Part shown: positions 1-64,000 of the stretch, one piece after another
How positions within the stretch are numbered: the stretch's first letter is position 1
How the letters are laid out: each line of letters begins with the position of its first letter
From: Aromatoleum toluclasticum ATCC 700605
GTDB taxonomy: Bacteria; Pseudomonadota; Gammaproteobacteria; Burkholderiales; Rhodocyclaceae
Assembly (NCBI RefSeq): GCF_000378245.1
Contig: NZ_KB899493.1
Location: 1 to 64,000, forward strand
Direction of reading: 5' to 3'
Length of the DNA stretch: 64,000 bases
Made by a program: the position numbers and the translations under genes
Notes under the pieces: model-generated
What the model saw: only the letters and a program-made list of their open reading frames with translations
Database searches by the model: none
Told to the model about the DNA's origin: nothing

Positions 1-265
1 GAAATCATTACTGACTTACATATGAGCACTCAATCTTTGCAACATTAAAACCGCCGAAGCAGTTCCGGTCGCGCCAACCAAGCACCCACACTTATCGGTT
101 GTCCAATTTTTTAAAGAACCGCTGCCGTTGCAGCGAGAAAGAGATTCTGACAAACCTTACCGCTTTCGTCAAGCACCGCAGCAAACTTTTTTAAATCCGC
201 CGCCGCACTACCCACCTCTTTCCTCTCCCCACCGCCACCAACGAATCCGCTGCAGCGCTGAAGAG
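1..265 (-). other. 5' leader of a ribosomal RNA operon (16S gene lies left of the window)
   Basis: Read on the minus strand, this stretch follows a strong promoter and contains a boxA-like antitermination sequence (TTCTTTAAAA, about 118 down to 109) followed by ATTGGACAACC, a pattern typical of betaproteobacterial 16S leaders. No protein-coding gene is visible. The mature 16S sequence itself is not in the window, so the assignment rests on the leader motifs and on the promoter type. Confidence 0.75.
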
Positions 266-271
266 GCGCGA

Positions 272-299
272 ATTATATAGAGCTCAAAAACCCCGTCAA
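272..299 (-). promoter_or_regulatory. rrn P1-type sigma-70 promoter
   Basis: On the minus strand a -35 TTGACG (299-294) is separated by 16 bp from a perfect -10 TATAAT (277-272). A GC-rich discriminator (GCGCC) follows, as in promoters under stringent control. It lies about 70 bp beyond the stop codon of the GGDEF-EAL gene and points into the rRNA leader. Confidence 0.85.
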
Positions 300-371
300 G
301 CGCTTTAGCGCGGTTTTGTGCGAACGCGTCGTTTTAACCTGCAATTCGCCCCGCACGGCACAAGACGACAC

Positions 372-3362
372 TCACCATGGGGGCAGCAGTTGAGCACGCA
401 CATCACTCTCGGCCCGGTAGCGGACGGCGAACATGTGAAATTCGTCTGGCGGCAGGGGCTGACTGACGAGGTAGCCCTGGAGGTAGTCGCAATGACGCAT
501 GCGAAGGAACTCACGCTGCGAATCCGTTTCGACTCCTTCCGCCGTAACCTTGAGTCCCAGGCTATGGGCCATGTTGATGATTGCCTCGACCAGGAGAGCG
601 TCGTTCTTGTCTTCAACGCAGTCGCTGACAAAGCTCCGGTCGATCTTGACGTGATCGACCGGAAAACGCTTCAGGTAAGACAGCGATGAGTAGCCGGTTC
701 CGAAGTCATCGAGCGAGTAATTGACGCCAAGCTTGCCGATTTCGCGCATGAGCGCTTCTGTGGCATCGCTGCTCTGCATGAGCACGGATTCGGTGATCTC
801 CAGGACGAGTTTGATCCTGTCGAACCCGGGTTCCCGGCTGGCCTGCGCGATCAGTTCGAGCAGCCCCTGCTCCCGGAACTGGACGCCTGACACATTGACC
901 GCAATCCGCAGCGGCGACAATCCCTGCTCGTGCCATTCGTTCGCCTGACGCAAGGCTTCGTTCAGTACCCATGCACCGATCGGGAGAATCATTCCAGTAT
1001 CTTCGGCGATGGCGATGAATTCGTCGGGAGCGACGAGCCCGCGCAAGGGATGCTGCCAACGTACAAGGGCTTCTGCTCCGATCACGCAACCGCTTCGCGC
1101 ATCGATGATGGGTTGGTAATAGAGCACGAACTGGCGGCGCTCGACAGCCACGCGCAGCTCGGCCTCCATCTGCACGCGCAAACGGGCAGCCTCCTGCATG
1201 TCCTGGGAATAGAATTGGCAGCGGTTCTTCCCCAGTTGCTTGGACTGGTACATCGCGATGTCGGCGTTGCGCAGCAGGGTCTGCACGTTGTCGCCGTCGT
1301 CGGGAAACACCGTTATCCCCAGGCTGCCCGAGACATAACGGTTCGCGCCGGCAAGCAGGAAGGGCTCGCGAATGATCCGTAGCACCTTCTCGCCGACGAT
1401 CTGAAGGTCCTCGGCATCTTCAATGTCATCAACGACAAGCGTGAATTCATCGCCCCCGAGCCGTGCGACCGTGTCCTGCTGGCGGACACAGTCCTTGAGC
1501 CGGGCGGCAACCTCGATGAGCATTTCGTCGCCGACGTCGTGACCCAAGGTGTCATTGATCCACTTGAACCCGTCGAGATCAAGAAAGACGAGACCGGCTT
1601 TCTTGCCCATGCGACGGCCGTGCGCCAACGCACGCTCGAGTCTGTCATTGAGCAGGTTGCGGTTGGCAAGACCGGTGAGGGCATCGAAATTCGCCTGCCG
1701 CCAGATGACCTCCTCGCGTTGCTTGCGTCGCGTCATGTCGCTGAAGATCGACACATATTTGATGAGTCTTCCCGATTCGTCGCGCACGGCCGAGATGGTC
1801 AGCCACTGGGGATAGACGTCACCAGCCTTACGCCGATTCCAGACTTCACCCTCCCAGCGGCCGGTCGTCTCGAGGGTCGCCCACATGTTCTTGTAAAAAC
1901 CGGCGTCGTGCCGCCCGGATTTGAACATCGCCGGAGTCTGCCCGATGACATCGTCCGACGAGTAGCCGGTAATTGAGCAGAAGGCAGGGTTCACGGAGGT
2001 GATGACGCCCGCGGCGTCCGCAGTCATGATCCCTTGACTGGATGCATCGAAGACTACCATCGCCTCACGCATCCTTTCCTCTGCCAGTTTGCGTTCGGAG
2101 ACATCCCGTACGAGAGCGATGAAACCGGCTGGCGCTCCGTCGCTGCGCGAGAGCTGACTCATCGACGCGCTGAACTGCCGACACCCGCCGGGGAGATCCA
2201 GCGCGTACTCGAATTCATGTCGCTGCCCATCCTTCCGGATGGCTGCAAGCGCCTCGCCGACCGCGTGCGCGACCGGCTTCGGAAAAACATCGCCATAAGT
2301 TCGGCCCGGCAGATCGTGCGGAGCCATCGGAAGAAGAGCAGGATCGGGTGAATGAACTTCGACGATCCGCCCCGGCTCATCGAGTACGAACAGTTGGTCG
2401 GGCAGCGAACCGATCAGCGCTCCCAGCTTGGATTCACGGGCCGCCAGCGCAGACGTACGCTCATCGACCAGCGTCTGCAACCGGTAACGGTGAAATCTCA
2501 GCTCCGCCATCTGTTTCGCCAGCCAGCCGAGGAGCGCGCTGAAGATGAATCCGAGGAACAACTTGAGCGACAGCGTCGACTTGTGCGTCCAGCCGTCGGC
2601 CGGCGCGACGCTGAGCGTCCACGCGCCATTCGGCATCATGACTGCACGGTCCACCGGATCGATGAGCGACTCCTCCGAGGAGGCGGCAATGATCTGCTTC
2701 AGTCCGGTATCGGGGTGCACGCGCCAAAGTTGGTAGTGCAGCCCACGCTTCACGAGTTGGGGTAGCTGTGCTTTGCCGATGACCTGAGGAAACCGGATCA
2801 GTACGGTGGTAAATCCCCAGAATCGCGGCCGGCCGCTCTCGTCATCAAGGAACACCGGCAAGCGACCGACCGCTCCGATACCGCCCTGCATCAGTTCGAA
2901 CGGTCCGGCAAGGGTGAGTTCCCCTGTATCCCGGGCGCGGAATGCTTCCTTGTTCCGGGCGGGATCCGCGAGCAGATCGTGCCCTATCGCACGTGCGTTC
3001 TCCGCGAGCGGAACGATCTGCCGGATGACTCCACCGGGCGCTAGCTGGAGGGAGTCGGCCCCGGGGTAGTAGCGGAGCATTTCCGTCGCAACGGCATCGA
3101 AGTTGTGAACCTCGCCCTTCCCCTGCCGTACGAGTGCAGCGAGGGCATAGGTCGCAGTCAGACCATGGCGGACGGCACTCTCGATTTCGTGCGCCTTGTC
3201 GCCACTCTGATCGGCAACTTCCGCACGCCGGATGCGCAGGCTCTCGCGCTCCGACTGCGCCACAAACAGCGTCGCAACGGCCAATGCGACCACAAAGACG
3301 ATCGCGCCCAGGGAGCCGGGGCGCAAAGTGGCCCCTGAACAGAACGATGACCGGAACTTCAT
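372..3362 (-). CDS. Membrane-bound CHASE-PAS-PAS-GGDEF-EAL cyclic-di-GMP enzyme
   Basis: Predicted c-di-GMP signalling protein of 996 residues. In order: a membrane segment (about 17-36), a periplasmic CHASE-like sensor (about 60-250), a second membrane segment (about 266-283), two PAS domains (about 312-420 and 430-545), GGDEF (about 555-715) and EAL (about 735-980). The GGDEF signature is intact (636-640), with an inhibitory I-site RQQD five residues upstream (627-630). The EAL domain keeps EAL (764-766) and DDFGTGYSSL (885-894). Both cyclase and phosphodiesterase activity are therefore possible, and the sequence cannot say which dominates. The 186-bp gap before tyrS contains an AT-rich stretch with TGTAAA repeats (about 3470-3495) that may hold its promoter. 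Confidence 0.93.
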   Translation of the reverse strand: MKFRSSFCSGATLRPGSLGAIVFVVALAVATLFVAQSERESLRIRRAEVADQSGDKAHEIESAVRHGLTATYALAALVRQGKGEVHNFDAVATEMLRYYPGADSLQLAPGGVIRQIVPLAENARAIGHDLLADPARNKEAFRARDTGELTLAGPFELMQGGIGAVGRLPVFLDDESGRPRFWGFTTVLIRFPQVIGKAQLPQLVKRGLHYQLWRVHPDTGLKQIIAASSEESLIDPVDRAVMMPNGAWTLSVAPADGWTHKSTLSLKLFLGFIFSALLGWLAKQMAELRFHRYRLQTLVDERTSALAARESKLGALIGSLPDQLFVLDEPGRIVEVHSPDPALLPMAPHDLPGRTYGDVFPKPVAHAVGEALAAIRKDGQRHEFEYALDLPGGCRQFSASMSQLSRSDGAPAGFIALVRDVSERKLAEERMREAMVVFDASSQGIMTADAAGVITSVNPAFCSITGYSSDDVIGQTPAMFKSGRHDAGFYKNMWATLETTGRWEGEVWNRRKAGDVYPQWLTISAVRDESGRLIKYVSIFSDMTRRKQREEVIWRQANFDALTGLANRNLLNDRLERALAHGRRMGKKAGLVFLDLDGFKWINDTLGHDVGDEMLIEVAARLKDCVRQQDTVARLGGDEFTLVVDDIEDAEDLQIVGEKVLRIIREPFLLAGANRYVSGSLGITVFPDDGDNVQTLLRNADIAMYQSKQLGKNRCQFYSQDMQEAARLRVQMEAELRVAVERRQFVLYYQPIIDARSGCVIGAEALVRWQHPLRGLVAPDEFIAIAEDTGMILPIGAWVLNEALRQANEWHEQGLSPLRIAVNVSGVQFREQGLLELIAQASREPGFDRIKLVLEITESVLMQSSDATEALMREIGKLGVNYSLDDFGTGYSSLSYLKRFPVDHVKIDRSFVSDCVEDKNDALLVEAIINMAHSLGLKVTAEGVETDSQREFLRMRHCDYLQGYLVSQPLPPDEFHMFAVRYRAESDVRAQLLPPW

Positions 3363-3548
3363 GGTCGCGAAATCCTGCCTTCAAGAACGGGCGCGGTGAG
3401 GAACGCTCCAGAAGCCGGCGCACGGGCGATGATCCGGAAAAGGATCATTCGTCGCTGCCAGCCCGAGCATTTTTACATTATTTTACACATGACATTTGCG
3501 CAAGTCCCGACCAACCGACGTCACGCGTCGGAATAAAGTCACCGGCAG

Positions 3549-4748
3549 TCACCCCAGATGCACGGTCGCAAACTTGCGCTTGCCGACCTGCAGCACCACG
3601 GTCACCCCCGACCGCAGTACGAGCCCCTTGTCCTCGACGCGCTCCCCGTCGAGACGCACGGCCCCCTGCTCGATCATGCGCATCGCCTCCGATGTCGTCC
3701 CGGTCAGGCCAGACTGCCTGATCACCTGGAAGACGGGCATCCCCGCGGTACCGACCGCGACATTCACCTCGGGCATATCGTCGGGAAGCACACCGCGCTG
3801 GAAGCGCGCCTCGAATTCCGCGCGGGCATCCTCCGCGGCTGCCGGGTCGTGGAAGCGGGCAACCAGTTCCATCGCGAGCATCACCTTGATGTCACGGGGA
3901 TTGCGCCCCGTCTCGGCGTCACGGCGCAAACCGGCGATCTCGCTGGTCGAGCGGAAGGACAACAGCTCGTAGTAACGCCACATGAGGTCGTCCGAGATCG
4001 ACATCAGCTTGCCGAAGATCTCGCGCGGACCTTCGGCGATGCCGATGTAGTTGCCGAGCGACTTGGACATCTTGTTTACGCCGTCCAGACCTTCGAGGAG
4101 CGGCATCATCAGGACGCACTGCGGCACCTGCCCCTCGTGCTTCTGCAGTTCGCGCCCCATCAGCAGATTGAACTTCTGGTCCGTACCGCCGAGTTCGATG
4201 TCCGCGCGCATGGCGACCGAGTCGTAACCCTGACATAGCGGATACAGAAATTCGTGAATGGAGATCGGCTGGTTCGCGACATAGCGCTTGGCGAAGTCGT
4301 CGCGCTCGAGCATGCGCGCGACGGTGCTGCGCGACGCCAAGCGGATCATGCCGGCCGAACCGAGGGATTCCATCCACGCAGAGTTGAAGCAGATCTCGGT
4401 CTTTTCGGGATCCAGGATCTTGAACACCTGATCCTGATAGGTGCGCGCATTTTCCATGATCTGCTCGCGCGACAGGGGCGGACGGGTGGCGTTCTTGCCC
4501 GACGGATCCCCGATCATGCCGGTGAAGTCGCCGATGAGGAACATCACCTGGTGACCCAGATCCTGGAAATGACGCAGCTTGTTGATGAGGACCGTGTGAC
4601 CGAGGTGCAGGTCGGGCGCGGTAGGGTCGAAGCCGGCTTTCACCCTGAGCGGGCGGCCGGATTTCAGCTTCTCGGCCAGCTCGGCCTCTATCAGCAACTC
4701 GTCGGCACCCCGCTTGATCAGCTCAAGGGCTCCCTGTACGTCAGTCAT
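3549..4748 (-). CDS. tyrS: Tyrosyl-tRNA synthetase
   Basis: Cytoplasmic class I synthetase charging tRNA-Tyr; 399 residues, the usual length. It has the HIGH-like HLGH motif near the N-terminus, the KMSKS signature in the middle, and a C-terminal S4-like RNA-binding region ([16 protein letters not shown]). The ATG at 4748 is preferred because GGAGAG lies just upstream. An in-frame TTG 12 bases earlier sits inside that ribosome-binding site. The gene is divergent from the M23 peptidase gene across a 71-bp gap. Confidence 0.97.
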
Positions 4749-4819
4749 GCAACTCTCCAATCAACGGGACGACAAAAAACTTTGATAAACTCGCGAAAGT
4801 TTTTTTGTCCGAAAATCCC

Positions 4820-6142
4820 ATGCAGGCACGAAAAATCAGAATTCTAGCCGAACTGACCGGTCTCCTCCCCACTGGACGCAAGCGGTGGGCCGTTGGTGGT
4901 CTGGTCGGCACTTCGCTGCTGGGCGTTGTTGCCGCCACAGCCGTCCCCCCCGGGATGCCCCAAACGTCCATCGTCACCGAATCGGTCGTCGAGCGTCTTG
5001 GGCCGATTGCATCGCCTCCCGCCGACTCCACGGACCTGCCGTTCGTCTTCGATGAACGCGTGCGCCCCGGCGACACGATACAGGCAATCTTCCGCCGCAT
5101 CGGCGCGAACGACCAGGAAGTCCTCGACTACCTGAATCAGCCGGCAGGACTGCAGGCTCAGAAACAGCTGCGTGCCGGCCGATCGGTCCTTGCCACCGTC
5201 CAGGCGGACGGCAGGATCGCCTTGCTGAGCCTGCCGATCGCCGGCGGCGACGCGCGCTATACGGTGGAACGGACCGCTTCGGGCCTCGAATCCGGCACAC
5301 GCAGCGCGGCATCACTGGACGTGAACATCGAGATGCGCGCCGGGACGATCCGCCAGACTCTATTCGGAGCAACCGACGCGGCGGGGATCCCCGACAGTGT
5401 CGCCACGAAACTGGCGGAAATTTTCGGTACCGAGATCGACTTCAGTAGTGATCTGCGGCGCGGCGACCACTTCAGCGTCGTGTACGAGTCGCTGCACGAC
5501 CAGGGGATGCCTGCCGGAGCCGGACGCATCCTGGCCGCAGAGTTCATTAACGACGGAAAGCGCCACACCGTCGTACTGCATCGCGACGAGGACGGCGCAG
5601 ATACATATTTCACCCCCGACGGACGCGGCCTGAACCAGGCTTTCCTGCGGTACCCGCTCGAGTTCTCGCGCATTTCCTCCAATTTCGGGGGACGCATGCA
5701 TCCGATCCACAAGCGCTGGAAAGAGCACAAGGGTACGGACTTTGCTGCACAGACGGGAACGCCGGTCAAGGCGGCATCAAACGGAGTCGTCGAGTTCGCG
5801 GGTGGCCAGAGCGGCTATGGAAACATCGTGGTGATCCAGCACCGGGACGGCTACGAGAGCGCTTACGCACACCTGAATGGCTTCGCGCAAGGACTACGCA
5901 AGGGGCAACGCATTCGCCAGGGCGACGTGATCGGCTATGTCGGATCGACGGGGTGGGCAACCGGCGCACACCTGCACTTCGAGATCCGCGTGAACGGAGT
6001 TGCGCACGATCCGATGAAGATCGCTCTGCCGACCACCAAGCCGCTTGGAGGCAACGCGCTTGCAAGCTTCCGCCGTGAGACCGCACCGATGCTCGAGCGC
6101 ATGGCGCTACTTGATCGTACAACGGTGGCGCGAGCCGAGTAA
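4820..6142 (+). CDS. M23-family murein endopeptidase (MepM/YebA-like)
   Basis: Predicted membrane-anchored zinc peptidase that cuts peptidoglycan cross-links; about 440 residues. It has an N-terminal signal anchor (about 25-45), a LysM/OapA-like segment (VRPGDTIQAIFRRIG) and a C-terminal LytM/M23 domain with the zinc ligands H..GTD and HLHFE. These are the residues needed for catalysis, so it should be active rather than a degenerate activator such as EnvC/NlpD. The ATG at 4820 is chosen over a TTG at 4805 that gives only five extra residues. The ribosome-binding site is weak. Pairing with tyrS is common in betaproteobacteria. Confidence 0.92.
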   Translation: MQARKIRILAELTGLLPTGRKRWAVGGLVGTSLLGVVAATAVPPGMPQTSIVTESVVERLGPIASPPADSTDLPFVFDERVRPGDTIQAIFRRIGANDQEVLDYLNQPAGLQAQKQLRAGRSVLATVQADGRIALLSLPIAGGDARYTVERTASGLESGTRSAASLDVNIEMRAGTIRQTLFGATDAAGIPDSVATKLAEIFGTEIDFSSDLRRGDHFSVVYESLHDQGMPAGAGRILAAEFINDGKRHTVVLHRDEDGADTYFTPDGRGLNQAFLRYPLEFSRISSNFGGRMHPIHKRWKEHKGTDFAAQTGTPVKAASNGVVEFAGGQSGYGNIVVIQHRDGYESAYAHLNGFAQGLRKGQRIRQGDVIGYVGSTGWATGAHLHFEIRVNGVAHDPMKIALPTTKPLGGNALASFRRETAPMLERMALLDRTTVARAE

Positions 6143-6171
6143 GCAGCAACGCAAGCGGCGCCAGAAAAAGG

Positions 6172-6198
6172 AAACGGGAGGCTGCGGCCTCCCGTTTT
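6172..6198. terminator. Bidirectional intrinsic terminator between the M23 peptidase gene and erpA
   Basis: An 11-bp perfect stem (AAACGGGAGGC 6172-6182 with GCCTCCCGTTT 6187-6197) and a TGCG loop lie between two converging genes. T residues follow on the plus strand, and an A-rich tract before the left arm gives U residues on the minus strand. Confidence 0.85.
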
Positions 6199-6217
6199 GC
6201 TTGATGCCTAGCCCGCT

Positions 6218-6568
6218 TCAGGCGGAGAAGGAAGACCCGCAGCCGCAGGTACTCGTCGCGTTCGGATTGCGGATCACGAACTGGGATCCTTCGAGCCCTT
6301 CCGTGTAGTCGATCTCGGCGCCGACCAGATACTGGTAGCTCATCGAGTCGATCAGAAGTGTCACGCCGTTCTTCTCGAACGCGGTATCGTCCTCGTTCAC
6401 TTCCTCGTCGAAAGTGAAGCCGTACTGGAAGCCGGAACAGCCGCCGCCGCTGACGAAAACGCGCAGCTTGAGTTCGGGATTGCCCTCTTCCTCGATCAAT
6501 TCCTTGACCTTGCCCGCCGCGCTGTCTGTAAAGACAAGCAGTTCGGGCGTTTCGACTGCAGTACTCAT
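6218..6568 (-). CDS. erpA: Iron-sulfur cluster insertion protein ErpA
   Basis: A-type Fe-S carrier of 116 residues that delivers clusters to client enzymes. The three conserved cysteines are present: one in [10 protein letters not shown] and two in the C-terminal CGCG. The ATG at 6568 follows a good ribosome-binding site (AGGAGATAAC). A start 42 bases upstream would add residues with no family match. It lies downstream of argC on the same strand, with about 90 bp between them. Confidence 0.96.
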
Positions 6569-6659
6569 GTTATCTCCTGAAGGGGTGTGCACCTTCAAAT
6601 AATGCGTCACCCGACGCGTTTCGTCAAAATGAGAGTAGCTATCGCCGCGATTGGTTCCA

Positions 6660-7688
6660 TCAGGGACTGACGGGCACGATGTCGAGACCCAGGGTCTCGT
6701 CCAGGCCGAACATGATGTTCATGTTCTGAAGCGCCTGCCCGGCCGCGCCCTTGACGAGGTTGTCGATGACCGACAGAACGACGACGACATCACCACCCTG
6801 CGGACGGTGGACGGCGATGCGGCACATGTTGCTCGCTCGCACCGAACGGGTCTCGGGGTGACTACCCGCGGGCATTACGTCGACGAAAGGCTCGGTGCGA
6901 TAGCGCGATTCGAACAAGCCTTGCACGTCCACATCCTGAGTTAGCCGGACGTACAGGGTCGCATGGATGCCGCGGATTATCGGCGTGAGATGCGGCACGA
7001 AGGTCAGGCCGACCGGCTTGCCAGCCATACCGGCCAGCCCTTGGCAGATTTCCGGAAGATGGCGATGCCCCGGGACGCCATAGGCCTTGAAACTATCGGC
7101 GGACTCGGCGAACAGCGTGTGGACCTCCGCCTTGCGCCCGGCACCCGAGACACCCGACTTGGCGTCGGCAATCAGATGCGAAAGGTCCGCCACGCCGGCC
7201 TCGATCAGCGGCAGGAAGCCGAGTTGCACGGCCGTGGGGTAGCAGCCGGGATTGGCGAGCACGCGGGCCGCACGAATCTGCTCGCGGTTGCGCTCAGGCA
7301 GTCCATACACGGCTTCGGCGACGAGTTCGGGGGCGGAGTGCGTCATGCCGTACCACTTCTGCCATTCGGCAAGGTCGCGGATACGGAAGTCGGCAGCGAG
7401 GTCGATGACGCGAACACCTTTGTCGACGAGTTCGCGCGCCTGCTGCATGGCGATACCGTTGGGCGTGGCAAAGAAGACGACGTCGCAGCGGTCGAGCTCA
7501 GCCTCGGCGGGCGTGACGAAGCGCAGGTCGACGCGGCCGCGCAGGCTCGGGAACATCTCGGACACCGCCATGCCCGCATCGCCACGCGAAGTGATCGCGT
7601 GCAACTGAACGTCGGGGTGACGCGCAAGCAACCTGAGCAGTTCGACACCCGTATAACCCGTACCGCCGACGACACCAACCTTGATCAT
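6660..7688 (-). CDS. argC: N-acetyl-gamma-glutamyl-phosphate reductase
   Basis: NADPH-dependent third step of arginine synthesis, 342 residues. It has an N-terminal nucleotide-binding GGTGYTG motif and the catalytic cysteine in NPGCYPTAV. The ATG at 7688 follows AAGGAGAAAGC. It sits downstream of rpsI behind a terminator, so it is probably transcribed from its own promoter. Confidence 0.97.
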
Positions 7689-7769
7689 GCTTTCTCCTTG
7701 GCGGGGCAATCCCCGATGCAGCTTTTAATTATCTCATCCATCGCGCGCCGATTTTGCGGGCGGAAAAGC

Positions 7770-7796
7770 AAAAAGCCGCCCAGCGGGCGGCTTTTT
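7770..7796 (-). terminator. Intrinsic terminator of rplM-rpsI
   Basis: A perfect 12-bp stem (AAAAAGCCGCCC with GGGCGGCTTTTT) and an AGC loop, ending in a U tract on the minus strand, lie 27 bp after the rpsI stop codon. The A-rich left arm could also make it work in the opposite direction. Confidence 0.88.
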
Positions 7797-7822
7797 GTTC
7801 CTGCGGATACCGGGAAAAGGTA

Positions 7823-8215
7823 TCAGCGCTTGGAGAACTGCTTGCGGCGACGGGCCTTGCGGAAACCAACCTTCTTCCGTTCGACTTCGCGTGCGTCGCG
7901 GGTCACGAAACCGGCCTTGCGCAGCACCGGCTTCAGTTCGGCATCGTATTCGATCAGCGCACGGGTGATGCCGTGACGAACGGCACCCGCCTGACCCGAC
8001 TCGCCACCACCGGTGACGTTCACCATGATGTCGAAGCGGTTTTCGTTCTCGGTCAGCGTAAGCGGCTGGCGCACGATCATGCGGCCGGTTTCACGCGAGA
8101 AGAACTCGTCCAGCGGCTTGCCGTTGACGACGATGTTGCCGGAACCCGGCTTGATGAAAACACGGGCAACCGCAGTCTTGCGGCGGCCAGTGCCGTAGTT
8201 GTAAGTCACAGCCAT
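7823..8215 (-). CDS. rpsI: Small-subunit ribosomal protein S9 (uS9)
   Basis: 130 residues, standard length, beginning [12 protein letters not shown] and ending in the basic tail RRRKQFSKR that reaches the ribosomal P site. The ATG at 8215 follows AGGAG. It is 13 bp after rplM, giving the usual rplM-rpsI operon. Confidence 0.98.
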
Positions 8216-8228
8216 TGATCGGCTCCTG

Positions 8229-8657
8229 TCAGATCTCGAGAACTTTGGGCTGCTGAGCGGCATGCGGATGCTGGGCACCCGCGTAGCACTTCAGCTTCTT
8301 CAGCATGGCGTAACCCAGCGGCCCCTTCGGCAGCATGCCCTTCACCGCCTTTTCGAGCACGCGTTCCGGGAAGCGCTGCTGCAGCTTGGTGAAGTTGGTT
8401 TCGTAGATTCCGCCCGGGAAACCGGTATGGCGGTAGTACTTCTTGTCTTGCGCCTTGTTACCGGTGACACGCAGCTTCTCGACGTTGACCACGACGATGA
8501 AGTCGCCGGTATCGACGTGCGGCGTGTAAATGGGTTTGTGCTTGCCACGCAGACGGCGGGCTACCTCGGCGGCGACCCGGCCAAGCACCTTGTCCGCAGC
8601 GTCGACAACAAACCAGTCGCGCTTGACTTCGTGCGGCTTGGCAGAAAACGTTTTCAT
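8229..8657 (-). CDS. rplM: Large-subunit ribosomal protein L13 (uL13)
   Basis: 142 residues, standard length, with the family core [18 protein letters not shown]. It is the first gene of the rplM-rpsI operon. The ATG at 8657 follows GAGGATTCGA. In-frame codons upstream have no family match. Confidence 0.98.
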
Positions 8658-8716
8658 TCGAATCCTCGATCTTGTCCGGCCTGGGGCAGAGGCCAATAAA
8701 CGGAAAGCTCGTGATG

Positions 8717-8743
8717 GTAATAGGAAGGACACCCGAAAGTCAA
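8717..8743 (-). promoter_or_regulatory. Possible promoter of rplM-rpsI
   Basis: On the minus strand, TTGACT (8743-8738) and TATTAC (8722-8717) are separated by 15 bp, about 60 bp before the rplM start. The spacing is shorter than ideal, so this is a moderate call. Confidence 0.4.
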
Positions 8744-8905
8744 ATCAGGATCAATGATCACCGCTACCGGTTGCGATGAAACCGAAGGTTCACGCTTCCT
8801 GACATGACAGAGAAACTCGCCAACATTTGTGTAAGGTCAAAGCTCCGGGCGGCACCGCATGAATAATAGTGCACTTTTAGCAAAAAAGACCGGAGGATTG
8901 AGAGT

Positions 8906-10354
8906 ATGGCGGAAGTTAAGTTCTTTGGCGGCGAGAACATCCCGCTCGAAATGCACAAGGTCCGCATCGTCCAGAAACTGACGCTGCCGCCGGTGGAACG
9001 CCGGCTTGCGGCGATCACGGAAGCGGGAAACAACACCTTCCTGCTGCACAACTCGGATGTGTTCATGGACATGCTCACCGACAGCGGTGTGAACGCCATG
9101 AGTGACCAGCAGCAGGCGGCGATGTTCATCGCCGACGACAGCTATGCCGGGAGCGCTACCTACACGCGACTGGCGAACAAGCTGCAGGACATCTTCGGCA
9201 TGACCCACTTCCTGCCCGCCCACCAGGGACGGGCCTGCGAAAACATCCTGTCGCAGGTGCTGGTGTCGAAGGGTTCGGTCGTACCGATGAACTATCACTT
9301 CACGACCACCAAGGCGCACATCACGCTCAACGGCGGCACGGTGGAAGAGCTCGTTGCGGACTCGGGCCTGGAAGTTGTCAGCGTGCATCCGTTCAAAGGC
9401 AATATGGACACCGGCAAACTGCGAGACGTGATCGGCTTGCACGGCGCGGACAAGATTGCCTTCGTGCGCATGGAGGCCGGCACGAACCTCATCGGCGGAC
9501 AACCATTCTCGCTGCAGAACCTCGTCGACATCCGCAAGATCTGCGACGAGCACGGCCTTCTGCTGGTACTGGATGCGAGCCTGCTTGCAGACAACCTGCA
9601 CTTCATCAAGCAGCGCGAGGATGGCTGCAAGACACTCGGCATTCGCGAGATCACGCGCCGGATCGCCGACCAGTGCGACATCATCTATTTCTCGGCGCGC
9701 AAACTCGGGTGCGCCCGCGGCGGCGGCATCTGCATCCGCAGCGAGGAGATGTATCGCCGCATGCGGGGGCTGGTCCCCCTGTATGAAGGCTTCCTCACCT
9801 ACGGCGGCATGTCGGTGCGCGAGATGGAGGCGCTTACCGTCGGGCTGGAAGAGACGATGGACGAGGAGGTGATCAACCAGGGGCCTCAGTTCATCGCCTA
9901 CATGGTGGACGAACTGCAAAAGCGCGACATTCCGGTCATCACGCCGGCGGGCGGACTTGGCTGCCACGTCAACGCGATGAAGTTCGTGGACCACATTCCG
10001 CAGGCCGAATACCCGGCGGGCGCGCTGGCGTCGGCGCTGTATATCGCCAGCGGCATCCGCGGGATGGAGCGCGGAACGCTGTCCGAGCAGCGCGAACCGG
10101 ACGGGCGCGAGATCTTCGCGAACATGGAACTCGTTCGCCTGGCGATGCCGCGGCGAGTGTTCACGCTGTCGCAGGTCAAGTACGCGATCGACCGGCTGGA
10201 GTGGCTGTATGCCCATCGCCGGCTCATCGGCGGCCTCGCGTTCACCGAGGAGCCGGAGATCCTGCGCTTCTTCTACGGCCGCCTGAAGCCGGTGTCGGAC
10301 TGGCAGGAGACCCTCGTCGCGAAATTCCGCGCAGACCTCGGCGACAGCCTCTGA
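8906..10354 (+). CDS. Tyrosine phenol-lyase/tryptophanase-family PLP lyase, divergent
   Basis: 482 residues, fold-type I PLP enzyme of the beta-eliminating lyase family. By comparison from memory it is closer to tyrosine phenol-lyase than to tryptophanase. It keeps the FTTT stretch (132-135), Tyr80 in the SYAGS motif and the Met-Glu-Arg triad (387-389) that marks phenol-lyases. The PLP-binding lysine is Lys266 in SARK. It departs from the family in two places. The conserved arginine after the cofactor aspartate (DATR in phenol-lyase) is Leu226 in DASL, and the residue before the PLP lysine is Arg instead of Lys. A good ribosome-binding site (GGAGGA) precedes the ATG. The real substrate may be tyrosine, tryptophan or another amino acid. 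Confidence 0.75.
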   Translation: MAEVKFFGGENIPLEMHKVRIVQKLTLPPVERRLAAITEAGNNTFLLHNSDVFMDMLTDSGVNAMSDQQQAAMFIADDSYAGSATYTRLANKLQDIFGMTHFLPAHQGRACENILSQVLVSKGSVVPMNYHFTTTKAHITLNGGTVEELVADSGLEVVSVHPFKGNMDTGKLRDVIGLHGADKIAFVRMEAGTNLIGGQPFSLQNLVDIRKICDEHGLLLVLDASLLADNLHFIKQREDGCKTLGIREITRRIADQCDIIYFSARKLGCARGGGICIRSEEMYRRMRGLVPLYEGFLTYGGMSVREMEALTVGLEETMDEEVINQGPQFIAYMVDELQKRDIPVITPAGGLGCHVNAMKFVDHIPQAEYPAGALASALYIASGIRGMERGTLSEQREPDGREIFANMELVRLAMPRRVFTLSQVKYAIDRLEWLYAHRRLIGGLAFTEEPEILRFFYGRLKPVSDWQETLVAKFRADLGDSL

Positions 10355-10366
10355 ACCAGACATGAT

Positions 10367-10398
10367 CGGCCGCCCCTTCCATCGGGAAGGCGCGGCCG
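10367..10398 (+). terminator. Hairpin after the phenol-lyase-like gene
   Basis: A long GC-rich hairpin (CGGCCGCCCCTTCC with GGAAGGCGCGGCCG, loop ATCG) starts 12 bp after the stop codon. There is no T tract, so it may be a processing or RNA-stabilising structure rather than an intrinsic terminator. Confidence 0.5.
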
Positions 10399-10478
10399 CA
10401 AAAGATCCGGCCCGAGGGAACCGTCCGCAAGGGACGGGGATACGCCGCACAAGGCGTGCAGCCCGCACCGCTTCATCC

Positions 10479-10509
10479 AAAAAAAACGCAGCCCCTGCGG
10501 GACTGCGTT
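10479..10509 (-). terminator. Intrinsic terminator of the candidate small RNA
   Basis: On the minus strand AACGCAG (10509-10503) pairs with CTGCGTT (10491-10485), with an inner CCGC/GGGG stem, and is followed by eight consecutive U residues. No leftward protein gene ends here, which is the main reason to suspect an RNA gene. Confidence 0.8.
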
Positions 10510-10650
10510 AAATCCACACCAAAGGAGGAGGGTGGAGGAGACACCGGTTTGGATCACGAAGCTCAATTGATCCGACTGGTTTCGATTATCCGCAGCCGAA
10601 CTTGGCGTGGCAAGGTTTTTTTGTGCGTCGCACTATAAATGTTTTAATAG
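10479..10650 (-). ncRNA. Candidate FNR/Anr-controlled small RNA with anti-Shine-Dalgarno loop
   Basis: The 528-bp gap between the lyase and osmC genes has no convincing coding region but looks like a leftward RNA gene. On the minus strand there is an AT-rich promoter region (about 10658-10631), a GTGCG-A-CGCAC hairpin (10633-10623), and a hairpin whose arms are CCAAACC (10552-10546) and GGTGTGG (10520-10514, one mismatch). Its loop carries CTCCTCC, then CCTCCTCCTTT, which complements Shine-Dalgarno sequences. An intrinsic terminator follows. An FNR-type box lies upstream. Length would be roughly 140-170 nt. Inference only; no family match is claimed. Confidence 0.45.
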
Positions 10651-10654
10651 AAAG

Positions 10655-10669
10655 ATAAGCGTTGCTTAT
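10655..10669. promoter_or_regulatory. 15-bp palindrome overlapping the candidate sRNA promoter
   Basis: ATAAGC-GTT-GCTTAT is a perfect inverted repeat covering the likely -10 region of the leftward RNA. It could be an operator for a repressor. No known regulator is assigned. Confidence 0.4.
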
Positions 10670-10683
10670 TAAATCTCAACTCA

Positions 10684-10697
10684 TTGACGTATATCAA
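10684..10697. promoter_or_regulatory. FNR/Anr/Dnr-type binding site
   Basis: TTGAC-GTAT-ATCAA differs by one base from the consensus TTGAT-N4-ATCAA. Its centre is about 44 bp upstream of a leftward start predicted from the TTATCT -10 box, near the usual -41.5 activating position. There is no rightward gene for almost 190 bp. Confidence 0.6.
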
Positions 10698-10882
10698 TTT
10701 AGAGAGCGCTTTCATGGCAAGCCGGGGGTGACTGCGGTCTACACCAGGCAGTCAGACAGACTATCGTGCTGCGCCGCAACAGCGGCACGTGGCGGGGACG
10801 GGCGGACGCGCGCGGCATTCCGGTAAAATCGCCACCCGGTCGACCAATGGCGACCCCAATCCAGCCGACAACGGAGTCAAAG

Positions 10883-11302
10883 ATGGAATGCACGATCAAA
10901 TGGGTCGACGGGATGACCTTTCTTGCCGAGACGGGCACCGGTCACGTCGTTGCGATGGACGGAGCTCCCGAGGCGGGCGGACGCAACCTCGCGCCGCGGC
11001 CGATGGAGATGATGCTGGCAGGTGCCGGCGGATGCACGGCGTTCGACGTCGTGCTGATCCTGCAGCGCGGCCGCCACGACGTCCGCAACTGCGAAGTGAA
11101 GCTCGTGGCGGAACGGGCCGAGACCGATCCCAAGGTGTTCACGCGCATCACCTTCCACTTCACGGTGACCGGCAAGGGGCTGAAGCGCGAGACGGTGGAA
11201 CGCGCGGTACATCTGTCGGCGGAGAAGTACTGCTCCGCCTCGATCATGCTCGCCAAGACGGCGGAGATGGTCCACGAAGTGACGATCATCGACGTGGAGT
11301 AA
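10883..11302 (+). CDS. OsmC-family protein (YhfA-like)
   Basis: 139 residues, OsmC/Ohr fold. Two conserved cysteines, Cys51 (in AGGCTAF) and Cys117 (in EKYCSAS), match the redox pair used by family members against organic hydroperoxides. The GRNLAPRPMEMMLAG segment resembles the YhfA branch, whose physiological role is not settled. The ATG at 10883 follows CGGAGTCAAAG. A TAAAAT at 10824 may be its -10 box. Confidence 0.9.
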   Translation: MECTIKWVDGMTFLAETGTGHVVAMDGAPEAGGRNLAPRPMEMMLAGAGGCTAFDVVLILQRGRHDVRNCEVKLVAERAETDPKVFTRITFHFTVTGKGLKRETVERAVHLSAEKYCSASIMLAKTAEMVHEVTIIDVE

Positions 11303-11368
11303 GGCCCCTCCCGCCGGGGGACCCGGGGCGCAGAGGGGGATGAGACAGCCCCCTGCCCTGCTTTCGGG

Positions 11369-11986
11369 TCAGACCCGGTACGCGGCGGTCGTCATGACCC
11401 GCGCCGCGAGCTTCATCGCGGCCTTCACCGGCCCGGGAAGCTCCTGCGCGCCGAGGCCGATGGCGGTGTCGGCATGGCGCGCTTCGTCAAGCTTCATCTG
11501 CCCGATGATCCCGCGCGACTTGTGGTCCTCGGCCGGCAGCTGAGCGAGATGCCCGTCGAGATGGGCCTCCACCTGACGCTCGGTTTCGGCGAGAAACCCG
11601 AGATTCCAGCGCTCGCCGAGCCGCCCCGCCAGCATCCCCAGCGCCAGCGACCCGCCGTACCACAGGGGATTCAGCAGGCTCTTGCGCCCGCCGAGTTCGG
11701 CAATGCGCTGTTCGGTCCAGGCGAGATGCTCGGTTTCTTCGTTCGAGGCCTGCTCTAGTTCGCGCCGCACGCTGGCGTCGCGCGACATGATGGCCTGCCC
11801 CTGATAGAGGGCCTGGGCGCAGATCTCGCCACAGTGATTGACGCGCATGAGACCGGCAACGTGGTCGCGCTCGGCGTCGCCGAGCAGGGTATCGGGCATG
11901 TCGCCGCCGGGTACGGGGCGCACCGAACGCGCGGGGGCGAACAGGGTGCGCAGGGCCTTGTCGAATTCAACGATGAGCTGATCCAT
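11369..11986 (-). CDS. coq7: Ubiquinone biosynthesis di-iron hydroxylase Coq7
   Basis: 205 residues. It catalyses the last hydroxylation of the quinone ring in ubiquinone synthesis, at the membrane surface. Di-iron ligands are visible as E..H pairs: [38 protein letters not shown] and DEARHA. Ribosome-binding site GAGGAA. It is the last gene of a leftward run, 22 bp after the CNP1 gene. A GC-rich hairpin-like stretch lies between its stop codon and the converging osmC gene. Confidence 0.95.
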
Positions 11987-12008
11987 GGAACTTCCTCGGT
12001 CGGGCGGC

Positions 12009-12551
12009 TTATTTTCCGGATTTCATGAAGGTGCTGGCTTCGCCGCGCAGGTGCCGCAGGACTTCGTTGCGGTCGCGCGGAGGCACCGAGCCGTCGCAGA
12101 TGTGGTCTTCGGAAAGCGCCGCACGGGGGCGGTTGTAGGCGTTGTCGACGATCGGCTTCCAATCCTCGTCGCGCACCGCGGACCATTGCCCGCCGGCACG
12201 ACCGGTCGCGTACAGGCGCCAGGTGCCGCTGGCGCAGCGGATACCTTCGTGCGTGACGTTCATTGCGCCGCCGGCCGTGCGGACCACCAGCGTATAGCGG
12301 ACAACGCCATCGTCGCCGACAACGATGCTGTCCTCGTCGATGTAGAAGTGGTTGGGCGATGCGCTGCTGACGAAGAACTCGCGCAGATCGCCTTCGCGCG
12401 GCGCCGCCGGAAGCGTGTAGCCCCCCTCCTTCCACTCGGGATCGGGTTCGTTGAGGAGCCCGGCCATTGCCGGGACCGAAAAACAGGCGAGGGCCAGAAG
12501 GCCCCCGCGAACGATAGGTTGCAGCCGCGTCAAGCTCGCAGATCTCCACAC
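12009..12551 (-). CDS. CNP1-like family secreted protein
   Basis: 180 residues with a signal peptide (cleavage near SVPAMA). It resembles the CNP1-like family found mainly in betaproteobacteria; the function is unknown. Cysteines near the middle (GIRCASG) and late (HICDG) could form a disulfide. The GTG start at 12551 lies inside the end of the DUF3501 gene (22-nt overlap), suggesting coupled translation. The GC-rich coding pattern matches the neighbours. Confidence 0.8.
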
Positions 12552-13117
12552 AATGATTGCCGGATCGCCTCGGGTACAGGCTCCACAACCGCCGTCAGGG
12601 CGGCGTGATCGACACCGATCGCGAGCCCGGCGCCTGCATGCAGGGCGCGGATCTGCACGGGCGGCAGTTCGAAGCGGAGGAAGTGCACCGCGGACGTCTT
12701 TTCGCCATTGTCGCGTTCCAGGTCTTCGTCCGCAATCGCGAAGATCGGTTCGCCATCCGCAATACGCACCCAGACGCGACGCTCGATCCCGATCAGGCGG
12801 GCGAGCCAGAGTCGCCGCTGACCCTCGTCGGTGAATTCAATCATCATCGTCGCCTTCCAGTTGCCGCCGTCGGGAACGAGCGGGTTGTAGGCGTCGAGTT
12901 CGTCCTGTATGCCGGCCTCCTCGAAGCTGCGCTCGATGCGCAGCATCTCCTGGATCTGGTAGCGGATCGTGAGTTCGTCCTCGAAGATCAGCGTGATGTG
13001 CTCGCCAAGATGCAGTGTACGCGCCTTCTTGTGCGCGATGATGCGGCTGCGGAAGGCCGTGCGCTGGCGGGCATAGTCTTCGAGGCTGAGGAGGCTGTCG
13101 CGGGAAATGGCGTTCAT
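12530..13117 (-). CDS. DUF3501 family protein
   Basis: 195 residues, cytoplasmic, beginning ISRDSLLSLEDYARQRTAFR. DUF3501 proteins usually sit beside a GlpC-like Fe-S protein and a rubrerythrin, as here; the biochemical role is unknown. The ATG at 13117 follows GTGAGGATC and lies 11 bp after the Fe-S gene. It overlaps the next gene by 22 nt. Confidence 0.88.
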   Translation of the reverse strand: MNAISRDSLLSLEDYARQRTAFRSRIIAHKKARTLHLGEHITLIFEDELTIRYQIQEMLRIERSFEEAGIQDELDAYNPLVPDGGNWKATMMIEFTDEGQRRLWLARLIGIERRVWVRIADGEPIFAIADEDLERDNGEKTSAVHFLRFELPPVQIRALHAGAGLAIGVDHAALTAVVEPVPEAIRQSLCGDLRA

Positions 13118-13128
13118 CGGGGAGATCC

Positions 13129-14469
13129 TCACAACCCATAGGCCCTGCGCAGCAGGGTCAGGGGATGGGCCTTTTCGGCCTTGAGTTCGGTACCGCCGTC
13201 GCGGATGCCCTGCTGGATGTGGCGGCCGGCGATGGGGCAATCCGAGCTGATGAAGTCGGGCCCGGCCTGCGCCATCTGGCGGAACACCGGGCGTCCGATC
13301 TTCATCGACTGATCGAAATACTCTTCCTTCACTCCCCAGGTGCCGTCATGCCCGGCGCAGCGCTCGACCGTGGTGACCTCGGTGCCGGGTACGAGCTGCA
13401 AGGTCTCACGCGTCTTCTGTCCGATGTTCTGCACGCGGCTGTGGCAGGGGATGTGGTACGAGACCTTGCCCAGCGGCTGCTTGAAGTCGGTCTTGAGCAG
13501 GCCGTCGCGGTGGCGGAGGATGAAGTACTCGAAGGGGTCGAACATCGCGTCGGCGACGGCCCTGATATCGGCGTCGTCCGGAAAGAGGAGCGGGAGTTCC
13601 TGCTTGAACATCAGGGCGCAGGACGGGACCGCGGCAAGGATCGCGTAGCCGTCGCGCGCGAGTGCCGAGAGACCCGGGATGTTGACGTCCTTGAGACGGC
13701 GCACGCCCTCGAGGTCGCCAAGTTCGAGCTTGGGCATGCCGCAGCAGGTTTCCCGCGGGGCGAGGACGGCCGGGATCTCGTTGTGGGCGAGTACGGCGAC
13801 GAGGTCGTGGCCGATTCCGGGCTCGTTGTAGTTGACGTAGCAGGTCGAGAAGATCGCGACCTTGCCGGGCGTGCGTTCGCCGTCGCGCACGGGCCACTCC
13901 GCCCGGAGCTCGGCGGCGCGGCGGAAGCGGGTCGGGGCGTAGGGCGGGAGCTCCCGCCGCTTGTCGACACCGAGGACGGACTGCAGGACGGCGCGCGCGG
14001 CGCCGTTGCGGTTGGCGGCGTTGACGGTCTGAGCGACGACCGGAATCGCGGCGAGCTTGCCGAGCGCATCAGTGCTGGTGAGCACCTTGTCGCGCAGGCG
14101 TACTTCGCCCTTGCGGAACTTGACCGCCTTGGCGCGCAACATCAGGTGCGGGAAGTCGACGTTCCATGGATGCGGCGGGACATAGGGGCATTTCGTCATG
14201 AAGCACAGGTCGCACAGGTAGCACTGATCGACGACCTTGACGAAATCCTTCCTGGCGACGCCGTCGAGTTCGCCGGTACTGCCCTCATCGACGAGGTCGA
14301 AGAGGGTCGGGAACGCGTTGCACAGGTTCACGCAACGCCGGCATCCATGACAGATGTCGAACACGCGCTCGAGCTCGTGGTCGAGCCTGGCTTCGTCGTA
14401 GTAGTCGGCCCGCTGCCACGCGATCGGGTGGCGCGTGGGGGCCTCGAGACTGCCTTCCCGCTTGGACAT
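13129..14469 (-). CDS. GlpC/HdrD-like Fe-S protein with two 4Fe-4S sites and two CCG domains
   Basis: 446 residues. Two 4Fe-4S motifs lie near the N-terminus ([11 protein letters not shown] and [13 protein letters not shown]). Two C-terminal cysteine-rich domains of the heterodisulfide-reductase type follow ([13 protein letters not shown] and [21 protein letters not shown]). This layout suggests an electron carrier between a membrane or flavin donor and a soluble acceptor. The neighbouring rubrerythrin is a plausible acceptor for peroxide reduction; that link is inference from gene order. The start follows GGGAGGTCGC. Confidence 0.9.
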
Positions 14470-14566
14470 GCGACCTCCCTTTGCGCACGAGCCACTGGCC
14501 GTGCGGCCTGAAAGAAGAAGTCAGGGCAACCCGCGCGGTCGCCCGTGGCCGGATGCTGCCCGGAAC

Positions 14567-14986
14567 TCAGTCCTGCAGTGCGTCGAGCGCCTTCTGGAAG
14601 CGGTTGGCGTGCGAGCGCTCCGCTTTGGCGAGCGTCTCGAACCAGTCGGCGATCTCTTCGAAGCCTTCGTCGCGCGCAACTTTCGACATGCCCGGGTACA
14701 TGTCGGTGTACTCGTGGGTCTCGCCCGCGATGGCAGCGCCGAGGTTGGCACGCGTGGCGCCGATCGGCAGGCCGGTGGCGGGGTCGCCACAGGCTTCGAG
14801 ATATTCGAGGTGGCCGTGGGCGTGTCCGGTTTCGCCTTCCGCCGTCGAGCGGAATACTGCGGCGACGTCGTTCTGGCCTTCCACGTCGGCCTTCGCCGCG
14901 AAGTACAGGTAACGGCGGTTGGCCTGCGATTCGCCCGCAAAGGCGGCTTTCAGGTTCGTTTCGGTCCTGGATCCCTTGAGTTCCAT
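14567..14986 (-). CDS. Rubrerythrin-like di-iron protein without rubredoxin domain
   Basis: 139 residues, four-helix bundle. The di-iron ligands are conserved: Glu19, Glu52xxHis55, Glu89xxGlu92 and Glu123xxHis126. The C-terminal rubredoxin domain (two CxxC) of classical rubrerythrin is absent, so electrons must come from a partner, possibly the GlpC-like protein encoded about 100 bp downstream. Family members remove hydrogen peroxide under low oxygen. The ATG at 14986 follows GAGGAGACGACC. An ATG 18 bases earlier is less well placed. Confidence 0.92.
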
Positions 14987-15130
14987 GGTCGTCTCCTCGT
15001 TCAATGTATCGAAGATCCGCCCCGGTCTGGCGCCGGGGATGCTTGAAGCCTAGAAGCCGCGGGCGCCAAGGGAAAATTGAATGGCGCTATGTTTTCGATG
15101 GCGCCCGGCTATGGGGAGGGGTTCCGCAAA

Positions 15131-15724
15131 TCAGGCCGCGATGGCGGCCTCGATCTCGGCGAAGGTGCGCGCGATCTCGGTGATCATCGGCTGCGGTTCG
15201 CCGAGCTGGCGTGCGATCTGCGACGCGGAGAAGATGCCGCGGATGAGGCCGCGACCGCCCTCCTCGCGCTCCAGCACCAACAGATGCTGACGGCCGGAAC
15301 GCCGCAGCGTGGCGACGATGTGGCCCACGTCGGCACGCATGATCTCGCCGAGTTCGACAGCTTCGGTCTTCTCGAGCGGAGTCATGACGCTGTCGACAGT
15401 CAGTTCGCCGAGTGTCACGCCGCGGTCGCGCGCGGTATGGACGGGGCGTTCGCCGAGCAGGTCGGCGACGGTGATGACGCCGCGCACGAGGTGGCGCGCA
15501 TCACTCACGAGAAGGAGCCGGACGCCGCGCAGCAGCATCGCGCGGTTGGCATCGTCGAGCAGCGTTTCGCCGGAAATGGTCGCAGCAGGCACTCGAGTAA
15601 AGTCGGTCATGACTTCGACCGCAGGAGATGAGGCGGACACCTTGCGACTTTCATCGGTTCTGGCGACTTCGCAATGCAAGCCGGCCAGCCGGACTTGCGG
15701 AAGCGGTTCGAATTCCCGGTTCAT
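15131..15724 (-). CDS. Twin CBS-domain protein
   Basis: 197 residues with two tandem CBS motifs. The first includes LLLVSDARHLVRGVITVADLLG, the second LLVLEREEGGRGLIRGIFSASQIARQL. Such modules bind adenine nucleotides and usually regulate a partner. The ATG at 15724 is chosen for GGAGATGCTC just upstream. Two nearby in-frame ATGs (15730 and 15736) are possible. It is 144 bp upstream of the rubrerythrin gene on the same strand, so it may start that operon. Confidence 0.85.
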   Translation of the reverse strand: MNREFEPLPQVRLAGLHCEVARTDESRKVSASSPAVEVMTDFTRVPAATISGETLLDDANRAMLLRGVRLLLVSDARHLVRGVITVADLLGERPVHTARDRGVTLGELTVDSVMTPLEKTEAVELGEIMRADVGHIVATLRRSGRQHLLVLEREEGGRGLIRGIFSASQIARQLGEPQPMITEIARTFAEIEAAIAA

Positions 15725-15909
15725 GAGCATCTCCATTGCAGACGATGGCATGGAGGGACGCGTGTTTGCCTTGCGGACGATCGCATCGACACAAGCCACC
15801 CGCGCCCCGCGAACGGCGCCGTCGATGCGCGCCGCTGCCGGTCGAGAACCGGCATAAGCAGTTCGACCGGCCACCCGTTCGACGGTTCAGCGGCGCATGG
15901 ACGGAAATG

Positions 15910-15959
15910 AAAAAAACACCGCTGCGACGCGCCCGGATGTTCCGGAAGCGTCGCAGCGG
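15910..15959 (-). terminator. Intrinsic terminator of rppH
   Basis: A perfect 12-bp stem (GCGTCGCAGCGG 15948-15959 with CCGCTGCGACGC 15919-15930), with a second CCGGA hairpin nested inside, is followed on the minus strand by seven U residues. It lies 15 bp after the rppH stop codon. Confidence 0.88.
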
Positions 15960-15973
15960 CGTCGCTGCCTCGC

Positions 15974-16504
15974 TCAGGGCTCGCGCGTTTCCGCGGCGAC
16001 CCGATAAGCTTCAGGCAGATCTCCGGGACGGAGCCGGAACAGGTTTTTCGCCAACTCCAGCAGTGCCTGCTGGTACACCTGCCGCTTGAACTCTATGACA
16101 GCTTCGAGCGGCACCCAATACTCACTCCAGCGCCAGGCATCGAACTCTGGATGGTTGCTGGCTCGCAGGCAGACGTCGGAATCACGGCCAACCAGTCGCA
16201 GGAGAAACCAGATCTGTTTCTGACCGCGGTAGGTGTTGCGCCATTCCCTCTTTATCCAGTGTTTCGGAACGTCATACCTCAACCAGCCGCGCGTGCGGCC
16301 AAGAATTTTCACATGCTCGGGGCGCAGACCCACTTCTTCGAAGAGTTCCCGGAACATCGCCTGCTCGGGGGATTCCCCGTGCTTGATGCCCCCCTGCGGG
16401 AACTGCCAGGAATGTTCGCGAATCCGTTTGCCCCAGAAAACCTCGTTGCGCGCATTGACCAGAACGATGCCGACGTTCGGGCGATAGCCTTCACGGTCGA
16501 GCAT
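15974..16504 (-). CDS. rppH: RNA pyrophosphohydrolase RppH
   Basis: 176 residues, Nudix hydrolase that removes pyrophosphate from mRNA 5' ends to start decay. The Nudix box is complete ([16 protein letters not shown], then EEVG). The N-terminus [16 protein letters not shown] is typical of RppH. The ATG at 16504 is preferred to a TTG six bases upstream. It is divergent from proS. Confidence 0.95.
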
Positions 16505-16722
16505 GATCAAACCTTCAATTCATGAGAGTTGTAGCAATTTTTTCACACTTACCCTGCGTTGGAAAGGCGCGACCCGTGGCATGTTCCCGCATCCGAAGCG
16601 CTTTTTGCCGCACGGGCGCCGGAATTTGTGCCGGCCGCGCATCTGCCGCACGGCACGTACCCGAGGCGCACCCGACCGGCTAGAATTCATGGTTTGCCCA
16701 ACCGACTACCGCGGACTCAAGA

Positions 16723-18471
16723 ATGCGTGCCAGCCAGTATTTCATCTCCACCCTCAAGGAAGCCCCCGCCGACGCCGAGATCGTCAGCCAGAAGCTGATG
16801 CTGCGTGCGGGCTTCATCCGCAAGGTTGCCGCCGGCATCTACAGCTATCTGCCGATCGGCCTGCGCGTGATCCGCAAGGTCGAGGAGATCGTGCGCGACG
16901 AGATGAATCGCGCCGGGGCTCTCGAACTGACGATGCCGATGGTGCAGCCGTCCGAGCTGTGGGCCGAGACCGGCCGCTGGGAGAAGATGGGCGAGGAGAT
17001 GCTGCGCTTCAAGGATCGCCATGAGCGCGACTTCGCGCTGCAGCCGACCTCCGAGGAGGTGGTGACGGACATCGCGCGCCAGGAGCTGAAGAGCTACCGC
17101 CAGTTGCCGAAGAATTTCTACCAGATCCAGACCAAGTTCCGCGACGAGCGCCGCCCGCGTTTCGGCGTGATGCGCGGGCGCGAGTTCACGATGAAGGACG
17201 CCTACTCCTTCGACCGCAATGTGGACGCGGCGGGTCGCAGCTACGACGCGATGTATGCGGCGTATTGCCGCATCTTCGACCGGCTGGGCCTCACCTACCG
17301 TGCGGTGGCGGCCGACACCGGCGCGATCGGCGGCGACCGCTCGCACGAGTTCCAGGTGATCGCCGACACCGGCGAGGACGCGATCGTCTATTGCCCGGAT
17401 TCGGATTATGCGGCGAACATCGAGCTGGCCGCGGCGCTGCCGCTGCTGCCGTCGCGCGCTGCGCCGGCGCACGGACTCGAGAAGACGCCGACGCCGGGCG
17501 CGGCGACCTGCGCCGACGTTGCGAAGCTGCTCGACCTGCCGCTCACGATGACGGTGAAGTCGCTGGTGCTCGCGACCGACGACGTCGATGACAAGGGCCG
17601 GGCGGCCGGTGTGACGGTGTGGCTGCTGCTGGTGCGCGGCGACCACGGGCTGAACGAGGTCAAGGCGAGCAAGGTCGAGGGCCTGAAGGCGGGCTTCCGC
17701 TTCGCGACCGAGGCGGAGATCCACGAGCACTTCGGCTGCAAGCCCGGCTACCTCGGGCCGATCGGCATGAAGAAGGCGGTGAAGGTGATCGCCGACCGTA
17801 CGGTCGCGAACATGTCCGACTTCATCTGCGGCGCCAACGACGAGGACTACCATTACACCGGCGCGAACTGGGGCCGCGACCTGCCCGAACCGGACCTCGT
17901 CGCCGACCTGCGCAATGTGGTCGAGGGCGACCCGAGCCCGGACGGCAAGGGGCGGCTCGCGATCCAGCGCGGCATCGAGGTAGGCCACGTGTTCTACCTT
18001 GGCACGAAGTACTCGAAGGCGATGAACGCGACCTTCCTCGACGAGGACGGCAAGCCCAAGCACTTCGAGATGGGCTGCTACGGCATCGGCGTCACGCGCA
18101 TCCTGGGCGCGGCGATCGAACAGAACAACGACGCGCGCGGCATCATCTGGCCGGACGCGCTCGCGCCCTTCCGCATCGTCGTATGCCCGGTGGGCTGGGG
18201 CAAGTCGGAGGCGGTGCGCAGCGAGGCGTTGAAGCTCTACGAAGGACTGCTTGCCGCGGGCGTGGATGCAATCCTCGACGATCGCGACGAGCGCCCGGGC
18301 GTGATGTTCGCCGACTGGGAGCTGATCGGTGTGCCGCATCGCGTGGTGATCGGCGAACGCGGACTGAAGGAGGGCATGGCCGAATACCAGGGGCGGCGCG
18401 ACGCGGAGGCGACGAAGGTGGCGATCGGCGATCTTGCGGGTTTCGTTGCCGCGAAGCTGCGGGGCCAATGA
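16723..18471 (+). CDS. proS: Prolyl-tRNA synthetase (bacterial type)
   Basis: 582 residues, class II synthetase charging tRNA-Pro. The beginning [19 protein letters not shown] is the family norm. Motif 2 ([21 protein letters not shown] in part) and motif 3 ([13 protein letters not shown]) are present. A large insertion between them (about 225-400) is the editing domain that removes mis-charged alanine. A TAGAAT at 16681-16686 is a likely -10 box. The stop codon overlaps a possible ATG of the next gene. Confidence 0.97.
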
Positions 18472-18491
18472 CTTTCGGCTATAACAGACGC

Positions 18492-19136
18492 ATGACACAC
18501 GCGCTCCGACCGCTGCTGCTCGCTGCCCTGACGGCCACCCTGGCCTTCAGCGGCGGCGCATCGGCCGGCAACCAGATCTACGAACCGATGGCGGCGAGCG
18601 TGCGGGCCGCGCTGCACGCGGCGGTGAGCGATGCAGGCGCGCCGGAGCTGCTGATCGCTGACGCGGGCGAGCGCGCCCGCTGGATGGGCGAGATGTCGCG
18701 CCGCCTCGAGAAGCGCATCCCGGATCGCGCCTACCGGGAGGATCTGCTGACCTCGGTGCATTACGAGGCGACCCGCGCGGGGCTGGACCCGCAGCTCGTC
18801 CTCGGCCTGATCCAGGTCGAGAGCGGTTTCCGCAAGTACGCGGTGTCGGGTGCGGGCGCGCGCGGCTTCATGCAGGTGATGCCCTTCTGGGTGAAAGTGA
18901 TCGGCGGAGCGGACGACAATCTCTTCCACCTGCGCACGAACCTGCGCTATGGCTGCACGATCCTGCGCCACTACCTCGACGTAGAGAAAGGCGACCTGTT
19001 CCGGGCGCTGGGGCGCTACAACGGGAGCCTCGGCCGCGCCGAATATCCGAACATGGTGCGTGCGGCGTGGGAGCGCCACTGGAGCTACCAGCCGCTGACG
19101 CTCGCCGTGACGGAGGCACGCGGCCAGACGAACTGA
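18492..19136 (+). CDS. Lytic transglycosylase, SLT domain
   Basis: 214 residues, exported murein transglycosylase. A signal peptide of about 25 residues (THALRPLLLAALTATLAFSG..ASA) is followed by an SLT domain with the catalytic glutamate in IQVESGF, then GARGFMQVMP and RYNGS. The ATG at 18492 gives a standard signal peptide. An alternative ATG at 18468 overlaps the proS stop codon (ATGA) and would add eight residues with an Arg-Arg pair. TATAAC at 18480-18485 lies six bases before the 18492 ATG, which would allow a leaderless transcript. Confidence 0.92.
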   Translation: MTHALRPLLLAALTATLAFSGGASAGNQIYEPMAASVRAALHAAVSDAGAPELLIADAGERARWMGEMSRRLEKRIPDRAYREDLLTSVHYEATRAGLDPQLVLGLIQVESGFRKYAVSGAGARGFMQVMPFWVKVIGGADDNLFHLRTNLRYGCTILRHYLDVEKGDLFRALGRYNGSLGRAEYPNMVRAAWERHWSYQPLTLAVTEARGQTN

Positions 19137-19166
19137 GCCGCGCAATCTTCAGACTCGGGAACCGAC

Positions 19167-19532
19167 ATGGAACACCGACTGTTTCGCCGCCGATCGATCT
19201 CGATTTCGTTTCGCGTGTATGACGCGGAAACCGGCAAATTCATCGGGCGCATCGGCGACATCAGCAAGGGCGGCCTGCTCGTGTACGGCCCGAGCAGGAT
19301 GCTGACGGGCCAGCTCTACCGCCTGCGGATCGACCTGCCCGACGACCACGGCAAGGCGCGTAGCGTCGTATTGCCGGCCAAGGCGATGTGGTCGGGCTAC
19401 GACTCCAACCCGGAGTTCTGCAGCACGGGGTTCCGCCTGTTCGAACTGGACCGTCCGGAGAACGAGGCGGCCCTGAAGTCGATGCTGTCGCGCTTCACGG
19501 TCGGCTTCGACGACGAAGACGGCGAAAATTGA
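19167..19532 (+). CDS. PilZ-domain protein (c-di-GMP receptor)
   Basis: 121 residues, a single PilZ domain. Both c-di-GMP-binding motifs are visible: RLFRR near the N-terminus (RxxxR, with extra arginines) and DISKGG (D/NxSxxG). Single-domain PilZ proteins act as c-di-GMP-responsive adaptors; the partner is unknown. Located 30 bp after the lytic transglycosylase gene on the same strand, so the two may be co-transcribed. Confidence 0.92.
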   Translation: MEHRLFRRRSISISFRVYDAETGKFIGRIGDISKGGLLVYGPSRMLTGQLYRLRIDLPDDHGKARSVVLPAKAMWSGYDSNPEFCSTGFRLFELDRPENEAALKSMLSRFTVGFDDEDGEN

Positions 19533-19534
19533 AC

Positions 19535-19578
19535 GGGAGCCGTCAGCGGACCTCGTCGGAGGCCGGCTGACGGTTCCC
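19535..19578. terminator. Inverted repeat between the converging PilZ and bactofilin genes
   Basis: Arms GGGAGCCGTCAGC (19535-19547) and GCTGACGGTTCCC (19566-19578) match at 12 of 13 positions. They lie between two converging stop codons. There is no T tract, so termination efficiency is uncertain. Confidence 0.55.
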
Positions 19579-19594
19579 GGACTGCGGACGCAGC

Positions 19595-20239
19595 TCAGGC
19601 GCCGACGGCAACCTTCACATTGGGCTCATCGCGCCCGACCGCGCGCACAGTTTCGCGCCCCGCATCCTTGGTGTCCTTGGCATTGGCCAGCGACTGGACG
19701 TCGCCGGAAATCTCGCCGCCTTCCTCGATCAGGATCTTGCCGTAGCGGATCTTGCCGCTGACGCGCCCGGTCGAATGGATGATCAGCTGGCTACGGGCGG
19801 TCAGCTCTCCTTCGAAACGGCCGCGCACTTCCGCGACATCGATGCCGACAGTACCGGCGAACGAGCCGTTTTCGGCGATGCGGATCACGCGGCTGTCCAT
19901 TGTCGCCTCGACACGACCCTCTACGACCAATGTGTCGCAGTCGAGGATCTCGGCGCCCTTCAGTTTGACGTCCGGCCCGACGATCAGGCGGCTGCCGGTA
20001 TCCTGGGCGTTGTCGTCGATCGCGGCAGCCGCGAGGCTCGCGGCCGCAAGCGCCTTGTCGTCAGCGGCCGGAGAGAAGTCGCTGGACGATGCCGGCAGTT
20101 CGGACGAACTGCGCGACAGGCTTGCACCGGAGGACGCCGGTCCCGTGGTCAGACTGCCCGACGGAGACCGCATTGTGCCGTTGTTGCGCGAAGCCGGGGT
20201 ATCTGGAACCTTGGGGAACAGGGCGGGTTTGTTGAACAT
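19595..20239 (-). CDS. Bactofilin (polymer-forming cytoskeletal protein)
   Basis: 214 residues. A low-complexity Ser/Ala/Pro-rich N-terminal tail (about 1-80) precedes a bactofilin beta-helix core (about 85-190) with its characteristic repeats (VVEGRVEATMDSRVIRIAENG, in part). Bactofilins polymerise at the inner membrane without nucleotides and often position cell-wall enzymes; lytic transglycosylase and PilZ genes lie just beyond. Ribosome-binding site AAGGAGAG. The upstream region has a sigma-54 promoter and operator-like palindromes matching the GlrR consensus, so it is probably controlled by the adjacent two-component system. Confidence 0.9.
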   Translation of the reverse strand: MFNKPALFPKVPDTPASRNNGTMRSPSGSLTTGPASSGASLSRSSSELPASSSDFSPAADDKALAAASLAAAAIDDNAQDTGSRLIVGPDVKLKGAEILDCDTLVVEGRVEATMDSRVIRIAENGSFAGTVGIDVAEVRGRFEGELTARSQLIIHSTGRVSGKIRYGKILIEEGGEISGDVQSLANAKDTKDAGRETVRAVGRDEPNVKVAVGA

Positions 20240-20301
20240 GGTCTCTCCTTGAATCCATAAACGTTTCCGGGCCGACGGTCATCGCCCCCGTGGGCAGGCA
20301 T

Positions 20302-20317
20302 AGCATGTGCCATGCCA
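20302..20317 (-). promoter_or_regulatory. Sigma-54 promoter of the bactofilin gene
   Basis: On the minus strand TGGCATG-GCAC-ATGCT has the GG-N10-GC spacing required by sigma-54 (consensus TGGCACG-N4-TTGCW). A second, overlapping register five bases on (TGGCACA-TGCT-ATGCC) also has GG-N10-GC spacing and a perfect TGGCAC. A start would fall about 50 bp before the bactofilin ATG. Confidence 0.65.
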
Positions 20318-20389
20318 TGGAATTAAGGTGCTGAATTTCATGGATTTATTTCCGGGCGAAGGAAAATTCGCCGGGGCGGGCGCAATTTG

Positions 20390-20407
20390 TGTCGCCGGCC
20401 GGCGACA
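20390..20407. promoter_or_regulatory. GlrR (QseF) binding site, perfect TGTC-N10-GACA
   Basis: TGTCGCCGGCCGGCGACA is an 18-bp perfect palindrome matching the published enterobacterial GlrR consensus TGTC-N10-GACA. It is centred about 105 bp upstream of the start expected from the leftward sigma-54 promoter, a normal enhancer distance. It also lies about 165 bp before glrK. Confidence 0.65.
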
Positions 20408-20455
20408 GTCCACACCCAAAAAAAACACAACTTGCTGTTTTGCTTGATGTTTAGT

Positions 20456-20473
20456 GCGTCGCCAGAAGGCGAC
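20456..20473. promoter_or_regulatory. Second GlrR-like site, one mismatch
   Basis: CGTC-GCCAGAAGGC-GACA keeps the N10 spacing and differs from TGTC-N10-GACA at the first base only. The inner GTCGCC-AGAA-GGCGAC is a perfect inverted repeat. Centre-to-centre distance from the first site is 66 bp, which would suit cooperative binding. It is about 100 bp before the glrK start, so autoregulation is also possible. Confidence 0.55.
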
Positions 20474-20571
20474 ACATGAGACGTTCAGAAACACCGCCTT
20501 GCACTTGCTTACGGCGCAGGCGTCCGGTCGCCACCTACACTGTCGCGCTGGTTTACGAAGATCCTCCAGCC

Positions 20572-21975
20572 ATGTCGCGCCTTTCCTTCAGTCATTCGCT
20601 GCTTGCCAGCTTCCTGCTCGTTGCGGCGATCCTGGGCGCCACCGCGTTGGGGGGGCTGATCACGCTGGAGGAATTCGCAACACGACACCGCGAGAGCGTC
20701 GGCGACGCGCTGAAGTATTCCAGCGCAGTGCAGCAGCTGGGCGAGCGCAGCGTCGACATGGAGCGCAGTGCGCGCCAGTTCCTCGTGCTGAAGGATCCGC
20801 TGCTGCTCGAGCGCTTCGAGCGGGCGCGCGCCGAGTCGCTGGCTGCGCTGCAGACGATCGCCGCGCTGCGCGCGCCGAGCGTGAGTGCGCTGGTCGAGGA
20901 ATGGCGCTCGGCGGCCGAAGCGGCCGGCGCGGCCCTCGCGGCGGACGGTCCGGCGGAATCGGCGACGGTCGCGCTCGGCCGGGTGCCGCCGCTGAACGAA
21001 CAGCTCGCCGGCGAAGTGCAGACGCAACTTGGCCAGCAGAGCCAGGCCCTGCTCGAACAGCTGGACGCGAACCGCGGCAGGCTGGCTTGGCACGTGCTCG
21101 CTGCGATCATCGCCGCCTGCACCTTCGCGGCGCTCACGGGCTGGTGGCTGCTGCGTCCGATCAACCGCCTCGAGGCCGCGATCGAGGCGCTGGGCGAAAG
21201 CCGCTTCGACGAGCAGGTGGCGATTCCCGGACCGGCCGACCTGCGCCGCGTCGGCCGCCGTCTGGACTGGTTGCGCCTGCGGCTGGCGGATTTCGAGGCG
21301 AACCGCAACCGCGTGCTGCGCCACGTGTCGCACGAGCTGAAGACGCCGCTCGCGTCGGTGCGCGAAGGGATCGCGCTGCTGGAAGACGGCGTGGTCGGCG
21401 ACCTGAGCGGTGAGCAACGGGAGGTCGTCGCGATCCTGCAGCACAACACGCGAGAGTTGCAGGAGCGCATCGAAGATCTGTTGGGTTATAACGCCGCCGT
21501 GTTCCACGCGCGCAACCTGCGCCGACGCCCGGTGATGCTGCGCGCGCTGGCCGAATCGGTGATTGCGGAGCAGCAGTTGCCGATCCAGACCCGCAACCTG
21601 AAGGTCGTGCTGCACGGCAATCCGCCGGCGTTCAGCGCCGACCCCGAAAAATTGCGCATCGTGCTGGCGAACCTGCTCGCGAACGCGGTGTCCTTCAGCC
21701 CCCGCGACGGCGAGATCCGCGTGACGCTGAGTACCCACCCCGGCTGGGTGCGCGTCGACTGCCTCGATGAAGGGCCGGGCGCCGCGGCGGAGGAGGCCGA
21801 ACGCATTTTCGACCCCTTCTTCCAGGGCACCCGGCAGCCGGACGAGCCACGCCACGGGAGCGGACTCGGGCTGTCGATCGTGCGTGAGTTCGTCGTCGCC
21901 CACGGCGGACGCGTCGGACTGCAGCCGTCGGCAAGAGGTGCCTATTTCAGGATCGAACTTCCGAATGAGCGTTAA
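20572..21975 (+). CDS. glrK: Sensor histidine kinase GlrK (QseE)
   Basis: 467 residues, inner-membrane kinase. Membrane segments at about 10-32 and 172-194 flank a periplasmic helical sensor, then HAMP (about 195-245), the phospho-acceptor His254 in HVSHELKTPL, and the ATPase domain with DEGPG and GSGLGLSI. With qseG and glrR directly downstream it matches the enterobacterial qseE-qseG-qseF (glrK-glrR) order. The ATG at 20572 is chosen because it gives a normal N-terminal anchor. The gene overlaps qseG by 11 nt. Confidence 0.92.
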   Translation: MSRLSFSHSLLASFLLVAAILGATALGGLITLEEFATRHRESVGDALKYSSAVQQLGERSVDMERSARQFLVLKDPLLLERFERARAESLAALQTIAALRAPSVSALVEEWRSAAEAAGAALAADGPAESATVALGRVPPLNEQLAGEVQTQLGQQSQALLEQLDANRGRLAWHVLAAIIAACTFAALTGWWLLRPINRLEAAIEALGESRFDEQVAIPGPADLRRVGRRLDWLRLRLADFEANRNRVLRHVSHELKTPLASVREGIALLEDGVVGDLSGEQREVVAILQHNTRELQERIEDLLGYNAAVFHARNLRRRPVMLRALAESVIAEQQLPIQTRNLKVVLHGNPPAFSADPEKLRIVLANLLANAVSFSPRDGEIRVTLSTHPGWVRVDCLDEGPGAAAEEAERIFDPFFQGTRQPDEPRHGSGLGLSIVREFVVAHGGRVGLQPSARGAYFRIELPNER

Positions 21976-22618
21976 CTTGACCCACGACCAACCGCGCATC
22001 CGCATCGCCACATCGCACCGCGGACGCAGGGCAGTTGCCGGCCTTACCCTGGCGGTTGCGGCGGCCCTGGCCGGCTGCTCGACCGTGCGCAGCGCAACGG
22101 CAGAGCTGCCCGCGCTGCCGCAGATGCCACCCCTGCTCGGCAGCAGCAATACACCGGTGCGCAACGCCCTCGCCTACCACGAAACGATTCGCGGCATGAA
22201 CGGCACCGAACTCGCCCGCGAACGCTCGACGCTGTCCGGCGCCGGCAATGCCCCGCTCACGCAGATGAAGCAGGCGATGCTGCTGAGCCATCCGCAGGGA
22301 AACAACAACCTGCAGCGCGCGCAGTCCTTGCTGGAGGCAATCAGCGGATCGGATAAGGCGGACGCCGTGGCGCTGCACCCGCTCGCCCGCCTGCTGGCCG
22401 AACACGTGCAGGAACGCGCGCGCCTGGAGAGCACCGCGGAACGCCTCACGCAGCAGCTCGAACGTACCGGACAGCAACTCAAGGATGCCCAGAAACAGAG
22501 CGACCAGCTTCAGGAGAAGCTCGACGCATTGACCGAAATCGAACGCACACTGCCGGCGCGCCCGTCCGCGCCGACACCACCGCTGCCGTCGGCGCGGGAA
22601 AGGAGAAACGATAAATGA
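21965..22618 (+). CDS. qseG: QseG-like outer-membrane lipoprotein
   Basis: 217 residues. The lipobox LAGC ends at Cys38 after a long n-region. A mostly helical middle and a predicted coiled coil (about 155-195, heptads in RLTQQLERTGQQLKDAQK) precede a Pro-rich tail. In enterobacteria QseG lies between kinase and regulator genes and interacts with the kinase. Sequence similarity here is weak, so the name rests largely on gene order, lipobox and coiled coil. It overlaps glrK by 11 nt, and its TGA overlaps the glrR ATG (ATGA). Confidence 0.8.
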   Translation: MSVNLTHDQPRIRIATSHRGRRAVAGLTLAVAAALAGCSTVRSATAELPALPQMPPLLGSSNTPVRNALAYHETIRGMNGTELARERSTLSGAGNAPLTQMKQAMLLSHPQGNNNLQRAQSLLEAISGSDKADAVALHPLARLLAEHVQERARLESTAERLTQQLERTGQQLKDAQKQSDQLQEKLDALTEIERTLPARPSAPTPPLPSARERRNDK

Positions 22619-24051
22619 GGACGAGCCCGACCACGACAGGCGACGCAAGGACGGCGCAGGATGGCGCGCATCTGCTGCTCGTCGACGACGACGCCGACCT
22701 GCTGCGGCTGCTGTCGATGCGACTGCGCGCGAGCGGTTATCGCGTCAGCACCGCCGAAAGCGCCGAGTCCGCCTTGGCCTGCCTGGCGGTGGAACGCTTC
22801 AGCCTGGTATTGAGCGACGTGCGCCTGCCGGACCGCGACGGACTGCTGCTGTTCGAGGAGATCCGTCAGACCTGGCCGGCGCTGCCGGTGATCCTGCTGA
22901 CCGCCCATGGCACCATCCCGGATGCGGTGGAGGCGACCTCGCGCGGGGTGTTCGGCTATCTGACCAAGCCCTTCGACAGCAAGGCGCTGCTCGGCAAGAT
23001 CGCGCAGGCGCTGCAGATCGGCGGCACGCCTCACGCCTCCTGCGAGGAGCGCAAGGCGGCAACGGGCTGGCGCGACGGGATCATCAGCCACAGCAGCCGC
23101 ATGGCGACGGTGCTGGACGAGGCCCAGCTCGTCGCCGCCTCCGACGCCAGCGTGCTCATACGCGGCGACAGCGGCACCGGCAAGGAGCTGCTGGCGCGTG
23201 CGATCCACGAGGCCAGCCCGCGCGCGGCCTGCCCCTTCATCGCGATCAACTGCGGCGCGATTCCCGAGCAACTGCTCGAATCGGAACTCTTCGGCCACAT
23301 GAAGGGCGCCTTCACTGGCGCAGCAAGCGCACACACGGGCCTGTTCCAGGCCGCGGATGGCGGCACGGTCTTCCTCGACGAGATCGGCGACATGCCGCTC
23401 GCACTGCAGGTGAAGCTGCTGCGGGTGCTGCAGGAGCGGGCGGTGCGTCCGGTCGGCGCGAGCCGCGCGCTGGCCATCGACGTGCGCATCCTCTCGGCGA
23501 CCCACCGCGACCTCGAAGCGGCGCTGGTCGCCGGGACGTTCCGCGAAGACCTGTTCTATCGCCTGAACGTCGTGTGCCTGAACCTGCCGACGCTGGACGA
23601 ACGGCGCGAGGACATCCCGCTGCTGGCGAATCACTTCCTGCGGGGGCTCGCGCGCAAGTACCAGAAGCGGCTGCGCGGCTTCGCCCCGGAAGCGCTCGAG
23701 GCACTGACCACCGCCGCCTGGCCGGGCAACATCCGCCAGTTGCAGAACGTGGTGGAACAGGCCAGCGCACTCGCGACGACACCGCTGATCCCCCTTGCAC
23801 TGGTGGAGCGTGCGTTGCGCGGGCCGAGCATCGAGGCGCTGAGCTACGCCGAAGCGAAATTGCGCTTCGAGCGCAACTACCTGATCCAGCTGCTGAAGCT
23901 CACCGATGGCAACGTATCCGACGCCGCCCGCCTCGCGGACCGCAACCGCACCGAGTTCTACCGCCTGCTGCAGCGGCACTCACTGACCCCCAGCCTGTTC
24001 CGCAGCGACAGCGCCGATGTCGCCCGCGAGCGACAGCAGGAATTCCACTGA
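22615..24051 (+). CDS. glrR: Sigma-54-dependent response regulator GlrR (QseF)
   Basis: 478 residues. Receiver domain (about 18-135) with phospho-acceptor Asp68 in LSDVR, AAA+ domain with Walker A GDSGTGKE (184-191) and the sigma-54-contacting GAFTGA loop (231-236), and a C-terminal Fis-type helix-turn-helix. It should activate sigma-54 promoters. Exact TGTC-N10-GACA sites upstream of both flanking genes suggest its local targets. Translationally coupled to qseG. Confidence 0.93.
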   Translation: MRTSPTTTGDARTAQDGAHLLLVDDDADLLRLLSMRLRASGYRVSTAESAESALACLAVERFSLVLSDVRLPDRDGLLLFEEIRQTWPALPVILLTAHGTIPDAVEATSRGVFGYLTKPFDSKALLGKIAQALQIGGTPHASCEERKAATGWRDGIISHSSRMATVLDEAQLVAASDASVLIRGDSGTGKELLARAIHEASPRAACPFIAINCGAIPEQLLESELFGHMKGAFTGAASAHTGLFQAADGGTVFLDEIGDMPLALQVKLLRVLQERAVRPVGASRALAIDVRILSATHRDLEAALVAGTFREDLFYRLNVVCLNLPTLDERREDIPLLANHFLRGLARKYQKRLRGFAPEALEALTTAAWPGNIRQLQNVVEQASALATTPLIPLALVERALRGPSIEALSYAEAKLRFERNYLIQLLKLTDGNVSDAARLADRNRTEFYRLLQRHSLTPSLFRSDSADVARERQQEFH

Positions 24052-24081
24052 ATCAGAGACTTGCGTCAATATGCCAACCGC

Positions 24082-24099
24082 TGTCGGGGAATAACGACA
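24082..24099. promoter_or_regulatory. GlrR binding site upstream of the BON gene
   Basis: TGTC-GGGGAATAAC-GACA matches the published GlrR consensus exactly and extends to TGTCG..CGACA. It is centred about 130 bp upstream of the start expected from the sigma-54 promoter below, and 31 bp after the glrR stop codon. Confidence 0.7.
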
Positions 24100-24195
24100 C
24101 TTTTTGACCCAGCGGGGCAAGCCGGGCGTGGCGCGGATGCGGAAATGCGTCGGGAAACCCGCCCGACCCGCGTCCGCAAAGACCTTGAGGGCAGC

Positions 24196-24211
24196 TGGCA
24201 CGCCACCTGCT
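24196..24211 (+). promoter_or_regulatory. Sigma-54 promoter of the BON gene
   Basis: TGGCACG-CCAC-CTGCT differs at one base from the consensus TGGCACG-N4-TTGCW, and GG and GC are exactly 10 bp apart. Transcription would start near 24222, leaving a leader of about 60 nt before the GTG start. Confidence 0.75.
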
Positions 24212-24280
24212 GTAAGAAGAGCCAAGCGCGTCCCCAACCGCGCGTGCAACTACCTGACTCTTCGCAGAAGGAGCCCCGAC

Positions 24281-24622
24281 GTGATTACCCGCAAGAACAT
24301 CGTTTCCTTACTTACTACCAGTGCAATCGCATTCTGTATCGGCACACCGGCACGGGCTGACAGCCTCGTGGCGGCGGCACAGGCAACGGCGGCCGTGGTG
24401 CGCGACGAACACGATCACAACCTCCAGCGCGACATCAAGACGGCGATCGGTGCGGACCCCGAACTGAACACCGCGCACATCGCGGTCTCCGCGCATGCTG
24501 GGCGCGTGACGCTGGCCGGCGTCGCCGTCAACGAGGATCAACGCGCCCGCGCCCAGCGTACGGTGCTGAACGTGCGCGGAGTGCGTCTGGTCGAGAACGC
24601 GCTGGAACTGGCAGAACGCTGA
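24281..24622 (+). CDS. Periplasmic BON-domain protein
   Basis: 113 residues. A signal peptide (cleavage near GTPARA) is followed by one BON domain (about 45-110; HIAVSAHAGRVTLAGVAVNE in part). BON domains bind phospholipid or peptidoglycan surfaces, as in OsmY and DolP, which protect the envelope under stress. The GTG start at 24281 follows GAAGGAGCCCCGAC. A sigma-54 promoter and a GlrR site upstream suggest control by the adjacent GlrK-GlrR pair. Confidence 0.88.
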   Translation: MITRKNIVSLLTTSAIAFCIGTPARADSLVAAAQATAAVVRDEHDHNLQRDIKTAIGADPELNTAHIAVSAHAGRVTLAGVAVNEDQRARAQRTVLNVRGVRLVENALELAER

Positions 24623-24663
24623 ACCGTCGGCGCGCCGCCGGTGCCGGGCCTCCCCCCGCCTGG

Positions 24664-26109
24664 TCAGCCGGTGCCGCCGACGGTCAGCCCGTCGAGGCGC
24701 AGCGTGGGCTGGCCGACCCCTACCGGTACGCTCTGGCCGTCCTTGCCGCAGGTGCCGACACCGGGATCGAGCGCCATGTCGTTGCCGATCATCGACACGC
24801 GCGTGAGCGCATCCGGGCCGTTGCCGATCAGCGTCGCCCCCTTCACCGGGCGAGTGACCTTGCCGTTCTCGATGAGGTAAGCCTCGGCGGTCGAGAACAC
24901 GAACTTGCCCGACGTGATGTCGACCTGGCCGCCGCCGAAGTTCACCGCGTACAGGCCCTTCTTCACCGACTTGATGATCTCTTCGGGCGCCTTGTCGCCG
25001 TTCAGCATGTAGGTGTTGGTCATGCGCGGCAGCGGCAGGTGGGCGAAGGACTCGCGCCGGCCGTTGCCGGTAGGCTTCACGCCCATCAGGCGGGCGTTCA
25101 TCGTGTCCTGCATGTAGCCGGTGAGGATGCCGTCCTCGATCAGCACCGTGCGCTCGGTCGGATTGCCCTCGTCGTCGATGGTCAGCGAACCGCGACGGTC
25201 CGGCAGCGTGCCGTCGTCGACGACCGTGACGCCCTTCGCCGCGACCTGCTGGCCCATGCGCCCTGAGAACGCGGAGCTGCCCTTGCGGTTGAAATCGCCT
25301 TCGAGGCCGTGGCCGATCGCCTCGTGCAGCAGGATGCCGGGCCAGCCGGGGCCGAGCACGACGCTCATCGTGCCCGCAGGCGCGGGCCCTGCGGCGAGGT
25401 TCACGCTCGCCTGATGCACCGCCGCGCGCGCATATTCCTGCAGGCGCCCGTCGTCGAAATAGCCGTAGTCGAAGCGCCCGCCGCCGCCCGCACTGCCCTG
25501 CTCGCGGTGGCCCTTGTCTTCCATGATCACGGTGACCGACACGCGCACGAGCGGGCGCACGTCGGCTGCCATGTGGCCGTCGCTGCGTGCGACGAGCACG
25601 ACTTCCCACGAGCCGGCGATGTGCGCCATGACCTGCGTGACACGCGGATCCTCGCCACGCGCGAAGCCTTCGAGGCGCTCGAGGAGCTTCACCTTGGCGG
25701 TGTCGTCGAGCGACGCGAGCGGGTCTTCGCCACGGTACAGGCGCGACTTGCCGGAATGCGGGGCAATCGCTAAGCTGCGTCGCCCGCCCGCCTCGGCGAT
25801 CGCGCGCGTCGCTTCGGCCGCCGACGTCAGCGCCGGCAGCGAGATGTCGTCGGAGTAGGCGAAGGCCGTCTTCTCGCCGCTGATCGCGCGCACGCCGACG
25901 CCCTGCTCGATGTTGAAGCTGCCGGACTTGACGATGCCTTCCTCGAGGCTCCAGCCCTCGGAACGGTGGTACTGGAAGTACAGGTCGGCGTAGTCGAGGC
26001 GATGGCGCATCAGCTTGCGGAACACCTTCTCGATTTCCGCCTCGCCCAGATCGTAGGGGTTGAGGAGGTAGCGGTCGGCGACCTTGAGGGGGTTCTGTGC
26101 TCGGCTCAT
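24664..26109 (-). CDS. tldD: Metalloprotease TldD
   Basis: 481 residues, the usual length. Zinc ligands are in [13 protein letters not shown] (HExxxH), and a C-terminal cysteine lies in VGTCGKDGQ. TldD works with TldE on small modified peptides such as microcins and on CcdA. TldE is not in the window. The ribosome-binding site is weak. It follows the amidase gene on the same strand across about 70 bp. Confidence 0.95.
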
Positions 26110-26182
26110 TGTTCGTCCAGGTTGAGGTGTCCGCTCGGTTCGACACGGACAACGCGAATAAGGTCAAAAGGCAGGGGCGCGC

Positions 26183-27036
<854 letters not shown>

Positions 27037-27040
<4 letters not shown>

Positions 27041-30000
27041 TCCTGCTTCGATGAATCCGCCGCACCGGGGGGCGTGACGGAAATTTTCTCGACTTTCGGA
27101 TCGGCCCAGTTGCCGGTGATCGAATAACTGAACGCGAACATCTTCTCGATCGGATCGCTCAATGCCTTCTGGGCGACATAGGCGACCACGCCCGCGACCG
27201 GGTTGATGAGTCCGGCTGCGGCGCCCAGCGCGACCGATTCGGCCAGCGTCGGCTGCACCCTGACGCGCAGGTCCTGCGTCTCGTCCTCGAGGTCGACCGA
27301 ACCGCTCATCCGCACCCTTGCCGAGGGGCCGCGGATCTGCAGATCCTCGGTGCGCAACTGCCCCGAAGCCGCCTTGATGCTACCGGAAATGCTGTCGAAG
27401 GCGAATCCTTCGCTGAACACGTCGCGGAAGTCGAGGGTCAGGCGTCGCGGCAGGGACTGCAGGCTGAGCACGCCGAGCAGACGCCCCATTCCGGGATTGA
27501 GCTTGCGAAACTGCCCGTCCTCGGCCTCGATCGTCATCGTTCCGGTCAGCGAGGGATAGTGGATGCGCGTCGGGGCCCCGCGCCAGGCGACCTTGCCCGC
27601 CAGCACCGCCTTGCCGCCGCGCAGCACTTCCCCGTAGCCGAGCCGGCTCGCGAGCTGGCCGGCATCGCGCGCTTCGAGGCGGAAATCGAGGTCGGTCTGC
27701 GGCCGGACGCCGGGACGCCACAGGCCGGAACCGCCCAGCTTGCCGTCCGGATTCGCGAGGGACACCGAATCGAGGTGCCACATCCCGCCGCGGTTGCGCG
27801 CCTGCAGTTCGAGACGGCCGAACTCGATGCCGCGCAGCGAAAAGCGATCGACGACGACGTCGAGGGCAGGCAGGCGGCGCGGCGGCTCTTCGTCGTCCGC
27901 AGCGCTCTCGGCCGCAGCGGGGGCGTCCGCGGCATCGTGGTTCCCGCCAAGGACGAGGCGCTTCAGACGCGCACGCAGCGTGCCGTCGCCGCCCTCTCGC
28001 CAGTCGAACTCCCCTTCGGCCTCGCGGCTCTCGATGCGCCCCTTCCAGCCACCGTCGTCGGCCCGGACGCTGAGGTGTGCGTCGCCAAGCTCGTGGCCGA
28101 AGCCCGTCAGGCGCTTCGCCCGCAGGTCCAAACCGGCGACGGCGATCGGCGGCCTCGCCGGCGTGTCCTTCTGCTCGCCTGCACCGGCGGCATCGAGCAC
28201 CTTGCGCCAGGCATCGATGTCGAATTCGTCGAGCTTCGCCGCGACCGCGAAGCCCGGTTCGCTGGCAGGAATTCCGGCATGCACGCCGACCCCGCCGCGC
28301 GCCGCGCCCCAGGTGTCGCCTTCGCGACGGCGCTCCAGTTGCAGTTCGCCGCGCCCCTCCAGCGCGACGCGCAAGCTCTCGGACTTGCCATTCGCGGGGA
28401 AGTCCAGCATCACGTGCAGCGGCCATGCGGCCGAGGCGCTCTTGTTCAGCGGCTCGGGCAGACTCGATGCGACGCCGGCCAGCGTGGAATCGACCACCAC
28501 GTGCGTGCCCTGCGAGCGCACGTCGATGTTGGCCCGCCACTCTGCACCGCCGGAGAGGTGATCGAGCCCGGGCCAATCGTGCGCCTCGCGCACGGCCTGC
28601 ACCTTGAGCGCTCCGCGGGCATCGAAGACGACGCCCCCATCCTTCGCGGTGTGCGCCGCGAGTTGCATCGGTTCGCCGTACAGGCGCGCACGCGCCTCGG
28701 GGATCGCCAGATCGCTCTCGGTGAAGCGCACGACTCCCGCCGCCTCCGTCAGCGGCGGCAGGCCGTCGACAACGGTGAGGCGATTGGCCGCGAAATGGTA
28801 TTCGCCCTTCACCGTGCTGGTATCGATGTGGCGCAGCGGCAGCACCAGCCTGAGGTCGAGCGCACCCGTCCCTTCGGCGCGCATCGCGTCGGTGAACCCG
28901 TCGATGCGCCGCGACACCGGACTCTCGGAGACGAAGCGCAGGAAATCGGCCGTCGCCCCGGCCGCTCGGCCGTGGATACTCATGATCTCGCCGCCCGGCG
29001 CGTCGAGGTCGGGCACGTCGGCGACGACGTTCGCGAGCGCAACACCGAAGATGCGCGCGCGGTCGGCCGTGATGCGCATGCCAGGCCCGTCGAAGCGCAC
29101 CTCGCCGTCGATGTTGGTGATCGACGGCCACCCTTCGGCATAATCCAGTCGCGCGCCGAATACGCGAGTGGTCACGAGGAACTCGCCCGACTTGCGGTCG
29201 CGGAAGGGGAAATCGTCAAGATTGCCCTTCAGGCGCAGGCGTGCGTCCGGCACCCGCCCGCCGACGATGCCGTGCCGCAGCCAGGTCCGCGTCTCGTCAT
29301 TCACGACGTGCGGCAGATAGCGCCACACCGCACCGCTTTCGGCACGTGTCAGGCGCGCGGTGAGGTCGATCTCGCCTGCCCCTTCGGCGGCCGGCCAGTA
29401 GCGCCCGGACGCCGTTCCGGTCGCATCGGGATTCTCGAAACTCGCGCTGTCGAGCGCGATCTCGAGACGCCCGGCGGACTGCGTCCAGCGCCCGTCCGCA
29501 CGCAGGGTCGAGAAGCCGATCCGCGACTCGGGGAAGACCGCCGGCAACTCCAGCGCAGCATTCTGCCCGGCGATGCGGAAGCGTCCGCCGCGTTCGTCGC
29601 CCTCGATCTCGCCCGACATCCCCGCGAGGCCCGGAAGAACTCCTTGCGGATTGAGCCCGATGCCATCGAAGCGGGCGCGGACCTTCCACGACTCCAGCCG
29701 GTCTGGCGCTCCGCGCCACTCCAGACGCAGGTCGTCGAGCGTACCCTGGGGCGCGAACGCCCCGAGGCGCTCGCGCACGGCCGGATCGAAAGGCAGGTGC
29801 GCCGCCAGGTTGCTGAGCACGCGGAAATCGAGGCGCCCGCTCGTGAACTTTCCCCCATCCGGCGCGCCGTCGCCCGTGCCGTGCAGCACCAGATCCAGAT
29901 CCGTCGGTGCGACCGTGAGCCCATCGTCGGTCGCGAGCTGCAACCCACGCGCAGAGAATTCCATGCCATCCGCGGTGCGCCGCCCCGAAAGACGGCCGCG

Positions 30001-30933
30001 CACGCCCGCAAGCTCGAGGACCGGCAGCTCGTCGCCGAGACGCGTACTCACTTCGTCGAGCGCCAGATCGACCGCCAGCGAGTTGATGCCCCCCCCGCCG
30101 ACTCCCACCCAGGCGCGCACCCCGCCTTCGCCGGCGAGCGCGACCGGATAGTCGATCCAGGTCCGCCAGCCGCCCAGGCTCGCCTCATCCGCTGCGAGAT
30201 ACAACTGCCCCATCCAGGACGAGGGATCGGCCGGGGTCCGGCTCTCCAGTTCGCCGCGCACCACCACCATCGGCGCGAGCTCGGCCGGCGCTTGCGCCTG
30301 CAGCGCGAACTGGTAGCGCGGGCCGCTGCGCAGCAGGCGGAACTGGACGCCCGCCAGGTTCAGTTCGGGGGCACCGCGCAGCGCGTCGGTCCAACCCAGG
30401 CTCGCATCGCGCACGACGATCTCGCGCTGCGCGAACAACCAGTCCGCCAACGACCCCCCGGAGGTTTCCTCCGGATCGACGCGCACACCGGCAATGTAGA
30501 TCGCGCCATCGACCTCGCGCCGCATCGCGAGCACGGGGCTCTTCAGCTCGATGCGGTGGAAGTGCGGCTCGGCGCGCAGCAGCGAAGACCACGACAGGGT
30601 CGCTTCTATGCTTTCCAGGCGCAATGCAGGGCGCCCGGCGCTGTCCTTCAGCTCGAAGCCGGTGAGGTGCAGTCGCGGGCGCACGCCGGACAGGTCGGCA
30701 GACAGGCCCTCGATCGACACCGGCAACCCGACCGCGCTCGCAATCGCACCCGCCACATCCTCGCGGAACTCGCCCACGCGGGGCACCAGCACCTCGCGCA
30801 CGACCAGGAAGCCCGCCCCGGCCACGAACCACACCACCAGCAACACGACCGACAGCACGCGCCACGGGCGACCGCGACGCGCGGTCGACACCATGGAACG
30901 GACGTCAGGTAAGTGGGCGTGGGGAGCGTTCAT
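27037..30933 (-). CDS. yhdP: YhdP family AsmA-like protein
   Basis: 1298 residues, anchored by one N-terminal membrane segment (about 24-46) with the rest periplasmic. The sequence is full of short beta-rich repeats, as in the AsmA/TamB/YhdP group that forms a groove carrying phospholipids to the outer membrane. The C-terminal LGVLSLQSLPRRLTLDFRD is strongly typical. An alternative start lies 13 codons downstream (ATG at 30894). It is divergent from glnE and coupled by a GTGA overlap to the amidase gene. Confidence 0.92.
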
Positions 30934-31075
30934 CGGTAATAGGGTAGAAGCGGCGCCGCGATGCGACTGGATGCGGACCGGGTTCGATACAATCCAGTCT
31001 GCATCCTGAGCATCGGCACCCGCTCAGGCGTCCGGGGAACCGTGCATTCTATCAACGATCCTGAGCTCGCCTCCC

Positions 31076-33760
31076 ATGTCCGAAACACTCAAGCAGCCCT
31101 CCGAAGCAATTTGTTACGCAGCAACGCTGTCGCGCTACCTGCAGCGCATGCTCGACAGCCGCACCTGGCTCGCCGAACGGCTCACTGCCTCGCTCGACCG
31201 GCCGCTCGACGCCGAGGCGATGCAGGCCTTCATGGCCGGATCCGGTCTCGACGAGGCGCACCTGCGCGGCACGCTGCGCAGCCTGCGCATCTGGGTCATG
31301 GGCCACCTCATCGTGCGCGACCTCAACGGCATGGCCGATCTCGCCGAAGTCACCGAAACGATGACCGTGCTCGCCGAGGTCACGCTCCGCGCCGCCCACG
31401 ACGTGCTGCGCGAGGCCCTGGTGCAGCGCTACGGCGCTCCGGTATCGCAGACCGGCTGGGAGCAGGAACTGCTCGTTGTCGGCATGGGCAAACTGGGCGG
31501 GCGCGAACTCAACGTGTCTTCTGACATCGACCTGATCTTCATCTATCCCGAGGACGGCGAAACCGGCGGGGCGAAAGTCATCAGCAACTTCGAGTTCTTC
31601 GAGCGCCTGGGCAAGCAGCTGATCCAGGCACTGGCCGAGATCACCGAGCACGGCCAGGTTTTCCGCGTAGACATGCGCCTGCGCCCGAACGGCGATTCGG
31701 GGCCGCTGGTGTGCTCCTTCGACATGCTGGAGAACTACTTCATCACCCAGGGACGCGAATGGGAGCGCTACGCATGGATCAAGGCGCGTGTGCTCACCGG
31801 CGAACGCTTCGAGGAACTTGAGAAGATCGCCCGCCCCTTCGTCTTCCGCAAGTACCTCGACTTCGGCGCCATCAACGCGATGCGCGACCTGCACGCGCAG
31901 ATCCGCCGTGAAGTCGCGCGCCGCGAACGCGCCAACAACATCAAGCTGGGCCCTGGCGGCATCCGCGAGATCGAGTTCATTGCGCAGGTGTTCCAGATCA
32001 TACGCGGCGGCCGCGAAACCCAGCTGCAGATCCGTCCGACGCTCAAAGTGCTCGCGCGCCTGGCCGAGCGCGGTTTCCTCGCCCCGGAGGCGGTCGCCGA
32101 ACTAAGCGAGGCCTACGAATTCCTGCGCCGCCTCGAGCACCGCCTGCAGTACCTCGACGACGCACAGACGCACGACCTGCCCGGCAACGACGAGGACCGC
32201 GCCCGTATCGCGCGCGCGATGGGCTTCCCCGACTTCACCGCCCTGCTCGAAGTCCTCGACCGCTACCGCGCGATGGTGAGCCGGCACTTCGAACACGTCT
32301 TCGGCGACCCCGCGGAGGAAGGCCACACCCTCGACAGCATGTGGGCCTCGGCCGGCGACAGCAGCCAGGTCGAAACCACCCTCGCCAAGCTCGGCTACCG
32401 CGATCCGCCCGCCGCGGCGCGCCGCCTCGCGGCGATCCGCACGGGCAACCGTTACCAGCAGCTGCCCAACCACATCCGCAGCCGCCTCGATGCGCTGATC
32501 CCGCGCGTCGTCGAAGCCGCCGCCAGCACCTCGGGCGCCGACGAGACACTCGGGCGCTGCCTCGACCTCCTCGAATCGATCAGCCGCCGCGGCGCCTATC
32601 TCGCGCTGCTGCAGCAATACCCGCAGGCGCTGCGCCGCGTTGCCGACCTCATGAACGCGTCGCGCTGGGCCACGCAATTCCTCATCCGCCACCCCATCCT
32701 GCTCGACGAACTGCTCGACGCACGCATCCTGCAGACGGCCCCCGACTGGACCGCGCTGCGCCAGCAGATCGCCGAGGCCGTGGACGCCGCCGAACCCGAC
32801 ATGGAACGGCAGATGGACTTGATGCGCGAACAGCACCACGCGCTCGTATTCCGGCTGCTGATGCAGGACATCGCCGGCATGCTCACGGTCGAAAAGCTCG
32901 CCGACCACCTCTCGGCGCTCGCCGACATGATGCTGGACCTGAGCATCCCGACGATCTGGCGCAAGATCAAGATCCGCCATCGCGACGAACCGAAGTTCGC
33001 CGTGATCGCCTACGGCAAGCTCGGCGGCAAGGAACTCGGCTATGCGAGCGACCTCGACCTCGTGTACCTGCACGACGACGACGCAGCCGAAGCGCCCGAG
33101 GTCTACGCCCGCCTCGGCCAGCGCCTGAACACCTGGCTGTCGAGCCAGACCGCCGCGGGCATCATGTTCGAGACCGACCTGCGCCTGCGCCCCAACGGCG
33201 AATCCGGCATGCTCGTGTGCTCGCTAGACTCCTTCCGCAAGTACCAGCTCGAGTCCGCCTGGGTTTGGGAACACCAGGCGCTCACGCGCGCGCGCTTTGC
33301 CGCGGGCGACGCCGCGCTCGGCGACGCCTTCGAGCGCATCCGCTGCGAAGTCCTGCGCCAGCCGCGCGACCTCGACAAACTGCACGCCGATGTGCTCGAG
33401 ATGCGCCACAAGATGCGGGATGCGCACTCGGGCAAGAGCGAACTCTTCGACCTCAAGCACGATCTCGGCGGCCTCATCGACGTCGAGTTCCTCGTCCAGT
33501 ACCTCGTGCTCGGCCATGCCCACCAGTACCCGGAACTCACCGGCAACCTCGGCAACATCGCGCTGCTGCGCATCGCCGGCGAGCTGGGCCTGATCCCCGC
33601 CGGCCTCGCCGGCCGCTGCGGCGACAGCTACCGCATGATGCGCCACCTGCAGCACCGCCAGCGCCTCAACGACCTGCCCTCGCGCGTCCAGCCGCTGGAA
33701 GTCGCGTTTGCGCGCGAATCGGTACGCCGCCTGTGGCAACTGGTATTCGGCGAAGACTGA
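31076..33760 (+). CDS. glnE: Glutamine synthetase adenylyltransferase/deadenylase
   Basis: 894 residues, slightly shorter than E. coli GlnE (about 946). Two nucleotidyltransferase domains carry the paired-aspartate signature: GMGKLGGRELNVSSDIDLI (about 136-154, de-adenylylating) and YGKLGGKELGYASDLDLV (about 645-662, adenylylating). It adjusts glutamine synthetase in response to PII proteins. A TACAAT at 30988-30993 may be its -10 box. Confidence 0.96.
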   Translation: MSETLKQPSEAICYAATLSRYLQRMLDSRTWLAERLTASLDRPLDAEAMQAFMAGSGLDEAHLRGTLRSLRIWVMGHLIVRDLNGMADLAEVTETMTVLAEVTLRAAHDVLREALVQRYGAPVSQTGWEQELLVVGMGKLGGRELNVSSDIDLIFIYPEDGETGGAKVISNFEFFERLGKQLIQALAEITEHGQVFRVDMRLRPNGDSGPLVCSFDMLENYFITQGREWERYAWIKARVLTGERFEELEKIARPFVFRKYLDFGAINAMRDLHAQIRREVARRERANNIKLGPGGIREIEFIAQVFQIIRGGRETQLQIRPTLKVLARLAERGFLAPEAVAELSEAYEFLRRLEHRLQYLDDAQTHDLPGNDEDRARIARAMGFPDFTALLEVLDRYRAMVSRHFEHVFGDPAEEGHTLDSMWASAGDSSQVETTLAKLGYRDPPAAARRLAAIRTGNRYQQLPNHIRSRLDALIPRVVEAAASTSGADETLGRCLDLLESISRRGAYLALLQQYPQALRRVADLMNASRWATQFLIRHPILLDELLDARILQTAPDWTALRQQIAEAVDAAEPDMERQMDLMREQHHALVFRLLMQDIAGMLTVEKLADHLSALADMMLDLSIPTIWRKIKIRHRDEPKFAVIAYGKLGGKELGYASDLDLVYLHDDDAAEAPEVYARLGQRLNTWLSSQTAAGIMFETDLRLRPNGESGMLVCSLDSFRKYQLESAWVWEHQALTRARFAAGDAALGDAFERIRCEVLRQPRDLDKLHADVLEMRHKMRDAHSGKSELFDLKHDLGGLIDVEFLVQYLVLGHAHQYPELTGNLGNIALLRIAGELGLIPAGLAGRCGDSYRMMRHLQHRQRLNDLPSRVQPLEVAFARESVRRLWQLVFGED

Positions 33761-33779
33761 CGCGCGGCGTGCCGCAAGG

Positions 33780-33823
33780 GCGCGGAAATGCACGCTGAAA
33801 TATTTCAGTCCGGATTTCCGCGC
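33780..33823. repeat. Nested palindrome between glnE and the CYTH-CHAD gene
   Basis: An outer inverted repeat GCGCGGAAAT/ATTTCCGCGC (33780-33789 and 33814-33823) encloses a separate 14-bp perfect palindrome CTGAAATATTTCAG (33795-33808). No T tract follows on the plus strand. It could be a transcription terminator-like structure or an operator for the downstream gene, whose likely -10 box TAGAAT is at 33847-33852. Confidence 0.6.
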
Positions 33824-33882
33824 ATGACGCGAACGTAGTGCACGACTAGAATCAGGCCCCTATCACCGGGTGAACGAGCCTC

Positions 33883-35406
33883 ATGAGCCAGGAAATCGAA
33901 CTCAAACTCGCGCTGCCCCCCAAGGCCCTGGCGGCGCTGCGGCGCCACCCGCTGGTGGCCGGCGCCGCCCGCCAGGGAAGCGCAAAGACGCTCGACAACA
34001 CCTACTTCGACACCCCCGACCTCCGGCTCCAGGCCCGCAAGATCGCCCTGCGCACCCGCCGGCAGGGTCGCATCGAATTGCAGACCGTGAAGTGCGCAGC
34101 CGAGTCCACGGCCGGCCTCACCAGCCGGCCGGAGTGGGAACAACCCTTTTCCGGCAGCTTCGACTTCAGCGCGGTGGATGCCCCCAAGGTGCGCAAGCTC
34201 CTCGTCCGCCACGCATCCGCGCTCGTACCCGTCTTCTCGACCCGCTTCCGGCGCGAAACCCGCCTGTATGCGCCCGACGACAAGGTGCGCATCCTGATGA
34301 TGATCGACACCGGGAAAGTCGTCGCCGGCGACCGGCGCGCGCCGATCAGCGAACTCGAACTCGAACTCGTCACCGGCGAACCGCTCGACCTGCTCCTGCT
34401 CGCCTGCCGCCTCGCCGCCGACAATCCGCTGATACCGAGCGACATCAGCAAGGCCGAACGCGGCTATGCGCTCCACCTCGGCACCCGGCACGAACCCGCA
34501 CGCGCCGAGCCGTCCGCCATCGGCGCCGGCGATTCGCCGCGCGCAGCCTTCCGCGCCCTCGCCTACGCCTGCCTGCGCCAGTGGCAGGCCAACGCCGTCG
34601 GCGCAACCGAGGACGGCGCGCCCGAATTCATCCACCAGCTGCGCGTCGCGCTGCGGCGCCTGCGCACCCTGCTGAGCCTCTTCGCCCCGCTGCTGCCGCC
34701 GGAATTCGTCGAGCACTGGCGTGCGCGCCTCGGCGAGAATGCACGCACCTTCGCCGAAGCACGCGATCTCGACGTCCTGTACGACGAAATCCTCGCACCG
34801 GTGGCGACCGACGAAGCCGGGCACAGCGGCAGCGAGGCCGACTCCGTCATCGCGCTGGCCGAACGCATCCGCACCGAATGCGAGCGCGCACGCAGCGAAT
34901 CCCTGCATGCGCTCGACCCCGCCGCCCAAGGCCGCCTCATGATCGGCCTGACCGCAGCGCTGCACGCCCTGCCGGAAGGCGGCGCCAACGCCGGGCTCGC
35001 CCTCACCGACTTCGCAGTCCGCGAACTGGAGCGTCTGCGCAAGAAGGTCCGGCGCAGGCACGCCGCGGCAGCCGACCGCAGCCGCACGCACCTGCACGCG
35101 TTGCGCATCGCCCTCAAGCGCCTGCGCTACGCGATCGAGTTCTTCGCACCGCTCCTGCCGGCAAAACCCGCCCGCCGCTACCTGGCGCCCCTCGTCCGCG
35201 CCCAGGACGCGCTCGGCTTCGTGCACGACGTCGATGTCGCGCGCGTCCGCCTCGCGCACTACGCCGGCGACGACGCACCGCTGCGTGCCGCGGCGGCCTT
35301 CGTGTGCGGCTGGCACGGGCCCGGCTACGCCCGCCTCGGCCGCCGCGCGCTGCGCGACGTCGCACGCCTGCTGCGCGAAGACGCCCCCTGGGCCACGCAC
35401 GGCTGA
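33883..35406 (+). CDS. CYTH-CHAD protein (inorganic triphosphatase YgiF type)
   Basis: 507 residues. The N-terminal CYTH domain (about 1-205) opens with the EIELKL signature and basic residues lining the tunnel (RTRRQGRIELQTVK). The CHAD domain (about 220-500) has histidine- and arginine-rich helices (HQLRVALRRLRTLLSLF and HALRIALKRLRYAIEFF) that bind polyphosphate. Predicted to hydrolyse triphosphate and associate with polyphosphate. Possible promoter TAGAAT at 33847. Confidence 0.93.
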   Translation: MSQEIELKLALPPKALAALRRHPLVAGAARQGSAKTLDNTYFDTPDLRLQARKIALRTRRQGRIELQTVKCAAESTAGLTSRPEWEQPFSGSFDFSAVDAPKVRKLLVRHASALVPVFSTRFRRETRLYAPDDKVRILMMIDTGKVVAGDRRAPISELELELVTGEPLDLLLLACRLAADNPLIPSDISKAERGYALHLGTRHEPARAEPSAIGAGDSPRAAFRALAYACLRQWQANAVGATEDGAPEFIHQLRVALRRLRTLLSLFAPLLPPEFVEHWRARLGENARTFAEARDLDVLYDEILAPVATDEAGHSGSEADSVIALAERIRTECERARSESLHALDPAAQGRLMIGLTAALHALPEGGANAGLALTDFAVRELERLRKKVRRRHAAAADRSRTHLHALRIALKRLRYAIEFFAPLLPAKPARRYLAPLVRAQDALGFVHDVDVARVRLAHYAGDDAPLRAAAAFVCGWHGPGYARLGRRALRDVARLLREDAPWATHG

Positions 35407-35467
35407 ACCGTCATCGCATGGCAACACTCACCGCATAGGCTGCGCAGCTTTGGACACGGAGAACACG

Positions 35468-35920
35468 ATGGACCTGTTGCTGTGGCGCCATGCCGAGGCC
35501 GTCGACGGCAGCCCCGACCACACGCGCGAACTCACCGAACGCGGCCTGCGCCAGGCGCAGCGGATCGCCGCCTGGCTGGAAGACCGCCGCCCCAAGCGCC
35601 TGCGCGTGCTCGTGAGCCCGACCGTGCGCACGCGCCAGACCGCCACTGCGTTCACGGACCGCTTCGAGATCGTCCCCTCGCTGGGCCCCGAAGGCAACGT
35701 CGCGGACCTGCTCGGCGCCACCGGCTGGCCCGACTCCGCCGGCCCCTGCCTGGTCGTCGGCCATCAGCCCGCGCTCGGCCGCATGGCCGCGCTGCTGCTC
35801 TCTGGCGTGGAAGCCGACTGGACGATCAAGAAGGGCGCGCTGTGGTGGTTCTCCAACCGCGTGCGCGACGGCGAAACCCAGACCGTGCTGCGCGCCGTCG
35901 TCCCCCCCGACCTCGCCTGA
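35468..35920 (+). CDS. sixA: Phosphohistidine phosphatase SixA
   Basis: 150 residues, histidine-phosphatase fold. The catalytic signature is WRHAEA near the N-terminus (RHG variant), with SPTVRTRQTA and the second histidine in VVGHQPALG. SixA acts on phosphohistidine proteins of the nitrogen phosphotransferase system. The ATG at 35468 follows GGAGAACACG, 61 bp after the CYTH-CHAD gene. Confidence 0.92.
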   Translation: MDLLLWRHAEAVDGSPDHTRELTERGLRQAQRIAAWLEDRRPKRLRVLVSPTVRTRQTATAFTDRFEIVPSLGPEGNVADLLGATGWPDSAGPCLVVGHQPALGRMAALLLSGVEADWTIKKGALWWFSNRVRDGETQTVLRAVVPPDLA

Positions 35921-36068
35921 CGCCAGCGGCCGACCGGCCGTGGTGCCGTGCAAAAATTTGTCCGCGACTCGGCTTCGCGTAAGCACGCTTGCCGTAAGAT
36001 TCGCCCTGCGACAAGGGCGCCGTTTGCCCGCCAGCGCCTTCCGCTTAACCCGTCCGGGCATTCCAGAG

Positions 36069-37001
36069 ATGAATACTACCGTCACCGCCAACGGCACCAA
36101 GCGCGTCATCGACGGCGTGGAACGCGTGTTCTACGACGGCTACTGGATCAAGGCCTACGATCCGCCCGCCGACTCGCTGCGCATGAAACGGCAGCTGATC
36201 GAGGGGCTTACGCGGCGCCTGTTCAACCACGTCGAGCACGGCATCAACATCCCCGGCAAACGCCTCGCCGAGGCGCGCACATCCTACGATGACGAGCAGG
36301 ATCCGGACCGCAAGCGCGTGAAGGGGGCGATGCTCGCGGGCGCCCTGTTCAACCGCGCCACCGACATCTTCACCAAGCTGATGGAGATGCAGGAACTCGG
36401 CATCGAGATCCAGACCGACAACGCGCTGATGCGCGAATGCGGCTTCTGCCTACAGGAGGCGCTCAGTCTCGGCAAGCTCGTGCGCCACCGCAGCGGCGAG
36501 GAAGGCATCGACGAGCTGTGGGGCGAACCCTTCCGCGCGTTCTCGATCCCCATCGAAGCCTTCTACGACAGCCGCTACATCAAAATCTCGCAGACCCTGC
36601 GCGACATCGACCGCATCAGCGGCGTGATGGTCGAAACCTTTGCCGGTTCGCGCTTCTTCGAAGGCATCGAGGACCCGACCCTGCGCTTCGCCGAAGTCGC
36701 CAAGGTCAAGTGCGAAACGCTGCGCACCGACCCGGCGATCTTCGACGTCTGGGCCGACTTCGCCGTTGCGGCCGAACGACTCGCGAGCATCACGCCGCGG
36801 CTCGCCGGCGTGACCGGCCCGGAAGACCTGCAGCTCGCCGTCGACGGCGTGAACCTCATCGTGCAGGGGCGCGACCTGGTGAGCTACATCACCCGCGCGC
36901 GCGTGCCCATGCCCAAGAGCACGGGCGAATACGTCGAGCGCTGCGAACACTGGCGCCAGGGGCTGTGCCTGCGCCTGCACCCGCCGCTGGTCGCGCCCTG
37001 A
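36069..37001 (+). CDS. Hypothetical protein, helix-rich
   Basis: 310 residues, not recognised. It is predicted cytoplasmic (no signal or membrane segment) and mostly helical. It has scattered cysteines (ECGFCLQEAL near 120) and an acidic/basic pattern. The ATG at 36069 is the first plausible start; upstream in-frame codons show unrelated composition. Codon use matches the neighbours, so it is probably native. A small charged protein gene follows 59 bp later. Confidence 0.75.
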   Translation: MNTTVTANGTKRVIDGVERVFYDGYWIKAYDPPADSLRMKRQLIEGLTRRLFNHVEHGINIPGKRLAEARTSYDDEQDPDRKRVKGAMLAGALFNRATDIFTKLMEMQELGIEIQTDNALMRECGFCLQEALSLGKLVRHRSGEEGIDELWGEPFRAFSIPIEAFYDSRYIKISQTLRDIDRISGVMVETFAGSRFFEGIEDPTLRFAEVAKVKCETLRTDPAIFDVWADFAVAAERLASITPRLAGVTGPEDLQLAVDGVNLIVQGRDLVSYITRARVPMPKSTGEYVERCEHWRQGLCLRLHPPLVAP

Positions 37002-37060
37002 ATCCGGCCCGCGCTAACGACCATGACAACGACCGGCATGCCGGCGAACAGCGACACACG

Positions 37061-37267
37061 ATGAAGAAGACCGACCTCGAAAAGCTCAACGGGCTGAAGA
37101 TCCGCAGCCGCATGAAGAACACCGACACCCCCGACCGCTTCGCGAAAGCGTCGAGCGGCGCGAATGGCGGGTCCGGCGTCAATCCCCTCGTCGCCAGGCT
37201 CCTGAAGAAGGGTCTCGACGAAAAGGACCTCGACGAGAAGGGCCAGGACGAAAAGGGCAAGGCGTAA
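37061..37267 (+). CDS. Small charged hypothetical protein
   Basis: 68 residues, Lys/Asp/Glu-rich, ending in repeats of a DEK(D/G) pattern (LDEKDLDEKGQDEKGK). Not recognised. The start follows the preceding gene closely, so it may be co-transcribed. A convergent terminator follows. The low-complexity tail resembles an intrinsically disordered region. Its coding status is likely but not certain. Confidence 0.55.
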   Translation: MKKTDLEKLNGLKIRSRMKNTDTPDRFAKASSGANGGSGVNPLVARLLKKGLDEKDLDEKGQDEKGKA

Positions 37268-37276
37268 AAACGGCGA

Positions 37277-37307
37277 CGCCCGGACGGCGCTCAGCACCGT
37301 CCGGGCG
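37277..37307. terminator. Terminator between the small charged gene and mnmA
   Basis: A perfect 11-bp stem (CGCCCGGACGG 37277-37287 with CCGTCCGGGCG 37297-37307) lies between converging genes. On the minus strand a U tract follows about six bases later, so it can serve mnmA. Confidence 0.7.
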
Positions 37308-37333
37308 TACGCTGCCGCGAGCGGGGCTCCCGC

Positions 37334-38458
37334 TCAGACGATCACGCCGCCGCCCAGGCACACCTTCGATTCATACACGACCACGCTCTGCCCCGGGGTC
37401 AGCGCCCACTGCGGCTGCGCGAACACGATCTCGGCGCGGCCGTCCCCCAGCACATCGATCTCGCACGGCATGTCCGGCGTGCGGTAGCGCGGTTTGGCCG
37501 TATACACCCAGTGGGTGTGCGGATCGCGCCCCGAAATCCAGTTGAGCTCGGCCGCGGTCAGGCTGCTCTTCAGTAGAGCTGGATGATCGTGTCCCTGCAC
37601 GACGTAGAGCACGTTCGCCTTCACGTCCTTCGCGGAGACATACCACGCGTCGTGCTCGCCCGCCTCGTCCTGCTTGCCCTTGATGCCGCCGATGTGCAGC
37701 CCCTTCCGCTGGCCGATGGTGTGATACATCAGCCCCTGGTGCTCGCCGAGCACGCGCCCGTCGTCCAGATTGCGGATCTCGCCCGGCTTGGTCGGCAGAT
37801 AGCGCATCAGGAATTCGCGGAACGGCCGTTCGCCGATGAAGCAGATGCCCGTCGAATCCTTCTTCGCCGCGACATGCAGCCCCGCATCGGCTGCGATCCT
37901 GCGCACCTCGCGCTTGTACAGCCCGCCCAGCGGGAACAGCGTCTTCGCTAGCTGCGCCTGGCTCAGGCGATAGAGGAAGTAACTCTGGTCCTTGGTGCCG
38001 TCCTCGGCCTTCAGCAGCTGGTATTCGGTGCGCCCGTCATTGACCCACTCTCGCACGCCGGCATAGTGCCCGGTCGCGATCCTGTCCGCCCCGAGCTGCA
38101 TCGCATGGTCGAGAAAGCAGCGGAACTTGATCTCCGAGTTGCACAGGATGTCCGGGTTCGGCGTACGCCCGGCCTCGTATTCGCGCAGAAAATCGGCGAA
38201 CACGCGATCCTTGTACTCGGCCGAGAAATTCACGACCTCGAGGTCGATGCCGATCACGTCGCATACCGACGCGACATCGACAAGGTCCTGACGCGTCGAG
38301 CAGTATTCGTCGTCGTCATCGTCTTCCCAGTTCTTCATGAACAGGCCGGTCACCTGGTAGCCCTGTTGCTTCAGCAGCAGCGCGGTCACCGAGGAATCGA
38401 CGCCGCCGGACATGCCGACGACCACCTTCATCCCGTTCGCATCCTTCTTACTGGACAT
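37334..38458 (-). CDS. mnmA: tRNA 2-thiouridylase MnmA
   Basis: 374 residues. It adds sulfur to U34 of tRNAs for Lys, Glu and Gln. The PP-loop SGGVDSSV binds ATP, and the two catalytic cysteines are in LCNSEIKF and GICFIGER. The ATG at 38458 follows GAGAAGGACCG; an upstream ATG (38473) is less well placed. It overlaps the preceding gene by 11 nt. Confidence 0.96.
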
Positions 38459-39173
38459 TCGGTCCTTCTCCATTCAGCCATTCCGCCAGCGGCAGCACCA
38501 CCGCAGGCTCCCCATGATCCACGAACCAGCTATCGACCGCAAAGCGCGCGCCGGGACTGTGCCCCGACACCGGCGTCGGCCCCGCCTCCGGACGCAACGC
38601 GAGCGCCGACCCGATGTCGGCCAGCACTTCGCCGCAATCGCACAGCGCGAGCATGGGCGCGATGTGGTCGGGCACCGGCGCCGGCGCGACCAGCACGGCC
38701 GCCTGCTGCGCCGGGGCATCCGTCTCCTCGATCACCGCGGAAAAGTGCTGGAGCACCAGATAAGGCGCCCGCCGCTCGACCGCCAGCACACGATGAAAAC
38801 GCAGCCAGCCGCGCGCGGCCATGAGTTCGAGAAAATGCGTCGTCGTCGTCGAGTGGTCGATGCAGTCCATGCGGCCCGCGACGTCATCATCGCGGTAGTT
38901 GCCGCCGCGGTCCGCCGCGATCGGGGTCTGCCCGGCGGAGAGGCGTTGCATCATGCCCACGGCCCGGGCAATCGCAGCGCGCTCCGAATCAGCATCCGTG
39001 GCTTGCGCCAGCACGCCCGCCACACCGGCGAGTCCATCCTCGGCCAACACCACCTCGACCCGGCTCGCACAACCGTAGTTGAAGCACACCTCGACCGCGG
39101 CCGCCCCCTGCGCCTGGGGCAGCCAGGCCAACAGGCAAGCGGACACGCAGGTGAGCACCGCGGCTCGCGTCAC
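38448..39173 (-). CDS. Secreted protein, possible transglutaminase/papain-like fold
   Basis: 241 residues with a signal peptide (cleavage near AQGAAA). Not a family I can name. It has a Cys-His-Asp arrangement in the right order for a transglutaminase-like fold: Cys104 at the start of a helix ([17 protein letters not shown]), His143 in a strand ([10 protein letters not shown]) and Asp214 (AVDSWF). Cys30 and Cys35 could form a disulfide. The GTG start lies 7 bp after the nudJ-like stop codon, and the end overlaps mnmA by 11 nt, so the three genes form one operon. The function is inference. Confidence 0.7.
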
Positions 39174-39180
39174 GCGAGGC

Positions 39181-39645
39181 TCAGCCCGGATAATGCCGGA
39201 TCAGATCGAGCGCGTAGCGGCGTCCCGCGATCCAGTCATCCACGCACTGCAGCACCAGCGGATTACGGTGCCGCTCGCGGCAGTCCAGCAGCGCGTCGCG
39301 CGTCATCCACAGTGCCCGCACAATGCCGGCATCCAGCGCACGGCCCGTCTCCTCCGCACCGACCGTGCCGCCGAATGTGAAGCGCAGATAGGTGATTTCG
39401 CCCTGCGGCACGGGCCACTGGTAGATCCCGACCACATACTCGGGCACGAAGCGGTGCGCGGTTTCCTCGAGCGTCTCGCGCGCAGCCGCCTCCACCAGCG
39501 ACTCCCCCGCCTCGAGGTGGCCGGCCGGCTGATTGAAGCGCAGCCCGTCGACCGTTTCCTCCTCGACCACCAGGAAACTTCCGTCGCGTTCGATCACCGA
39601 TGCCACCGTGACATTCGGCTTCCACACTCTTTCCATTGCAGCCAT
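39181..39645 (-). CDS. nudJ: NudJ-like Nudix phosphatase
   Basis: 154 residues. Nudix box GHLEAGESLVEAAARETLEE. The N-terminus KPNVTVASVIERDGSFLVVEEE matches E. coli NudJ, which hydrolyses thiamin pyrophosphate and its precursor. E. coli also has nudJ next to mnmA. Two close ATGs (39645 and 39636) are possible starts. Confidence 0.88.
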   Translation of the reverse strand: MAAMERVWKPNVTVASVIERDGSFLVVEEETVDGLRFNQPAGHLEAGESLVEAAARETLEETAHRFVPEYVVGIYQWPVPQGEITYLRFTFGGTVGAEETGRALDAGIVRALWMTRDALLDCRERHRNPLVLQCVDDWIAGRRYALDLIRHYPG

Positions 39646-39832
39646 CGCCGGCAAAAACCTCAATTTTAACGCGCCACGCACGCCGCGACGCGCGAAACTG
39701 CAAGCGAAAGCATCCTGCACGATGCGCACAAGTGCCTGACAGGCATTATCATTCAGGGCTCTCCACGTCAAACCAAGAAAAAGATCGTGCGGAGGAGACA
39801 GCTCGTCCGAACAAGACCAACTCATAACGATC

Positions 39833-41038
39833 ATGACACCCTCACTCGCTGGCATACCCGTCGATTTCATCCTGTTTGCGTTCACGCTGCTTGGCGTGGC
39901 GCTGTTCCACCACTACACCCTGTACGTCGCGCTGACCGGCTTCATCGTCATCAGCCTGTACAAGATCGTATTTACCGGTTTCGCGACGGGTGCCGGTGTC
40001 GCAGGGTGGCTGGGTCATCTCGGTCATGAATGGGTCACCTTCGCCAACCTGTTCGGCCTGCTGATGGGCTTCGCGATCCTCGCGCGGCACTTCGAGAAGA
40101 GCCACGTGCCGGTGATCCTGCCGAAGTTCCTGCCGAAGGACTGGAAAGGCCCGTTCGCGCTGCTGGTGATGATCTTCTTCATCTCCGCGATCCTCGACAA
40201 CATCGCCGCGGCGCTCATCGGCGGCGCGATGGCGCACCAACTCTTCCGCGCCAGGGTGCACATCGGCTACCTCGCAGCCATCGTCGCGGCCTCCAACGCC
40301 GGCGGCGCCGGCTCGGTCGTCGGCGACACGACCACGACCATGATGTGGATCGCCGGCATCTCGCCGCTCGCCGTGATCGAAGCCGCCCTCGGCGCAGCCG
40401 TCGCCCTGTGCATCTTCGGCACCATCGCCGCGAAGCAGCAGCACGCCTGGTCGCCGATCAACAAGCACGCGCACGAACACACCCGCGTAGACTGGGGCCG
40501 CATCGCCATCGTCATGCTGATGCTGGGCCTCGCGATCGGCACCAACGTCACGATCAACATCGCCGCGCCGAGCATCGCCAGCAGCTTCCCCTTCATCGGC
40601 GTGGCGCTGTGGGTCGCGATTCTCGTGAGCGCGAAACTGCGCCGGCACGACTGGGAAATTCTGCCGGAAACGGCCAAGGGCTCGATCTTCCTGCTCTCGC
40701 TGGTGGGCTGCGCGTCGATGATGCCGGTGAACGAACTGCCGCCGGCATCGTGGATGAGCGCACTGGCGCTCGGCTTCGTCTCCTCCGTGTTCGACAACAT
40801 CCCGCTCACCGCGCTGGCGATCCGCCAGGGCGGCTACGACTGGGGCTTCCTCGCCTATGCGGTCGGCTTCGGCGGCTCGATGCTGTGGTTCGGCTCGTCG
40901 GCCGGCGTCGCCCTCTCGAACATGTACCCCGAGGCCCGCTCCGCGGTGCTGTGGCTGCGCAAGGGCTGGCACGTTCCCGTCGCCTATGTCGCCGGCTTCA
41001 TCGCCATGATGGTCTTCGTCGGCTGGCATCCGCAGTAA
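39833..41038 (+). CDS. Ion-transporter superfamily permease (NhaD/CitM-like)
   Basis: 401 residues, about 11 membrane segments. Two pseudo-repeated signatures (SAILDNIAAALIGG and SSVFDNIPLTALAI) typical of the ion-transporter superfamily, plus a polar GDTTTTMMW motif, suggest sodium/proton antiport or anion (citrate/arsenite-like) transport. The substrate cannot be set from sequence. It is divergent from the nudJ-like gene. Confidence 0.8.
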   Translation: MTPSLAGIPVDFILFAFTLLGVALFHHYTLYVALTGFIVISLYKIVFTGFATGAGVAGWLGHLGHEWVTFANLFGLLMGFAILARHFEKSHVPVILPKFLPKDWKGPFALLVMIFFISAILDNIAAALIGGAMAHQLFRARVHIGYLAAIVAASNAGGAGSVVGDTTTTMMWIAGISPLAVIEAALGAAVALCIFGTIAAKQQHAWSPINKHAHEHTRVDWGRIAIVMLMLGLAIGTNVTINIAAPSIASSFPFIGVALWVAILVSAKLRRHDWEILPETAKGSIFLLSLVGCASMMPVNELPPASWMSALALGFVSSVFDNIPLTALAIRQGGYDWGFLAYAVGFGGSMLWFGSSAGVALSNMYPEARSAVLWLRKGWHVPVAYVAGFIAMMVFVGWHPQ

Positions 41039-41152
41039 GCCGCGCTCGACCCGCATCCCGGCAAACCCGCCGCGATTGCGCTAAAATTGCGAATTCGTTC
41101 CGCCCTACGGGGCGGATCCCCCCTGAATACAATTCCGCTGGAGAATCCCACC

Positions 41153-42073
41153 ATGTCCATGGCTGACCGCGACGGTTTCATCTGGCAGGACGGAAAACTC
41201 GTGCCGTGGCGCGAGGCCACGACCCACGTCCTGACCCACTCCCTGCACTACGGCCTGTCCGTATTCGAGGGCGTGCGCGCGTACAAGACGGCCAAGGGCA
41301 CCGCAATTTTCCGCCTCCCCGAGCACACGCAGCGCCTGATCAACTCCGGCAAGATCTACATGATGGACATTCCTTTCTCCAAGGAAGAACTCATGGAAGC
41401 CCAGCTGGAAGTCGTGCGCGCCAACAAGCTCGAATCCTGCTACCTGCGCCCGATCGCCTTCTACGGCTCGGAAAAAATGGGCATCTCGACCCGCGGCGCG
41501 CGCGTCCACGTCGCGATCGCAGCCTGGCCGTGGGGCGCCTATCTCGGCGAGGAAGGCCTCGAGAAGGGCATCCGCGTGAGGACCTCGTCCTTCGCGCGCC
41601 AGCATGTCAACGTCACCATGGCACGCGCCAAGCTCGCCAGCACCTACGCCAACTCCATCCTCGCGAACCTCGAGGTCACGGCCGACGGCTATGACGAAGC
41701 GCTGCTGCTGGACACCCAGGGCTTCGTCGCCGAAGGTGCGGGCGAAAACCTCTTCGTGATCAAGGACGGCGTGGTCTATGAACCGGAAATCGCCTCCGCG
41801 CTGACCGGCATCACGCGCGACTCCGTGATCAACGTCGTGCGCGAACTGGGCCTACGCTTCGAATCGCGCCGCATGACCCGCGACGACATCTACATCGCCG
41901 ACGAAGCCTTCTTCACCGGCACCGCGGCCGAAGTCACCCCGATCCGCGAGCTCGACAATCGCACGATCGGCGCAGGCAAGCGCGGTCCGATCACCGAAAA
42001 GATCCAGGCGCGCTTCTTCGACATCGTCAATGGCCGCGCCCCCGAATACGAGCGCTGGCTCTCTTTCATCTGA
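41153..42073 (+). CDS. ilvE: Branched-chain amino acid aminotransferase
   Basis: 306 residues, fold-type IV PLP enzyme performing the last step of isoleucine, valine and leucine synthesis. Motifs: HSLHYGLSVFEGVRAY, the PLP lysine in MARAKLASTYANS, and the phosphate-binding LTGITRDSV. The ATG at 41153 follows CTGGAGAATCCCACC. Likely -10 box TAAAAT at 41082. The zinc-finger gene follows 13 bp after the stop codon. Confidence 0.96.
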   Translation: MSMADRDGFIWQDGKLVPWREATTHVLTHSLHYGLSVFEGVRAYKTAKGTAIFRLPEHTQRLINSGKIYMMDIPFSKEELMEAQLEVVRANKLESCYLRPIAFYGSEKMGISTRGARVHVAIAAWPWGAYLGEEGLEKGIRVRTSSFARQHVNVTMARAKLASTYANSILANLEVTADGYDEALLLDTQGFVAEGAGENLFVIKDGVVYEPEIASALTGITRDSVINVVRELGLRFESRRMTRDDIYIADEAFFTGTAAEVTPIRELDNRTIGAGKRGPITEKIQARFFDIVNGRAPEYERWLSFI

Positions 42074-42086
42074 GGATTTCCCCGCC

Positions 42087-42287
42087 ATGGCCGATAACCA
42101 GGACAAGAACCAGACCATCGCCGTCACCGCGCAAGACCTGCCACTGTACTGCCCGCGCCCCGACGCGCCACTGTGGGCCCGCCACCCGCGCGTCTTCCTC
42201 GACGTGCTGGCCGAAGGCGAAGCGGTCTGCCCGTATTGCAGCGCCAAATACGTGTTCACCGGCGAGCACCCGAAAGGTCATCACTGA
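42087..42287 (+). CDS. Zinc-finger (CHCC) domain protein
   Basis: 66 residues. Ligands Cys22, His33, Cys48 and Cys51 form the CHCC zinc-finger pattern also found in a mitochondrial complex I subunit. Small proteins of this type are common next to ilvE in betaproteobacteria; the role is unknown. It is 13 bp after ilvE and is followed by a terminator. Confidence 0.88.
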   Translation: MADNQDKNQTIAVTAQDLPLYCPRPDAPLWARHPRVFLDVLAEGEAVCPYCSAKYVFTGEHPKGHH

Positions 42288-42310
42288 CCCTGCGGACGCA
42301 CGAACCGACC

Positions 42311-42339
42311 ATGGGGGCAGCGATGCCCCCATCGCTTTT
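42311..42339 (+). terminator. Intrinsic terminator after ilvE and the zinc-finger gene
   Basis: A perfect 9-bp stem (ATGGGGGCA with TGCCCCCAT) and a GCGA loop, followed by CGCTTTT. Confidence 0.75.
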
Positions 42340-42372
42340 CCGAACCAGCCCTACCGTCAGAGCCGGCAACAA

Positions 42373-42804
42373 GTGAGCAAACCCGTCTACACCACCGCCC
42401 TGGAGGCCGAGGCAGCTTTCTATGATGCGCTCGCGCGCTCCGACCTGGAAGCGATGTTGCAGGTGTGGTCCGAAGACGACGAGGTCGTCTGCATCCACCC
42501 GGACGGCGCCCGCCTCGTCGGCCTGCGCGCCGTACACGAAGCCTGGCGCCAGCTGTTCTCAGGTGGCGCGCGCCTCACAGTCAGCGTTTCGCAGCGCGTC
42601 GCCACAGGCAACTCCCTGCTCGCAACCCACAACGTCATCGAACACGTTGCCGTCGCCGGCGACGACCGCTTACCTCCGCCGATGGTCGCAACCAACGTCT
42701 ACGCCAGCGGCCCGCACGGGTGGAAGATGATCATGCACCACGCCTCGCCGGCCCCCGAAATGCAGCACGTCGGCATGCACGACGGCCCGCGCATCGTCCA
42801 CTGA
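42373..42804 (+). CDS. SnoaL-like (NTF2-fold) protein
   Basis: 143 residues, DUF4440/SnoaL-like domain over most of the length (AFYDALARSDLEAMLQVWSEDDEVVCIHPDG in part). The fold is used as a small-molecule pocket by varied enzymes and binding proteins; no specific role can be given. Starts at GTG 42373. An HxxHD-like tail near the C-terminus (MHHASPAPEMQHVGMHDG) could bind metal. Confidence 0.82.
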   Translation: MSKPVYTTALEAEAAFYDALARSDLEAMLQVWSEDDEVVCIHPDGARLVGLRAVHEAWRQLFSGGARLTVSVSQRVATGNSLLATHNVIEHVAVAGDDRLPPPMVATNVYASGPHGWKMIMHHASPAPEMQHVGMHDGPRIVH

Positions 42805-42964
42805 CCGCGCCGATGCGGCGCCGCAACATGCGCTTATGCTTTTCCGGCCGCCCCGACACACCTGATTCACGCATCTGCGCTATCCTGCGCACCTCGTCGG
42901 AGCCGACGCACGCGAGCGTCGGGTCCGCCCCCGAACCTGACCTCTGCACAAGAAGACGCCGAAC

Positions 42965-44356
42965 ATGACATCGACCTCCTATGCCGTCCCGGCAGCAGAA
43001 ATCTTCAAAGCCTACGACATACGCGGCATCGTCGACCGCAGCCTCACCGCGGACGCCGTGCGCGCGATCGGCCACGCCCTCGGCTCCGAAGCCGTGGCCC
43101 GCGGCCAGCGCGCGATCGCCGTCGGCCGCGACGGCCGCCTCTCCGGCCCCGAACTCGCCGGTGCGCTGTCCGACGGCATCCGCGCCGCGGGTGTCGACGT
43201 CGTCGACATCGGCTGCGTGCCCACCCCGCTCACCTACTTCGCCGCCTACCAGCTCGGCACCGACTCCTGCGTCAGCGTCACCGGCAGCCACAACCCGCCC
43301 GACTACAACGGCCTCAAGATGGTGCTCGGCGGCCAGACCCTCTACGGCCCCCTGATCCAGGACCTGCGCCGCCGCATCGAGAAGAATGACCTCGCCCACG
43401 GCGCCGGACAGTTGCGCCAGGAAAACGTCGTCGACGCCTACCTCGAACGCATCGTCTCCGACGTCAAGCTCGCGCGTCCGATGAAGATCGTCATCGACTG
43501 CGGCAATGGCGTCGCCGGCGCGGTCGCCCCCGAACTCTTCCGCCGCCTCGGCTGCGACATCGTCGAACTCTTCTGCGAAGTCGACGGCACCTTCCCGAAC
43601 CACCACCCCGATCCGTCCAAGCCGGAAAACCTGCAGGACGTCATCCGCGCCCTGAAGGAAACCGACGCCGAACTCGGCCTCGCCTTCGACGGCGACGGTG
43701 ACCGCCTCGGCGTCGTCACCAAGGACGGCGAGATCATCTTCCCCGACCGCCAGCTGATGCTGTTCGCTGCCGACGTGCTGTCCCGCGTGCCGGGCGGCGA
43801 GATCATCTACGACGTCAAATGCACACGCAACCTGTCGGGCTGGGTGCGCGAGCACGGCGGCAAACCGACGATGTGGAACACCGGCCACGCCCTCGTGAAA
43901 GCCAAGCTCAAGGAAACCGGCGCCCCGCTCGCCGGCGAGATGAGCGGCCACGTATTCTTCAAGGAGCGCTGGTTCGGCTTCGACGACGGCCTCTACGCCG
44001 GCGCCCGCCTGCTCGAGATCCTGTCGCGCCACGCCGACCCCAGCGCAGTGCTGAAAGGCCTGCCCGACGCGGTGAGCACGCCCGAACTCAACATCAAGAT
44101 GGCCGAAGGCGAACCCTTCGAACTCGTGCGCCGCCTCAAGGAAACGGCCCGCTTCGACCGCGCCACCGAAGTCATCACCCTCGACGGCGTGCGCGTCGAA
44201 TACGCCGACGGCTTCGGCCTCGCACGCCCCTCGAACACCACGCCCGTGGTCGTGCTACGATTCGAAGCTGATAACGAGGCCGCCATCGCTCGCATCCAGA
44301 ACGCTTTCCGCGCCGCCATCGAGCAGGTCTGGCCCGGCCTCAAGCTGCCGTTCTGA
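42965..44356 (+). CDS. algC: Phosphomannomutase/phosphoglucomutase
   Basis: 463 residues, AlgC/ManB family converting hexose 6-phosphates to 1-phosphates for lipopolysaccharide and exopolysaccharide. Phosphoserine loop TGSHNPPDYNG, metal loop DGDGDR, and sugar-binding GEMSGH, all intact. Followed by a strong terminator. Confidence 0.93.
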   Translation: MTSTSYAVPAAEIFKAYDIRGIVDRSLTADAVRAIGHALGSEAVARGQRAIAVGRDGRLSGPELAGALSDGIRAAGVDVVDIGCVPTPLTYFAAYQLGTDSCVSVTGSHNPPDYNGLKMVLGGQTLYGPLIQDLRRRIEKNDLAHGAGQLRQENVVDAYLERIVSDVKLARPMKIVIDCGNGVAGAVAPELFRRLGCDIVELFCEVDGTFPNHHPDPSKPENLQDVIRALKETDAELGLAFDGDGDRLGVVTKDGEIIFPDRQLMLFAADVLSRVPGGEIIYDVKCTRNLSGWVREHGGKPTMWNTGHALVKAKLKETGAPLAGEMSGHVFFKERWFGFDDGLYAGARLLEILSRHADPSAVLKGLPDAVSTPELNIKMAEGEPFELVRRLKETARFDRATEVITLDGVRVEYADGFGLARPSNTTPVVVLRFEADNEAAIARIQNAFRAAIEQVWPGLKLPF

Positions 44357-44389
44357 GAACATCCGATAACAAGAACAACAACAAACACA

Positions 44390-44421
44390 AGGCCCCGCTC
44401 CGCAAGGAGCGGGGCCTTTCC
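44390..44421 (+). terminator. Intrinsic terminator of algC
   Basis: A perfect 12-bp stem (AGGCCCCGCTCC 44390-44401 with GGAGCGGGGCCT 44406-44417) and a GCAA loop, followed by TTCC and a T tract. Confidence 0.88.
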
Positions 44422-44438
44422 TTTTTCCCGCCATCCCG

Positions 44439-44494
44439 CCGTTCGCCCTGTCGAAGGGCACTGGCAAGGGCTTCGACAAGCTCAGCCCGAACGG
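44439..44494. repeat. REP-like palindrome
   Basis: Arms CCGTTCG/CGAACGG enclose TGTCGAAG and CTTCGACA in inverse orientation, giving a hairpin with a short spacer. The sequence is of the type (GAGCTTGTCGAAG..) often dispersed in betaproteobacterial intergenic regions. A degenerate partial copy lies at 44885-44911. Confidence 0.6.
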
Positions 44495-44597
44495 TAGTAG
44501 CGCGCTGCACGACTCCGGCCGCCCGCAGGGTGCTTCCATCGCCCAAACCGCGTAGCGCCCCCCCGAATTCCTCCCCGCCAAATCACCCCTTCCGCCA

Positions 44598-44782
44598 GGC
44601 GCCGTCGCCTTCCCCGCAGGGCTGTCGTGAGCGCCGCCGGCCTGGCCGTTGCGGGGGAAACACGGCGGCGCATGTCTGAGGGCGCGCAGCGCCCGAGTTT
44701 GCGCCGACGCCCCCGCGACGGTCAGGTTGGCGGAAAGCCGAAGGCCGCGAGCGTCTGCCCGGAGGGGGAAGGCGACGGCGCC
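44598..44782. repeat. 185-bp concentric fold-back element
   Basis: Perfect 18-bp terminal inverted repeats (44598-44615 and 44765-44782) enclose further matched arms with nearly the same centre: GCGGGGG/CCCCCGC (44651-44657, 44710-44716), CGGCGCA/TGCGCCG (44666-44672, 44700-44706) and a central GGGCGC-GCA-GCGCCC (44680-44694). The 586-bp region between algC and alaS holds no supported gene. This element could be a miniature repeat or a structured RNA. Confidence 0.6.
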
Positions 44783-44818
44783 GACCACGGAGTACCTCTG
44801 CATCATCAACCGCGCCCC

Positions 44819-44865
44819 AAAAAAGGAAGAGCCTCGCCAGGCCATATAGCCCGCGAGGCTCTTCC
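44819..44865 (-). terminator. Intrinsic terminator of alaS
   Basis: On the minus strand a perfect 13-bp stem (GGAAGAGCCTCGC with GCGAGGCTCTTCC) is followed by six U residues, about 80 bp after the alaS stop codon. Confidence 0.85.
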
Positions 44866-44884
44866 CACGACCGCGCCAGCCCAC

Positions 44885-44911
44885 GCCCTTCGACGGGCTC
44901 TGGGCGAACGG
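44885..44911. repeat. Degenerate REP-like copy
   Basis: A partial copy of the 44439-44494 repeat (GCCCTTCGAC..GGGCGAACGG), between the alaS terminator and stop codon. Confidence 0.45.
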
Positions 44912-44942
44912 CTTACTCAGGCGACCGCTTGCAACCGGGCGC

Positions 44943-47564
44943 TTACAGTTTCCCCGCCACCCAGTCCGTGACACCCGCCAGCGCCGCCGGCAGCTTCGAC
45001 GGTTCGGTGCCACCCGCCTGCGCCATGTCCGGCCGGCCACCGCCCTTGCCGCCAACCTGCTGCGCGACGAAGTTCACCAGCTCGCCCGCCTTGACCTTCG
45101 CGGTCTGATCCGCCGTCACCCCGGCAATCAGGCTCACCTTGCCGTCGGCCGTCGACGCCAGCACGATCGCCGCCGACTTCAGCTTGTCCTTGAGCTTGTC
45201 CATCGTCTCGCGCAGCGTCGGCACGTCGGCGCCGTCCAGCATCGCCGCCAGCACCTTGATGCCCTTCACGTCGGTCGCCTGCGCCACCAGATCGTCGCCC
45301 TGGCTGGCCGCCAGCTTCGACTTCAGCCGCGCGAGCTCCTTCTCCAGCGCACGCACATTGTCCAGCACCGCCGCGACGCGCTCGGCGACCTCGTCCGGCT
45401 GCGCCTTCAGCAAGGCCGCCACGCCCTGCACGCGCCGCTCCTGCTCCTGCACGTACTGCAGCGCCAGCTCGCCCGTCACCGCCTCGATCCGGCGCACGCC
45501 GGCCGCCACACCGCCTTCCGACAGAATCTTGAACAGGCCGATGTCCCCGGTGCGCGCGACGTGCGTGCCACCGCACAGCTCCCTGGTCGAACCGATCGAC
45601 AGCACGCGCACCTCGTCGCCGTACTTCTCGCCGAAGAGCATCATCGCGCCCGTCTTCTGCGCCTCCTCGATCGGCATCACGCGCGCATCGGTCGCCGCGT
45701 TGGCGAGGATCTCGGCATTCACGATCTCCTCCACCTCGCGGATCTCCTCCGGCGTCATCGGCGCGGTGTGCGCAAAGTCGAAGCGCGTCTTGTCCGGATC
45801 GACCTGCGAACCCTTCTGCAGCACATGCGCACCCAACACCTCGCGCAGCGCCTTGTGCATCAGGTGGGTGACCGAGTGGTTACGCTGCGTGCGCGCGCGC
45901 GCCGCCACATCGACCTTCGCCGCCACGCCCTGCCCGACCGACAGCCGGCCGGTCTTCAGCACGCCGTGATGGCCGAACACCGTGGCCTGGATCTTCTGCG
46001 TGTCCTCGACCGCAAAAATGCCCGCCGCACCGCGCAGCTCGCCGCGGTCGCCGACCTGGCCGCCCGACTCGGCGTAGAACGGCGTGTTGTCCAGCACCAC
46101 GACGCCCATGTCGCCTTCGACCAGCTCATTGACCGGCGCACCGTCCTTGTACAGCGCCAGCACGTTGCCGCGCTCCTCCAGCCGCTCATAGCCGTGGAAG
46201 ACCGTCGCCGGGCCGTCGTATTCCAGGTTCGCCGCCATCTTGAACTTGCCGGCCGCCCGTGCCTGCTCCTTCTGGCGCGTCATCGCCACATCGAAGGCCA
46301 CCGCATCGACCGTCACGTCGCGCTCGCGGCACACGTCCGCAGTCAGGTCCAGCGGGAAGCCGTAGGTGTCGTGCAGCTTGAACGCCGTCTCGCCGTTGAA
46401 CACCTTCACATCGGCAGCCGCCATCGCCGCCAGCTCTGCGTCGAGGATGGCCATGCCGTTCTCGATCGTCGCGAAGAAACGATCCTCTTCCTGCTTCAGC
46501 ACCTCCGACACACGCCCCTGGGCCGCCTTCAGATCAGGATAGGCCTCGCCCATCTCGACCACCAGGTCCGCCACGAGGCGATTGAAGAAGGCTGCCCGCG
46601 CACCCAGCTTGTAGCCGTGACGGATCGCGCGGCGGATGATCCGGCGCAGCACGTAGCCACGCCCCTCGTTGCCGGGGATCACGCCATCGGCGATCAGGAA
46701 GGAGCAGGCGCGGATGTGGTCGGCCAGCACCTTCAGGCTGGGGCTGTCGAGGTCCGCGGTCTTCGTCTCGCGCGCCGCCGCCTTGATCAGGTTCTGGAAC
46801 AGGTCGATCTCGTAGTTGCTATGCACATGCTGCAGCACCGCCGAGATGCGCTCGAGGCCCATGCCGGTGTCCACGCTGGGCTTGGGCAGCGGATGCATCA
46901 CGCCCGCCTCGTCGCGGTTGAACTGCATGAACACGTTGTTCCAGATCTCGATGTAGCGGTCGCCATCCTCCTCGGGCGATCCCGGGGGGCCGCCCCAGAT
47001 CTCGGCGCCGTGATCGTAGAAGATCTCCGTACACGGACCGCAGGGGCCGGTGTCGCCCATCATCCAGAAATTGTCGGAGGCGTAGCGCGCGCCCTTGTTG
47101 TCGCCGATGCGGATCACGCGCTCGGCCGGCACACCCACTTCCTTGGTCCAGATGTCATAGGCCTCGTCGTCCTCGGCGTACACCGTGACCCACAACTTGT
47201 CCTTCGGCAGCTTGAATTCCCCGGTGAGCAGCTCCCACGCGTAGGAGATCGCATCGCGCTTGAAGTAGTCGCCGAAGCTGAAGTTGCCCAGCATCTCGAA
47301 GAAGGTGTGATGCCGCGCCGTGTAGCCGACGTTCTCGAGGTCGTTGTGCTTGCCGCCGGCACGCACGCATTTCTGCGAGGTGGTTGCACGCGAATACGGG
47401 CGCTTGTCGAAGCCGAGGAACACGTCCTTGAACTGGTTCATCCCCGCGTTGGTGAACAGCAGGGTGGGATCCTCGTGCGGCACCAGCGAACTGGAGGAGA
47501 CGATCTGGTGGCCTTTCGACTCGAAGAACTTGAGGAATTTCTCGCGGATTTCGGCGCTTTTCAT
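44943..47564 (-). CDS. alaS: Alanyl-tRNA synthetase
   Basis: 873 residues, standard. Class II catalytic core ([20 protein letters not shown] in part), editing domain with zinc ligands [11 protein letters not shown] and [10 protein letters not shown], and a C-terminal C-Ala domain containing [13 protein letters not shown]. Charges tRNA-Ala and edits Ser/Gly. Confidence 0.97.
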
Positions 47565-47654
47565 GGCTGGAATTCGGTTGGGCGGCGCCGCATCGGCTCC
47601 GCGTCGTTCGGAAACGAAGATTCTAACCGATGCCCGCCCGCTTGCGCCCGCGCG

Positions 47655-47813
47655 TCAGCCTCCCAATGACACCACCAGCGCAGTTCCCGTGTAGCCCGCC
47701 TGCGGCGAGAGCGACAAGGGAATCTGGATGAATGCGTAAGTCATGACAAACAGGAACAGCCCGGCGACGACCGCGACGAACTGCACGAAGAATTCCGTTT
47801 CGCTGAGTTTCAT
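47655..47813 (-). CDS. Small membrane protein
   Basis: 52 residues with one membrane segment (about 8-28; VQFVAVVAGLFLFVMTYAFI), then a short hydrophilic tail. Not recognised. The ATG at 47813 follows GGGAGCGTGCA. It lies upstream of alaS on the same strand (about 90 bp) but is divergent from the adenosyltransferase. Coding is plausible on ribosome-binding site and composition only. Confidence 0.55.
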   Translation of the reverse strand: MKLSETEFFVQFVAVVAGLFLFVMTYAFIQIPLSLSPQAGYTGTALVVSLGG

Positions 47814-47967
47814 TGCACGCTCCCGTGGACCTGCAGGCAGGCCGTCTTGAACACGGCCCGATGCTAGGGCGACATCCCTTGCCGTCCGGTAAGCCGATGA
47901 AACCCTTGGTAAGCCTATGAAACGCTTGCGAACAACGCCCGGCACCATGCGCCGTGCGGCCATCGCC

Positions 47968-47973
47968 TATAAT
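47968..47973 (+). promoter_or_regulatory. -10 box of the adenosyltransferase gene
   Basis: A perfect TATAAT 35 bp before the ATG. No good -35 hexamer is visible at the right distance. Confidence 0.5.
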
Positions 47974-48008
47974 TTCAGCCTTTCCAGCTAAAAAAACGGA
48001 TCAACCCC

Positions 48009-48560
48009 ATGGGACATCGACTTTCGAAGATTTACACCCGCACCGGCGACGCCGGCACGACCGGACTGGGTGACGGCAAGCGCGTATCGAAAAACAGCCT
48101 GCGCATCCATGCCCTCGGTGAAGTCGATGAGCTCAATGCCACAATCGGCGTGCTGCTGTGCGAGGAACTGCCCGAAGACGTGCGCACGCTGCTGACCGAC
48201 GCGCAACATGATCTCTTCGACCTGGGCGGCGAAGTGTGCATTCCGGGCATGAGCATGATCACCTCGAAGCAGGTCGATAAGCTCGAACAGGAACTGGATC
48301 GCCTCAACGAGCCGCTGGAACCGCTCAAGGACTTCATCCTGCCCGGCGGCACCCGCCCCGCCGCGCTCGCGCATCAGGCCCGCACGGTGTGCCGGCGTGC
48401 CGAACGCTCGATCGTCGCGCTGGCGCTCGAAGAGGCCGTCAACGACGGTCCGCGCCAGTACCTGAACCGCCTCTCGGACCTGCTGTTCGTGCTCGGCCGC
48501 GTGCTCAACCGCGCCGGCGGACGCGGCGACGTGCTGTGGCAGAAGCGCAAGAATGCCTGA
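48009..48560 (+). CDS. Cob(I)yrinic acid a,c-diamide/cobalamin adenosyltransferase, PduO type
   Basis: 183 residues, helical trimer that transfers adenosyl from ATP to cobalamin. Signature YTRTGDAGTTGLGDGKRVSK at the N-terminus binds ATP, and RRAERSIVAL plus YLNRLSDLLFVLGR line the active site. No other cobalamin gene is in the window. Confidence 0.94.
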   Translation: MGHRLSKIYTRTGDAGTTGLGDGKRVSKNSLRIHALGEVDELNATIGVLLCEELPEDVRTLLTDAQHDLFDLGGEVCIPGMSMITSKQVDKLEQELDRLNEPLEPLKDFILPGGTRPAALAHQARTVCRRAERSIVALALEEAVNDGPRQYLNRLSDLLFVLGRVLNRAGGRGDVLWQKRKNA

Positions 48561-48738
48561 TCCGGCGCAGGCTGCAGCAGAAGCGGTCGCCGCGCTGACG
48601 AACGTCGCGCGCCGACCTCAGGCGGCCGCGGAGTGAAATCCGCGCGCCGCGGACGGCCTCCTCACCCGACCCGGGCGGGCAGGCCGAAGAGACCGGAACA
48701 TTTCTCCGCGCCGCAAGAGCCCCGCGCGGATCCCCGCC

Positions 48739-49824
48739 TTATTCCAGATCGGCGCCTTGGCTCACGCGCCGCAGGCGCACCGCCTCGGCAAGGATTTCGA
48801 GAACGGCCACGCTGTCCTCCCAGCCGATGCATGCATCGGTGATGCTCTTGCCGTACTCGAGTTCCTTGCCCGGCACCAGATCCTGACGCCCGTCCTTCAG
48901 GTGCGACTCCACCATGACGCCGATGATGCGGTCCTCGCCCGCCGCCATCTGCACGCCGACGTCGCGCGCGACGTCGATCTGCAGGCGGTGCTGCTTGCGG
49001 CTGTTGGCATGCGAGAAGTCGATCATGACCTTGCCGGGCACACCCGAAGCCGCGAGCTCCTTGCACGCCGCGTCGACACTCGCCGCATCGTAGTTCGGTG
49101 CCTTGCCGCCGCGCAGGATCACGTGGCAGTCCTCGTTGCCCAGCGTCGACACGATCGCCGAATGGCCCGCCTTGGTCACCGACAGGAAGTGGTGCGGCGC
49201 CTGCGCGGCCTTGATCGCATCGACGGCGATCTTCACGTTGCCGTCGGTGCCGTTCTTGAAGCCGACCGGGCACGACAGCCCCGAGGCGAGCTCGCGGTGC
49301 ACCTGGCTCTCGGTCGTGCGCGCGCCGATCGCCCCCCAAGAAATCAGGTCGCCGATGTACTGCGGCGTGATCATGTCGAGGAACTCGGTCCCGGCCGGCA
49401 GACCCATCTCGTTGATTTCCCACAGCAGCTTGCGCGCGAGGCGCACGCCTTCGTTGATGCGGAAGCTGTTGTCGAGGAAAGGATCGTTGATCAGCCCCTT
49501 CCAGCCGACGGTGGTGCGCGGCTTCTCGAAATACACGCGCATCACGACGAGCAGTTCGTCCTTGAAGCGGGCGGCCTCGGCCTTCAGCTTGCGCCCGTAC
49601 TCGAGCGCCGCATCGATATCATGGATGGAACAGGGCCCGATTACGACCAGCAGCCGGTCATCGGCGCCGAACAGGATGCGATGGATCGCCTGCCGCGCCT
49701 CGAACGCCACTTCCGCTGACTTCGGGGTCGCCGGAAACTCGCGCAGCACGTGCACGGGCGGCACCAGCTCCTTGATTTCCTTGATGCGGACGTCGTCGAT
49801 GTGGATCTTCACTGAAGCGGACAT
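48739..49824 (-). CDS. aroG: 3-deoxy-7-phosphoheptulonate synthase (DAHP synthase, class I)
   Basis: 361 residues, first step of the shikimate pathway. Metal and substrate residues are present in GPCSIHD, KPRTTVGWKG, GARTTESQ, KNGTDG and DFSHANS. The class I-alpha layout matches AroF/G/H. Which aromatic amino acid inhibits it cannot be told reliably, so the aroG name marks the family rather than the isozyme. Converges on the adenosyltransferase gene. Confidence 0.93.
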   Translation of the reverse strand: MSASVKIHIDDVRIKEIKELVPPVHVLREFPATPKSAEVAFEARQAIHRILFGADDRLLVVIGPCSIHDIDAALEYGRKLKAEAARFKDELLVVMRVYFEKPRTTVGWKGLINDPFLDNSFRINEGVRLARKLLWEINEMGLPAGTEFLDMITPQYIGDLISWGAIGARTTESQVHRELASGLSCPVGFKNGTDGNVKIAVDAIKAAQAPHHFLSVTKAGHSAIVSTLGNEDCHVILRGGKAPNYDAASVDAACKELAASGVPGKVMIDFSHANSRKQHRLQIDVARDVGVQMAAGEDRIIGVMVESHLKDGRQDLVPGKELEYGKSITDACIGWEDSVAVLEILAEAVRLRRVSQGADLE

Positions 49825-50067
49825 GGCGAAAACTCAGCAGAGTGGCATTGGCAAGCGTTCGATTCTAGCCGAAGATCGGCGTCCGCCGGGGCTCCCGAGC
49901 ATCCAACGCCGGGGTTCGAGCCCGATACGTCGATCATCGCCGTGCATCGCTGCCGATCCTGGACGATACGGTCATCACGCTTGCCGGCACGGCGCCGCGC
50001 GAGTTCCGTTCGATGCGCACGCGCAGCCACCAGCGCGGCCATGGCTGCGATCGGGCGCCGCATCGGT

Positions 50068-50073
50068 TATGAT
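50068..50073 (+). promoter_or_regulatory. -10 box upstream of pcnB
   Basis: TATGAT 36 bp before the pcnB start, with only a weak -35 (CTGCGA) 17 bp upstream. The 284-bp region between the DAHP synthase gene and pcnB contains no supported gene. Confidence 0.4.
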
Positions 50074-50108
50074 TAGCAGCTTATGTTGACCGCACCTCCC
50101 TCTCTCCA

Positions 50109-51473
50109 ATGATCCGCAAGCTGCTGCGCAAGGTCTTCCGCCGCGCCGCCTCGCCCATCAACACCGAACCTGCGCTGGTCCCCGTTACCCAGCACGGCAT
50201 CCGTCGCGAACAAATCTCGCCCGCCGCCCGCAAGGTATGTTCGGTGCTGCAGGACGCCGGCCACAAAGGTTTCGTCGTCGGCGGCGCCGTGCGCGACCTG
50301 CTGGTCGGCCATCCGCCCAAGGACTACGACGTCGCCACGAGCGCGACGCCCGAGGAAGTGCGCGCGCTGTTCCGCCGCTCGCGCATCATCGGTCGGCGCT
50401 TCAAGATCGTGCATGTCATGAGCGGCCCGGAAACGATCGAGGTTTCGACCTTCCGCGCCAGCCAGAACGCCGAGGATGCCGAGACCGACGAACACGGCCG
50501 CGTGCTGCGCGACAACGTGTACGGTTCGCAGGCCGAGGACGCCACGCGGCGCGACTTCACCGTCAACGCGCTGTACTACGATCCGACCACCGAACAGATC
50601 CTCGACTACCATCACGGCGTCGCCGACCTCAAGCAGAAGACCCTGCGCATCATCGGCGACCCGCGCGCGCGCTACCGCGAAGACCCGGTGCGCATGCTGC
50701 GCGGCGTGCGCCTCGGCGCGAAGCTCGGCCTCACGCTCGATCCCGCCGCCCGCAACCCCATCCGCGAGATGGCGGAACTGCTCGAGAACGTGCCCGCGGC
50801 ACGCCTCTTCGACGAAATGCTCAAGCTGCTGTTCTCCGGCTACGCGGTCAAATGCCTGAAACAGCTGCGCGAAGAAGGCCTACACCACGGCCTGCTGCCG
50901 CTCCTCGACGTGATCCTCGAACAGCCGCTGGGCGAGCGTTTCGTCTGGTTGTCGCTCGAAAACACCGACGAGCGCGTGCGCGCCGACAAGCCCGTCTCGC
51001 CGGGTTTCCTGTTCGCGACCCTGTTGTGGCATGAAGTGCTCGCCAACTGGGAAGCGCGCAAGAACAACGGCGAGCACACCCAGCCGGCCCTCTTCGCCGC
51101 CATGGATGAAGTGCTCGACGCGCAGGCCGGCAAGCTCGCGATCACCAAGCGCATCGTCGGCGACATCAAGGAAATCTGGGCCCTGCAGCCGCGCTTTGAA
51201 AAATGCAGCGGTAAAACCCCATACCGCCTCATCGAACAGCCGCGCTACCGCGCCGCCTGGGACTTCCTGCGGCTGCGCGCGCAGTCGGGCGAAATTCCGA
51301 TGGCGCTGCCCGACTGGTGGGACCGCTTCGCCCATGCCGGCCATGACGCACGCGAAGCGCTCCTCGCCGAAACGCCGACCGCCGGTGAGACAGCCGAGCG
51401 CAAACGACGCCGTCGCCGCCGCAAGCCGTCTGCGGCCACGACCGAGGCCACGGCAAGCAGCGACGCATCATGA
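50109..51473 (+). CDS. pcnB: Poly(A) polymerase I
   Basis: 454 residues. The nucleotidyltransferase core has GFVVGGAVRDLLVG and KDYDVATSA, followed by RRDFTVNALYYD and the RNA-binding middle (RYREDPVRMLRGVRLGAKL). It adds A tails that mark RNA for decay. The tail RKRRRRRRKPSA-like basic stretch near the C-terminus suits RNA binding. Its TGA overlaps the folK ATG. Confidence 0.94.
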   Translation: MIRKLLRKVFRRAASPINTEPALVPVTQHGIRREQISPAARKVCSVLQDAGHKGFVVGGAVRDLLVGHPPKDYDVATSATPEEVRALFRRSRIIGRRFKIVHVMSGPETIEVSTFRASQNAEDAETDEHGRVLRDNVYGSQAEDATRRDFTVNALYYDPTTEQILDYHHGVADLKQKTLRIIGDPRARYREDPVRMLRGVRLGAKLGLTLDPAARNPIREMAELLENVPAARLFDEMLKLLFSGYAVKCLKQLREEGLHHGLLPLLDVILEQPLGERFVWLSLENTDERVRADKPVSPGFLFATLLWHEVLANWEARKNNGEHTQPALFAAMDEVLDAQAGKLAITKRIVGDIKEIWALQPRFEKCSGKTPYRLIEQPRYRAAWDFLRLRAQSGEIPMALPDWWDRFAHAGHDAREALLAETPTAGETAERKRRRRRRKPSAATTEATASSDAS

Positions 51474-51982
51474 CCGGCCATCGCCCGCCGCCGGGCCACG
51501 GCCCGGTGCGCGCGTTCGTCGCCCTCGGGGCCAACCTGGGCGATGCCGCCGCGGCGCTAGACAGCGCTTTCGCCGCGCTCGACGTGCTGCCCCGAACGCG
51601 CCTCGTCGCGCGCTCCAGCCTCTACCGCACTGCGCCGGTCGGCGTCACCGGCCATCCCGATTACATCAACGCCGTCGCCGCGATCGACACGACGCTGCCC
51701 GCGCCCGATCTGCTCGAGCTCCTGCTGAACCTCGAGAGTTCGCACGGTCGCCTGCGCGAGACCGAACTCGCCCCGCGTACGCTGGACCTCGACCTGCTCC
51801 TCTACGGCGACGCGACGATCGCCCTGCCGGGCCTCGACGTCCCGCACCCGCGCATGCACCTGCGCGCCTTCGTCCTCGTACCGCTCGCCGAGATCGCGCC
51901 CGACACCGACATCCCCGGCCGCGGCCGCGCAGCGGACCTGCTCGAAACCGTGCGCGACCAGCGCATCGAGCGCCTGGCCTGA
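51470..51982 (+). CDS. folK: 6-hydroxymethyl-7,8-dihydropterin pyrophosphokinase
   Basis: 170 residues, folate synthesis. Motifs: FVALGANLGD, PDYINAVAAI and RTLDLDLLLYGD with the magnesium aspartates, then PHPRMHLRAFVLVPL. ATGA overlap with pcnB. Confidence 0.96.
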   Translation: MTGHRPPPGHGPVRAFVALGANLGDAAAALDSAFAALDVLPRTRLVARSSLYRTAPVGVTGHPDYINAVAAIDTTLPAPDLLELLLNLESSHGRLRETELAPRTLDLDLLLYGDATIALPGLDVPHPRMHLRAFVLVPLAEIAPDTDIPGRGRAADLLETVRDQRIERLA

Positions 51983-52006
51983 CCCGCCCACAACGTCGAG
52001 TCGTCC

Positions 52007-52369
52007 ATGACCGCCTGGATGCAAACCCTGCCCGTCTGGGTGCAGACCGCAATGCTGCTCACCGCATCGAACGTCTTCATGACCTTCGCGTGGTACGGCC
52101 ACCTAAAAAACATGCAGTCCAGGGCCTGGTTCGTCGCCGCCATCGTCAGCTGGGGCATCGCACTGTTCGAATACCTGCTGCAGGTGCCGGCCAACCGTAT
52201 CGGCGCAGCCGATCTGAACCTCGCCCAGCTCAAGATCATGCAGGAGGTGATCACCCTGCTCGTCTTCGTCCCCTTCGTCGTGCTGTACATGAAGCAGCCG
52301 ATCAAGCTTGACTACCTTTGGGCCGCCCTGTGTATGCTTGGCGCGGTATATTTCATCTTCAGAAACTAA
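52007..52369 (+). CDS. DMT-family small membrane protein (DUF486)
   Basis: 120 residues, four membrane segments, DUF486 type (NVFMTFAWYGHLK and FEYLLQVPANRIG). Related to the small multidrug-resistance/DMT group, but the substrate is unknown. 24 bp after folK and 15 bp before the kinase gene, so it is part of the same operon. Confidence 0.88.
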   Translation: MTAWMQTLPVWVQTAMLLTASNVFMTFAWYGHLKNMQSRAWFVAAIVSWGIALFEYLLQVPANRIGAADLNLAQLKIMQEVITLLVFVPFVVLYMKQPIKLDYLWAALCMLGAVYFIFRN

Positions 52370-52384
52370 AGGCGACTTTTCTGC

Positions 52385-53026
52385 ATGCTCGACAAGGCAC
52401 GCTACATCGTGGTCGAAGGCCCCATCGGCGCGGGCAAGACCTCACTCGCCCGGCGTCTTGCAGAACGCCTCGACGCCCGGGCGCTGTTCGAGCAACCGGA
52501 GCTGAACCCCTTTCTCGGCCGCTTCTACCAGGACGCCGAGCGCTGGGCGATGTCGACCCAACTGCATTTCCTGTTCCAGCGCTTCGACCAGCTCGGCATC
52601 GTCGCCGAGGCCATGGATAGCCAGCAGCGTGTCGTGTCGGACTTCGTGCTGGACAAGGATCCGCTGTTCGCCGCGCTGAACCTCGCGCCCGACGAGCTCG
52701 CGCTCTACCAGCGCGTGTTCGACGCGATGAAGCCCGCATCGCCGCCGAAGCCGGACCTCATCATCTACCTGCAGGCCAAGCCTGAAACCCTGGTCGAACG
52801 TGTCCGTCGACGCGGCCTGGACACCGAGCGGCGCATCACCGAGCAATACCTCGAGCGCGTCGCAGAGCGTTACGCACGCTTCTTCTACCAGTATGATGCC
52901 GCGCCACTGTTCATCGTCGATGCCGAAGTCCTCAACCCGGTCGACCACGATGACGACTTCGAGCTCCTGCTCGATCGCCTGCGCAACATGCGCAGCTATC
53001 GGGAATTCTTCGGTTACGCCGCCTGA
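52385..53026 (+). CDS. Deoxynucleoside kinase
   Basis: 213 residues. P-loop GPIGAGKTS and the DFVLDKD segment match the deoxyadenosine/deoxyguanosine kinase family used in nucleotide salvage. A gene of this family lies between folK and panB in many beta- and gammaproteobacteria. Confidence 0.9.
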
Positions 53027-53104
53027 GCGAGCAGCCGGCGGACCCCGAAACGGCTTGCACCTGCGCGGAATTCACGAATAACCGCACCTCTTCCGAGGCC
53101 CCCG

Positions 53105-53920
53105 ATGAGCTACCTCCAGGACGAAAAACCCGTCACCCTGTCCGAACTTGGCAAGATGCGCACCGAAGGGCGCAAGATCGCCATGCTCACCTGCTACGAC
53201 GCAAGCTTCGCCGCGCTGCTCGAACGCGCCGGCGTGGACGTCGCGCTGATCGGGGATTCGCTCGGCAACGTCGTGCAGGGGCAGAAGTCAACCCTGCCCG
53301 TGACGCTGGACCAGATGGTCTATCACACCGAATGCGTCGCCCGCGCCAACACCCGCCTCTTCATCGTCGCCGACATGTCCTTCGGCAGCTATCAGGAAAG
53401 CCCCGCGCAGGCGATGCGCAACGCCGCACGCCTGATGGCAGCCGGCGCCCACATGGTGAAGCTCGAAGGCGGCGCCTTCATGGCCGAGACCGTGCGCTTT
53501 CTCGTCGAGCGCGGCGTGCCCGTATGCGCGCACATCGGCCTCACGCCGCAGTCCGTGAACCAGCTCGGCGGCTATCGCGTGCAGGGCCGCAGCGAAGCCG
53601 GCGCAGCACAGCTCAAGGCGGATGCGCTCGCGCTGGAGCAGGCAGGCGCCGCCTTGATGGTCATGGAAATGGTACCCGCCGCCCTCGCAGGCGAAGTCAC
53701 TGCCAGCCTCGGGTCGATGGCGACCATAGGCATCGGTGCCGGCCCCGGCTGCGACGGCCAGGTGCTCGTGCTGCACGACATGATCGGCGTCTATCCCGGC
53801 CGCAAGGCGCGCTTCGTCAAGAACTTCATGCCCGGTGCCGCCAGCATCGAGGACGCTGTCGCGAACTACGTCCGCGCGGTCAAGGATGGCAGCTTCCCCG
53901 CCACCGAACACTGCTACTGA
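53105..53920 (+). CDS. panB: Ketopantoate hydroxymethyltransferase
   Basis: 271 residues, first committed step of pantothenate synthesis. Motifs [20 protein letters not shown] (magnesium site), KLEGG and [15 protein letters not shown]. 29 bp before panC. Confidence 0.96.
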
Positions 53921-53949
53921 CTGTCCGCTCCACCCGCAGGAAACACGCC

Positions 53950-54777
53950 ATGCAGATTCATACCACTATCGACAGCCTGCGCGCCGCGCGCAAGACCGCC
54001 GGCAAGGTGGCCTTCGTCCCGACGATGGGCAACCTGCACGACGGCCATATCACGCTGATGCGCCAGGCGGGCGAGCAGGCCGATGCCGTCATCGCGAGCA
54101 TCTTCGTCAACCGCCTGCAGTTCGGGCCGCGAGAAGACTTCAACAGCTACCCGCGCACGCTCGCCGCGGACTGCGAAAGGCTGGAGGCGGCCGGCGTCGC
54201 CCACCTCTTCGCCCCCGACGAGAACGTGATGTACCCCGAGCCGCAGCATTACCATGTCGATCCTGCACCGGCGCAGATCAGCATCCTCGAGGGCGAGTTC
54301 CGCCCCGGCCACTTCGGCGGCGTCGCCACCGTCGTGCTCAAGCTCCTCAACATCGTGCAGCCCGACATCGCGTTGTTCGGCAAGAAGGACTACCAGCAGC
54401 TCATGGTCCTGAGCAACATGGTCCGCCAGCTGGCGATTCCCGTCGAAGTGCTGCCCGGCGAGACGGTACGCGCCGACGACGGCCTCGCGCTGTCCTCACG
54501 CAACGGCTACCTCTCGCCCGAGGAGCGCGCCGAGGCCCCGCGCCTCTATCGCCAGCTCGCGCACATCTGCGAGGCCGTGCGCCGCGGTGATCACGACTTC
54601 CTCAAGCTCGAGACCGAGGCGGTCGCCGAGCTCGCCGCACACGGATGGAAGCCCGACTACATCGCCGTCCGCCGGCGCGCCGACCTGCAGCCTCCCATGC
54701 ATGCCGACGACCCACTCGTCGTGCTCGCCGCGGCCAAGCTCGGTCGCACCCGCCTCATCGACAACCTGGAAATCTGA
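53950..54777 (+). CDS. panC: Pantothenate synthetase
   Basis: 275 residues, joins pantoate and beta-alanine. [15 protein letters not shown] carries the HxGH motif, with the FGKKDYQQL and [10 protein letters not shown] motifs. The ATG at 53950 follows CAGGAAACACGCC. Confidence 0.97.
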
Positions 54778-54910
54778 CACACGCTGGGCCGGGATGGCCC
54801 CGCGGAGCACTGCACACTTGCATCCGCGCCCGGTTCGTTTCAAGCTATGCCGGTATGCTCCCGATCAGCGGGAGAGCCGCGTGAATGCCTAACACGAACG
54901 GAGGGACGCG

Positions 54911-55363
54911 ATGCTTGCGACGACAGTGACAGTGCGACAGATTCTCGAACAGAAGGGCTCGACGACGCACTCGGTGACGCCCGCCGTCAGCGTCCTCGAC
55001 GCCCTGGCGATGATGGCCAAACACGACATCGGCTCCGTGCTGGTGCTTGAGAATGACCGCCTAGTCGGCATCTTCACCGAACGCGACTACGCGCGAAAAC
55101 TCGTTCTCAAGGGCCTCAATTCGCGCGAAGCGACCGTGGGCGACGTGATGACGCCCAATGTATGCACGATCACCCCCGCGCTGGCGATCGACGCGGTGAT
55201 GAACATCATGACGGAGAACCGCTTCCGTCACCTGCCGGTGGTCGAGCACGGCAACATCGTCGGCATCGTCACCATCGGCGACGTCGTCAAATCCATCATC
55301 GACCAGCAGGAAAAAACGATCAGCCACCTGTCGAACTACATCGCCGGCGAGCTCACCACCTGA
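54911..55363 (+). CDS. Twin CBS-domain protein
   Basis: 150 residues, two CBS motifs (GSVLVLENDRLVGIFTERDYARK in part, and HLPVVEHGNIVGIVTIGDVVK). A stand-alone regulatory adenylate-binding module; partner unknown. It shares this architecture, but not clear close identity, with the CBS protein at 15.1-15.7 kb. Confidence 0.88.
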   Translation: MLATTVTVRQILEQKGSTTHSVTPAVSVLDALAMMAKHDIGSVLVLENDRLVGIFTERDYARKLVLKGLNSREATVGDVMTPNVCTITPALAIDAVMNIMTENRFRHLPVVEHGNIVGIVTIGDVVKSIIDQQEKTISHLSNYIAGELTT

Positions 55364-55419
55364 ACATCCCGCGGGCCGCGGACACCGCGCCCCGCCTGTC
55401 TCGCCGTCCCCGCGGGCGC

Positions 55420-58107
55420 TCAGTCCGCAAGCGCCTTGCCGACGATTTCCGCGACGTCGGGCGACAGCCCCGGCGTCGCGGCGACCCGCCCGATCTGCGC
55501 GCGGATGCTCTGCCGCAAGGCAGGCGTGAAGCGCCGCCAGTTTTCCAGTGCCCGCGCCATGCGAGCCGCGACCTGCGGATTGCGGCTGTCGAGCGCGATC
55601 ACCTGATCGGCCCAGAATGCATGCCCACTACCGTCCGGCGCATGGAATTCGGCCGGATTCGCGCGGAAGAAACTTCCCAGCAGCGCATACACCTTGTTCG
55701 GATTGGCGAGGCTGAACGCCGGGTCGTCCATCAGCGCGCGCACGCGCCCGAGCACCGGTGCCGCGGCCGCGTCCCAGCGCCAGGCCGAAGCCTGCAGCGC
55801 GAACCACTTGTCGAGCACCAATGCATCGTCGCGGTAACGCTCATGGAAGCGCGACAGCGCGGCCTCGCGCGCGGGGCTCGCGCTCTGGACCAGGGCGGCC
55901 AGCGCGCCGAAGCCCTCGGTCATGTTGTCGAAGCGCGCAAACTGATCTTCCGCGCGCGCCAGCCCGTCGCCGACCCCGGCAGCCGCGAGGTACTTCAGCG
56001 CGAGGTTGGCGAGCGCACGCCTGCCCGCATCGCCCGGGTGGTAGCGATACTCGCCCGCCACCTCCATCGCCGCGCAGATCGCCAGCCAGTCGGGCGCCAG
56101 CGCCTTGCCGAGTTCGCGCATCAGGTACATCAGCGCGGTCCGCAGCGCGGCCGGATCGGCGGGCTCCATCCGTTCCAGCAGATAGGTTTCGGAAGGCAGC
56201 GCCGCCGCCTGCGCGCGGAAGGCCGCGTCGAGCGCAGCATCGTTCAACAGCGCACGGAAAGCCTGCGCGAAAGCTGCCGGCAGCGCGAGCACGCGCCCGG
56301 CAGCAGCCTCCGCGGCGAGCGCGAGGATCACGCGCTCCGCATAGCGCTGCGCCGCATCCCAACGGTTGAAGGCGTCGGCGTCGTGCGCCATGCGGAACGC
56401 GAGCCGATCGTCGCTCTCGTCGAGTTCGAGGATCACCGGCGCCGAAAAGCCGCGCAGCACCGAGGGCCCCGGCTCGGCGGCAAGGCCGACGAAGCGGAAA
56501 GTCTGCTCCGCCTCGGACAGGACCAGCACGCGCGTCGTCGCGCCACCGTGGTTTTCCCCTTCCAGGCTCAGCGGCAGATCCTTGCCGTCGGGTCCGATCA
56601 GGCCGACCGCGACCGGGATCACGAGCGGCGACTTGTCGGGCTGCCCCGGCGTCGGCGGGGTGTGCTGCGACAGGGTCAGTGTGTAGCTGCCGCTCGCCCC
56701 ATCCCATGCACCGGCCGCCTTCACGCGCGGCGTGCCCGCCTGGCTATACCACAGCATGAACTGGTCGAGGTCATAGCCGTTCGCCTCCGCCATGCAGTCG
56801 ACGAAGTCGTCGCAGGTCACGGCCTCGCCGTCGTGGTAGCTGAAGTACAAGTCCATGCCGTTACGGAAACCCTCCGCGCCGAGCAGCGTGTGCAGCATGC
56901 GGATGACTTCGGCGCCCTTCTCGTACACCGTCGCGGTGTAGAAGTTATTAATCTCCTGGTAGCGCTCCGGCCGGATCGGGTGAGCCATCGGCCCCGCATC
57001 CTCCGGGAACTGCGCCGCACGCAGCACGCGCACGTCGTCGATGCGCTTGACCGCACGCGCCGACGCCGCTCCTGCGTCACCCGCGGCCAGCGCAAGCATG
57101 TCCGCGGAGAACTGCTGGTCGCGGAACACCGTCAGGCCTTCCTTGAGCGTGAGCTGGAACCAGTCGCGGCAGGTCACGCGGTTGCCGGTCCAGTTGTGGA
57201 AGTACTCGTGCGCGACGACGCTCTCGATGTTCTCGTAATCGACGTCGGTCGCCGTATCGGGCTTCGCCAGCACGTACTTCGCGTTAAAGATGTTGAGCCC
57301 CTTGTTCTCCATCGCGCCCATGTTGAAGTCGCTGACGGCGACGATCATGAAGCGGTCGAGATCGAGTTCCAGGCCGAACACCTCCTCGTCCCAGCGCATC
57401 GCATGCACCAGCGAATCCATCGCGTGCGGCGTGCGGTCGAGATTACCTTCCTCGACCCACACCTGCAGCAGCACCTCGCGCCCCGAGGCGGTCTTGACGC
57501 GGCGCTCCAGCGCGACCAGCTTCGCCGCGACCAGCGCGAAGAGATACGACGGCTTGGGGAAGGGGTCGACCCACTTTGCAAAGTGGCGGCCGCCTTCGAG
57601 CGCCCCCTGCGCGACGAGGTTGCCGTTCGACAGCAGCACCGGATATTCCGCAGCGTCGGCCTCGAGCGTCACGGTGAAACACGTCATCGCGTCGGGGCGG
57701 TCGGGGAAGTACGTGATACGCCGGAAACCCTCGGCCTCGCACTGCGTGAAGAAACCGCCGCGCGACACGTAAAGGCCCGACAGCGCGGTGTTCGCCTGCG
57801 GGTTGGTGCGCGTGACGATATCGATCTCGGCCTTCGCGGCTTCGAGCGCGATCTCGATCCAGCCCTCCCCCCGGGTGACCTGCCCGGCCCCGGCCGGCAC
57901 ACCGTCTATGCTCACGCTCACGAGCTCAAGCTCCTCACCCAGGAGGCGCAGGGGCTCCACACGCGACGTACGCCGCACGCAGCGCAGCCGGCTCGTCACC
58001 AGGGTTGCCGCGGGGTCGAGCGCAAAGTGCAGCTCGATGTCTTCGATGGTCCACGCCAGTGGCGTGTAGTCGGATCGCTGGATGGTCGGGGCGTGTTCGT
58101 TTTTCAT
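55420..58107 (-). CDS. pepN: Aminopeptidase N
   Basis: 895 residues, M1 metallopeptidase. GAMEN exopeptidase motif (DFNMGAMENKG) and zinc site HEYFHNWTGNR with the downstream glutamate in LKEGLTVFRD. The ATG at 58107 follows CCGGAGAAACA. Converges on the CBS gene. Confidence 0.96.
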   Translation of the reverse strand: MKNEHAPTIQRSDYTPLAWTIEDIELHFALDPAATLVTSRLRCVRRTSRVEPLRLLGEELELVSVSIDGVPAGAGQVTRGEGWIEIALEAAKAEIDIVTRTNPQANTALSGLYVSRGGFFTQCEAEGFRRITYFPDRPDAMTCFTVTLEADAAEYPVLLSNGNLVAQGALEGGRHFAKWVDPFPKPSYLFALVAAKLVALERRVKTASGREVLLQVWVEEGNLDRTPHAMDSLVHAMRWDEEVFGLELDLDRFMIVAVSDFNMGAMENKGLNIFNAKYVLAKPDTATDVDYENIESVVAHEYFHNWTGNRVTCRDWFQLTLKEGLTVFRDQQFSADMLALAAGDAGAASARAVKRIDDVRVLRAAQFPEDAGPMAHPIRPERYQEINNFYTATVYEKGAEVIRMLHTLLGAEGFRNGMDLYFSYHDGEAVTCDDFVDCMAEANGYDLDQFMLWYSQAGTPRVKAAGAWDGASGSYTLTLSQHTPPTPGQPDKSPLVIPVAVGLIGPDGKDLPLSLEGENHGGATTRVLVLSEAEQTFRFVGLAAEPGPSVLRGFSAPVILELDESDDRLAFRMAHDADAFNRWDAAQRYAERVILALAAEAAAGRVLALPAAFAQAFRALLNDAALDAAFRAQAAALPSETYLLERMEPADPAALRTALMYLMRELGKALAPDWLAICAAMEVAGEYRYHPGDAGRRALANLALKYLAAAGVGDGLARAEDQFARFDNMTEGFGALAALVQSASPAREAALSRFHERYRDDALVLDKWFALQASAWRWDAAAAPVLGRVRALMDDPAFSLANPNKVYALLGSFFRANPAEFHAPDGSGHAFWADQVIALDSRNPQVAARMARALENWRRFTPALRQSIRAQIGRVAATPGLSPDVAEIVGKALAD

Positions 58108-58195
58108 TGTTTCTCCGGCTGTGCCGCCGTGTCGGGGACAAGCCGCGAGTATACGCCCCCGGGGCGATCGGGCGCCCTGCGTCCCGCTACCCGCG

Positions 58196-58699
58196 TCAGG
58201 GCAGCAGCACGATGCGCGTGCCGGCGAGGCGGTCGTGCAGGAACTGGCGATCGCGGTCCACCAGCGCCCACGCGAATCCCAGACCGAAGCACAGCAGCGA
58301 CGGCCACGCGAGCGTGTAGCGCAGCCAGCCGGTCGCGACGCTCGGCACATGGCCGTCGGCCGTCACCAGCCGCAGCTTCCACGTCTGCATCGCGAGCGTC
58401 TGGCCGCGCCGGCGCCAGTACCAGATGAAATACGCGCCCAGCACGACGTAGATGTGCAGCCACGCCACCCACCCGGCCGGCGTGATGCCGAACCCGACCC
58501 CGAGCACGAGGTAGGGCACCAGGAAGACTAGCGCGAGCACGCCCAGCAGCAGCAATGCCTCGTACAGCAGGCTCGCAAGCCGGCGGCGCAGGCCGGCAAG
58601 CTCGACGACCTGCGCGACGGCCTGCGCGTGGATTGCGGAACGGGATTCAGCGTTGCGGGACGGGTCCGGGATGTTGCGCCTGGGGTCTTTTTTCTTCAT
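58196..58699 (-). CDS. RDD-family membrane protein
   Basis: 167 residues, RDD domain with about three membrane segments. The arginine is in LRRRLASLLYEALLLLG and the aspartates in DRDRQFLHDRLAGTRIV. Function is unknown; some homologues affect ion transport. Its ATG overlaps the DUF3106 stop codon (ATGA), making it the last gene of the sigma-factor operon. Confidence 0.88.
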   Translation of the reverse strand: MKKKDPRRNIPDPSRNAESRSAIHAQAVAQVVELAGLRRRLASLLYEALLLLGVLALVFLVPYLVLGVGFGITPAGWVAWLHIYVVLGAYFIWYWRRRGQTLAMQTWKLRLVTADGHVPSVATGWLRYTLAWPSLLCFGLGFAWALVDRDRQFLHDRLAGTRIVLLP

Positions 58700-59148
58700 T
58701 CCTTGTTGCCGCGCACGGGCGGTCGCTGTAAGGGGCGCACGATGCCCGGGGCGGACTTCAGTTGGCGTTCTTCGGCCGGAATGCTGCTGTAGCGCTGCCA
58801 TTGCTCCTGCAAGGACTCGCGCCGCTCGCGCGGCATGCTGCGCAGCGTGCGGTACTGGTCGCGCGCGCGCTCGCGCTGGTCGGGCCGCAGGTTCGCCCAG
58901 TCGCGCATGCGCGCGCTGATGCGTGCCTGCTCTTCGGGCGTCAGGCGCGAATAGCGATCGGCAACGCCCAGCCAGCGCTGGCGCTGCACTTCGCTCATCG
59001 CGTTCCAGTCGTCCGACAGCGGCGCGAGCACCGAACGCTGCGTGGCGGTCAGACCGGACCACGAGGGGGCGCCGATCGGACCGACCGCGAGGGCCGGACC
59101 GCTCAGGGCCGCCACCAGGATCAGGATTGCGAGTCGTCCTGCAGCCAT
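58696..59148 (-). CDS. DUF3106 periplasmic protein
   Basis: 150 residues with a signal peptide (cleavage near GPALA). DUF3106 proteins have repeated helices rich in Arg/Gln/Glu (QRQRWLGVADRYSRLTPEEQ, RMRDWANLRPDQRERARDQY). Function unknown. The repeats and Asn-free, highly charged helices resemble Spy/CpxP-like envelope stress proteins, but only in composition. Overlaps the DUF3619 gene by 28 nt. Confidence 0.82.
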   Translation of the reverse strand: MAAGRLAILILVAALSGPALAVGPIGAPSWSGLTATQRSVLAPLSDDWNAMSEVQRQRWLGVADRYSRLTPEEQARISARMRDWANLRPDQRERARDQYRTLRSMPRERRESLQEQWQRYSSIPAEERQLKSAPGIVRPLQRPPVRGNKE

Positions 59149-59492
59149 GCCTTGAAATTCGAATCCAGATAGGCGTCGATCGGCAGGTCGTCGATCAGCA
59201 GCGCCGTATCGACTTCCTCCATTTCGCTCACGCGCAGCCAAGTGGTCCAATAATCGCCCGCCAGCACCGCGACGAGAATCGCCGCCGCCACCGCCGCGGG
59301 CCGCATCATGGGCGGAAACACGCGCCGCAGCGCGCTGCCGATCCTCGCGCTGAACCCTGGCTGCGCCGGCCGATGCGCGGCGAGGGCGCGCTCGCGCGCG
59401 AACCGCAGACGGTCCGCGACATCCCCGTCCACACCGCGCGCTGCCGCCGATAGCTGGACCGCAACCCTGCGGGCAAAAGCTTCGTCGTTCAT
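59121..59492 (-). CDS. DUF3619 membrane protein, possible anti-sigma factor
   Basis: 123 residues, one membrane segment (about 60-80, AAVAAAILVAVLAGDYW). Located directly after the ECF sigma gene with an ATGA overlap, its topology (cytoplasmic N-terminus, one membrane segment, periplasmic C-terminus) fits an anti-sigma factor, but no zinc or ASD motif is visible. That role is inference. Confidence 0.8.
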   Translation of the reverse strand: MNDEAFARRVAVQLSAAARGVDGDVADRLRFARERALAAHRPAQPGFSARIGSALRRVFPPMMRPAAVAAAILVAVLAGDYWTTWLRVSEMEEVDTALLIDDLPIDAYLDSNFKAWLQDDSQS

Positions 59493-60058
59493 AACTCGAT
59501 TCCCTTCGCTTTCAGGGCCGCCGCCAGCGTCTGCGTGGCTCGCGAACAATGCGTCTTCACGCTCCCCTCGGAACACCCCATCGCCGCAGCCGTCTCGGCG
59601 ATGTCCATCTCTTCCCAATAACGCATGAGGAATGCTTCCCGTTGACGGGGAGGCAGCCGCTCGATTTCCCGCTCGATCGCGGCCAGCGTGCGTGCACGCT
59701 CGTATTGCCGGTGCGGCGTGTCGGCCTTCGCTTCGTCAGGCTCCCCGGCAAGGGTGTCGAGCGGATCGTTGTCGCTGTCCTGCTCGTCGTCGCCGACGAA
59801 GGACGACAGCAGCGTTGTCCAGGTGTTCCGCACCTTCTGTCGCCGCAGCGCGTCGTAGATGACGTTCTGCAGGATGCGCTGGAACAGCATCGGATATTCG
59901 TTCGCAGGACGCTCTCCATAGCTGACCGAGAGCTTGAGCATCGCGTCCTGCACCGCATCCAGGGCCGCGTCGTCGTTGCGCAGCGCGTACGCCGCCTGCT
60001 TGTACGCACGCTTTTCGACACCCTGGAGAAATGCGGAGAGTTCTGCCCGGTTAGCCAG
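59489..60058 (-). CDS. ECF-type RNA polymerase sigma factor with likely CUG start
   Basis: 189 residues from a CTG at 60058. Region 2 (AYKQAAYALRNDDAALDAVQDAMLKLS) and region 4 (LPPRQREAFLMRYWEEMDIAETAAAMGCSEGSVKTHCSRA in part) are both present. Translation upstream of the CTG soon meets a stop codon, and no ATG, GTG or TTG lies at the family's expected start. The next usable starts (GTG 59965, ATG 59953) would delete most of region 2. An AAGGA sits seven bases before the CTG. First gene of sigma-DUF3619-DUF3106-RDD. Confidence 0.8.
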   Translation of the reverse strand: MANRAELSAFLQGVEKRAYKQAAYALRNDDAALDAVQDAMLKLSVSYGERPANEYPMLFQRILQNVIYDALRRQKVRNTWTTLLSSFVGDDEQDSDNDPLDTLAGEPDEAKADTPHRQYERARTLAAIEREIERLPPRQREAFLMRYWEEMDIAETAAAMGCSEGSVKTHCSRATQTLAAALKAKGIEL

Positions 60059-60178
60059 TTCTGGATCCTTATGAAAACCGGTTATTCAGGCCGTTGTGCG
60101 ATGCCGCAGCAGCCTTGACCAAACTGCGCCTGACCGGTAACGTTCAACGTTTCGGAACGTAAGAATAGCGAGTTTGCG

Positions 60179-61888
60179 ATGGTGCTGACTGGAGCGGAAA
60201 TTGTAATCAGGTGTCTGCAGGAAGAAAAGGTCGATTACGTCTTCGGCTATCCTGGCGGCGCGGTTCTCTACATCTATGACGCGCTGTTCAACCAGGACAA
60301 GGTACGCCACGTACTGGTGCGCCACGAGCAGGCCGCGGTGCATGCCGCCGACGGTTACGCCCGCAGCACCGAGAACGTCGGCGTCGCGCTGGTGACCTCG
60401 GGCCCCGGCGCCACCAATGCCGTCACCGGCATCGCCACCGCCTACTGCGACTCGATCCCGATGGTCATCATCAGCGGCCAGGTTCCGACCGCCGCGATCG
60501 GGCAGGACGCCTTCCAGGAAGTCGACACCGTCGGCATCACCCGTCCCTGCGTGAAGCACAACTTCCTCGTCAAGGACGTGCGCGACATCGCAGCGACGAT
60601 CAAGAAGGCCTTCTACCTGGCGCGCACCGGCCGCCCCGGCCCGGTGCTGGTCGACATCCCCAAGGATGTGAGCGCACACAAGTGCGAGTTCGAGTACCCG
60701 AAGGAGGTCTCGATGCGCTCGTACAACCCGGTCGTCAAGGGTCACCAGGGCCAGATCCGCAAGGCCGTGCAGCTGCTGCTCGAAGCCAAGCGCCCGATGA
60801 TCTACACCGGCGGCGGCGTAGTCCTCGCGAACGCAGCCGAACAGCTGACCAAACTCACGCGCCTGCTGGGCTTCCCGATCACCAACACGCTGATGGGCCT
60901 GGGCGGCTATCCCGCCAGCGACCGCCAGTATCTCGGCATGCCCGGCATGCACGGCACCTACGAAGCCAACATGGCGATGCACTACAGCGACGTGCTGCTC
61001 GCCGTCGGCGCCCGCTTCGACGACCGCGTGATCGGCAATCCGGACCACTTCGCAGAAGAGCCGCGCAAGATCATCCACGTCGACATCGACCCGTCGTCGA
61101 TCTCGAAGCGCGTGAGGGTCGATGTACCCATCGTCGGCGACCTCAAGGACGTGCTCGAGGAGATGATCCGCCAGCTCGAGGCCAATGCCGCCCGCCCGAA
61201 CCCCGACACGCTCGGCTCGTGGTGGAAGCAGGTCGACGAATGGCGCAGCCGCGAGTGCATGAAGTACAAGAACTCGGACGAGATCATCAAGCCGCAGTTC
61301 GTGATCCAGAAGCTGTGGGAAGTCACCGGTGGCGACGCGATCGTGACCTCCGACGTCGGCCAGCACCAGATGTGGGCCTCGCAGTACTACCGCTTCGACA
61401 AGCCGCGCCGCTGGCTCAACTCCGGCGGCCTCGGCACGATGGGCGTCGGCCTGCCCTACGCGATGGGCGCGCAGCTCGCGAACCCCGGCGCGCAGGTGGC
61501 GTGCGTGACCGGCGAAGCCTCGATCCAGATGAACATCCAGGAGCTGTCGACCTGCAAGCAGTTCCGCCTGCCGATCAAGATCTGCAACCTGAACAACCGC
61601 TACCTCGGCATGGTGCGCCAGTGGCAGCAGCTCTTCCACGGCGAACGCTATTCCGAGTCCTACATGGACTCGCTGCCCGACTTCGCCAAGCTCGCCGAGG
61701 CCTACGGCCACGTGGGGCTGAAGATCGAGCGCCCGTCGGACGTCGAGGGCGCGCTGCGCGAAGCCTTCGCACGCAAGAACGATCTGGTGTTCCTCGACTT
61801 CCAGATCGACCAGACCGAAAACGTGTACCCCATGGTTCAGGGCGGCAAGGGGCTCACCGAGATGATCCTGTCCGCCGAAGACCTGTAA
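60179..61888 (+). CDS. ilvI: Acetolactate synthase large subunit
   Basis: 569 residues, ThDP enzyme of branched-chain amino acid synthesis. The catalytic glutamate is in HEQAAVHAADGYAR. The cofactor motif usually written GDG..NN reads GEA at 445-447 (TGEASIQMNIQELS, then NLNNRYLG). Glu for Asp may be usual in betaproteobacteria, but Ala for Gly seems unusual. 120-bp leader without a visible leader peptide. ilvH follows 20 bp later. Confidence 0.95.
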   Translation: MVLTGAEIVIRCLQEEKVDYVFGYPGGAVLYIYDALFNQDKVRHVLVRHEQAAVHAADGYARSTENVGVALVTSGPGATNAVTGIATAYCDSIPMVIISGQVPTAAIGQDAFQEVDTVGITRPCVKHNFLVKDVRDIAATIKKAFYLARTGRPGPVLVDIPKDVSAHKCEFEYPKEVSMRSYNPVVKGHQGQIRKAVQLLLEAKRPMIYTGGGVVLANAAEQLTKLTRLLGFPITNTLMGLGGYPASDRQYLGMPGMHGTYEANMAMHYSDVLLAVGARFDDRVIGNPDHFAEEPRKIIHVDIDPSSISKRVRVDVPIVGDLKDVLEEMIRQLEANAARPNPDTLGSWWKQVDEWRSRECMKYKNSDEIIKPQFVIQKLWEVTGGDAIVTSDVGQHQMWASQYYRFDKPRRWLNSGGLGTMGVGLPYAMGAQLANPGAQVACVTGEASIQMNIQELSTCKQFRLPIKICNLNNRYLGMVRQWQQLFHGERYSESYMDSLPDFAKLAEAYGHVGLKIERPSDVEGALREAFARKNDLVFLDFQIDQTENVYPMVQGGKGLTEMILSAEDL

Positions 61889-61908
61889 GCATCGACCAGA
61901 GACATTAA

Positions 61909-62400
61909 ATGAGACACGTCATCTCCCTGCTGATCGAGAACGAATCGGGCGCCCTGTCGCGCGTGTCGGGCCTGTTTTCCGCCCGCGGCTACAACATCGA
62001 ATCCCTGACCGTCGCGCCGACCGAGGACGCCTCGATGTCGCGCATGACCATCGTCACCACCGGATCGGACGACATCATCGAACAGATCACCAAGCAGCTG
62101 AACAAGCTGGTCGAAGTGGTCAAGGTCGTCGATATCTCTGAGGCCGCGCACATCGAGCGCGAGCTGATGCTCACCAAGGTCCGCGCTACCGGCAAGGACC
62201 GCGAGGAGATGAAGCGCATGGCGGAGATCTTCCGCGCACGCATCATCGACGTCACCGACACGTCCTACGTCATCGAACTGACCGGCAACCAGACGAAGCT
62301 CGATGCGTTCATCAGCGCCATCGACCCGGCGCTGGTCCTGGAAACGGTGCGCTCCGGCGTCTGCGGCGTAGGCCGCGGCGACCGCATCCTGAAGGTCTGA
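61909..62400 (+). CDS. ilvH: Acetolactate synthase regulatory subunit
   Basis: 163 residues, ACT domain ([20 protein letters not shown]) that binds valine and activates the large subunit, then a C-terminal regulatory domain ([17 protein letters not shown]). Usual length. Confidence 0.97.
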
Positions 62401-62519
62401 TCCACGACCGCTGGACAGTCCGTTTCCGGAATACCGATCAACCGATTGCGACCGGCATGCCTGCCCTTATCATGGCGGCGGCCGGGCAACATCCCCACCG
62501 AAAGCGAAAAAGGAAAAAC

Positions 62520-63536
62520 ATGAAAGTCTATTACGACAAGGACGCCGACCTCTCCCTCATCAAGGGCAAGAAGATCAGCATCATCGGCTACGGCTCGCAG
62601 GGCCACGCCCACGCCCAGAACCTGAAGGATTCCGGCTGCAAGGTCACCGTCGGCCTGCGCAAGGACGGCGCCTCGTGGAAGAAGGCCGAAGCGGCCGGCC
62701 TGAAGGTCGAGGAAGTGGCCAAGGCGGTCAAGGGCGCCGACATCGTGATGATCCTGCTGCCGGACGAGAACATTCCGGGCGTGTACTACAACGACATCGA
62801 GCCGAACATCAAGAAGGGCGCCACGCTCGCCTTCGCGCACGGCTTCAACGTGCATTACAACCAGGTCGTGCCGCGTGAAGATCTGGACGTGATCATGGTC
62901 GCCCCGAAGGGCCCGGGCCACACCGTGCGCTCGGAATACCTGAAGGGCGGCGGCGTACCCTCGCTGATCGCCATCCACCAGGACCGTTCCGGCAAGGCCA
63001 AGGACATCGCGCTGTCGTACGCGGCGGCCAACGGCGGCACCAAGGGCGGCGTGATCGAGACCAACTTCCGCGAAGAGACCGAGACCGACCTCTTCGGCGA
63101 ACAGGCCGTGCTGTGCGGCGGCGCCGTCGAGCTGGTCAAGATGGGCTTCGAGACCCTCACCGAAGCCGGCTACGCGCCCGAAATGGCCTACTTCGAGTGC
63201 CTGCACGAGCTCAAGCTGATCGTCGACCTGATGTACGAAGGCGGCATCGCGAACATGAACTACTCGATCTCGAACAACGCCGAGTACGGCGAGTACGTGA
63301 CCGGTCCGGAAGTCATCAACGCGCAATCCCGCGAAGCCATGCGCGCCGCGCTGAAGCGCATCCAGACCGGCGAGTACGCCAAGATGTTCATCCAGGAAGG
63401 CAAGACGAACTATCCGTCGATGACCGCGCGTCGCCGTCTCAACGCTGCCCACCCGATCGAGCAGGTCGGCGGCCAGCTGCGCGACATGATGCCCTGGATC
63501 AAGAAGAACAAGCTGGTCGACCAGTCGAAGAACTGA
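62520..63536 (+). CDS. ilvC: Ketol-acid reductoisomerase
   Basis: 338 residues, class I enzyme. NADPH-binding [13 protein letters not shown], substrate and magnesium residues in [20 protein letters not shown]-like [17 protein letters not shown] and [17 protein letters not shown]. The ATG at 62520 follows AAAAAGGAAAAAC. Terminated at 63553-63590. Confidence 0.97.
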
Positions 63537-63552
63537 GCCGCATCGGCATAAC

Positions 63553-63590
63553 AGGCCGGGCTGCGCCGTGCGCGCGGGCCCGGCCTTTTT
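63553..63590 (+). terminator. Intrinsic terminator of ilvC
   Basis: A perfect 9-bp stem (AGGCCGGGC with GCCCGGCCT) ending in five T residues, 16 bp after the ilvC stop codon. Confidence 0.85.
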
Positions 63591-63605
63591 CATATCGGGT
63601 ACGCC

Positions 63606-64000
63606 ATGTCCAACAGCAACTATCCTCACCCCATCCTGGCACGCGAAGGCTGGCCGTTCATCGCGATCGCGCTGGTCGTGACGTTGGTGATCAACACTTC
63701 GGCAGGCTTCGGCTGGGCCCTTCCGTTCTGGATCCTGTTCGCCTTCGTGGTGCAGTTCTTCCGCGACCCCGCGCGCCCGATCCCGCAAGGCGCCAAGGAT
63801 GTCCTGTCGCCCGCCGACGGTCGCATCGTGGCGATCGAGCCGGTGCGCGACCCCTACCTCGACCGCGACTGCGTGAAGATCAGCGTGTTCATGAACGTGT
63901 TCAACGTGCATTCGAACCGCATCCCGGTGGACAGCGAGGTCATCAACCACTGGTACAACGCCGGCCGCTTCGTGAACGCCGCGCTCGACAAGGCTTCGGT
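63606..64000 (+). CDS. psd: Phosphatidylserine decarboxylase (partial, runs off the window)
   Basis: First 131 codons of a short-type (archaeal-like) phosphatidylserine decarboxylase, which normally has about 210 residues. A membrane region (about 15-50) is followed by SPADGRIV and [17 protein letters not shown], typical of the family. The catalytic pyruvoyl-forming serine should lie beyond the window. The gene makes phosphatidylethanolamine, and the order ilvC-psd is common in this group. Confidence 0.93.

Follow-up and report, generated by a model that had tools for sequence, protein, structure and literature searches.

Gene neighborhood

The window, by which we mean the whole 64,000-nt stretch of DNA analysed, contains a leftward small RNA (sRNA) gene between two rightward protein-coding genes, with a series of conserved elements upstream of the sRNA:

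8906-10354, plus strand: tryptophanase gene, converging on the sRNA gene
10478..10543, minus strand: sRNA body, RF02278 (cmscan), the short, probably processed form of 66 nt
10479..10509, minus strand: intrinsic terminator, an 11-pair stem (10509-10485) followed by U8 (10486-10479), with compensatory changes
10519..10531, minus strand: anti-Shine-Dalgarno stretch 2, CCTCCTCCTTTGG, in the loop of hairpin 1
10534..10540, minus strand: anti-Shine-Dalgarno stretch 1, CTCCTCC, invariant in 30 of 30 aligned copies
10551..10573, minus strand: leader hairpin GGATC...GATCC, between the predicted start and the sRNA body
10585..10613, minus strand: promoter, with -35 box TTGCCA (10613-10608), a 17-nt spacer, and -10 box GATAAT (10590-10585)
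10620..10636, minus strand: PhaR-type operator ATAGTGCGACGCACAAA, its core (10632-10624) inside the perfect palindrome GTGCGACGCAC
10633..10648, minus strand: conserved A/T block ATTAAAACATTTATAG, within which AT-N-AAAACATTT is invariant in 14 congeners
10655..10669, minus strand: inverted repeat ATAAGC-AAC-GCTTAT, with ATAA and TTAT invariant in 14 congeners
10684..10697, minus strand: FNR box TTGATATACGTCAA, the only match to TTGAY-N4-RTCAA in the 64-kb window
10883-11302, plus strand: OsmC-like gene (PF02566), divergent from the sRNA gene
11369..11986, minus strand: coq7 (NF033656), on the same strand as the sRNA and upstream of it

Read along the minus strand, the order is FNR box, inverted repeat, A/T block, operator, promoter, leader hairpin, anti-Shine-Dalgarno hairpin, and terminator. 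The promoter, our best sigma-70 candidate, agrees with the consensus at 10 of 12 bases, and transcription would be expected to start at about 10580-10577; the ATAAT of the -10 box and the CTTG at the -35 box are invariant in 14 congeners, as is CAGTCGG at the 5′ edge of the leader hairpin. The A/T block has something of the look of an IHF site.

The original prediction began from a strong leftward terminator without a gene in front of it, and this description is accurate: no plausible minus-strand gene lies ahead of the 11-pair stem and U8, and the flanking tryptophanase and OsmC-like genes are both on the plus strand. As a class, terminator-like sites are only modestly in excess (3 found versus 1.2 expected in 2 kb), so the case for an sRNA rests on the family match described below.

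The sRNA is a member of RF02278

The leftward sRNA gene is real and belongs to RF02278 (Betaproteobacteria toxic sRNA). Positions 10543-10478 match the model from 1 to 64 of 64 at 61.4 bits by cmscan (cut-off 50, E 6.6e-10), the sole Rfam match above a curated cut-off in the 64-kb window, and the RNA has two hairpins, the second of which is the intrinsic terminator, together with the conserved C/U seed. It folds at -37.9 kcal/mol (z = -3.0), with 1 of 200 shuffles equally good. The two C/U-rich copies originally placed in a hairpin loop both exist, but only the second lies in the loop, the first sitting at the 5′ edge with some of its bases in the stem; this second CTCCTCC (10530-10524, minus strand) forms, with TTTGG, the perfect complement of CCAAAGGAGGAG. 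A trans-acting sRNA had been proposed that resembled no known RNA: the gene is indeed of the anti-Shine-Dalgarno type, but the supposed novelty is gone, a new sRNA family being rejected on the strength of the RF02278 score. Since the sRNA belongs to a described family, the promoter, not the RNA, is the finding.

Loop and terminator had also been expected to be conserved in relatives, and they are. Covariance searches found RF02278 matches in 17 of 17 genomes of the genus, 113 of 121 sampled genomes of the taxonomic family (90 over the cut-off), and, in the sample of the order, 188 of 300 (of which 114 passed the cut-off). Among 30 aligned copies, which we picked ourselves, two-sided changes occur at 7 of 14 pairs, all of them in the terminator stem, while the seed region is almost invariant; a terminator stem that varies on both sides next to a nearly invariant seed is the pattern expected of a trans-acting RNA. 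A coq7 gene was present in the fetched flank of an RF02278 copy, with the copy following on the same strand, in 89 of the 120 genomes for which longer flanks were retrieved.

The source genome itself has seven RF02278 matches: the window copy, five in an array on contig 21 (L008:3143-6912), and a weak hairpin on contig 9 (L009:3282-3343), which scores 32 bits, under the cut-off, and contains its own AAAGGAG. The contig 21 copies form two groups (of two and three) that flank a lyase of the fumarase/aspartase superfamily (PF00206) and what by eye appears to be a LysR-type regulator. The TTGC-N-GCA palindrome recurs upstream of the copies in this array, and every one of the five is preceded by a PhaR-type site of its own that begins at -38.

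A PhaR-type operator common to the family

The original prediction overlooked the feature that the family has in common, the PhaR-type operator at 10636-10620. The window operator differs at 2 positions in 17 from a published PhaR site, YTKNTGCRNYGCANMAR (PMC12849132); another PhaR site, TGNTGCN3GCAA, has been footprinted (PMC3206438). In the window operator, GTGC and GCAC are invariant in 14 congeners. Taken alone the window operator is unremarkable, the 11-mer core pattern being expected 0.97 times per 64 kb. Within the 200 nt preceding each of 167 copies (130 copies from 90 genomes of the family search, and 37 from the order search), an operator with at most 2 mismatches was found before 145 copies. 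The corresponding counts were 85 of 1670 for shuffles and 23 of 166 for downstream regions, the latter a higher rate than in the shuffles. Control windows far from any sRNA had such a site in 44 of 1308 cases, and 200 permuted palindromes gave a median of 3/188 and a maximum of 91/188. All six copies of the source genome that pass the cut-off have an operator with 1 or 2 mismatches. By start position the 145 sites divide into 36 at -35 to -38, which would overlie a -35 box, 79 at -82 to -114, which belong to copies with a longer leader, and 30 at other places. Among 74 family copies linked to coq7, 17 have the inverted-repeat pattern ATAA-N7-TTAT, for which shuffles average 0.65; its commonest position is 33 nt upstream of the PhaR-type site.

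Elsewhere in the source genome, which encodes PhaR (TIGR01848, 163.6 bits versus a cut-off of 109.45), i) of the 6 phasin-family genes, 4 are preceded by a site with 0-1 mismatch no more than 400 nt from the domain, a distance within which the two weakest phasins have none; ii) ahead of phaR, a short-chain dehydrogenase gene that by its position would be phaB has a site with 0 mismatches in front of it; and iii) a strict operator pattern, TTGCRNYGCANMA, which does not match the window site, occurs 50 times against 23 for the reversed pattern, so that chance may account for roughly half of its matches. The site-bearing phasin-family genes lie on contigs 3, 6, 14, and 2 (L266-L269), each with at least one site; L266 and L269 have two PhaR-type sites 55-57 nt apart.

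An FNR box in fixed register, restricted largely to the genus

The FNR/Anr-like box of the original prediction has held up well: the pattern occurs once in the window where shuffles give 0.08, and the source genome encodes FNR (NF008365, over the cut-off). An exact pattern search finds both FNR box and operator upstream of the window counterpart in 14 of 17 congeners; the span from box to operator is 74 nt in 14 of 14, and the box lies 154-155 nt from the sRNA body, but its distance to the OsmC start ranges over 183-206 nt. Between the half-sites TTGAT and TCAA, which are invariant, eight different N4 centres are found among the 14 boxes. Two of the three remaining congeners have a box with one mismatch to TTGAT-N4-RTCAA, unshifted in G419 and at a shifted place in G422 (TTGACCTATATCAA), each together with a PhaR site of 3 mismatches only; in the third, G412, it was a different RF02278 copy that was inspected.

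FNR-type boxes combined with base-pairing are the logic of FnrS, AniS, and PhrS, and the likeness to these RNAs that was originally suggested appears to extend to logic only, RF02278 being the sole match at curated cut-offs in the window. One could nevertheless suppose that the sRNA is controlled mainly by FNR or Anr, as FnrS is, and that the TGC-N3-GCA palindrome is just part of the promoter. The constant distances from box to operator and sRNA, the varying distance to OsmC, and the presence of FNR in the genome all agree with this; yet just 7 of the 227 family copies have a box upstream (against 0 of 226 downstream regions), boxes being rare outside the genus, the five array copies all have the palindrome and none is among the seven with an FNR box, and the palindrome follows the presence of PhaR (below). 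We consider main control by FNR unlikely at the window copy, and as the main regulator of the RF02278 family FNR was rejected because so few copies have the box.

The position of the box is also unusual. FNR typically activates from -41.5 or -61.5. Here some 112 nt separate the box from the predicted sRNA start, which is no textbook activating position, and FNR bound there could repress. A class II FNR promoter with the box at -41.5 was considered and rejected: by eye there is no good -10 box at the required place, and the -10-like TATCTT would put the FNR box near -46.

The operator tracks the presence of PhaR

PhaR (PF07879) is encoded by 117 of 121 genomes of the family and 203 of 300 of the order. 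We added 60 further copies from the order, our own selection among the matches listed, of which 36 come from PhaR-less genomes; PhaR-less copies derive mostly from whole PhaR-less lineages. An operator with at most 2 mismatches precedes 160 of 188 copies in genomes with PhaR versus 3 of 39 in genomes without it (Fisher p 7e-21 counting copies, a value that overstates independence because the copies are related). The same association can be seen within genera: in g167, PhaR-less G408 has no site and G292 has both PhaR and the site; in g77, PhaR-less G129 has no site, G411 has PhaR and the site, and G259 has PhaR and only a 3-mismatch site.

The exceptions run both ways. No site was found at 2 mismatches for 28 of the 188 copies in PhaR genomes, nor for 7 of these even at 3 mismatches, and in family f43 the PhaR-bearing G403 has no operator upstream of its RF02278 copy. 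Conversely, the three PhaR-less copies with a site are those of G240 (a genome 85 percent complete, with 1 mismatch and an exact core), G012 (96 percent complete, with 1 mismatch and an inexact core), and G162 (100 percent complete, with 2 mismatches and again an inexact core); PhaR of G240 and G012 may be absent just from the assembly. Loci from PhaR-less genomes (L206-L240) show a different RF02278 promoter with a palindrome, ATTAG-N6-CTAAT, near the -10 region; in the order set this palindrome is found in 15 of 38 copies from genomes without PhaR and 0 of 59 with PhaR, and it looks as if another regulator had taken over the promoter.

A regulator other than PhaR might recognize the same TGC-N3-GCA half-sites and control the family; the protein cannot be named from sequence evidence, and the exceptions just listed (28 of 188, and 3 of 39) would suit such a regulator. 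The site, however, also stands at phasin-family genes and at the phaR locus of the source genome, matches the published motifs of both PhaR and PhbF, and is mostly missing where PhaR is missing, and we therefore regard a different regulator as quite improbable. It is very unlikely that the FNR box, which lies between two divergent genes and in the window is 185 nt from the OsmC start, serves the OsmC-like gene rather than the sRNA, and this was rejected because the OsmC distance varies while the operator span is identical in all 14 congeners, and because the 40 nt on the OsmC side of the box are hardly conserved. That a terminator remnant and unrelated boxes have come together by chance without any sRNA can be practically dismissed, the expectations for core and terminators notwithstanding, given the E-value of the RF02278 match, its recurrence across family and order, the covariation, and northern blot evidence for relatives.

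A proposed PhaR-repressed, granule-released sRNA

With family membership, a conserved composite promoter, genes for both PhaR and FNR, and the association of operator with PhaR in hand, we propose that the RF02278 sRNA is repressed by PhaR and released by poly-3-hydroxybutyrate (PHB) granules, with an FNR input added in the genus; we put the probability of this at about 0.78. Binding by PhaR and FNR, the direction of control, transcription of the sRNA, and its targets are all things we infer from sequence. RNA polymerase would start near 10578 and stop at 10479, giving an RNA of about 100 nt which RNase E, by analogy with S17 (below), might trim to about 66 nt. The two C/U stretches would then pair with Shine-Dalgarno sequences and block translation, as shown for S17. 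From a site immediately ahead of the -35 box, PhaR would repress the sRNA; when granules form, PhaR would be drawn off and the sRNA made, and stored carbon would thus feed back on carbon uptake and acyl-CoA metabolism. Granules do sequester PhaR, which can activate as well as repress (PMC12849132). Lying near -112 at a constant spacing from the operator, the FNR box would add an oxygen input, most simply low-oxygen activation, and the A/T block between box and operator perhaps bends the DNA.

Candidate targets were sought as AAAGGAGGA-N3-10-ATG, which occurs at 10 places in the source genome versus 1 for the reversed pattern, although these strings are also plain strong Shine-Dalgarno sequences and so are weak evidence for targets. 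Eight of the 10 places open long frames and two open short frames (68 and 42 aa). The eight long frames are those of an AMP-binding acyl-CoA synthetase-like protein (13 matching nt), a porin, a PQQ alcohol dehydrogenase, an acetyl-CoA hydrolase/transferase, a thiolase, two binding proteins, and a FixJ-like regulator.

We further lean, with some reserve, toward a broader hypothesis in which RF02278 would serve the betaproteobacterial PHB regulon as its RNA arm: most copies would be under PhaR repression, granules would release them, translation of uptake and acyl-CoA functions would be shut down, PhaR would be the repressor postulated for S17, PhaR-less lineages would have replaced the promoter, and FNR would have been added in the genus to integrate carbon and oxygen. 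RF02278 RNAs are widespread, and a PhaR operator offers a direct and testable answer to the question of what raises them; it would tie a broad translational brake to the carbon-storage state, and a composite FNR-PhaR promoter would make a single sRNA the meeting point of oxygen and storage signals. Literature searches on the family, and on PhaR together with small RNAs, yielded no paper linking RF02278 to PhaR among the matches listed, and according to a 2021 review the riboregulation of PHB had yet to be deciphered in Cupriavidus necator.

Comparison with known systems

The window copy is probably the counterpart of S17 of Bordetella pertussis, since coq7 adjoins both S17 (PMC11722255) and RF02278 copies; the two also share a conserved seed region and a long precursor. 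S17 represses BP2158 by pairing near the target start, chiefly through site 1, is Hfq-dependent, and requires RNase E for its short form (PMC11722255). Its promoter (TTGCAT, 17 nt, TACTAT; PMC11722255, preprint) was published without an operator; its authors suppose that some repressor of unknown identity acts on it, and the available text of that paper does not mention FNR (PMC11722255). Growth inhibition of E. coli on overexpression has been reported for Burkholderia RF02278 copies, and S17 lacked similar toxicity (PMC11722255).

As a prospective test, we scanned the genome collection for the TTGCAT-N17-TACTAT geometry together with the seed sequence and found 10 loci, three in Bordetella (B. 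pertussis itself is not among them), five in Achromobacter, and two in metagenome-assembled genomes (MAGs). All 10 continue as TTGCAT[CT]GCACAAA, with CGCACAAA or TGCACAAA after TTGCAT, and in 10 of 10 the -35 box lies within a PhaR-type site, although these are mostly close relatives from two related genera and so amount to fewer than ten independent tests. The two MAG contigs (L196 and L203) have near-identical sRNA promoters under the labels Candidatus Methylopumilus and Burkholderiaceae, and one of them may be wrongly binned.

Other RF02278 relatives are the double-hairpin RNAs ncS03, ncS05, ncS27, and ncS62 of Burkholderia cenocepacia, and Hsnc059, 063, 086, and 107 of Herbaspirillum seropedicae, which share with the window copy the Rfam family, two hairpins, C/U stretches complementary to ribosome-binding sites, and the occurrence of several copies in one genome. 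For the Burkholderia RNAs the regulator is given as unknown in the available text (PMC5688073), whereas the window copy has a PhaR-type operator and an FNR box upstream. Three of these RNAs rise 4.3- to 8-fold in glucose medium, which PhaR control would fit, and the upstream motif common to the double-hairpin RNAs in Figure S3 of the same paper may be the PhaR-type site (PMC5688073).

Precedent for such control exists in alphaproteobacteria, where MmgR of Sinorhizobium meliloti, a PHB-linked sRNA reported to limit phasin levels, is under negative control by AniA (PhaR) (PMC8401924, PMC9049629); here we liken it to the window sRNA by description. A parallel in promoter architecture is phaP1 of Ralstonia eutropha, where PhaR sites occupy the -35 region and the surroundings of the start, the palindromes having one central base as at the sRNA operator (PMC12849132); the phaP1 promoter drives a phasin, whereas the window promoter drives an RNA.
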